Shown one piece after another: positions 1-32,807 of a stretch of DNA of 32,807 nt. Below the pieces are notes generated by a model. That model did not search any database and had not been told where the DNA came from. It was given only the letters and a program-made list of their open reading frames with translations. The DNA lies in assembly GCA_947166655.1 (NCBI GenBank), contig CAMVFC010000029.1, positions 1 to 32,807 on the forward strand, in the 5' to 3' direction. This DNA is from an uncultured Prevotellaceae bacterium. GTDB lineage: Bacteria > Bacteroidota > Bacteroidia > Bacteroidales > Bacteroidaceae. Position numbers and translations under genes: made by a program. How positions within the stretch are numbered: position 1 is the stretch's first letter; each line of letters starts with the position of its first letter.

Positions 1-33
1 CAGCGTGTACTTCAGCCCTGCAAGGTAACTTTT

Positions 34-118
34 ATTCGTCATTCGTCACTCGTCACTCGTCATTCGTCATTCGTCACTCGTCATTCAAAGAAAACTTTAT
101 TCGTCATTCTTCACTCCG
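34..118. repeat. Heptamer tandem repeat plus palindromic-family tail
   Basis: Seven consecutive 7-bp units of ATTCGTC or ACTCGTC run from 34 to 82, with a partial unit to 86. Another ATTCGTC follows at 99-105 and then ATTCTTCACTCCG at 106-118. The tract lies just beyond the stop of the ABC-F gene, so it is 3' non-coding sequence for that gene. The 13-bp tail recurs as its reverse complement inside mutS2 at 7620-7632, which suggests a dispersed genomic repeat family. No gene is visible in 1-147. Confidence 0.8.
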
Positions 119-147
119 TTCGGGGGCTCTCTTTTCTCTGACTCTGC

Positions 148-1791
<1,644 letters not shown>

Positions 1792-1947
1792 TTAACCATT
1801 AACAAAAAGGGAGCATTCTTTGTTGCTTGTCCACAGCCTGTCGTGGCTTTCCTCCACAGCGGAATGGCAGGGAATTTCCTTCCTGAACAGGTCATTCGGG
1901 ATGGGTTGGAACAGTGAACGATGAAGCATTAACCATTTTTGCGGGCG

Positions 1948-1955
1948 CAAAGGTA
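1948..1955 (-). promoter_or_regulatory. Bacteroidetes -7 box for the ABC-F gene
   Basis: TACCTTTG on the minus strand, with GTTG about 19 bp upstream as a weak -33 element. It lies about 177 bp before the ABC-F ATG and right after the carB terminator. This fits the known Bacteroidetes consensus TTTG-N19-21-TAnnTTTG. Confidence 0.6.
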
Positions 1956-1957
1956 CA

Positions 1958-1998
1958 ACAAAAAAGCGAGATAACAACATGTTACCTCGCTTTTTTGT
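1958..1998 (-). terminator. Intrinsic terminator after carB
   Basis: Two 18-nt arms (1958-1975 and 1981-1998) are complementary except for one position that can form G-U, around a 5-nt loop. A GCGAG core is flanked by A and T runs, so the hairpin could work on both strands. It lies 15 bp past the carB stop. Confidence 0.85.
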
Positions 1999-2012
1999 AA
2001 TGAAGAATGTCT

Positions 2013-5000
2013 TCACGCGTTGTATTCCTGCCAACTCTTGATCTTGATATCCTCAAGACTCATCGAGGTGAAGGCCTGAATGTAAGCCTTTGCCAGACGC
2101 GTGTTTGTCATCAGGGGAATGTTGTGGTCGATGGCAGCACGACGAATGCGGTAGCCGTTGGTGAGCTCGCGCTTGCTATGGTTCTTCGGCACATTCACAA
2201 TAAGGTCGAATTTATGCTGCGCGATGAGTTGCAGAACATTCTGGTCGTCCTCTTCATCGGGCCAGCTGACCGCACGGGCGAAGACGCCGTTTTCGTTGAG
2301 GAAGGCTGCCGTGCCGGCGGTGGCATACACCTCCAGACCCTGACGCACCAGCTGGCGCGTGGGCTCAAGCAGATCGAGCTTACCCTTGACACCTCCGGAG
2401 GAGATGAGCACGGCTTTCTTGGGGATGCGATAGCCCGTGGCAATGAGCGCATTGAGAAGTGCTTCGTGAAGATCGTCACCGAGGCAACCGACCTCGCCCG
2501 TGGAACTCATATCGACGCCAAGCACGGGATCAGCATTCTGCAGACGAGCGAAGCTGAACTGGCTGGCCTTGACGCCGATGCGGTCGATGTCGAACTCGCT
2601 CTTCTCGGCGCGCTGGTAGGGGGCATCAAGCATGATTTTCGTGGCCGTCTCAATGAAATTACGCTTCAGAATCTTCGACACGAAGGGGAAGCTGCGAGAG
2701 GCACGAAGGTTGCACTCGATGACCTTCACCTCACGGTTCTTGGCCAGGAACTGGATATTGAACGGTCCGCTGATGTTCAGCTCGGCAGCTATCTTGTGGG
2801 CAATCTTCTTCATCTGGCGGATGGTGGAGAAATAGACGTGCTGCGCGGGGAAGACCATCGTGGCGTCGCCGCTGTGTACGCCGGCGTATTCGATATGCTC
2901 GGAGATGGCGTATTCCACGATGTCACCCTTATCCGCCACGGCGTCGAACTCGATTTCCTTGGTCTCCTGCATGAACTGCGAGACGACGACAGGGAATTCC
3001 TTAGACACCTCGGTGGCCATCTTCAGGAAGCGCTCCAGCTCTTCATCGTCGTAGCAGACGTTCATGGCAGCGCCGGAGAGGACGTAGCTGGGACGCACAA
3101 GCACGGGGTAGCCCACTTCGCTGACGAACTCCTTGATATCTTCAAGCGAAGTGAGAGCACGCCACGCGGGCTGGTCTACGCCGAGTTTGTCGAGCATGGC
3201 AGAGAACTTGTCGCGGTTCTCCGCACGGTCGATGTCTACCGGCGACGTGCCGAGGACGGGGACACCCTGGCGATGGAGTTTCATGGCGAGGTTGTTCGGG
3301 ATCTGTCCGCCGACAGAGACAATCACGCCTCGGGGTTGTTCGAGGTCGATGACATCGAGCACACGCTCCAAGGTAAGCTCGTCAAAGTAGAGGCGGTCGC
3401 ACATATCGTAGTCAGTCGACACGGTCTCAGGGTTATAGTTAATCATGATAGACTTATAACCCAGTTTGCGAGCCGTGTTGATGGCATTGACAGAGCACCA
3501 GTCAAACTCCACGGAAGAGCCGATACGATAAGCGCCCGAGCCTAGGACAATTACTGACTTATCGTTGTGATAGTAGGAAATGTCGTGAGAAGGGGTATAA
3601 GCCGTTTCGCCGGGCATAGTGCCTCGGGTGAAGGCGTCCTGGAAAGCAGGTACATGCGTGTAGGTAAAATAGAGGTAGTTGGTGAGTTCGGGATGTTCAC
3701 TGGCCACCGTGGGTATACGCTTCACGCTGGGAAGGATGCCGCGTTGCTTGCGATAACGACGCACTTCGAGGTTCTCTTTTTCGAGGTTGCCTGCACCCGG
3801 TTTGAAGACGAAGCGGGCAATCTGGAAATCGCTGAAGCCGGCTTGTTTCACTTCAAGCAGGAAAGCATCGGGCACCTCTTCAAGGCTGTTGTACGATTCC
3901 AGCTGGTGCTTAAGGTCGACGATACGCTTCATGCGGACGATGAACCACGGGTCGATCTTCGTGAGTTGCTCGATACGCTCGACCGTGTAGCCCTGCTCCA
4001 GCGCCTCGGCGATGGCAAAGATACGCAGGTCGGTAGGATTACTCAGGGCATCGTCGAGGTCGTCGAAGTGGACATGCTCGTTGCCCACGAAGCCGTGCAT
4101 TCCCTGTCCTATCATACGCAGACCTTTCTGCAGCATCTCTTCGAAGCTCCGTCCGATGGACATGATTTCGCCCACACTCTTCATGGACGAACCAATCTGG
4201 CGAGATACGCCGGCGAACTTTGTAAGGTCCCAACGAGGGATCTTGCAAATCATGTAGTCCAGAGAGGGAGCGACATAGGCTGAGTTGGTGGTCCCCATCT
4301 CGCCAATTTGGTCAAGCGAATAGCCCAAAGCTATCTTGGCGGCCACGAAAGCGAGAGGATAGCCCGTGGCCTTTGAGGCGAGCGCACTGGAACGTGACAG
4401 ACGGGCATTGATCTCGATGATACGATAGTCGTTGGTGACGGCATTGAAGGCAAACTGAATGTTGCACTCGCCGACGATGCCGAGGTGCTTCACGCAGCGA
4501 ATGGTGATATCCTGCAGCATCTGTACTTGCTCTGGTGTCAGCGAACAAGTGGGAGCGACGACGATGCTTTCGCCCGTATGGATGCCCAGAGGGTCGAAGT
4601 TTTCCATTGACGCCACGGTGAAGCAGCGATCGTTGGCATCGCGGATGCACTCGAACTCGATTTCCTTCCATCCCTTCAGGCTCTCCTCGACGAGAATCTG
4701 CGGAGCAAATGTGAAGGCGCTTTCTGCCAATTCCGTAAAGGCAGCTTCGTCAGGACAGATACCACTGCCCAGACCGCCAAGAGCGTAGGCCGAGCGAATC
4801 ATGACGGGGAAACCTATCTGGCGAGCGGCCTGCAGGGCATCGGCCATGTTTTCCACGGCGTGACTGACAGGCACCTTGAGGTCGACCTCGGCCAACTTGC
4901 GGACGAAGAGGTCGCGGTCTTCGGTGTTCATGATGGCTTCGACACTCGTGCCGAGAACCTCCACGCCATATTCCCGAAGCGTACCATTCAGGTAGAGCTC

Positions 5001-5294
5001 GGTGCCGCAGTTCAAGGCCGTTTGTCCGCCAAAGGCCAACAAGATGCCATCGGGGCGTTCCTTCTTGATAATCTCGGTTACAAAATAGGGCGTCACCGGT
5101 TGGAAATAAACTTTGTCGGCGATGCCCTCGGAGGTTTGGATAGTGGCAATGTTCGGATTGACAAGAATGCTCTGGATACCTTCTTCGCGCAGAGCCTTTA
5201 GCGCTTGCGAGCCCGAATAGTCGAACTCACCCGCTTGTCCAATCTTCAAGGCGCCACTGCCCAGCACTAGCACCTTCTTCAAATCTCTTTTCAT
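2013..5294 (-). CDS. carB: Carbamoyl-phosphate synthase large subunit
   Basis: Makes carbamoyl phosphate from bicarbonate, two ATP and ammonia supplied by the small subunit; it feeds pyrimidine and arginine synthesis in the cytosol. The 1093-aa length matches the family. It begins with the typical VLVLGSGALKIGQAGEFDYSGSQA. The N-terminal carboxyphosphate half (about 1-400) and the second ATP-grasp half (restarting near VIVLGSGAYRIGSSVEFDW, about 560-940) are both complete. A C-terminal MGS-like allosteric domain (about 945-1093, LISSGGVKGKLDLLE) follows. The small-subunit gene carA is not in the window, so the two subunits are not encoded side by side here. It is transcribed divergently from mutS2 and ends at a strong terminator. 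Confidence 0.97.
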   Translation of the reverse strand: MKRDLKKVLVLGSGALKIGQAGEFDYSGSQALKALREEGIQSILVNPNIATIQTSEGIADKVYFQPVTPYFVTEIIKKERPDGILLAFGGQTALNCGTELYLNGTLREYGVEVLGTSVEAIMNTEDRDLFVRKLAEVDLKVPVSHAVENMADALQAARQIGFPVMIRSAYALGGLGSGICPDEAAFTELAESAFTFAPQILVEESLKGWKEIEFECIRDANDRCFTVASMENFDPLGIHTGESIVVAPTCSLTPEQVQMLQDITIRCVKHLGIVGECNIQFAFNAVTNDYRIIEINARLSRSSALASKATGYPLAFVAAKIALGYSLDQIGEMGTTNSAYVAPSLDYMICKIPRWDLTKFAGVSRQIGSSMKSVGEIMSIGRSFEEMLQKGLRMIGQGMHGFVGNEHVHFDDLDDALSNPTDLRIFAIAEALEQGYTVERIEQLTKIDPWFIVRMKRIVDLKHQLESYNSLEEVPDAFLLEVKQAGFSDFQIARFVFKPGAGNLEKENLEVRRYRKQRGILPSVKRIPTVASEHPELTNYLYFTYTHVPAFQDAFTRGTMPGETAYTPSHDISYYHNDKSVIVLGSGAYRIGSSVEFDWCSVNAINTARKLGYKSIMINYNPETVSTDYDMCDRLYFDELTLERVLDVIDLEQPRGVIVSVGGQIPNNLAMKLHRQGVPVLGTSPVDIDRAENRDKFSAMLDKLGVDQPAWRALTSLEDIKEFVSEVGYPVLVRPSYVLSGAAMNVCYDDEELERFLKMATEVSKEFPVVVSQFMQETKEIEFDAVADKGDIVEYAISEHIEYAGVHSGDATMVFPAQHVYFSTIRQMKKIAHKIAAELNISGPFNIQFLAKNREVKVIECNLRASRSFPFVSKILKRNFIETATKIMLDAPYQRAEKSEFDIDRIGVKASQFSFARLQNADPVLGVDMSSTGEVGCLGDDLHEALLNALIATGYRIPKKAVLISSGGVKGKLDLLEPTRQLVRQGLEVYATAGTAAFLNENGVFARAVSWPDEEDDQNVLQLIAQHKFDLIVNVPKNHSKRELTNGYRIRRAAIDHNIPLMTNTRLAKAYIQAFTSMSLEDIKIKSWQEYNA

Positions 5295-5342
5295 GCTACA
5301 GAAATATTGTTAGAAACGTGGTTGTCGTTTTTATTTCGGCTG

Positions 5343-5350
5343 CAAAGTTA
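5343..5350 (-). promoter_or_regulatory. -7 box for carB
   Basis: TAACTTTG on the minus strand, 48 bp upstream of the carB ATG, in the divergent carB/mutS2 intergenic region. No clear -33 TTTG is visible. Confidence 0.55.
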
Positions 5351-5427
5351 AGAAAAAAGGATGAATCTCACACGATGAAAGCATAACTTTTATTACTGCG
5401 GCGGACAATTTATTGATGAATAATTGC

Positions 5428-5435
5428 TACCTTTG
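5428..5435 (+). promoter_or_regulatory. -7 box for mutS2
   Basis: TACCTTTG, 24 bp upstream of the ATG chosen for mutS2. Any ATG-like start upstream of 5460 would fall in or next to this box, which supports the start at 5460. Confidence 0.6.
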
Positions 5436-5459
5436 CCGCCGAATTACGAACGACAAGAC

Positions 5460-8153
5460 ATGATTTACCCTCAAAGTTTCGAAGAAAAGATAGGAATGAC
5501 TGAGATCCGCTCGATGCTTACGGCACAGTGTCTGAGCCCACTGGGCGAACAGCGCGTAGCGGAAATGACATTCCTGACCGACGCCGCACGCATCTGCGAA
5601 TGCCACAGACAGACAGGCGAGTTCGCACGATTGATGCAGGAGGTGGACGACTTTCCCGACCAGGGCTACTACGACCTCCGCCCCACCCTGCACCGCATCC
5701 GTGTGGAGGGTACGTTCATCGAGGTCGATGAGATGTTTTCGCTGCAACGTTCACTGGAAACCATCGCATCTATTGTTTCGAAATTAAAAGCCACTCCTGA
5801 CCTCTCCCGTGAAGGGGGAGAGAAAGATGGCACACAGCTTTCATACGACAGCGAGGCTCTCTCCCACGCAGGAGGGCGGGGAGAGGCACCTCTGTCATCC
5901 CACCTGGAAGGAAACGGGGATGGAGCGTCCTACCCCGCACTCTGCAGAATGGTACACGCCCGTCTGTCAGACGGTGCTGATCTGCAGTCAAAGTTTCAGC
6001 TGTCAACGATCACCCTGCTCGTCCGCCGCATCTCACAGATACTAGACAAGTTCGGGCACATCAAAGATACGGCATCGCCCGAACTGGCACAGATACGTCG
6101 CGAGTTGGCAAGCATCGAGGGGAGCATCAGTCGCGTTCTGCATCAGATATTAAGGAGCGCACAGGCTGAGGGCACCGTGGCACAGGACGTAGCGCCCACC
6201 ATGCGCGACGGACGTCTGGTCATTCCCGTGGCACCAGCACTGAAACGTAAGATAAAAGGTATCGTGCACGACGAGAGCGCCACGGGCAAAACGGTCTTCA
6301 TAGAGCCGCAAGAGGTGGTGGAGGCCAACAACCGTATCCGCGAACTGGAATCCGACGAGCGCCGAGAAATCATCCGCATCCTGCGGACATTCACAGACGA
6401 AGTGCGGCCCTTGACTCCCATGTTGCTACGGAGCTATGAGATGCTGGCCGACATCGAGTTCGTCCGTGCAAAAGGTCATCTGGCACAGCTGATAGGGGCC
6501 ACGACAACCACCGAGCCTCAGATTGCCAACGCTCCGCTGATCGACTGGACATTGGCCGTACACCCGCTACTGCGTCGCACGCTGGAGAAACACAACAAGC
6601 GTGTCGTTCCGCTGGACATCGAGCTGACGCGCCGACAGCGCATCCTGCTCATCTCGGGTCCCAACGCAGGTGGAAAATCTGTATGCCTGAAGACGGTGGG
6701 GCTGCTGCAATATATGCTTCAATGTGGTCTCCCCATCACCGTGGGCGAACGTTCACGGCTGGGCACGTTCAACAGCATCATGATAGACATCGGCGACGAG
6801 CAGAGCATTGAAGATGAACTTTCAACGTACAGCTCTCACCTGCTGAATATGAAGCAGATGATGCGGGCTGCAGACCCCGCCACTCTATTGCTCATTGATG
6901 AATTCGGCGGGGGCACGGAGCCGCAAATCGGAGGCGCTATGGCAGAGGCCATGCTGCAACGCTTCGTCAGCCATGGAGCCTTTGGCATCATCACCACGCA
7001 CTATCAGAACCTGAAGCATTTTGCCGAGGAGACAGAAGGCGTCGTCAATGGTGCTATGCTGTACGACCGTCATCTGATGCAACCGCTGTTCCAGCTGCAG
7101 ATCGGACAGCCTGGCTCATCGTTTGCCGTTGAGATAGCACGCAAAATCGGTATTCCCGAGGACGTGATCAACGATGCTTCAGACATCGTCGGACGAGAAT
7201 ATATCAACGCAGACAAATGGCTGCAGGACATCGTTCGCGACCGACGTTACTGGCAGCAAAAGCGCGAGAGCATACATAACCGTGAACGACAGATGGAGCA
7301 GGCCATTGCCAACTACGAGAATGAGATCGGTGAGCTGCAACGGCAACGGAAGGAGATCCTGAAACGGGCAAAAGAAGAGGCGGAACAGCTCATCAGTGAA
7401 TCCAATGCACGCATCGAACGTACCATTCGCGAGATACGCGAGGCACAAGCCGAGAAGGAGCAGACACGACGCGTGCGCCAGCAGTTAGAGGATTTCCGCA
7501 TCAAGGAGGTGGAAAGTCAAGAAGCTGCGGACGATGATGCCATTCAGCGTAAGATGGAGAAAATCAAGAGGAGACAGGAGAGGAAGAAGGAAGGGAAGAA
7601 TGAAGAATCTCGCTTCGCTCGGAGTGAAGAATCAAAGTCACCTTCAAGCCCTGATAGTAAGTCTCATTCTTCACTCTTCAGTCTTCACTCTTCACTCCCC
7701 ATCTTTGTCCGCCTCAAAGGACAGACTTCCGTGGGACAGCTCATCTCCGTGGACGGGAAAAAAGCAACGGTTCTCTTCGGGCAGATGCGCACAACGGTGC
7801 AGACAGACCGACTCGTACCGTCCAATGCGCCCAAGAAAGAGGAAACGCCCACCGGCGCTACCTTCCTGAGCCGTGAGACACAAAACCTGATGCGGGAGAA
7901 GTCACTACAGTTCCAGCAGGATATTGACGTCCGCGGCATGAGAGGGGATGAAGCGCTGAATGCAGTACAACACTTCATCGACGACGCGACGCAAGTGGGG
8001 ATTGATCGCGTGCGAATCCTGCACGGCACGGGAACGGGAGCCCTCCGACAGATCATACGGCAATACCTGCGCACGGTGCCTTCCGTAGCCAATATCCGCG
8101 ACGAACACGTGCAGTTCGGTGGAGCCGGCATCACCGTCGTGGACCTGCGATGA
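5460..8153 (+). CDS. mutS2: MutS2 family endonuclease with two in-frame insertions
   Basis: MutS2 binds branched DNA, limits recombination, and in some bacteria splits collided ribosomes. The 897-aa product has the clamp/core region, Walker A GPNAGGKS (about 400-407), Walker B LLLIDEFGGGTEP (about 476), a long coiled-coil stalk (about 590-710) and a C-terminal Smr nuclease domain (about 815-897, DVRGMRG and HGTGTGAL). Two stretches do not look like MutS2. Residues about 112-159 come from DNA with two CTCTCCC/GGGAGAG hairpins, and residues about 709-748 (Ser-rich) come from GAAGAATGAAG-type repeat DNA. Both keep the frame and make the protein longer than the roughly 780-840 aa I expect for Bacteroidetes. 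The start at 5460 gives MIYPQSFEEKIG, typical of the family. Confidence 0.93.
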   Translation: MIYPQSFEEKIGMTEIRSMLTAQCLSPLGEQRVAEMTFLTDAARICECHRQTGEFARLMQEVDDFPDQGYYDLRPTLHRIRVEGTFIEVDEMFSLQRSLETIASIVSKLKATPDLSREGGEKDGTQLSYDSEALSHAGGRGEAPLSSHLEGNGDGASYPALCRMVHARLSDGADLQSKFQLSTITLLVRRISQILDKFGHIKDTASPELAQIRRELASIEGSISRVLHQILRSAQAEGTVAQDVAPTMRDGRLVIPVAPALKRKIKGIVHDESATGKTVFIEPQEVVEANNRIRELESDERREIIRILRTFTDEVRPLTPMLLRSYEMLADIEFVRAKGHLAQLIGATTTTEPQIANAPLIDWTLAVHPLLRRTLEKHNKRVVPLDIELTRRQRILLISGPNAGGKSVCLKTVGLLQYMLQCGLPITVGERSRLGTFNSIMIDIGDEQSIEDELSTYSSHLLNMKQMMRAADPATLLLIDEFGGGTEPQIGGAMAEAMLQRFVSHGAFGIITTHYQNLKHFAEETEGVVNGAMLYDRHLMQPLFQLQIGQPGSSFAVEIARKIGIPEDVINDASDIVGREYINADKWLQDIVRDRRYWQQKRESIHNRERQMEQAIANYENEIGELQRQRKEILKRAKEEAEQLISESNARIERTIREIREAQAEKEQTRRVRQQLEDFRIKEVESQEAADDDAIQRKMEKIKRRQERKKEGKNEESRFARSEESKSPSSPDSKSHSSLFSLHSSLPIFVRLKGQTSVGQLISVDGKKATVLFGQMRTTVQTDRLVPSNAPKKEETPTGATFLSRETQNLMREKSLQFQQDIDVRGMRGDEALNAVQHFIDDATQVGIDRVRILHGTGTGALRQIIRQYLRTVPSVANIRDEHVQFGGAGITVVDLR
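5802..5885. repeat. Paired hairpin repeats inside mutS2
   Basis: Two imperfect palindromes with the same arms lie in frame in mutS2: CTCTCCC...GGGAGAG at 5802-5822 and again at 5859-5885. The encoded peptide is Gly/Glu/Ser-rich and unlike MutS2. This looks like a REP/MITE-type intergenic repeat taken into the gene. Confidence 0.6.
7600..7704. repeat. GAAGAATGAAG / CTTCACTCTTCA repeat tract inside mutS2
   Basis: The left part carries GAATGAAGAAT...GGAGTGAAGAATC. The right part is the inverse, with repeated CTTCACTCTTCA units. The two halves are therefore inverted relative to each other. The 13 bases at 7620-7632 are the exact reverse complement of 106-118 at the left edge of the window. The tract encodes a Ser/Leu/His-rich segment between the coiled coil and the domain before Smr. 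Confidence 0.65.
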
Positions 8154-8212
8154 AGGACGGAAGAATAAGACGCTGAGAAGCTCTTGTGAAATTATGCAGA
8201 ATAAGAATTATT

Positions 8213-8388
8213 ACCACTTGTGGTAATCGTCTTTACCAACGGTGATAATCGTTTTTACCATCGGTGATATGTTTCTATACCATCGGTGATATATTTCTAT
8301 ACCATCGGTGATATTTTTCTATACCATCGGTGATATTTTTCTATACCATCGGTGATATATTTCTTTACCAAGGGCGGTAAAAAAGAAA
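8213..8388. repeat. 22-bp tandem array, eight units
   Basis: Units start at 8213, 8235, 8257, 8279, 8301, 8323, 8345 and 8367, exactly 22 bp apart. The conserved part is ACCATCGGTGATA, followed by 9 AT-rich bases. Units 5 and 6 are identical, while units 1, 2 and 8 are diverged, so the array decays at its ends. Short reading frames across it show no coding character. It begins 60 bp after the mutS2 stop. The pattern resembles iteron-like protein-binding arrays; the function is unknown. Confidence 0.9.
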
Positions 8389-8614
8389 ATCCAAAGCTTT
8401 TGGGCCCGTTAGCCCTGCTGCCAGCCACCAATGAGCACACTATCCTCCCCCAAAGCAGCCCACCTTTTTTCTGTATAAAAGCCCTGTTTTGCGCCCCCAT
8501 CCATCACTTCTATCACCTATCCATCACCTCATCTGTCACTTCTTATGTATCTCATCAACAATGCGTTAACCATTCAAGTGATGGTAGTGATGGATGATTT
8601 GGGAAAAATAATGA
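8389..8614. other. Non-coding stretch with CCATCAC-type repeats
   Basis: No gene is seen. Around 8500-8550 there are loose direct repeats of the form CCATCAC, and near 8576-8598 their approximate inverse (GTGATGG twice). These could form a weak imperfect inverted repeat. No promoter box of the type seen elsewhere in the window was found. Confidence 0.4.
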
Positions 8615-8998
8615 GAGGAAACGTTTTATGAATGTAGCTCACTCCATGCTAAATGCGCCTTCTGCGGAAAGGAGTTCACTTGTAACAGCGGCTCGCAGAG
8701 GTATTGCTCAGAACATTGTGCCGAGGCAGCAAAGGCTCAGCGCAAGAAGAGACAACAGGACTTTTTGAAGGCAGTCCAGCCTGTTATAGACATCGCCAGC
8801 CAGGAGTATCTTACATTCTCCAAGGCTGCCATCCTCATGGGGTGTTCCCGCCAGTACGTTTACAAATTGGTAAACGAGGGGAAGCTACCTGCATCACGAA
8901 TCAGCAGCCGGATGGCATTTATCCGTAAGGCAGACATTGAAAAGATGCTTGCTGGCAATCCTTACCATAGAGTGTTGTCAAACAAACCGTGCAAGAGA
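8615..8998 (+). pseudogene. Truncated excisionase-type HTH protein with zinc-finger-like N-terminus
   Basis: The frame opens after TGA at 8612-8614 without an ATG before the conserved part. It reads a Cys cluster (CAFCGKEFTC, then YCSEHC), a basic linker, and a MerR/excisionase-like helix-turn-helix (YLTFSKAAILMGCSRQYVYKLVNEGKLPASR followed in the gene by a short basic-to-acidic tail, RKADIEKML). Such proteins usually go with integrases of Bacteroidetes mobile elements. I recall longer relatives with further HTH modules; here similarity stops near 8990 and the frame runs into the 42-bp palindrome array, ending at 9100. Missing start and replaced C-terminus suggest a remnant. A functional short protein from TTG 8765 is possible but less likely. 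Confidence 0.65.
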
Positions 8999-9029
8999 TC
9001 ATCTCAGTCATCGTATGTTCATTCATCCT

Positions 9030-9255
9030 TGCCGCCTTGTCGGCACGCCAATTTTTCTTTGAAACTTCGCTTGCCGACCCGTCGCCAACCTAATCCATGA
9101 ACCATCTCCTTCGTGCCGACCCGTCGGCAACCTTCTCGGAGCATCCGTTTTCTCTTGCCGTCTCGTCGGCAACAGACTTTTTGTTCTCGTTTGCCCTTGC
9201 CGACCCATCGGCAAGTCAACTTTCGCCGTCATTTCCCTTTGCCGACACTTCGGCA
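9030..9255. repeat. Six palindromic 16-mers at exact 42-bp spacing
   Basis: Copies start at 9030, 9072, 9114, 9156, 9198 and 9240; every interval is exactly 42 bp. The consensus is TGCCGACCCGTCGGCA, a palindrome with 7-nt arms and a 2-nt centre. The third copy is perfect and the others differ at one to three positions. The 26-bp spacers are pyrimidine-rich and not conserved. 42 bp equals four turns of B-DNA, so all sites would face the same side of the helix. No cas genes are nearby, and the repeat is shorter than CRISPR repeats. Confidence 0.9.
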
Positions 9256-9540
9256 CGCGGCTTCGTCAGTCAATCTGAGTGCGAAGTTAACAAATAATCC
9301 GCAATTTCAGCCCCATTTCATCCAGATTTTTACAAAATCACCTCCATTTGAAACCGATTTTAGCAGTTTTTACACTTCCGAGGTCGGAATTTGAAGACTT
9401 TTGTGTAATTTTGCTAACGGATTTCGCTTTATGCGGTTTCGTAAGACAAAAAATCGTAGAACATAAAATGATTAGATGTATGGGAACATAACAGTAAATT
9501 GGACATTAGACTGAACGTCCACTTTTGATTCTTGTCTTTC
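9256..9540. other. AT-rich intergenic region with a possible promoter
   Basis: No gene is seen. TAATTTTG at 9406-9413 fits the -7 consensus TAnnTTTG on the plus strand and could drive the structured element and gene downstream; no well-spaced -33 TTTG was found. Confidence 0.4.
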
Positions 9541-9544
9541 GACA

Positions 9545-9686
9545 ATTGGGGAATTAGACAAAGTTATCATGAACTGAAGTAGATAGTTCACGCCGTTCGG
9601 CGTGGGCATTTACTCGTTTAAGATAACAGGTTATCCCCAATACCTCGAAAAACGTAAGCGAAGTAGATTGCACACGTTTTTTATTT
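9545..9686 (+). ncRNA. Candidate structured leader or small RNA ending in a terminator-like hairpin
   Basis: Nested complementary segments: ATTGGGGA (9545-9552) with TCCCCAAT (9634-9641); GTTATC (9563-9568) with GATAAC (9622-9627); TGAACT (9570-9575) with AGTTCA (9585-9590), which shares two bases with the GC-rich hairpin CACGCC/GGCGTG (9589-9604, loop GTTC). It is followed by AAAAACGT (9648-9655) pairing with ACGTTTTT (9674-9681) and a T-run, like an intrinsic terminator. The gene at 9737 begins about 50 bp later, so this could be a cis-acting attenuator or a free small RNA. I cannot name an Rfam family; no covariation was tested. Confidence 0.5.
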
Positions 9687-9736
9687 CCTCAACTGAATAA
9701 ACTATCAAACATGTTTAACAATAAAACTTAAAATTT

Positions 9737-10765
9737 ATGGGCGTATTTATTAAACAAGACAATCAATGGGTTTTATGTAAAGAAATCAAAGAGGGTGGTT
9801 CCACCAATGATGACCTTCAGGCATTAGGATATGAACACAATCAGTTCTATAGTTATACAAACTATAATCACCCAAGTGATTATGGTGATGATAGTGATGA
9901 CATATTATCTGTTTGTCTTAAGGTAATGACTGAGGATATTATATGTGTCATAGCAAGCCCTGGTAGGAAAACATTGACAGAATCAGAGGTTCGCTATTAT
10001 ATGCAAGACTTTGATTTCTCGCATGATTATAGCCGTTTTTCTATGGAATACGATTTGGATAGTGCTATTGCTGAACATAATTTCACTATTCAATTTGTGG
10101 CCGATGCTCTGGGGCTTTCATATTCGCCTGATGATAAAGTTTTGCATAGTAGCAGATTTAACTACAACTTCTTTTTCGAGGGAGGATTTCTGACTGGATA
10201 TGAAATTTCAGACGGTTACAATAGAGAGGCTCATGAGATGAAAGACCAAGGCTCTTGGATATACAAGCTCATCGAGTCGCACGCTATAAACTTTCATGGA
10301 TCTAACGATGATGCTGTTGTCAAGGAAATCAATATACAAGCTCGTGCTTTTCAAAATTTGCCTGGTGGAATAACAAATCAGTTTAAAGATGATTTTAAAA
10401 ATGCAGACGGCTCATACAATTTTGAGATGCTGTTAATTGCAAAATATCAAGGAACAGAGTACGAGGCTGGTATCAACTATGAAGATTGCAAATGCATCTG
10501 CCACCAAGAATTGAAGTTCGAGGGCAACGCCGAAGAGGGGCTGGACAAACTTTTAAAATATCGATATAGAGATTACGTTTTGACTTTTGACGAAAAGGGC
10601 CAGTTCATTTCATGTGAATATAGTCAACAACGAACTAATATGTCATCAAACGACACAAGCAATAATAGTACAAATCCATCATCAAGTTCGGGATGTATGA
10701 TAACTTTATTGCTTATGGTAACAGGTCTGTTATCGTTGATATCCGTTGTCTTTTTCATTGTTTAG
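9737..10765 (+). CDS. Hypothetical tail-anchored protein
   Basis: A 342-aa protein of no family I recognise. The N-terminal ~300 residues look soluble, acidic and aromatic-rich (for example SYTNYNHPSDYGDDSDD near residues 38-55), without signal peptide or known catalytic motif. Two cysteines occur in a CKCIC cluster near residue 253. Residues ~300-318 are a Ser/Asn/Thr-rich low-complexity linker, and ~319-341 form a single hydrophobic helix at the very C-terminus, the layout of a tail-anchored membrane protein with a cytoplasmic body. The gene is visibly AT-richer than mutS2 and the flanking core genes, which suggests acquisition. Its leader is A-rich without a clear Shine-Dalgarno. Upstream is the structured RNA candidate; downstream, convergent, is the DUF1016/xre operon. 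Function not inferable from sequence. Confidence 0.75.
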   Translation: MGVFIKQDNQWVLCKEIKEGGSTNDDLQALGYEHNQFYSYTNYNHPSDYGDDSDDILSVCLKVMTEDIICVIASPGRKTLTESEVRYYMQDFDFSHDYSRFSMEYDLDSAIAEHNFTIQFVADALGLSYSPDDKVLHSSRFNYNFFFEGGFLTGYEISDGYNREAHEMKDQGSWIYKLIESHAINFHGSNDDAVVKEINIQARAFQNLPGGITNQFKDDFKNADGSYNFEMLLIAKYQGTEYEAGINYEDCKCICHQELKFEGNAEEGLDKLLKYRYRDYVLTFDEKGQFISCEYSQQRTNMSSNDTSNNSTNPSSSSGCMITLLLMVTGLLSLISVVFFIV

Positions 10766-10787
10766 GATATTACGCAATAATTAATCT

Positions 10788-10827
10788 GAATGTAAGACAG
10801 GGGACGGAATTGCCCCCTGTCACATTC
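10788..10827. repeat. Long imperfect hairpin after the tail-anchored gene
   Basis: GAATGT (10788-10793) plus GACAGGGG (10796-10803) pair with CCCCTGTC (10814-10821) plus ACATTC (10822-10827), with only an AA bulge. It lies 22 bp past the stop of the 9737 gene and could act as its terminator, though only a weak T-rich tail follows. It could also be a REP-like palindrome. Confidence 0.55.
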
Positions 10828-10958
10828 TTTAACGCAATCTCCCTAGTTACTGTTATGTATCGTCTGAGATTTCTTACTATCCCCGTTCCTTACCCCATAA
10901 TGGGTTTTCTCATGCCTAATTTTTTACTTGCTATGTAAATTGACCCTATCAAGTCTCT

Positions 10959-10992
10959 AAAAAAGGTCGTCTGACATCTCTCAAACGACCTT
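10959..10992 (-). terminator. Intrinsic terminator of the xre-DUF1016 operon
   Basis: On the minus strand AAGGTCGT pairs with ACGACCTT, and an inner TGA/TCA pairing extends the stem. Six T follow. It lies about 30 bp past the stop of the nuclease gene. Confidence 0.8.
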
Positions 10993-11024
10993 CTATTGCC
11001 TTATTATAGACAATTGTGTTCCGC

Positions 11025-12290
11025 TCATTTCTTCGTATTCCCATTCTCTTGCATCAAGAATTTCCGAATCTTTTCTTTACTTGGCAACTGTAACTCATAT
11101 CGGGCAACAAATAGTTGGGGGTCTGTGAATGGAGTAAGATATTCCACCATTTCCTGCCCATACGCTGTACATAGGAGCAGGCCTACAGGTGGATTGTCAT
11201 CGGGTTGCATATAGTGCTTGCGATAATACTCAATGTACATATTGAGTTGTGCAACATCTGCATAGTCCAGCCTATGGGCTTTGAGCTCCACGATGCAATG
11301 GCATTTCAAAATTCGATGATAGAACACCAAGTCTGCCTTGTAATAACGGTCGTCTATCAATAACCTCTTCTGCTCTTCTTCAAGGCAGAAACCCATGCCC
11401 AATTCCATGATGAAATCTTTCAGATGGCTTACAATTGCTGCTTCCAAATCATTCTCATCTATTGCATCTCTGGAAGAAAGGCCAAGGAATTCAAAGTAAT
11501 AAGGGGATTTGACATCCTGCTCAAAGGTTGGTCGCTCGGCTGTTCCATTTATCTTTTTGCTGAGCAATTCAGGCTTCTTGCTCCATCCGCTACGGGCATA
11601 GTAGTTGGTGTCAATCTGTCGCTGTAATTCTCTTACGCTCCAAGGTCCACGCATTGCCTCAATAGCGTAGAATGCTCGCTGCATTGAGTCTTCGACATGA
11701 AGAAGTTGAACAATATGTGTGAAAGAAAGTCGGTCGAACAAAGCTTGTGGAACAGTTTTTACACTCCCATCAGACAAACTCATGGCAAAGCCATCGGGAG
11801 AAATCCCTGTAACAATCAACGAATCTTGTGTCTCTGCAAATTTAGCAGTCAGCGACTGCTGTTTTCCTTCGTCTCGCAATTCAGCAATCAGTGACTGCTG
11901 AATCTGCGGGGGAAGAAATGTTATTGGGGAAGACTCCACCGTTTCCTCACCAAAACGTTCAAAAAGATAGTTGGCGATAGTGGGGCGCAGTTCTGGATAA
12001 AGCGTGTAAAACAGGCGGTAGCTGCGTAAGTTTGTGGCACTATAACTTTTACCACCTAAGCGTTTTGAAAGTTTCTGAAGAAGACCTTCACCATATTTGG
12101 CCCTGTCTTTTCCATGCTGCTCATATTCTACTATATAATAGCCAGTCAACCATGCTTTTGTTGTTATATTACGATTGATGACAACATGGGCATCTTGTTG
12201 CAATGCCTCTCCAACACTCTTTATATGAGAAACTAACGTCTCAAAGTTTTCAGAAAACTGATTTGCTGAATGCTTGATGATGTCTGCCAT
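11025..12290 (-). CDS. DUF1016 (YhcG-like) PD-(D/E)XK nuclease family protein
   Basis: The 421-aa protein has the two-domain YhcG/DUF1016 layout. The N-terminal domain (about 15-170) contains the typical YYIVEYEQHGKDRAKYG and LSKRLGGKSYSATNLRSYR segments. The C-terminal nuclease-like domain (about 265-405) contains D320 in KADLVFYHR and E335-L-K337 in IVELK, the PD-(D/E)XK pattern. The family is predicted to act on DNA and is often found in variable and defence-related regions; its substrate is not settled to my knowledge. It starts 4 bp after the stop of an Xre regulator, so both are co-transcribed, and ends at an intrinsic terminator. Setting near tRNA genes and repeats suggests an accessory operon. 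The family is confident, the biological role is not. Confidence 0.88.
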   Translation of the reverse strand: MADIIKHSANQFSENFETLVSHIKSVGEALQQDAHVVINRNITTKAWLTGYYIVEYEQHGKDRAKYGEGLLQKLSKRLGGKSYSATNLRSYRLFYTLYPELRPTIANYLFERFGEETVESSPITFLPPQIQQSLIAELRDEGKQQSLTAKFAETQDSLIVTGISPDGFAMSLSDGSVKTVPQALFDRLSFTHIVQLLHVEDSMQRAFYAIEAMRGPWSVRELQRQIDTNYYARSGWSKKPELLSKKINGTAERPTFEQDVKSPYYFEFLGLSSRDAIDENDLEAAIVSHLKDFIMELGMGFCLEEEQKRLLIDDRYYKADLVFYHRILKCHCIVELKAHRLDYADVAQLNMYIEYYRKHYMQPDDNPPVGLLLCTAYGQEMVEYLTPFTDPQLFVARYELQLPSKEKIRKFLMQENGNTKK

Positions 12291-12294
12291 ACTT

Positions 12295-12495
12295 CTACTC
12301 CTTTCCTGTTATAAGCTCCCGTTTGTCAATATCGAGCAGCATGGCTATCTTGTCTAATGTGTACAGGTCTGGTTGAGACACATTGGTACACCACTTGCTC
12401 ACGGTAGCAGGATTCTTGCCCAATTCCTCTGCGAGCCACTTAGCAGTTCGCTTCTTCTCAACGAGCACAACTTTGATACGATTCAAATCTTTCAT
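12295..12495 (-). CDS. Xre-type helix-turn-helix regulator
   Basis: A 66-aa single-domain HTH_3 protein: MKDLNRIKVVLVEKKRTAKW, then LAEELGKNPATVSKWCTN (recognition helix region) and a DLYTLDKIAMLLDID end. I chose the ATG at 12495; a TTG at 12501 would add two residues. It is 4 bp upstream of the DUF1016 gene and probably represses or tunes this two-gene operon. Similar small Xre proteins accompany restriction and other accessory genes in Bacteroidetes, but the target cannot be read from the sequence. Confidence 0.88.
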   Translation of the reverse strand: MKDLNRIKVVLVEKKRTAKWLAEELGKNPATVSKWCTNVSQPDLYTLDKIAMLLDIDKRELITGKE

Positions 12496-12519
12496 TTGCA
12501 AATCTCTTTAATTTGAACG

Positions 12520-12527
12520 CAAAGATA
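12520..12527 (-). promoter_or_regulatory. -7 box for xre-DUF1016 operon
   Basis: TATCTTTG on the minus strand, 24 bp upstream of the xre ATG. No well-placed -33 TTTG is seen. Confidence 0.55.
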
Positions 12528-12749
12528 CACAAAACATTCGACAATATAAGAACATTCATTCAAAAAAGACATTTAAGGAAGTTTTTTTGAGATTATTATG
12601 AGATTTTATATCATATAGACTTCAAAAGCATAGAAACATCCAGAGTTATTCCTTGTAAGCGTTCCATCTTTTCCCATCCTCTCACCCTTTGGCCATTCGA
12701 TGATCAAAGGAGGAGGAGGTTCTGGCATCAGCTCCCGCCAAGGGCAAAG

Positions 12750-12785
12750 AAAAGAGGCTTCATCTTGATGATGAGCCTCTTTTTT
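12750..12785 (-). terminator. Terminator after the tRNA-Lys pair
   Basis: AAAAGAGGCT(T)CATC pairs with GATGAGCCTCTTTT around a 5-nt loop, with one bulged base. On the minus strand it follows the tRNA 3' end by about 5 bases and ends in a T-rich run. Confidence 0.85.
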
Positions 12786-12789
12786 CCTG

Positions 12790-12862
12790 TACGCCCTCAG
12801 GGGTTCGAACCCTGGACCCATTGATTAAGAGTCAATTGCTCTACCAACTGAGCTAAGGACGC
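12790..12862 (-). tRNA. tRNA-Lys (CUU), downstream copy
   Basis: A 73-nt cloverleaf on the minus strand: D-arm TAGCTCAGTTGGTAGAGCA, anticodon loop CTCTTAA giving CUU, and T-arm CAGGG-TTCGAAC-CCCTG. The acceptor stem includes two G-U pairs (1-72 and 4-69). CCA is not encoded. It lies 53 bp after an almost identical copy and before a strong terminator. Confidence 0.95.
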
Positions 12863-12915
12863 AACGTGCGAAGGTAAACCTTCTTATCAAGAATGCGACT
12901 TCTTTTCTAAAGAAG

Positions 12916-12988
12916 TACGCCCTCAGGGGCTCGAACCCTGGACCCATTGATTAAGAGTCAATTGCTCTACCAACTGAGCTAAGGACGC
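12916..12988 (-). tRNA. tRNA-Lys (CUU), upstream copy
   Basis: Same cloverleaf and CUU anticodon as the copy at 12790-12862, differing by a single base in the T-loop (TTCGAGC instead of TTCGAAC). CCA is not encoded. It is first in the tRNA pair and is preceded by a consensus promoter at 13013-13044. Confidence 0.95.
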
Positions 12989-13012
12989 ATGTCATTCTTG
13001 GTTTTGCGGGTG

Positions 13013-13044
13013 CAAAGGTAGGTCTTTTCTGCGAAACGGCCAAA
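13013..13044 (-). promoter_or_regulatory. Consensus promoter of the tRNA-Lys pair
   Basis: On the minus strand: TTTG (13041-13044), 20 bp, TACCTTTG (13013-13020), then 24 bp to the first tRNA base. This is a close match to the Bacteroidetes housekeeping promoter. Confidence 0.8.
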
Positions 13045-13064
13045 CTTTCGCCCCACTTTTTTGC

Positions 13065-14255
13065 TTATTTTATGATTTCGAGCTCGCGGAACACTTTCGA
13101 GAGCGCCTCTACGGACTCATCAACCTGCTCTTTCGTATGCGTAGCCATGAGAGCATAGCGTACAAGGGTGTCCTGAGGGGCACAAGCCGGCGGGATAACA
13201 GGGTTGATGAAGACTCCGGCATCAAACGCCAGCTTCGTGACGGCAAATGTTTTGTCGACATCGCGCACATAAAGAGGAATGATGGGGCTCTCCGTGTCGC
13301 CAATCTCAAAGCCTGCATCGCGGAAACGCTTGAGCGCATAGTTCGTCACGTCCCACAGTTTCTGAATACGTTCCGGCTCCTGCTGGATGATGTGCAGTGC
13401 CTCGCGTGCTGCAGCCGTGGCTGCCGGCGTGCAAGATGCCGAGAAAATATAGGTACGCGTGTGATGGCGAAGATAATTGATGATACTACTGTCGGCAGCA
13501 ATGAATCCGCCGATGCTGGCCAGGCTCTTGGAGAAGGTGCCCATGATGAGGTCCACGTCGGCCGTGACGCCAAAGTGATCGCAGACTCCTCGGCCTTGAC
13601 GACCGAAGACGCCCAAGCCATGAGCTTCGTCCACCATCACAGCCGTGCCGGGGTACTTCTTCTTGAGAGCGATGATTTCGGGCAGAGGTGCCAGGTCGCC
13701 TTCCATCGAAAAGACGCCATCCACCACGATAAGTTTCACGACATCTTCGGGGCAACGCTGCAACAGCGCTTCAAGCTCTGCCATGTCATTGTGCTTATAT
13801 TTCAGACGATGCGAGAAGCTGTTGCGGGCTCCGTCAACGATGCTGGCATGGTCGCGGTCGTCGCATATGATGTAGTCGTGACGATCGGTGAGCACACCAA
13901 GGACGCCACTATTCACCGTGAAACCCGTGGCAAAGCACATAGCCTCGTCCTTACCCACGAAAGTAGCAAGTTCTTTTTCCAACTGCACATGTAAATCCAA
14001 AGTGCCATTGAGGAAGCGCGAGCCGGCACAGCCGCTGCCGTACTTCTCCATCGCCTCAATACCTGCCTTGATGACACGCTCATCGCCCGTCAAGCCCGTG
14101 TAGGCATTGGAGCCGAACATCAGCACGCGATGTCCTTCCATGATGACCTCAGTACCCTGTTTGCCCTCAATCTCTCGGAAATAGGGATAGATACCCAACT
14201 CCTTATATTTCTGCGGGCGGTCGTACTGAGCCAGTCTGTCTTGTAATAATCCCAT
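13065..14255 (-). CDS. spt: Serine palmitoyltransferase (PLP-dependent acyl-CoA transferase)
   Basis: Condenses serine with a long-chain acyl-CoA or acyl-ACP to 3-ketosphinganine, the first step of bacterial sphingolipid synthesis. The 396-aa protein is a fold-type I alpha-oxoamine synthase. Visible sites are H136 (CDDRDHASIVDG), D199-E-A-H202 (cofactor and substrate contacts) and K243 in GTFSKSLASIGGF, the PLP lysine. The start MGLLQDRLAQYD and the FGSNAYTGLTGDERV block match the Bacteroides serine palmitoyltransferase as I remember it, which favours this over KBL or BioF. I therefore used ATG 14255; a frame extending upstream lacks family similarity. It is divergent from a lipid kinase. No terminator is obvious before the tRNA promoter downstream. 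Confidence 0.9.
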   Translation of the reverse strand: MGLLQDRLAQYDRPQKYKELGIYPYFREIEGKQGTEVIMEGHRVLMFGSNAYTGLTGDERVIKAGIEAMEKYGSGCAGSRFLNGTLDLHVQLEKELATFVGKDEAMCFATGFTVNSGVLGVLTDRHDYIICDDRDHASIVDGARNSFSHRLKYKHNDMAELEALLQRCPEDVVKLIVVDGVFSMEGDLAPLPEIIALKKKYPGTAVMVDEAHGLGVFGRQGRGVCDHFGVTADVDLIMGTFSKSLASIGGFIAADSSIINYLRHHTRTYIFSASCTPAATAAAREALHIIQQEPERIQKLWDVTNYALKRFRDAGFEIGDTESPIIPLYVRDVDKTFAVTKLAFDAGVFINPVIPPACAPQDTLVRYALMATHTKEQVDESVEALSKVFRELEIIK

Positions 14256-14296
14256 ATTTATAATTAGGTTTTTATCTTTCTGTTCAAAAAGCGGTG

Positions 14297-14304
14297 CAAA
14301 GGTA
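14297..14304 (-). promoter_or_regulatory. -7 box for spt
   Basis: TACCTTTG on the minus strand, 41 bp before the ATG at 14255. It supports that start, because an upstream start would overlap the promoter. No clear -33 element. Confidence 0.55.
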
Positions 14305-14410
14305 AGCATTATTTTTTGACTACGCCCCCTTTTGTACATAAAATCTGCAAAAATGTGCAAAATCTGCTTGAAAAAGGGGATGAAAAGGAGGGAATGGTGA
14401 ACTTTTATAG

Positions 14411-14418
14411 TACCTTTG
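14411..14418 (+). promoter_or_regulatory. -7 box directly before the lipid kinase gene
   Basis: TACCTTTG ends 7 bp before the ATG at 14426. Transcription from it would begin at or next to the start codon, implying a leaderless mRNA. Confidence 0.6.
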
Positions 14419-14425
14419 TACCGAT

Positions 14426-15439
14426 ATGACGAAGAAAAGACTACTGTTCATTGCGAATCCCATCTCGGGGACGCATGACAAACAGCCCATCATAGACGCA
14501 TTACCTCGCTTCCTTGACAACGAATGCTTCGAATGGTCCATCACGTGGACAGACCATCGAGGCCATGCTGCCGAGTTGGCACAGCAGGCCTCCGCAGACG
14601 GGATAGACGTGTGTGTAGCCATCGGCGGCGACGGCACTGTCAATGAGGTGGCACGCTCGCTCCGACATTCAGAGACAGCCCTTGCCATCATCCCGATGGG
14701 AAGCGGCAATGGACTGGCACGACACCTCCAGATTCCCATGGACCCCGAAGGCGCCCTGCGCGTACTGGCAGAGTGCCAGATTGAGGCTGTTGACTACGGA
14801 CTCATCAACGATATTCCATTCTTCTGCACCTGCGGCATGGGGTTCGATGCTTTCATCAGCGAAAAGTTTGCCGGAAGCGGCAAGCGCGGACTGATGACCT
14901 ACATAGAGAACACGCTGCGCGGAGGACTTTCTTACCAGCCCGAAACCTACGAGCTGGAAATCGACGGCTTCAAAGAACACTATAAAGCTTTCCTCATCGC
15001 CTGCGGCAATGCTTCCCAATATGGGAATAATTTCTACATTGCTCCTCAGGCGTCGATGAGTGACGGCCTGCTCGACGTCACCATTATTGAGCCGCTCAAT
15101 GTGCTGGAAGCGCCACAGTTGGTCATGCAGATGCTCAACAAGACGCTCGACACCAATTCGCACGTGCGCACGTTCCGATGCAAAGCGCTTCACGTACACC
15201 GCACACAATCGGGCGTCATCCACTATGACGGCGAACCTGCCGAGGCCGCCGAGGACATCGACATCCGCCTCATCCCTAAGGGTTTGCGCGTCGTCATTAA
15301 TAAGAATGCTGAAACGAACCGCCCACCGCTCGCTCATGCGATGCAGGAACTTTACGACCAGGTGACATCTGACATCAAGTCGCAGCAGCGCAAACTGTTG
15401 TCCATCAACAAGAACTTACTCGACCGCATACGTCGTTAA
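14426..15439 (+). CDS. Diacylglycerol/sphingoid-base kinase family protein
   Basis: A 337-aa lipid kinase with the DAGK catalytic fold: ANPISG near the N-terminus, GGDGTVNE (67-74, nucleotide binding) and GSGNGLAR (92-99), then the beta-sandwich domain with YGNNFYIAPQASMSDGLLDV. The family phosphorylates diacylglycerol, sphingosine-like bases or related lipids at the inner membrane face. Its place back to back with serine palmitoyltransferase makes a sphingoid base an attractive substrate, and I recall a report of a dihydrosphingosine kinase of this family in Porphyromonas gingivalis (not checked). The C-terminal ~45 residues are a charged helical extension. It begins a plus-strand run with ygiQ 36 bp downstream. 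Confidence 0.88.
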   Translation: MTKKRLLFIANPISGTHDKQPIIDALPRFLDNECFEWSITWTDHRGHAAELAQQASADGIDVCVAIGGDGTVNEVARSLRHSETALAIIPMGSGNGLARHLQIPMDPEGALRVLAECQIEAVDYGLINDIPFFCTCGMGFDAFISEKFAGSGKRGLMTYIENTLRGGLSYQPETYELEIDGFKEHYKAFLIACGNASQYGNNFYIAPQASMSDGLLDVTIIEPLNVLEAPQLVMQMLNKTLDTNSHVRTFRCKALHVHRTQSGVIHYDGEPAEAAEDIDIRLIPKGLRVVINKNAETNRPPLAHAMQELYDQVTSDIKSQQRKLLSINKNLLDRIRR

Positions 15440-15475
15440 GCGCACGTTCCCCCTTAACCCCACCCCTCCCCCACC

Positions 15476-17449
15476 ATGCCTCAGCTATCCGATTTTCTGC
15501 CCACGACCCGAAAGGAGATGGAGCTGCGCGGCTGGACGCAGGCCGACGTCATTCTGCTGTCCGCCGATGCTTACGTCGACCATCCTTCGTTCGGTGCGGC
15601 CGTAATCGGACGTCTTCTGGAAGATGAAGGCCTGCGGGTGGCCATCATCCCGCAGCCCGACTGGCACGGCGACTTACGTGATTTTCGCCGGTTAGGACGG
15701 CCACGGCTGTGGTTCGGCATCTCACCCGGATGCATGGACTCTATGGTGAACAAGTACACGGCCGCCCGACGGCTACGTTCTGAAGATGCCTACAGCCCCG
15801 ACGGACGCCACGACCTGCGGCCGGAGTACCCGACCATCGTCTATACGGAATGCGTGCGCCGCCTCTATCCCGACGTGCCAATCGTGCTCGGAGGAATCGA
15901 AGCATCGCTACGGCGGGTGGCACACTACGACTACTGGCAGCAACGCCTACGGCCCTCCCTGCTCCTGGATGCCGATGCGGATGCGATACTCTACGGAATG
16001 GGCGAACAGTCGACCGTGGAATTGGCAACACGCATGACGGCAGCCGTCGAGAGCGGACACCCACAACTCGCCTATGATTCCCAGACGGGCGAGGCGATGC
16101 TCACGAGGAAGGTTTTCCTCGAAGCCTTAGGCTGTACGACTTCTGACAGCATCATCCACAACGCTCCTATGCACCAGACGGTTACCCGCTATGCCACCGA
16201 GGCAGAAATTCCTTCAGGCATCGGTCCGGAAGACATCGTCCTGCACAGCTATGAAGACAGCCTACGCGAGCCGCGTCTTCACGCGGAGAACTTCCGCCAG
16301 CTGGAGCGGCAGAGCAACAGTTGGACGGCACACCGGCTGCTGCAGCAGGCACGAGGCCAGTGGGTCGTCGTCAATCCGCCCTACCCGCCCCTGACCACGG
16401 AACAGCTCGACCATGCGTTCGACCTGCCTTACACACGCTTGCCTCATCCCAAATACGAGGGCAAACGCATTCCGGCCTACGAGATGATTCGCTTCTCGGT
16501 CAATCTCCATCGAGGTTGTTTTGGCGGATGCGCCTTCTGCACCATATCCGTGCATCAAGGTAAATTCATCACCAACCGTTCCAAAGAAAGTATTTTACGC
16601 GAAGTAGAAGCCATCACGCATTTGCCAGGCTTCCGCGGAAACCTCTCCGACCTCGGAGGGCCGTCGGCCAACATGTACGCGATGAGAGGACGCAACCAGC
16701 AACTGTGCCAGCGGTGTCAGCGCCCCTCCTGCATCCACCCCAACGTATGCCCGAACCTGTGTGGAGACCATCGCCCCCTGCTCGACATCTATCGCAGCGT
16801 TGACTCGCTGCCCGGCATTAAGCACAGCTTCATCGGTAGCGGCGTTCGCTACGACCTGCTGCTGCATGACTGGCACGACGAGACCCTGAACCGAGCCGCC
16901 GAAGAATATACCCGCGAACTCATCTTGCATCATGTCAGCGGACGCCTTAAAGTGGCGCCCGAGCACACCTCTGACCGCGTGCTGCAACTGATGCGGAAGC
17001 CTTCCTTCAGCCTCTTCCATCAGTTCAAGGCGCTCTTCGACCGCATCAACCAGCAGGCACACCTCCGGCAGCAAATCATACCGTATTTCATCAGCTCACA
17101 CCCGGGGTGTCATCCAGAGGACATGGCAGAACTCGCAATTGAAACGAAACGACTGGACTTCCAGTTGGAGCAAGTGCAGGATTTCACTCCCACACCGCTC
17201 ACCACTGCCACAACGATGTGGGCCACGGGCTACGACCCCAACACGATGCGGCCGGTCTACGTGGCACGGACACCGGCTGAGAAACAAGCTCAGCGAATGT
17301 TCTTCTTCTGGTACAAGCCCGAAGAGCGGCGGCGCATCGAGAACGAACTCCGACGAATGGGACGTCCAGATCTCATCGGCCGACTCTTCGGATTAAACCT
17401 TTCCACAAAAACCAAGTCCAATATGAAATCAAAACCATACAGAAAATGA
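15476..17449 (+). CDS. YgiQ family radical SAM protein
   Basis: A 657-aa YgiQ-type radical SAM protein. An N-terminal B12-binding-like domain (about 1-200; YVDHPSFGAAVIGRLLE, GGIEASLRR) precedes the radical SAM core with C348-x3-C352-x2-C355 (RGCFGGCAFCTISVHQG), the [4Fe-4S]/SAM site. A second Cys cluster (CQRCQRPSCIHPNVCPNLC, about 400-425) could bind metal and is usual for YgiQ. KVAPEHTSDRVLQLM and the FTPTPLTTATTMWATGYDP block are also family-typical. The reaction of YgiQ is unknown to me. Its stop overlaps the next ATG (ATGA at 17446-17449), indicating translational coupling. Confidence 0.93.
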   Translation: MPQLSDFLPTTRKEMELRGWTQADVILLSADAYVDHPSFGAAVIGRLLEDEGLRVAIIPQPDWHGDLRDFRRLGRPRLWFGISPGCMDSMVNKYTAARRLRSEDAYSPDGRHDLRPEYPTIVYTECVRRLYPDVPIVLGGIEASLRRVAHYDYWQQRLRPSLLLDADADAILYGMGEQSTVELATRMTAAVESGHPQLAYDSQTGEAMLTRKVFLEALGCTTSDSIIHNAPMHQTVTRYATEAEIPSGIGPEDIVLHSYEDSLREPRLHAENFRQLERQSNSWTAHRLLQQARGQWVVVNPPYPPLTTEQLDHAFDLPYTRLPHPKYEGKRIPAYEMIRFSVNLHRGCFGGCAFCTISVHQGKFITNRSKESILREVEAITHLPGFRGNLSDLGGPSANMYAMRGRNQQLCQRCQRPSCIHPNVCPNLCGDHRPLLDIYRSVDSLPGIKHSFIGSGVRYDLLLHDWHDETLNRAAEEYTRELILHHVSGRLKVAPEHTSDRVLQLMRKPSFSLFHQFKALFDRINQQAHLRQQIIPYFISSHPGCHPEDMAELAIETKRLDFQLEQVQDFTPTPLTTATTMWATGYDPNTMRPVYVARTPAEKQAQRMFFFWYKPEERRRIENELRRMGRPDLIGRLFGLNLSTKTKSNMKSKPYRK

Positions 17450-17880
17450 AAAAATTCATCATCGCCCTGACCGCTATCATGTTGTTCACCACGGCAATCC
17501 CCTGTCAAGCTGCTTCGAAACTGGAGAAACGCTACGCCTACACGCTGAAGAAACTCAGGTTGGACAAAGCCACAGAAGCCAAGTTCGCTCCCGTGCTTAA
17601 AGCCTATCTCACCGAAAAGAAGGAAGCAAACAAAAAGTATGACGACCTGAAGGACAAATATAAGCAGGCAGAAAAAGCCGGCACGCTGACAGACGCACAA
17701 GCCACACAACTGCTCGATGCAAAATTCGAATGTGAGGTCAAGGAGACTGCAGTGAAGAAGAAATTCTACACCGAGTTTCTGAAAGTGCTCAAGCCCAAGA
17801 AAGCATATTATGCCTTCGATTTTTCCAACGACAAGATGTCGAAAATCGAAGGTGAGAGAAACGGCAAGGACGAAGACTGA
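17446..17880 (+). CDS. Small secreted helical protein, unknown function
   Basis: 144 aa. Residues 1-22 form a Sec signal peptide (KKFIIALTAIMLFTTAIPCQA, cleavage after CQA likely). The mature part is Lys/Glu-rich and predicted helical, with a coiled-coil-like stretch around 55-85 (KKEANKKYDDLKDKYKQAEKA). The overall pattern, a short periplasmic helical protein with an FAPVLKAYL segment, loosely recalls Spy/CpxP-like proteins, but I see no convincing LTxxQ motif, so no function is assigned. It overlaps ygiQ by 4 bp and the methionine sulfoxide reductase gene by 1 bp (TGATG), so all three are probably translated together. Confidence 0.8.
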   Translation: MKKFIIALTAIMLFTTAIPCQAASKLEKRYAYTLKKLRLDKATEAKFAPVLKAYLTEKKEANKKYDDLKDKYKQAEKAGTLTDAQATQLLDAKFECEVKETAVKKKFYTEFLKVLKPKKAYYAFDFSNDKMSKIEGERNGKDED

Positions 17881-18395
17881 TGGAACAGACCATCGAATGC
17901 CTTGACTCGCTGCCCAAAGCCGAACGCTATCAACGGTTTCTGCAAGACTATCGCCTCTTGATCGAAGGCGAAACAGACGTTGTGGCCTTGCTCGCCAACA
18001 CAGCGGCTGCCCTACACGACGCCTTCGGATTCTTCTGGGTGGGTTTCTATGTCACAAAGGACAAACAATGGCTCTCGCTCGGTCCCTTCCAAGGACCTGT
18101 GGCCTGCACACGCATCAAGCGAGGACGCGGCGTCTGCGGCACAGCGTGGGCAGAAGGACGGACACTCGTCGTGCCCGACGTGGATGCCTTTCCCGGACAC
18201 ATCGCCTGCAGTTCGCTCTCACGGTCGGAAATCGTCGTACCCATCTGCCTGTCCGCCGAAAGGCAATCGCAACGCTTCTTCGGCGTCCTTGACATCGACA
18301 GCACGCGCCTTAATGACTTCGACGACGACGACCGCATCGGACTGGAAGCCGTTGTCACAGTACTGTCCAAGGCTTTAAGCCCAATCGAGCATTAG
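17880..18395 (+). CDS. msrC: Free methionine-(R)-sulfoxide reductase (GAF domain)
   Basis: Reduces free methionine-R-sulfoxide, a cytosolic repair activity for oxidised methionine. It is a single GAF domain of 171 aa. The three redox cysteines are present at C76, C86 and C110 with the 10- and 24-residue spacing of the E. coli enzyme (84, 94, 118). Family blocks are LGPFQGPVACTRIKRGRGVC, VPDVDAFPGHIACSS and SEIVVPI. It is last in the dagK-ygiQ-secreted protein run and converges on map; no clear terminator is seen in the 35 bp between them. Confidence 0.95.
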   Translation: MEQTIECLDSLPKAERYQRFLQDYRLLIEGETDVVALLANTAAALHDAFGFFWVGFYVTKDKQWLSLGPFQGPVACTRIKRGRGVCGTAWAEGRTLVVPDVDAFPGHIACSSLSRSEIVVPICLSAERQSQRFFGVLDIDSTRLNDFDDDDRIGLEAVVTVLSKALSPIEH

Positions 18396-18430
18396 AATTA
18401 GGATTAAGACTATCTGACCTTGAAAGAGCG

Positions 18431-19294
18431 TCAGTGCGTCAGTACCTCTACGCCGTGCTCTGTCATCACAAAAGTATGTTCCCATTGGGCGCTGGGCATC
18501 TCGTCCTCGGTGACGATGGTCCATCCGTCCTCTTCGTCGCAAAACACTTCCCACGTGCCCATGTTAATCATAGGCTCAATGGTGAAGACCATACCGGGAA
18601 CAAGCAGCATCCCCGTTCCTTTGTGACCGTAGTGGTCTACATCAGGCTCCTCATGGAACTCCAGCCCCACTCCATGACCGGCCAGGTCGCGCACGACACT
18701 GAAACCATTCTTACGTGCATGTTTCTGAATGGCATTGCCGATATCACCCACGTAAACATAAGGCTTAGAGCACACTTCCTCGCCTATTTTCAGACATTCC
18801 CACGCCACGTCCACGAGTTTCTGCCGGCGGGCATCGGTCTTGCCGCCCACAATGTACATGCGCGAAGCATCGGCATAGTAGCCGTCGAGAATCGTGGTAC
18901 AGTCGACGTTGATGATATCGCCGTCTTCCAACACCTCCCATTCGTTGGGGATTCCATGACACACCACTTCGTTCACACTGGTACAGCACGACTTAGGAAA
19001 GCCTTCATAACCCAGACAGGCAGAAATAGCGCCATGGTCTGCCGTATACTTTGCCACCATGTCGTCGATTTCCAGAGTGGACATGCCCGCATGAATTTTG
19101 TCGGTGAGCATATCCAGTATGCCTGTGTTGACGACCCCGGCACGCCGAATGCCCTCAATCTGCTCGGGGGTTTTTATGAGTGCGCGTGTCGGCACAATTT
19201 TGCCTCGCTCTTGTGCGGCGAGAATAATCCGGTCCATCTCGGTGAGTTCATGTCCCTGCGGGATGATCCAGCGGTTTTTACGTTTTCCGTTCAT
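18431..19294 (-). CDS. map: Methionine aminopeptidase, type I
   Basis: Removes the N-terminal methionine of nascent proteins. The 287-aa enzyme has the five metal ligands of the family: D131 and D142 (11 apart, as in E. coli D97/D108), H207 (GHGVGLEFHEEP), E240 (FTIEPMI) and E272 (WEHTFVMT). About 40 residues precede the usual core start (IKTPEQIEGIRRAG), a longer N-terminus than in E. coli, with basic and Trp/Pro-containing sequence. The ATG at 19294 sits 5 bp after a consensus promoter, so the mRNA would be leaderless; a shorter internal start would avoid that, but no ATG near residue 40 supports it. The promoter lies in the 3' end of the symporter gene upstream. Confidence 0.95.
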   Translation of the reverse strand: MNGKRKNRWIIPQGHELTEMDRIILAAQERGKIVPTRALIKTPEQIEGIRRAGVVNTGILDMLTDKIHAGMSTLEIDDMVAKYTADHGAISACLGYEGFPKSCCTSVNEVVCHGIPNEWEVLEDGDIINVDCTTILDGYYADASRMYIVGGKTDARRQKLVDVAWECLKIGEEVCSKPYVYVGDIGNAIQKHARKNGFSVVRDLAGHGVGLEFHEEPDVDHYGHKGTGMLLVPGMVFTIEPMINMGTWEVFCDEEDGWTIVTEDEMPSAQWEHTFVMTEHGVEVLTH

Positions 19295-19299
19295 GGCTG

Positions 19300-19330
19300 C
19301 AAAGTTACAAAGAATAGGTCAAATGTCAAA
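19300..19330 (-). promoter_or_regulatory. Consensus promoter of map
   Basis: On the minus strand: TTTG (19327-19330), 19 bp, TAACTTTG (19300-19307), then only 5 bp to the ATG. A full consensus match with the start codon at the expected transcription start. Confidence 0.75.
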
Positions 19331-20765
19331 AATATGTTGCGGGAAAGTGTCTGCTTGAAAGCCACAATCCGAAAGCGGTCAGCACCCCGTTGAGCAGAAG
19401 GATCTCGTAGCCGAAGTGATATCCCCAGCAGTCTTGCGCCAGGCGTGACAACAGATAACAAGCGATTGGGCTGACCACACAGACGACGGGTATCCAGGCG
19501 GCACGCGGTTGGCATCGCTTCGCGAAAAGACCGACGGCAAAGAGCCCGAGCAGAGGGCCATAGGTATAGGACGCAATCGTGTAGACTGCGTCGATAACGC
19601 TCGTGCTGTTCACTACCCTGAAGACGAGGATAAACAGGAAGACTGCCACAACGACGGCCAGGTGGACGCACTGCCGCAAACGTTTATCGTCGGGGCGCTC
19701 CATCAAATCGATGCAGACGCAGGTGGTCAACGCTGTCATGGCACTATCGGCACTGGAGAAAGCGGCGGCAGAGATGCCAAGCGCAAAAATCCATAGAACA
19801 CTCTGCCCCAGATAGCCGCCAACCACGAGCGAAGGAAGAACCTCGTCGCCTTTGGCTGGAAGGACGATGCCGTGATGGGAGGCATAGAGGTACATCCACA
19901 CGCCCAAAGCCAGGAACAGCAGATTCACGGGGAAGTATAGAATGCCATTGACAAGCATATTCTTTTGCGAATCTCTCAGGGTACGACATGTGAGGTTCTT
20001 CTGCATCATGTCTTGGTCGAGTCCCGTCATCACTACCACAATAAACGCACCGCTGAGGAACTGCTTCCAGAAAGCCTGCCGCGACGACCAGTCGTCCCAG
20101 ACGAAGACGCGACTCATGGGGCTGTCGGCAATCTGGCATACGGCCTGTTGCAGCGTCCATCCCTCCGCATGGAGAAAAGCACGAATGATAAGCAGCAGAG
20201 CCACCAGCAGGACTATCGTCTGCAGGCAGTCGGTCCAAACGATGGTGGCAATGCCTCCTCGGCGGGTATATAGCCAGATCAACGACAAGAGTATCAGCGC
20301 CGAAAGACCGAACGGCACGCCCAGGGGATCGAACACCAGCTGCTGCAAAATGGAACAGACGAGGAAGAGCCGCACGGCCGCCCCCACGAATTTCGACAGC
20401 AGGAAGAAGGAGGCACCCGTATGGTATCCCGTCCGGCCAAAGCGATGCTGCAGATAGGTGTAGATGGAGGTCACCCCCAGACGATAATAGACTGGCAGGA
20501 GGACAAAGGCCACGAGGGCATATCCCAGGATGAACCCAAGGCACATCTGCAAATAGGTCATCTCCGTGGTGCGTACCATCCCAGGAACGCTGACAAAGGT
20601 GACACCGCTGAGCGAAGCGCCCAACATGCCAAAAGCGACGGCCCACCAAGGGGACCGCCGCTCTGCCCGATAAAAAGTATCGTTAGAAGAGACCTTGCCT
20701 GCTGTCAGTCGTGAAATCATCAACAGCAGCAGGAAATACGCTATGAAGACGGAAGCAAGGAACAT
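19326..20765 (-). CDS. Sodium:solute symporter family transporter
   Basis: A 479-aa integral membrane protein with about 12-13 hydrophobic helices, of the SSS/SLC5 family that imports solutes with sodium. Family-typical parts are the early region with FYRAERRSPWWAVAFGMLGASLSGVTFVS (written here in two overlapping family blocks: WWAVAFGMLGASLSG and VTFVSVPGMV), TSIYTYLQHRFGR, GGIATIVWTD, MTGLDQDMMQKNLTCR and SAAAFSSADSAMTALTTC. The substrate cannot be read from sequence. It starts 12 bp after the acidic-tail protein gene and likely shares its promoter. Confidence 0.92.
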   Translation of the reverse strand: MFLASVFIAYFLLLLMISRLTAGKVSSNDTFYRAERRSPWWAVAFGMLGASLSGVTFVSVPGMVRTTEMTYLQMCLGFILGYALVAFVLLPVYYRLGVTSIYTYLQHRFGRTGYHTGASFFLLSKFVGAAVRLFLVCSILQQLVFDPLGVPFGLSALILLSLIWLYTRRGGIATIVWTDCLQTIVLLVALLLIIRAFLHAEGWTLQQAVCQIADSPMSRVFVWDDWSSRQAFWKQFLSGAFIVVVMTGLDQDMMQKNLTCRTLRDSQKNMLVNGILYFPVNLLFLALGVWMYLYASHHGIVLPAKGDEVLPSLVVGGYLGQSVLWIFALGISAAAFSSADSAMTALTTCVCIDLMERPDDKRLRQCVHLAVVVAVFLFILVFRVVNSTSVIDAVYTIASYTYGPLLGLFAVGLFAKRCQPRAAWIPVVCVVSPIACYLLSRLAQDCWGYHFGYEILLLNGVLTAFGLWLSSRHFPATYF

Positions 20766-20777
20766 CTGTCGGAGAAA

Positions 20778-21593
20778 TTATTCCAGCACGGAGAGACCAG
20801 CGGTATCATCGTCCACGTCTTCCTTGACATCTGCCTCGGGAGCGTAGCTGGAGTAGAAGGTATCGTCATCTACCGAGGGTTGTACATCCTCGTCATCATC
20901 CTCCTCATCCTCGTCCTCTACCTCGTCAATGACGTCTTCGTCATCATCCTCATCCGAACGACGGCGCCGGTTACCTTCTTCGTCGTAAGCGTCCTCCGTG
21001 ATAGAACGAAGTTTGGTGACAGGGGCTTTTTTCTTCGCAAAAATAGCTTCCACCCACGTGCCTTTTTGTATCTCCAGTACTTCGTAGCCGTCTGCGACTT
21101 TCTTCTCCAGCGTACCGCCTGCGGCATGAATACGTGTGGCAGGGAGGGTCGTCGTAGAAATGTCGAAACCACTCTCGATGATATCTTTCACCGAGAGAGG
21201 GATACTCTCCCACCCGCCTCCGAAGTTGCGGTCGATGAGTTCGAGCAGGGTAGCTGCTGTAATATGCTTGATATTCTCATAGCTGAGGTCGTTCAGCCGT
21301 GTGATGGAACGACGACGTATGGCCACGTCGCCTTTGCGCGCATCGCAACGTGCAAAAGTCGCCCATTCACCATTCGTGTATTTGGCATTCTCGCGCTCGT
21401 CGGTGCTGTCGAAGTGCACCACCTCGTATGCCAAACGAATGGTATTGAGAAGCTTCTCCTCGCAGGGAGGGAAACCTTCATCCGTGCGCTCTTTCTCCCA
21501 TAATTGTACAATCTCATCCTCACTCACGTCCCAGACATTGTTGCTGTTCAGGTCAAGAATGGACTCTAACTGTTCTTCTTTTTGCTTTGCCAT
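20778..21593 (-). CDS. Hypothetical protein with strongly acidic C-terminal region
   Basis: 271 aa, no recognised family. Residues 1-~195 look like a folded, charged domain with LNTIRLAYEVVHFDSTDE, RRRSITRLNDLSYENIKHI and GGWESIPLSVKDIIESGF. About 196-271 is low-complexity: a short basic stretch (RRRR), then a run rich in Asp and Glu (around 215-240), ending in an acidic tail. No signal peptide or membrane segment, so probably cytosolic. It is first in a minus-strand operon with the symporter. A consensus promoter lies upstream at 21639-21670. Probably a lineage-specific Bacteroidales protein; the function is unknown. Confidence 0.8.
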   Translation of the reverse strand: MAKQKEEQLESILDLNSNNVWDVSEDEIVQLWEKERTDEGFPPCEEKLLNTIRLAYEVVHFDSTDERENAKYTNGEWATFARCDARKGDVAIRRRSITRLNDLSYENIKHITAATLLELIDRNFGGGWESIPLSVKDIIESGFDISTTTLPATRIHAAGGTLEKKVADGYEVLEIQKGTWVEAIFAKKKAPVTKLRSITEDAYDEEGNRRRRSDEDDDEDVIDEVEDEDEEDDDEDVQPSVDDDTFYSSYAPEADVKEDVDDDTAGLSVLE

Positions 21594-21638
21594 TTATATT
21601 TAATAAGGTGTAAAAGAGGGGTTATCCATTTGTGGGCG

Positions 21639-21670
21639 CAAAGATAGTGCGAAAAGATTACATCGCCAAA
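21639..21670 (-). promoter_or_regulatory. Consensus promoter of the acidic-tail protein/symporter operon
   Basis: On the minus strand: TTTG (21667-21670), 20 bp, TATCTTTG (21639-21646), 45 bp before the ATG. Confidence 0.8.
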
Positions 21671-21735
21671 TTTTCATCTCAGGATTTTTGTGTAATTTTA
21701 TAGGGATATTTTGCATTTATTCCATAATTTATGCC

Positions 21736-21743
21736 TACCTTTG
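21736..21743 (+). promoter_or_regulatory. -7 box for the tryptophanase-like gene
   Basis: TACCTTTG, 51 bp before the ATG at 21795. TTTG at 21710-21713 is 22 bp upstream, slightly longer than the usual spacing. The leader shows no recognisable tna-type peptide. Confidence 0.6.
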
Positions 21744-21794
21744 CGCCGCAGACACTTAAAATACGAGACTTTTAACAAACAAACGTAACCCAAC

Positions 21795-23246
21795 ATGTCA
21801 AACGTAAAATTTTATCAACCAGAGCACCAGGTGCCTCTGGAAATGCACAAAGTGCGCGTGGTTCAAAAGCTCACCCTCCTACCTGTGGAAGAGCGTCTGC
21901 GTGCCATTCAGGATGCAGGCAACAACACTTTTCTGCTTCAGAACAAGGACATCTATATGGACATGCTCACCGACTCCGGTGTCAACGGCATGACCGACCT
22001 GCAGGTGGCGGCCATGATGCAGGCCGACGACTCCTATGCTGGCTCTGAGACATTTAACCGTGTGAAAGCTGCTGTGAAAGAGGTCTTCGGAACCGACAAT
22101 GTCCTGCCAGCCCACCAGGGACGCGCCTGCGAGAATATTCTGGCAGAAGCATACGTGAAACCTGGAATGGTAACCATCATGAACTTCCACTTCACCACGA
22201 CGAAAGCGCACATCACGCGTCTCGGCGGCGAAGTCATTGAAGTTGTCAACAAAAAAGGCTTATTGCCGCAAAGCGACGATCCTTTCAAGGGTGACTTCGA
22301 CCTCGACCTGCTTCGTGCCACCATCGAGCAATATGGCCCTGAGAAGGTGGCCTTCGTGCGTATCGAGGCCGGCACCAACCTGATTGGCGGACAGCCCGTC
22401 TCGCTGGAGAACATGCTGGCCGTGGCCGACATCTGCCACGATTATGGCGTGCGCTCCGTGCTCGATGCATCGCTGCTGCAGGACAACGTCTACTTCATGA
22501 AGACCAGAGAGGCACAGTGCAAGTTCATGACGACCAAGGAAATCTATCATCTGCTGGCTGCCAAGTGCGACATCGTATACTTCTCAGCACGCAAACTTGG
22601 TTTCTCACGCGGCGGTATCATCACCAGCGTCAATCCTAAGTTCACGAACGAGATGATGGAGTACGTGCCGCTCTATGAAGGATTCCTCACTTACGGTGGT
22701 ATGGAAGTACGCTCCATGGAAGCCATGGCTCAAGGCCTGTACGAGTCACTCGACATGGAATATATCAACCAGGGTCCCGAGTTCATCGCCTATCTGGTGA
22801 AGGAGCTGGACGACTACGGAGTGCCTGTCATCAAGCCCGCAGGAGGCTTGGGCGCTCACCTCAACTGCTCTGAGTTCGTGCCGAAGATGCCTCACAACAA
22901 GTATCCTGCCGCCGCTGTAGGTGCCGCCCTGTACATTGCCGGTGGCATCCGTGGCATGGAGCGCGGTACGGTGTCGGAACAGCGCGAACCTGACGGCACG
23001 GAACGCTATGCAGAACTGGAGTTGCAGCGTCTGGCAGTGCCACGCCGCGTCTTCACGCTGAGCCAGATAAAATACTGTGCCGACCGCGTGAAATGGGTTT
23101 GGGACAACCGCAACATCATCGGCGGACTGAAGTGGACCTATGAGCCTTCAGTGCTACGATTCTTCTTCGGACGCATGAAGGAAATCGGACACTGGCAGGA
23201 AGACCTGGCCACCAAGTTCCGCGAAGACTTCGGCGACTCGTTATAG
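21795..23246 (+). CDS. Tryptophanase-like beta-eliminating lyase (divergent subgroup)
   Basis: A 483-aa PLP enzyme of the tryptophanase / tyrosine phenol-lyase family, which cleaves aromatic amino acids to indole or phenol, pyruvate and ammonia. Family blocks are clear: MDMLTDSGVNGM, DDSYAGSETF, PAHQGRACEN (R110 conserved), IGGQPVS, LYEGFLTYGGM and the YEPSVLRFFFGR end. The PLP lysine is K257 in FSARKLGF. Some cofactor-pocket positions differ from classical enzymes: DSARFAEN becomes DASLLQDN, so the Arg that contacts the PLP O3' is Leu227, and SAKKDG becomes SARKLG. Most homologs of this subgroup are annotated as tryptophanase, but the substrate should be treated as open. It has its own promoter and is monocistronic. 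Confidence 0.85.
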   Translation: MSNVKFYQPEHQVPLEMHKVRVVQKLTLLPVEERLRAIQDAGNNTFLLQNKDIYMDMLTDSGVNGMTDLQVAAMMQADDSYAGSETFNRVKAAVKEVFGTDNVLPAHQGRACENILAEAYVKPGMVTIMNFHFTTTKAHITRLGGEVIEVVNKKGLLPQSDDPFKGDFDLDLLRATIEQYGPEKVAFVRIEAGTNLIGGQPVSLENMLAVADICHDYGVRSVLDASLLQDNVYFMKTREAQCKFMTTKEIYHLLAAKCDIVYFSARKLGFSRGGIITSVNPKFTNEMMEYVPLYEGFLTYGGMEVRSMEAMAQGLYESLDMEYINQGPEFIAYLVKELDDYGVPVIKPAGGLGAHLNCSEFVPKMPHNKYPAAAVGAALYIAGGIRGMERGTVSEQREPDGTERYAELELQRLAVPRRVFTLSQIKYCADRVKWVWDNRNIIGGLKWTYEPSVLRFFFGRMKEIGHWQEDLATKFREDFGDSL

Positions 23247-23336
23247 GTGGGTTCTGTAAATTAGCTTTGGAATATTTGTTAATTAAAAGAATACGCCTAA
23301 GTTAACTCAATAAAAGTTTCGCTTGTTCATGAACTT

Positions 23337-23471
23337 ACAGATTGCACGGATCCTACAGATTCAACTCGTCCTCATTATGACGCTTTCGGTTCACTATTAC
23401 ACTGATGTAACTCATTAACATAGTAGCGAATTAATATGGAAAAGGAAATCTGTAAAATCTGTGTAATCTGT
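23337..23471. repeat. Intergenic inverted repeat with 25-bp arms
   Basis: The arm at 23337-23361 and the reverse complement of 23447-23471 match at 21 of 25 positions, all four differences being transitions. Each arm contains repeated ACAGATT. They flank 85 bp without coding signal, between the lyase and flavoprotein genes. This could be a small MITE-like palindromic element or a dispersed repeat. Confidence 0.6.
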
Positions 23472-23518
23472 GGTACAGGACAACATCCGAAAGTTCAACT
23501 ATTCCTAAAATTCATCCC

Positions 23519-24136
23519 ATGAAGGTTCTACTCATCAACGGAAGTCCTCGTTCCAATGGCAACACTCGTCTGGCGCTTGAGGAAGTAGCCACCACACTGC
23601 AAGCCGAGGGCATCGAGACAGAAATTATCAACATAGGCAAGCAAGCTGTCCAAGGCTGTATTGCTTGCGGTTGGTGCGGACGCGAAGGACGATGCACCTT
23701 CCGCGACGACCTCTATCACCAGGTGATGCGTGTCATAAAAGATGACATCGACGGCCTCGTCGTGGGGTCACCCGTGTATTATGGTGGCCCTAACGGATCG
23801 CTCTGTGCACTACTTGACCGCGTATTCTATTCGCTGGGCCCCGACCTTCAGTTCAAGCCTGGAGCCAGCGTTGTCGTATGTCGTCGTGGCGGAGCCTCAG
23901 CAGCTTTCGACCGCCTGAACAAGTATTTTGCCATATTGAATATGCCGCTCGTCACGTCGCAATACTGGAACATGGTCTATGGCCAAACTCCTGGACAGGC
24001 GGCTCAGGATGAAGAAGGAATGCAAACCATGCGCACCTTGGGGCGCAACATGGCCTGGATGATCAAGAAGTTGAACACACGCGAGGACGGACATCCGACA
24101 CACGAACCACTCGCCCGGACGAACTTCATTCGCTAA
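23519..24136 (+). CDS. Flavodoxin-fold NADPH-dependent FMN reductase / iron-sulfur flavoprotein-like
   Basis: A 205-aa flavodoxin-like protein: KVLLINGSPRSNGNTRLAL is the FMN phosphate loop, GLVVGSPVYYGGPNGSLCALLDR the second flavin loop. Cysteines C47, C50, C53 and C59 form C-x2-C-x2-C-x5-C, which fits the compact cysteine motif of Isf-type iron-sulfur flavoproteins, so a [4Fe-4S] cluster is plausible. Likely a cytosolic redox enzyme transferring electrons between NAD(P)H or ferredoxin and an unknown acceptor. It is alone between a repeat-containing intergenic region and a bidirectional terminator. Confidence 0.9.
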   Translation: MKVLLINGSPRSNGNTRLALEEVATTLQAEGIETEIINIGKQAVQGCIACGWCGREGRCTFRDDLYHQVMRVIKDDIDGLVVGSPVYYGGPNGSLCALLDRVFYSLGPDLQFKPGASVVVCRRGGASAAFDRLNKYFAILNMPLVTSQYWNMVYGQTPGQAAQDEEGMQTMRTLGRNMAWMIKKLNTREDGHPTHEPLARTNFIR

Positions 24137-24160
24137 CCAATTGGGAGTTCATCCCCAATC

Positions 24161-24202
24161 AAAAAAGAGCTGTCTCAATGACCATTGAGACAGCTCTTTT
24201 TT
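24161..24202. terminator. Bidirectional terminator between flavoprotein and fcl
   Basis: A perfect 20-bp stem (24161-24180 with 24183-24202) around a 2-nt loop. The outer ends are six A and six T, so it can stop transcription on both strands. It serves the convergent flavoprotein and fcl genes. Confidence 0.95.
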
Positions 24203-24223
24203 AATCGATTGAGCGTTTAGGGT

Positions 24224-25168
24224 TTATCGCTCAGCACGCATAGGATTGTTCAGGAAGTCATCGTAGGACAGACGTATTCCATCTTCCAGTTCTGTGTGAT
24301 AAGTCCAACCTAAGCGTGTGGCTTTGGAGACATCCAGCAGCTTACGCGGTGTACCGTTGGGGCGCGTGGTATCCCATTTGATTTCTCCCTCATACCCGAC
24401 GACCTTAGCCACCAGTTCTGTGAGGGCCTTGATGGTCAGTTCTTTACCCGTACCGGCATTGACGGTCTCATTGCCAGAATAGTTATTCATGAGGAACACA
24501 CACAGGTTCGCCAGATCGTCCACGTAGAGGAACTCGCGCAGAGGTGAGCCGTCACCCCAGCAGGTAACTTCTTTTAAGCCTGCCACCTTAGCCTCATGGA
24601 AGCGACGGATAAGTGCAGGAAGCACATGACTGTGCTCAGGATGATAGTTGTCATTGGGACCATAGAGATTCGTGGGCATCACGGAGATGTAGTCCGTACC
24701 ATACTGACGGTTCAGGAACTCGCAGTATTTCAGTCCACTAATCTTAGCCAGTGCATAAGCTTCATTGGTCTTCTCCAGTTCACCTGTTAGCAAACAACTC
24801 TCGGGCATCGGCTGAGGCGCCATGCGGGGATAGATACAGGAGGAACCTAAGAACTCAAGCTTCTTGCAGCCATTCTTCCACGCAGCATGGATGACATTCA
24901 TTTCGAGCACCATATTGTCGTACATGAAATCAGCCAAAGCCGACTGGTTGGCAACGATACCACCAACCTTAGCTGCCGCGAGAAAAACATATTCAGGACG
25001 TTCCTGCTCGAAGAACGCTTCGACCTCAACCTGACGAGTCAAGTCGAGTTCTGCATGTGTGCGGGTAATGATGTTCGTGTAGCCCTGTCGGTTAAGTTCG
25101 CGGACAATGGCAGAACCTACCATACCGCGGTGACCGGCTACATAAATCTTGGATTGTTTGTCCATCAT
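24224..25168 (-). CDS. fcl: GDP-L-fucose synthase
   Basis: Epimerase/reductase making GDP-L-fucose from GDP-4-keto-6-deoxymannose with NADPH, the last step of the de novo pathway begun by Gmd. The 314-aa SDR protein has GHRGMVGSA (cofactor loop, about 12-20), the [10 protein letters not shown] block, GSSCIYP and the Y-x3-K catalytic pair in [38 protein letters not shown] is present in shortened family form around [12 protein letters not shown] and VLPALIRRF. The start could be either of two adjacent Met codons. It lies 32 bp after the nucleotidyltransferase-kinase fusion in the gmd-fusion-fcl operon and ends at a strong terminator. Confidence 0.97.
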
Positions 25169-25200
25169 AGTCGTATGAATAAAGAATCTATTAAATCTTT

Positions 25201-26430
25201 TTATCGCATGTTAGACGGGCGCCGGGCCGTCAAGGGTATGGCTTCTGCATGGGCCGCACAGAAGGAGGAGACTTCATTCACGACGAGTGCCAGATAACCA
25301 CCGCCGCCGGCACCGGCGAGCTTCCATGCATGCACTCCTTCAACGCTGGACCAGCGGTCAATAGCCTGCTCGATTTCCTCCGTCCGCTCGCCGTCCGGCA
25401 ACCAGGGATGAATCATGCCAGGGAACATGTCCACCTGAGCACGGAAAGAAGCGAGATAGCTCTCGGCAAAAGCATCAAAATCACAACGCAAGATGGCATC
25501 CCAACAAGCATCTGCCGCTGCGACCAACGCCTGCACTTTGCGAAGTGAGACATCCTTTCCTTCCACGACGGAACAACCAGGTCGACGAGGTGTCAAGGGA
25601 ATAAGACAGAGATGAGATTCGAGCCACGAGAGCACTCCGTCATCCTCACAGGTCTCGATACGCGAAGGCCAAAAGCGACCCTCGTAATAGTGACGTGCCA
25701 GACCAGGAACGCAGATACCGATGGCATCTTGTGCACCACTGATGATACCGTCAGAACGCTCTGGCGTATTCTCATAGCAGAAGACGAGGCGTGCCAACTT
25801 CTGCGGATCCATGTCGGGCAGCTTCTGCGGCCATAACTCACGGATGAGATTACGTGTGGAAGTACTCAAGCCGCAACGGTCACGAATATCGAAGGTGGGT
25901 TCCAGCGAAAGCGTCAGCGCCCATCCGGGAGCCAGTTTTGAGACGCTGGGCTGATCGATCCACGTACCAGCCAAATCCAACCGCGTGGGCAGCTGGCAGT
26001 CTTGCTTTAGTGCCGTGGAACTACGGGCCATGAGACCTTCATGGGGTGTTCGTTGGAGCACCACATAGCGGATACCACGACGCTTGCACAACTCTCGTTT
26101 GGCTGGGCTGTCACCGTCGCAGTTGACAACCAGGATATCTGGCTGTACAATATCCAACGTCGGTTCAAAATCGAGGATGCCACTGCCGGCATTGATGTAT
26201 GCTCGATGCACGTATCGAATGCTGCTGACCATAAACAGACGTTCCTGTTCGGGATAGCGGGTCGCGTGGTGCTTATAGTGAAGAATGGTCTCGTCGGAAC
26301 CGATACCGACATGCAACTCACCATATTCAGCAGCTTGCCGGAAGAACTCGACATGGCCGCTGTGTAACAAGTCATAGCATCCCGAGACAAAAACGCGGGG
26401 AGGATGGTTCATCGTATTCGGGACCTTCAT
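25201..26430 (-). CDS. Fusion of HxGH nucleotidyltransferase and GHMP-kinase-like domain
   Basis: A 409-aa two-domain protein. Residues ~12-145 are a cytidylyltransferase-like domain: [14 protein letters not shown] has the H23-x-G-H26 motif, followed by VGIGSDE. Residues ~147-400 look like a sugar-type GHMP kinase: [14 protein letters not shown], a GLSTST loop (187-192) in place of the usual [15 protein letters not shown] and a C-terminal [12 protein letters not shown]. Such pairs usually phosphorylate a sugar and then activate it to a nucleotide sugar. The order matches Fkp (nucleotidyltransferase then kinase) but the nucleotidyltransferase fold differs, and it is the reverse of HldE. Its ATG overlaps the gmd stop (ATGA), and fcl follows, so a role in GDP-fucose or a related deoxysugar is likely; substrate unknown. 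Confidence 0.82.
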
Positions 26431-27554
26431 CGGACAATACCCTTCTCCAGGTACTCTGCCAAATTCGTACGCACCTTGGCGGCAGCGCCTTCCGACGCCA
26501 CCTGTGCCATGTCATGCTCCACCATCAGTTGCACCAGTTGTTCAAAACTGGTCTTGCCCGGATCCCAGCCCAACTTGGCTTTCGCCTTGGTAGGATCGCC
26601 CCAAAGGTTAACAACATCAGTGGGACGGTAGAAGTCGGGAGAAACCGCGATAACGACATCACCGACCGAAAGCTGAGCATTGAGAGCAGAGACTTGAGGA
26701 TCGATGCTCTTGACGATTCCTTTCTCCTCCAAGCCTTCTCCACGGAACTCCAGCTCAATACCTATATGTTTAAAGGCATAATAAGCGAACTCGCGCACAC
26801 TGTGCTGCACACCCGTGGCGATGACATAGTCTTCTGGTTTATTTTGCTGGAGAATAAGCCACATGCACTCCACGTAATCCTTGGCATACCCCCAGTCACG
26901 CAGTGAAGAGAGGTTGCCCAGATACAAGCAGTCCTGCAGACCTTGTGCAATGCGTGCAGCAGCGAGGGTAATCTTACGGGTGACGAAGGTCTCACCCCGG
27001 CGTTCTGATTCGTGATTGAACAGGATGCCAGAACAGCAAAACATGTCGTATGCTTCACGGTATTCCTTGACAATCCAAAAGCCGTAAAGCTTAGCCACAG
27101 CATAGGGGCTATAAGGATGGAACGGCGTATTCTCATTCTGCGGTACTTCCTCCACCTTGCCATAAAGCTCTGACGTCGAGGCCTGGTAGATGCGGCAGGT
27201 CTTTTCTAATCCGCAGGCACGCACAGCCTCCAACACGCGAAGGACGCCCGTAGCGTCAACGTCTGCGGTGAATTCAGGAGAGTCAAACGAGACCTGAACA
27301 TGACTTTGTGCTGCCAGGTTATAGACTTCATCCGGACGGACCTTGCTCACAATCTTCACGATTGACATGGAGTCGCCCAGGTCACCATAATGAAGATGGA
27401 AATGAGGCTGGCCTTCAAGGTGGGCAATGCGCTGACGGAAGTCAACACTGGAGCGGCGAATGATGCCATGAACATCGTAGCCTTTTTCAAGCAAAAGTTC
27501 GCTCAAATAAGAACCATCTTGTCCTGTGACGCCAGTTATAAGTGCTGTTTTCAT
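26427..27554 (-). CDS. gmd: GDP-mannose 4,6-dehydratase
   Basis: Converts GDP-D-mannose to GDP-4-keto-6-deoxymannose, first step to GDP-fucose. The 375-aa extended SDR begins with [20 protein letters not shown], contains [14 protein letters not shown], the catalytic STSELYG and Y-x3-K ([10 protein letters not shown]), and [17 protein letters not shown], here cited as [16 protein letters not shown], all family hallmarks. It is first in the operon with the fusion protein and fcl, and has a full consensus promoter at 27611-27642. Confidence 0.98.
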
Positions 27555-27610
27555 ATTCTTATTCTATTTATCTTTAAAATACATTCTTTCTTTATCTTAG
27601 AAAACCGCCG

Positions 27611-27642
27611 CAAAGATACAGCATTTTTCCCACTTAGCCAAA
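27611..27642 (-). promoter_or_regulatory. Consensus promoter of the gmd operon
   Basis: On the minus strand: TTTG (27639-27642), 20 bp, TATCTTTG (27611-27618), 56 bp before the gmd ATG. It separates the gmd operon from the genes upstream. Confidence 0.8.
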
Positions 27643-27684
27643 GATTTAAATAGAATTATCAAAGTACCAGTAGTCTTTAAGCAA

Positions 27685-28812
27685 CTAATGAATATGATAG
27701 CCGTGATGGCGACGCCATAAATAGTGCCAGCATTTCCACAGCGGAATCCAGGGAACCTCACACGGGAAGGCACGTAAGAAGCGTAACTGTCGACGTGTCT
27801 TGCGCCATCCTCTACGCAAGGGGCCTTCAGTAGCCGACGCGCCACCCTTGGACCGATACTGTCCGAAGTTCCCTCCTGTAGCAATCTCTTCCAGCAGTAT
27901 TCCGCCACGCCAGCAATCCGACGGGCACAGCCGATGTTCCTCATCCAGCCCAAAGCCACGTTCCAGAATGAACATCACAGCTCCTGCGAAGCCTGCCATG
28001 TTCAGGGAGCGAAGCACCTTCATGGCCTCAACACGTTCCTCTTCTGTGGAATGCATCAAGAGATAATAGTAATCCATCAGCTGACGGAAGCCGACACCTT
28101 CGTCGAAGAAATGATGCCAGATATGGGAAAGCGAGAATACAAGATTGAAAACGAGCGTAGGCACATTGAAGCCCATAGCATCGCACGCACCATCGCCCGC
28201 AAGCCGCTGAGCGGCATGGGTGAATTGATGCTCTGCCTGCTGATGATAGAACCGCTGCATACGTGCATTGGCAAAAGGATTATAGAGCCAAGAAGGTATG
28301 ACGTGGATTTCCGTCTCGGTGTCATCGTAGATTTCCACGTCAAAGTGGTGGTAGACTTCCTCCCCCACTTTCCAACGTTGGCGCAGCAGACGTTCTGTAT
28401 CCGCACGTTTCCCTTCGACCCACAGGTCAATATCTCCTGGCTGACGAAGTAGCGGATCCGGATAAAGCAACGCCACCCCCTGTCCTTTCAGCACACAGGA
28501 GCGAACTCCCAAGCTGGTAAAAAGTTCCGTTATGTCACGTGCGCGGCCGTTGAGCCTTTCGTTCTCATGCTCAATGCCCATGCGTGAACCTACCCAGTCG
28601 ATAAGCCATTGTGGACGACGCTCTTGTAGAGGATGGAGAGACAAAGTGCGCTCTACAGCGGGGTAAAGCACACCTACCAATGCCTGCTTGACTGCCAGAC
28701 GATAAAGTATAGGCCACTGGCGGGCAGAGGGGGGGCATTCGAAGTCTTCACGCCGATGCAGCGCAATTTGTATCAGTTCAAAGAAAAGTTTTCCAATTGG
28801 GGCTTCTGTCAT
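27685..28812 (-). CDS. Nucleotidyltransferase family protein (NTP_transf_5-like)
   Basis: A 375-aa protein resembling the nucleotidyltransferase family found in polysaccharide loci of Bacteroidetes and other bacteria. The diagnostic part is VLKGQGVALLYPDPLLRQPG followed directly by DIDLWV, where the Asp-x-Asp pair is the expected metal site. A second acidic stretch (VEIYDDTETEIHV) could complete it. The C-terminal half is helical with Trp/His-rich segments, and the last ~50 residues are very basic. It lies 39 bp after the PAP2 gene, apparently in one operon with it and the outer-membrane protein. Its substrate is unknown. Confidence 0.75.
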   Translation of the reverse strand: MTEAPIGKLFFELIQIALHRREDFECPPSARQWPILYRLAVKQALVGVLYPAVERTLSLHPLQERRPQWLIDWVGSRMGIEHENERLNGRARDITELFTSLGVRSCVLKGQGVALLYPDPLLRQPGDIDLWVEGKRADTERLLRQRWKVGEEVYHHFDVEIYDDTETEIHVIPSWLYNPFANARMQRFYHQQAEHQFTHAAQRLAGDGACDAMGFNVPTLVFNLVFSLSHIWHHFFDEGVGFRQLMDYYYLLMHSTEEERVEAMKVLRSLNMAGFAGAVMFILERGFGLDEEHRLCPSDCWRGGILLEEIATGGNFGQYRSKGGASATEGPLRRGWRKTRRQLRFLRAFPCEVPWIPLWKCWHYLWRRHHGYHIH

Positions 28813-28851
28813 GTCTTTATGTGAATAATGTATAAGGCACCGCGTCCCGTT

Positions 28852-29433
28852 TTACAGACGTATGGCCAGATCGACGCGATTCCCGGTGAATCCCAGCTGC
28901 ACACGATCGTTCTTGATGATGCGATCGCTCACCCACCACGTGACGGCAGTAGCACAGACACCGATGCCGGCACCTGCCGCTACATCGTACCAATGATGGC
29001 GGTCGCGAACGACACGGTCCACAGCCACGGCAGTAGCCAGGGTGTAGGCTGAGACAGAAATCCAGGGTGACACGTGGTGAAACTCATAGTGCAGCGCCGT
29101 GGCTCCGGCAAAGGCAATAAGAGCATGTCCGGAAGGGAAGGACTTACGGTCTGAATGATCCGGGCGCCATTCATGAATGCTATGCTTCAACACGTAACCG
29201 GCGCCCGCCGTTACTACCCATGAGGCCGCAGTTGTCAACGCCAGCTTAGGCCAGTCATCACGGCTCGAGACGCCACACGCCTTCAAGGCGAATACAGAGG
29301 CATAGGGGATATACTCCAGCACATCGTCCAAGGCATCGGAACGGTGTTCCTGGGCTTGTCCCATGGTCGGGATAAGGCATAGGGCAACAAGCAAGAGAAC
29401 CCTCAGCGGATGGTGGTATCTTAACGTTTCCAT
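28852..29433 (-). CDS. PAP2 superfamily phosphatase
   Basis: A 193-aa membrane-associated acid phosphatase of the PAP2 family, which dephosphorylates lipid phosphates or pyrophosphates such as undecaprenyl pyrophosphate or phosphatidate, on the periplasmic side. All three motifs are present: K83-x6-R90-P91 (KHSIHEWRP), SFPSGHA (98-104, catalytic H103) and R140-x5-H146-x3-D150. An N-terminal hydrophobic signal or anchor (LRVLLLVALCLIPTMGQAQ) precedes it. Its ATG lies inside the end of the outer-membrane protein gene (13-bp overlap), indicating coupling. Next to a glycan-initiating transferase, lipid carrier recycling is a reasonable guess; lipid phosphatase action is an alternative. Confidence 0.92.
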   Translation of the reverse strand: METLRYHHPLRVLLLVALCLIPTMGQAQEHRSDALDDVLEYIPYASVFALKACGVSSRDDWPKLALTTAASWVVTAGAGYVLKHSIHEWRPDHSDRKSFPSGHALIAFAGATALHYEFHHVSPWISVSAYTLATAVAVDRVVRDRHHWYDVAAGAGIGVCATAVTWWVSDRIIKNDRVQLGFTGNRVDLAIRL

Positions 29434-30719
29434 GTGCGTTCACCTATATCAAAAACTGCACCAACGTTAAACGTGAAGAAGCCATTACTGCCCTCACCGA
29501 CTTTCATGCCTGTCATTCCGGCACTGCCTTCACTGGTGGTCACCTGGTAGCCAACGTTTCCAAAAAGGCTCCAACGGTCATCAAGCCGATAGGACTGTTC
29601 CACGCCCGCACCAAGTACGGGTGAGTAGGAATCGATCTTGAAGTGATGGAGCAGCCCGGCACGACCATAAACCGACGTATGCCAAAGTTTGTTCTCCTGA
29701 TAGCCTTGGATGATGTTGGTAAGATTAAACAAAGCATCGAGCCCAAGAACCACAAAGCCATGACCTTCATAGTTTTGTGAAGGATCATCAACAGGGGGCA
29801 CCCATTCCAGTTTCGAGTTCTTGATGAGTCCATTCTCCCATTGTACAAGACCACGCAACGCTATCTCCGGAGTGAACCATTTGCCCAGACCTACGGTAAG
29901 GCCATGCGTACGTCCCTTGGTAAGCGCATGGCTGAAAAAATTACATCCATAGGGGTTCATCAGTGTCATGTCGAGCGATGCCTGAGCAAACCAGTTGTTC
30001 CAAAAACCGCGTGTCTCCACTGCGCGCTCTGATGTTTGGCCTCGAGTGATATCATATTGTGCACCGATGCCCAATGAGAAGTAGCCATTGCTACCCGAGC
30101 CTGTGCCCGTGGCTTTGGTATTCTCCGAACCGACAAAGCCACTGCCGCTCATCACATAAGCAACATCGGCATAAACACTCCAGCGGGGCGTGAGACGGTA
30201 AGTATTCAGCACACCTACACCCACAGCCAAAGCGCCCTTACTGACACCGAAATTGTAGTTAACGCCAACACGCGGATAGACGCTGAGATTCCACGTCCGG
30301 TCTGCACGGTACGGGAGGAAAAGGGCATGAAGATTCAATAGCACATCGCCATAGGCTGCGATATAGCCCCCCCGATTGCGGTTGACTCCGGGATGATAGA
30401 AGGGTGCCAGCCAATTAGCATGACCGTTCTTCAAAAGCGGCAAGGCGTTCTCCCAGTTGAATTTACCACGCACACCTATCAACGGTGCGAACCACTTACC
30501 GACAGCCACATCCAGTCCAAACGATTTACCATTAGGAAAGACATTACTGAACGAATACCCGTAAGGGTTCTGGAGTGACATGTCCAAATCGGCCTGCACA
30601 AAACAATCGCTCCAGAATGTGTTGGTCAGGACAGTCCCAGGCTCTTCTCCACTCTGGAAATCTTGAGCCGATACGTGCGATGCCACGAGGCATAGTACTA
30701 TGAAAAAGAGCTTCTTCAC
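29421..30719 (-). CDS. Outer-membrane protein with two homologous halves
   Basis: About 432 aa with a signal peptide (KKLFFIVLCLVASHVSAQ). The mature protein contains two similar halves. The first has FVQADLDMSLQNPYGYSF, VAVGKWFAPLIGVRGKFNWEN and ends near YFSLGIGAQYDI; the second has FAQASLDMTLMNPYGCNF, VGLGKWFTPEIALRGLVQWEN and FFTFNVGAVFDIG. Alternating aromatic/polar strands, Gly-rich turns and aromatic termini suggest beta-barrels like OmpA/OmpW-type proteins, one per half or one larger barrel. No ATG fits; GTG at 30719 gives a clean signal peptide and was chosen over a TTG at 30770. Upstream is a minisatellite; the stop overlaps the PAP2 start. Function unknown. Confidence 0.8.
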   Translation of the reverse strand: MKKLFFIVLCLVASHVSAQDFQSGEEPGTVLTNTFWSDCFVQADLDMSLQNPYGYSFSNVFPNGKSFGLDVAVGKWFAPLIGVRGKFNWENALPLLKNGHANWLAPFYHPGVNRNRGGYIAAYGDVLLNLHALFLPYRADRTWNLSVYPRVGVNYNFGVSKGALAVGVGVLNTYRLTPRWSVYADVAYVMSGSGFVGSENTKATGTGSGSNGYFSLGIGAQYDITRGQTSERAVETRGFWNNWFAQASLDMTLMNPYGCNFFSHALTKGRTHGLTVGLGKWFTPEIALRGLVQWENGLIKNSKLEWVPPVDDPSQNYEGHGFVVLGLDALFNLTNIIQGYQENKLWHTSVYGRAGLLHHFKIDSYSPVLGAGVEQSYRLDDRWSLFGNVGYQVTTSEGSAGMTGMKVGEGSNGFFTFNVGAVFDIGERTWKR

Positions 30720-30790
30720 TTTTTTCTTGATTATAGAGAATCTTCCCGCTCGCCTTTGCCACGACTTCAAGCGTCAGCGACTCTGAATAC

Positions 30791-30956
30791 TTTTCAATTC
30801 TTCAATCTTTCAACCTTTTCAATCTTTCAATTCTTCAACCTTTCAATCTTTCAACCTTTTCAATCTTTCAATTCTTCAGCCTTTCAATCTTTCAATTCTT
30901 CAATTTTTCAATTTTTCAACTTTTCAATTTTTCAACTTTTCAATTTCAATACGCAT
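30791..30956. repeat. TTCAATCTTTCAACC minisatellite
   Basis: A degenerate array of 8-10-bp units of the form TTTCAAYY. Inside it a 41-bp block at 30801-30841 is repeated at 30842-30882 with one base change (CAACC to CAGCC). The tract lies between the sugar transferase stop and the outer-membrane protein start, so it may form part of that gene's 5' leader or a slippage-prone spacer. Short frames across it are not genes. Confidence 0.85.
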
Positions 30957-32328
30957 GTGAGTCGTGCACAAAAATCGTCTTAATCGTCATCCAAATGATG
31001 CGGATATCGAGCCAGATGCTCCAATGCTGAATGTACCAGATGTCGCGCTCCACACGCCCTTCCATCTGCCACAGTTCCTTGGTCTCGCCGCGGAAACCTG
31101 TCACCTGTGCCCACCCCGTAACACCAGGTTTCACGAAGTGACGCACCATATACTTCTCGATGAGCTGGGAGTACTGTTCGGTGTGGGCCAGCATGTGTGG
31201 GCGGGGTCCTACGATGCTCATGTCGCCACGCAACACATTCCAGAACTGAGGCAGCTCGTCGATATTCGCCTTACGCATGAAGTTACCGAAGGGGAACTTG
31301 CGGGGGTCGTCCTCCGTGGCCTGCGCAGTATCGGCCTCTTTATTGACATGCATGGAGCGGAACTTATAGCAGTAGAAGCTACGGCCATCCAAGCCTGTGC
31401 GCAACTGTTTGAAGAAGATAGGACCGGGGCTCTGCCTCTTAATGATGATGGCAACAATCGGGAACAGCAGTCCAGCCGCCAAGAGGAATAATGACGACAT
31501 GACAATGTCGAACACACGCTTGATAATCTGGTTCGTGCCATCCTCAAGAGGCGATGTGTAAGTTGTAAAAAGCTCGAAGTTGTCAAGGATGACAGGTTGC
31601 AGCTTCAGCGTCTCTTCAGGCCACGGCACGTAGTAGAACTTGACCAGGCGGTTGTCACACAACCGTGCCGTACGCTGGATAAGCGACATTTCCGAACGTG
31701 ACACGCACAGATAGAGCTCATCACCCAGCTGCAACTGGTCGGGCGTATCCAGCAGGCGAACGAAATCATCGACATCACCTGCTTGCGGCATATTTTCAAG
31801 ACGACCATAATAAGCTTGCATCTTATAGCCCATCGTCAAGTCACTCGCCAGACGTTCGTAGAGTTTCCGAAGCTGAATGTGAGATCCGACCATCGTAACC
31901 GTTCGTGTGTTACGTCCGAAGAAGCGCAGACTCTTGAGGATGAGTCGCTCGGCAATACGTAGGAGGTAAAAGGAAATGAGCAGAATGACACCCATGACCA
32001 GCAGCACATTGCCGATACGTGAGCCATACTGCAAGGCGCGCAAGATGACATACGATAACAGCGTCTGTGTCAGGATCAGCATGGTCGTACGACGAATGAT
32101 ATGATCTGCACCCACCCAACGCATGTGAACCACTGTGGAGAATTGCGTCTCACTCAGGGCCATGGCCACATTACACACCAAGATGAACACCCGCTTGGCT
32201 ACATCGCCTCCATGCACCAGACTGTAATCTGTGTACAAAGCCAATGCCAGCAGGATATTGAGAACTATAAAATCCCCTACAACAAATCCCCACTTGATAA
32301 GTGTATTGGTTCGAGTATTATTCGTCAT
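30946..32328 (-). CDS. Polyprenyl-phosphate sugar-1-phosphate transferase (initiating glycosyltransferase)
   Basis: Transfers a sugar-1-phosphate to undecaprenyl phosphate to start capsule, exopolysaccharide or O-antigen repeat synthesis at the inner membrane. The 460-aa protein has four N-terminal membrane helices (about 10-125), a central nucleotide-binding-like domain (VTMVGSHIQLRKL), a fifth hydrophobic segment (VMSSLFLLAAGLLFPIVAII) and the bacterial sugar transferase domain: KRQSPGPIFFKQLRTGLDG, YKFRSM, DELPQFWNVLRGDMSIVGPR and KPGVTGWAQVTGFRGET. This is the WcaJ/WbaP/PssY type; the sugar is uncertain. I used ATG 32328; a TTG further upstream would add seven residues. Confidence 0.93.
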   Translation of the reverse strand: MTNNTRTNTLIKWGFVVGDFIVLNILLALALYTDYSLVHGGDVAKRVFILVCNVAMALSETQFSTVVHMRWVGADHIIRRTTMLILTQTLLSYVILRALQYGSRIGNVLLVMGVILLISFYLLRIAERLILKSLRFFGRNTRTVTMVGSHIQLRKLYERLASDLTMGYKMQAYYGRLENMPQAGDVDDFVRLLDTPDQLQLGDELYLCVSRSEMSLIQRTARLCDNRLVKFYYVPWPEETLKLQPVILDNFELFTTYTSPLEDGTNQIIKRVFDIVMSSLFLLAAGLLFPIVAIIIKRQSPGPIFFKQLRTGLDGRSFYCYKFRSMHVNKEADTAQATEDDPRKFPFGNFMRKANIDELPQFWNVLRGDMSIVGPRPHMLAHTEQYSQLIEKYMVRHFVKPGVTGWAQVTGFRGETKELWQMEGRVERDIWYIQHWSIWLDIRIIWMTIKTIFVHDSHAY

Positions 32329-32412
32329 ATCTTCTTCAAAATCTATCAATTGAACATAGCTGATTGTCTAGTTAAGACTATTCATTGAAGCACTTTTCAT
32401 TAACTTCAACTG

Positions 32413-32444
32413 CAAAGGTAACCCTTTTCTTCCGAATCGCCAAA
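32413..32444 (-). promoter_or_regulatory. Consensus promoter of the sugar transferase gene
   Basis: On the minus strand: TTTG (32441-32444), 20 bp, TACCTTTG (32413-32420), 84 bp before the ATG at 32328. Confidence 0.8.
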
Positions 32445-32765
32445 TTATATAGCAAAGTTTTTTAACATCCATCATTTCCAGCCGTCTTTAACTCTGATTG
32501 GGTCAATACAAGGGCTTTCAATGTTTGTCTTCATGAATTATTGCTGTGATTACCGCCTCTATTCTGGCATCTTTTACCTTTTCACTCAGATTCCCGGGCA
32601 AGCTCGCCTACCCGTAGCCATACACAATGCCCGCACTGTTCCTTCGTTCAAAGCACAAAACGGCACAAAGCATAGGCCATTCTCACTACAACTCTAATGA
32701 CGGTTTGGGTTAAACTACACCTTACATCGCTACAGGCATAGAGAATAATTCTGGTTTCACTAAGC
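32445..32765. other. Intergenic region without recognisable genes
   Basis: No frame here shows a family signature or signal peptide, and no hairpin terminator or RNA gene was recognised. It separates the sugar transferase promoter from the repeat at the right edge. Confidence 0.5.
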
Positions 32766-32807
32766 TATCAGTGTCGTATCACCGGTGATACGAAGCTGTA
32801 TCACTAA
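32766..32807. repeat. GGTGATA-type repeat at window edge
   Basis: TATCA occurs at 32766, 32777 and 32799, spaced 11 and 22 bp. The central TATCACCGGTGATA (32777-32790) is a perfect 14-bp palindrome. Motif and 22-bp step resemble the array at 8213-8388 read on the opposite strand. The array, if there is one, is cut by the end of the window. Confidence 0.55.

What the first reader, a model, noticed from the sequence alone, without database searches (positions are those of the whole stretch)
9030..9255. Six palindromes phased at exactly 42 bp
A 16-bp palindrome (consensus TGCCGACCCGTCGGCA) occurs six times with start-to-start distances of exactly 42 bp and unrelated 26-bp spacers. Conserved sites with non-conserved spacers under strict spacing imply selection for geometry, such as cooperative protein binding on one DNA face (42 bp is four helical turns), rather than simple tandem duplication. 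It directly follows a truncated excisionase-type HTH gene, so it could be the recombination, replication or regulatory region of a former mobile element, or a new kind of binding array.
Basis: partly seen in the sequence, partly recalled or inferred. Interest (0 to 1): 0.75.

Follow-up and report, generated by a model that had tools for sequence, protein, structure and literature searches.

The report
Orphaned leader array of DUF6261 gene
Six copies of one 16-letter palindrome stand exactly 42 bp apart here, most likely as the stranded control region of a missing gene (DUF6261); most of the DUF6261 genes examined in related bacteria carry a 40-43-bp repeat array just upstream, which is predicted to be a row of protein-binding sites on one face of the DNA.

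Summary
Six 16-bp palindromes do stand exactly 42 bp apart. The spacers are not unrelated: over 47 units of seven homologous loci they are 42% identical in register, 27% when shifted. It is an old tandem array whose sites stayed and whose spacers drifted; 40 of 41 steps are still 42 bp. Homologous arrays in three loci lie directly upstream of a DUF6261 (PF19775) gene. The window lacks that gene; a ~700-bp deletion joined its array to a truncated HTH gene. The link is general: 47 of 60 DUF6261 loci (family) and 21 of 30 (order) have an upstream array of period 40-43 bp, against 2 of 20 control stretches of 20 kb. Dyad arms vary half as often as the rest of the unit, without compensatory or clear G-T-biased changes, and a second dyad lies half a unit (20.5-21 bp) away: DNA sites at whole helical turns fit better than RNA hairpins. 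Arrays are not exclusive to DUF6261: in 800 kb of one complete genome 29 of 37 lie elsewhere, some sharing sequence with a DUF6261-linked array. The binding protein is unknown; cooperative operator control is inference. Five literature searches listed no description of this association.

The parts
8651..9014 (+). remnant of an excisionase-type HTH gene (HTH_17; ORF 8765-9100 as listed), cut off at the junction with the array
   Evidence: Pfam HTH_17 E 1e-9; 89% identical to L057 4669-5043, where the gene runs on to 305 aa with four HTH_17 stretches
9015..9018 (.). deletion junction: about 700 bp present in L057 between the two sides are missing here
   Evidence: blastn: window 8651-9014 matches L057 5043-4669, window 9018-10919 matches L057 3961-2060
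9030..9045 (.). site 1, TGCCGCCTTGTCGGCA
9072..9087 (.). site 2, TGCCGACCCGTCGCCA (one arm mismatch)
9114..9129 (.). site 3, TGCCGACCCGTCGGCA
9156..9171 (.). site 4, TGCCGTCTCGTCGGCA
9198..9213 (.). site 5, TGCCGACCCATCGGCA
9240..9255 (.). site 6, TGCCGACACTTCGGCA
9256..9427 (.). segment conserved together with the array in L057, L066 and L024, after which L066 and L024 carry other genes
   Evidence: blastn and alignment
9282..9289 (-). promoter-like -7 box TAACTTCG pointing through the array (the DUF6261 direction), ending 26 bp before site 6; motif recalled
   Evidence: pattern match only
9406..9413 (+). promoter-like -7 box TAATTTTG pointing to the cargo gene; motif recalled
   Evidence: pattern match only; present in all four aligned copies
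9737..10765 (+). cargo ORF of 342 aa, function unknown, shared with L057 but not with L066 or L024
   Evidence: no Pfam or NCBIfam match; L057 97.5% identical over 9018-10919

Best explanation
The six sites are most likely an orphaned copy of the 40-43-bp-period array that most of the DUF6261 genes examined carry just upstream, and the array is predicted to be a row of dimer-binding DNA sites, one every four helical turns, through which a protein would control transcription of that gene. Shown: homologous arrays directly upstream of DUF6261 in three loci; the general DUF6261-array link and its period; conservation of the dyad arms without compensatory change; absence of a DUF6261 match in the held genome and a deletion beside the array. 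Inferred: that a protein binds, that binding is cooperative along one face, that it acts on the DUF6261 promoter, and that the window copy has lost its role.
For: DUF6261 beside homologous arrays in L110, L058 and L055. 47 of 60 DUF6261 loci with a 38-45-bp-period array, actual periods 40-43, each upstream of the domain; 21 of 30 in a second sample; 2 of 20 control stretches of 20 kb. A palindrome test with the step free from 36 to 48 finds 11 of 60, steps 40-43 only, all upstream. Units more palindromic than shuffled, 5.98 against 5.25, and a second dyad at 20.5-21 bp. Dyad arms differ from consensus at 0.050, the rest at 0.110; both-sided Watson-Crick changes 2 against 2.3 expected. G-T and A-C one-sided changes 25 and 20. 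Promoter-like boxes close to one end of the array in part of the loci.
Against: 29 of 37 arrays in 800 kb of G255 are not beside DUF6261, and only 3 of 65 blindly found palindrome loci are, so the array cannot serve DUF6261 alone. Periods of 40 to 43 bp all occur, which strict helical phasing does not predict. The array lies upstream of the promoter-like box in some loci and downstream in others; no box was found in 24 of the 47, and in the order sample only 7 of 22 have one between array and ATG. DUF6261 is predicted all-helical with no recognisable DNA-binding fold relative. In six of 47 loci the array overlaps the first in-frame ATG. Arms were chosen by their complementarity in the consensus, which may bias the mutation comparison slightly.
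Confidence: 0.5

Rival explanations
1. Minisatellite dynamics alone: replication or repair in these bacteria favours tandem units of about 21, 42, 63 or 84 bp, homogenised by unequal crossing-over; the arrays have no function and DUF6261 leaders are merely a tolerant place.
For: Arrays occur genome-wide in G255 with periods clustered at 21, 41/42, 63 and 82/84 bp; 22 of 32 blind arrays printed have spacers at least 70% alike; unit numbers vary between relatives.
Against: Arms vary half as often as the rest; in the window family sites stay while spacers drift; 47 of 60 and 21 of 30 DUF6261 leaders against 2 of 20 control stretches is hard to read as tolerance.
Confidence: 0.25
2. RNA hairpin leader: the array is transcribed in front of DUF6261 and acts as a string of stem-loops (attenuator, stability element or protein-binding RNA).
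For: In 27 loci the array ends less than 90 bp before the ATG, and in 6 of these a promoter-like box lies before the array; a -7-like box precedes the window array in the DUF6261 direction; short-gap arrays lean to G-T over A-C changes, 14 to 7.
Against: No excess of compensatory changes (2 against 2.3 expected) and none in the 47 units of the window family; overall G-T 25 and A-C 20, p 0.55; in 13 of 20 long-gap loci a promoter-like box lies after the array; no Rfam match apart from two tRNAs.
Confidence: 0.15
3. REP/RAYT-like dispersal: DUF6261 helps spread its array, and orphan arrays such as this one are its products.
For: 3 of 8 DUF6261-linked arrays in 800 kb of G255 have sequence-related orphans elsewhere, two of them related in the array alone; DUF6261 is multi-copy, up to 14 matches in a genome.
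Against: DUF6261 matches no transposase family; the window, L024, L057 and L066 orphans look like one lineage that lost the gene, not separate insertions.
Confidence: 0.07
4. Protein-coding repeat of 14 codons.
For: 42 is a multiple of three; one reverse-strand frame is open across the window array and several frames are open in relatives.
Against: 41-bp arrays are commoner than 42-bp ones, 36 against 25; the frame open through the arrays of L024, L057 and L066 has a stop in the window.
Confidence: 0.03

Closest known systems
F plasmid centromere parS_F (sopC): twelve 43-bp tandem repeats with 16-bp inverted repeats bound by ParB dimers (PMC6238139, passages seen)
   Same: Period (43 against 42 bp), 16-bp inverted repeats, one per unit, several units in a row
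   Different: No ParB among the neighbours tested; many arrays of different sequence in one chromosome; spacers diverged; position upstream of DUF6261 genes
BrickBuilt of Porphyromonas gingivalis: a 23-nt minisatellite inside a MITE-like element (PMC4596501, passages seen)
   Same: Intergenic tandem array near promoters, predicted stem-loops; a Bacteroidales species (from recall)
   Different: Unit 23 nt; leader and tail of a MITE-like element; no DUF6261 link reported in the passages seen
REP/RAYT systems (from recall; PMC3733652 seen only in the listing)
   Same: Palindromic repeats beside one gene family, with orphan copies elsewhere
   Different: DUF6261 is no transposase by Pfam; the arrays are strictly tandem with fixed period; dispersal is not shown
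CRISPR arrays (from recall)
   Same: Short repeats separated by spacers of similar length
   Different: Spacers here are homologous to one another and conserved between genera

Membership tests
DUF6261-linked arrays (class described here) | tandem units of 40-43 bp | tested here: met
   42 bp in all five steps
DUF6261-linked arrays (class described here) | homologous array lies directly upstream of a DUF6261 gene in relatives | tested here: met
   L110, L058, L055
DUF6261-linked arrays (class described here) | DUF6261 gene present beside the array in the window | tested here: not met
   no match in the held genome, 82% complete; hence 'orphan', not full member
ParABS centromere (parS_F type) | about 43-bp repeats with 16-bp inverted repeats | tested here: met
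   parS_F description from PMC6238139
ParABS centromere (parS_F type) | cognate ParB gene beside the array | tested here: not met
   Pfam of the tested neighbours: HTH_17, DUF1016/YhcG and no match; DUF6261 in relatives
ParABS centromere (parS_F type) | bound by a dimeric protein that spreads or bridges | not testable with these tools
   needs binding assays
CRISPR array | near-identical repeats with unrelated spacers | tested here: not met
   spacers related (0.425 against 0.274) and conserved across genera
CRISPR array | cas genes nearby | not tested
   no cas search was run on the window
BrickBuilt minisatellite-MITE | 23-nt unit | tested here: not met
   42-bp unit; 23-nt unit in PMC4596501
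BrickBuilt minisatellite-MITE | terminal inverted repeats of a MITE | not tested
   no search for element ends was made
REP/RAYT | linked Y1 transposase (RAYT) | tested here: not met
   Pfam finds DUF6261 and no transposase
REP/RAYT | orphan copies related in sequence to the linked array | tested here: met
   3 of 8 linked arrays in 800 kb of G255
Cooperative operator array | site sequence conserved rather than base pairing | tested here: met
Cooperative operator array | a protein binds the sites cooperatively | not testable with these tools
   needs binding assays

The most novel reading that the evidence does not exclude
DUF6261 genes and helically phased arrays form a new kind of two-part system: each DUF6261 copy comes with a private array of dyads set at whole helical turns (half-unit 20.5-21 bp, unit 41-42 bp), its protein reads that array and its dispersed same-sequence copies, and together they build filament-like or bridged nucleoprotein complexes along the chromosome, with sequence free to change but geometry fixed.
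Probability: 0.2. Interest if true: 0.87.

Novelty: new variant of a known kind. Interest (0 to 1): 0.66.

Why it matters
It turns an odd palindrome array into a testable rule: a protein family of unknown function is regularly found beside DNA arrays whose sequence is private to the locus but whose spacing stays near four helical turns. That gives DUF6261 its first functional lead, offers natural spacing variants (40, 41, 42, 43 bp), and lets one ask how geometry can be kept while sequence drifts.

Full report
THE OBSERVATION. The six palindromes are there, at 9030, 9072, 9114, 9156, 9198 and 9240, each start exactly 42 bp after the last. Among 101 genomes (own plus 100 relatives) no other holds even one adjacent exact pair TGCCG-N6-CGGCA with a gap of 11-41 bp, and the reversed pattern gives none.

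OTHER ARRAYS, SEARCHED BLIND. One scan of genome contigs for three such palindromes in a row, both gaps free between 11 and 41 bp, gave 65 stretches. Of 204 steps under 80 bp in them, 89 are 42 bp, 16 are 21 bp, 14 are 41 bp, and no other length exceeds 8. Of the 32 arrays printed with at least two spacers, 22 have spacers at least 70% alike, that is, plain tandem repeats. The closest relatives of the window array are L024 (Paraprevotella), L057 (uncultured Prevotella) and L066 (Bacteroidaceae, yak; its coordinates coincide with a hit in genome G596, of the window's own genus). L055, L058 and L110 belong to the same repeat family. From these names I take the window's order to be Bacteroidales.

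WHAT THE FAMILY SHOWS. From the window, L024, L055, L057, L058, L066 and L110 I took 48 units; one failed the site criterion, leaving 47, all distinct. The ten arm positions carry 1.5-2.0 bits, most spacer positions well under 1. Mean spacer identity is 0.425 in register and 0.274 when shifted, so the units descend from tandem duplication. Yet 40 of 41 steps are 42 bp and one is 41. At that divergence ordinary drift should have left more indels; this is inference, homologous loci are not independent, and homogenisation could also hide indels.

ANATOMY IN THE WINDOW. Window 9018-9427 (array plus 172 bp) is conserved in L066 (91%) and, from 9078 to 9413, in L024 (90%). What follows differs: the 342-aa gene in window and L057, other genes in L066 and L024; a shared small gene then appears in the three relatives. 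The HTH gene before the array is a deletion product: in L057 it has 305 aa and four HTH_17 stretches, and about 700 bp lying there between the counterparts of window 9014 and 9018 are missing here. A related element on one IMG/VR contig has the same HTH gene followed by a tyrosine integrase and no array. So the array is cargo of an integrative element.

THE MISSING GENE. In L110 (genome G596, contig 49) the order is HTH gene, DUF6261 gene pointing back, then the array, whose first palindrome lies 43 bp from the DUF6261 ATG. In L058 that distance is 44 bp. In L055 the open frame reaches to within 27 bp of the array, though the first ATG listed is 129 bp away. No DUF6261 match was found in the window's genome, which is only 82% complete.

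IS THE LINK GENERAL? PF19775 rings in 32 of 251 genomes of the family and 45 of 393 of the order. I fetched 60 of the 65 best family hits. Tandem Repeats Finder reports an array of 38-45 bp in 47 of 60, in each case upstream of the domain: 42 bp (21), 41 (18), 40 (4), 43 (4); six of these overlap the first in-frame ATG. A stricter palindrome test with the step free from 36 to 48 finds 11 of 60, with steps 40-43 only, all upstream. Control stretches from the same genomes (20 of 20 kb) have such arrays in 2, both of G651. Taking 3.6-kb windows, 47 of 60 against 2 of 111 gives Fisher p 1.5e-27; paralogues are not independent, so the figure is indicative. A second sample, the 30 loci returned for the order, has 22 arrays, 21 upstream and one downstream; periods 41 (18) and 42 (4). 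Unit sequences are mostly unlike between loci. The window array itself escapes Tandem Repeats Finder, so these counts are lower bounds.

AGAINST EXCLUSIVITY. Of the 65 blind loci only three have DUF6261 beside the array: L047, L055 and L058. In 800 kb of the complete genome G255, 8 of 10 DUF6261 genes have an array, but 29 of 37 arrays of 38-45 or 80-87 bp lie elsewhere. Periods there cluster at 21, 41/42, 63 and 82/84 bp. Of the 8 linked arrays, 3 have a sequence-related orphan in the same 800 kb, two of them related in the array alone (which under slightly different overlap rules lists 41 arrays). So such arrays are a wider feature, of which DUF6261 leaders are the most regular place I found.

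DNA OR RNA? Consensus units are more palindromic than shuffled ones (5.98 against 5.25; highest of 100 shuffles 5.49), and a second dyad peak lies half a unit away, at 20.5-21 bp. In 32 arrays with a clear dyad the arms differ from consensus at 0.050 and other positions at 0.110; both-sided Watson-Crick changes number 2 against 2.3 expected. Distinct one-sided changes are 25 G-T, 20 A-C and 22 transversions. In the window family T at position 11 never changes while its partner does. Sequence-read DNA sites would give this; RNA stems should show repair. Short-gap loci, where the array may be transcribed, lean to G-T (14 to 7), so RNA is not excluded. Promoter-like -7 boxes (motif recalled) lie between array and ATG in 13 of 20 long-gap loci and before the array in 6 of 27 short-gap loci; in all, 7 of 47 before and 16 of 47 between, against 1.45 and 3.17 in shuffles. 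In the order sample the box lies between array and ATG in 7 of 22.

THE PROTEIN. DUF6261 of L058 is predicted all-helical (mean pLDDT 78, pTM 0.52) with a disordered end; many of the 14 tails printed are rich in Gly, Pro, Thr and acidic residues. No fold relative stands out. Whether it binds the array is open.

COMPARISON. The nearest functional likeness is the F plasmid centromere: twelve 43-bp repeats containing 16-bp inverted repeats bound by ParB (PMC6238139, passages). The geometry is alike; membership fails, since none of the neighbours tested is a ParB. BrickBuilt of P. gingivalis (PMC4596501, passages) is a minisatellite with another unit. My searches listed no paper on DUF6261 arrays.

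VERDICT. In the window itself this is a deletion product, but it exposes a recurrent and, as far as searched, undescribed association of a gene family with helically spaced arrays. My odds: orphan DUF6261-type array about 0.85; protein-bound operator mechanism about 0.5.

Noticed in passing
window 8230-8370: Six copies of a 22-bp tandem unit containing ACCATCGGTGAT, between the mutS2-like gene and the HTH remnant.
   Followed up: partly
own genome: L294 19064-19125, L296 13231-13292, L302 8199-8259, L304 12274-12337, L308 9885-9946, L311 15416-15477, L312 15364-15425: A dispersed element of about 2.8 units of 22 bp, each unit a palindrome like GTTCCATCRYGATGGAAC plus 4 bp, in 7 of 20 stretches of 20 kb; 22 bp is the commonest array period there (22 arrays), while 41- and 42-bp arrays number one each.
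   Followed up: no
L253-L292 (G255, 800 kb): Tandem-array periods cluster at 21, 41/42, 63 and 82/84 bp, near multiples of two helical turns, in intergenic regions next to many kinds of gene.
   Followed up: partly
L028, L037, L043, L052, L062 (Prevotellaceae bacterium Roe453_bin86): One MAG with many 42-bp palindrome arrays; five of them lie near members of one paralogous family of unidentified proteins, on either side.
   Followed up: no
L057 872-1444 and 101-634; L066 231-617; L024 1887-2192; L111 4920-5927: A small conserved gene without Pfam or NCBIfam match follows the variable cargo of the element; in L057 a second HTH_17 gene lies beyond it.
   Followed up: no
window 11025-12290: DUF1016/YhcG nuclease-domain gene, matching the candidate defence family PDC-S02, next to two tRNA genes.
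   Followed up: no
L066 741-1517: Cargo gene behind the array has a DUF2971 domain and matches the candidate defence family PDC-S31.
   Followed up: no
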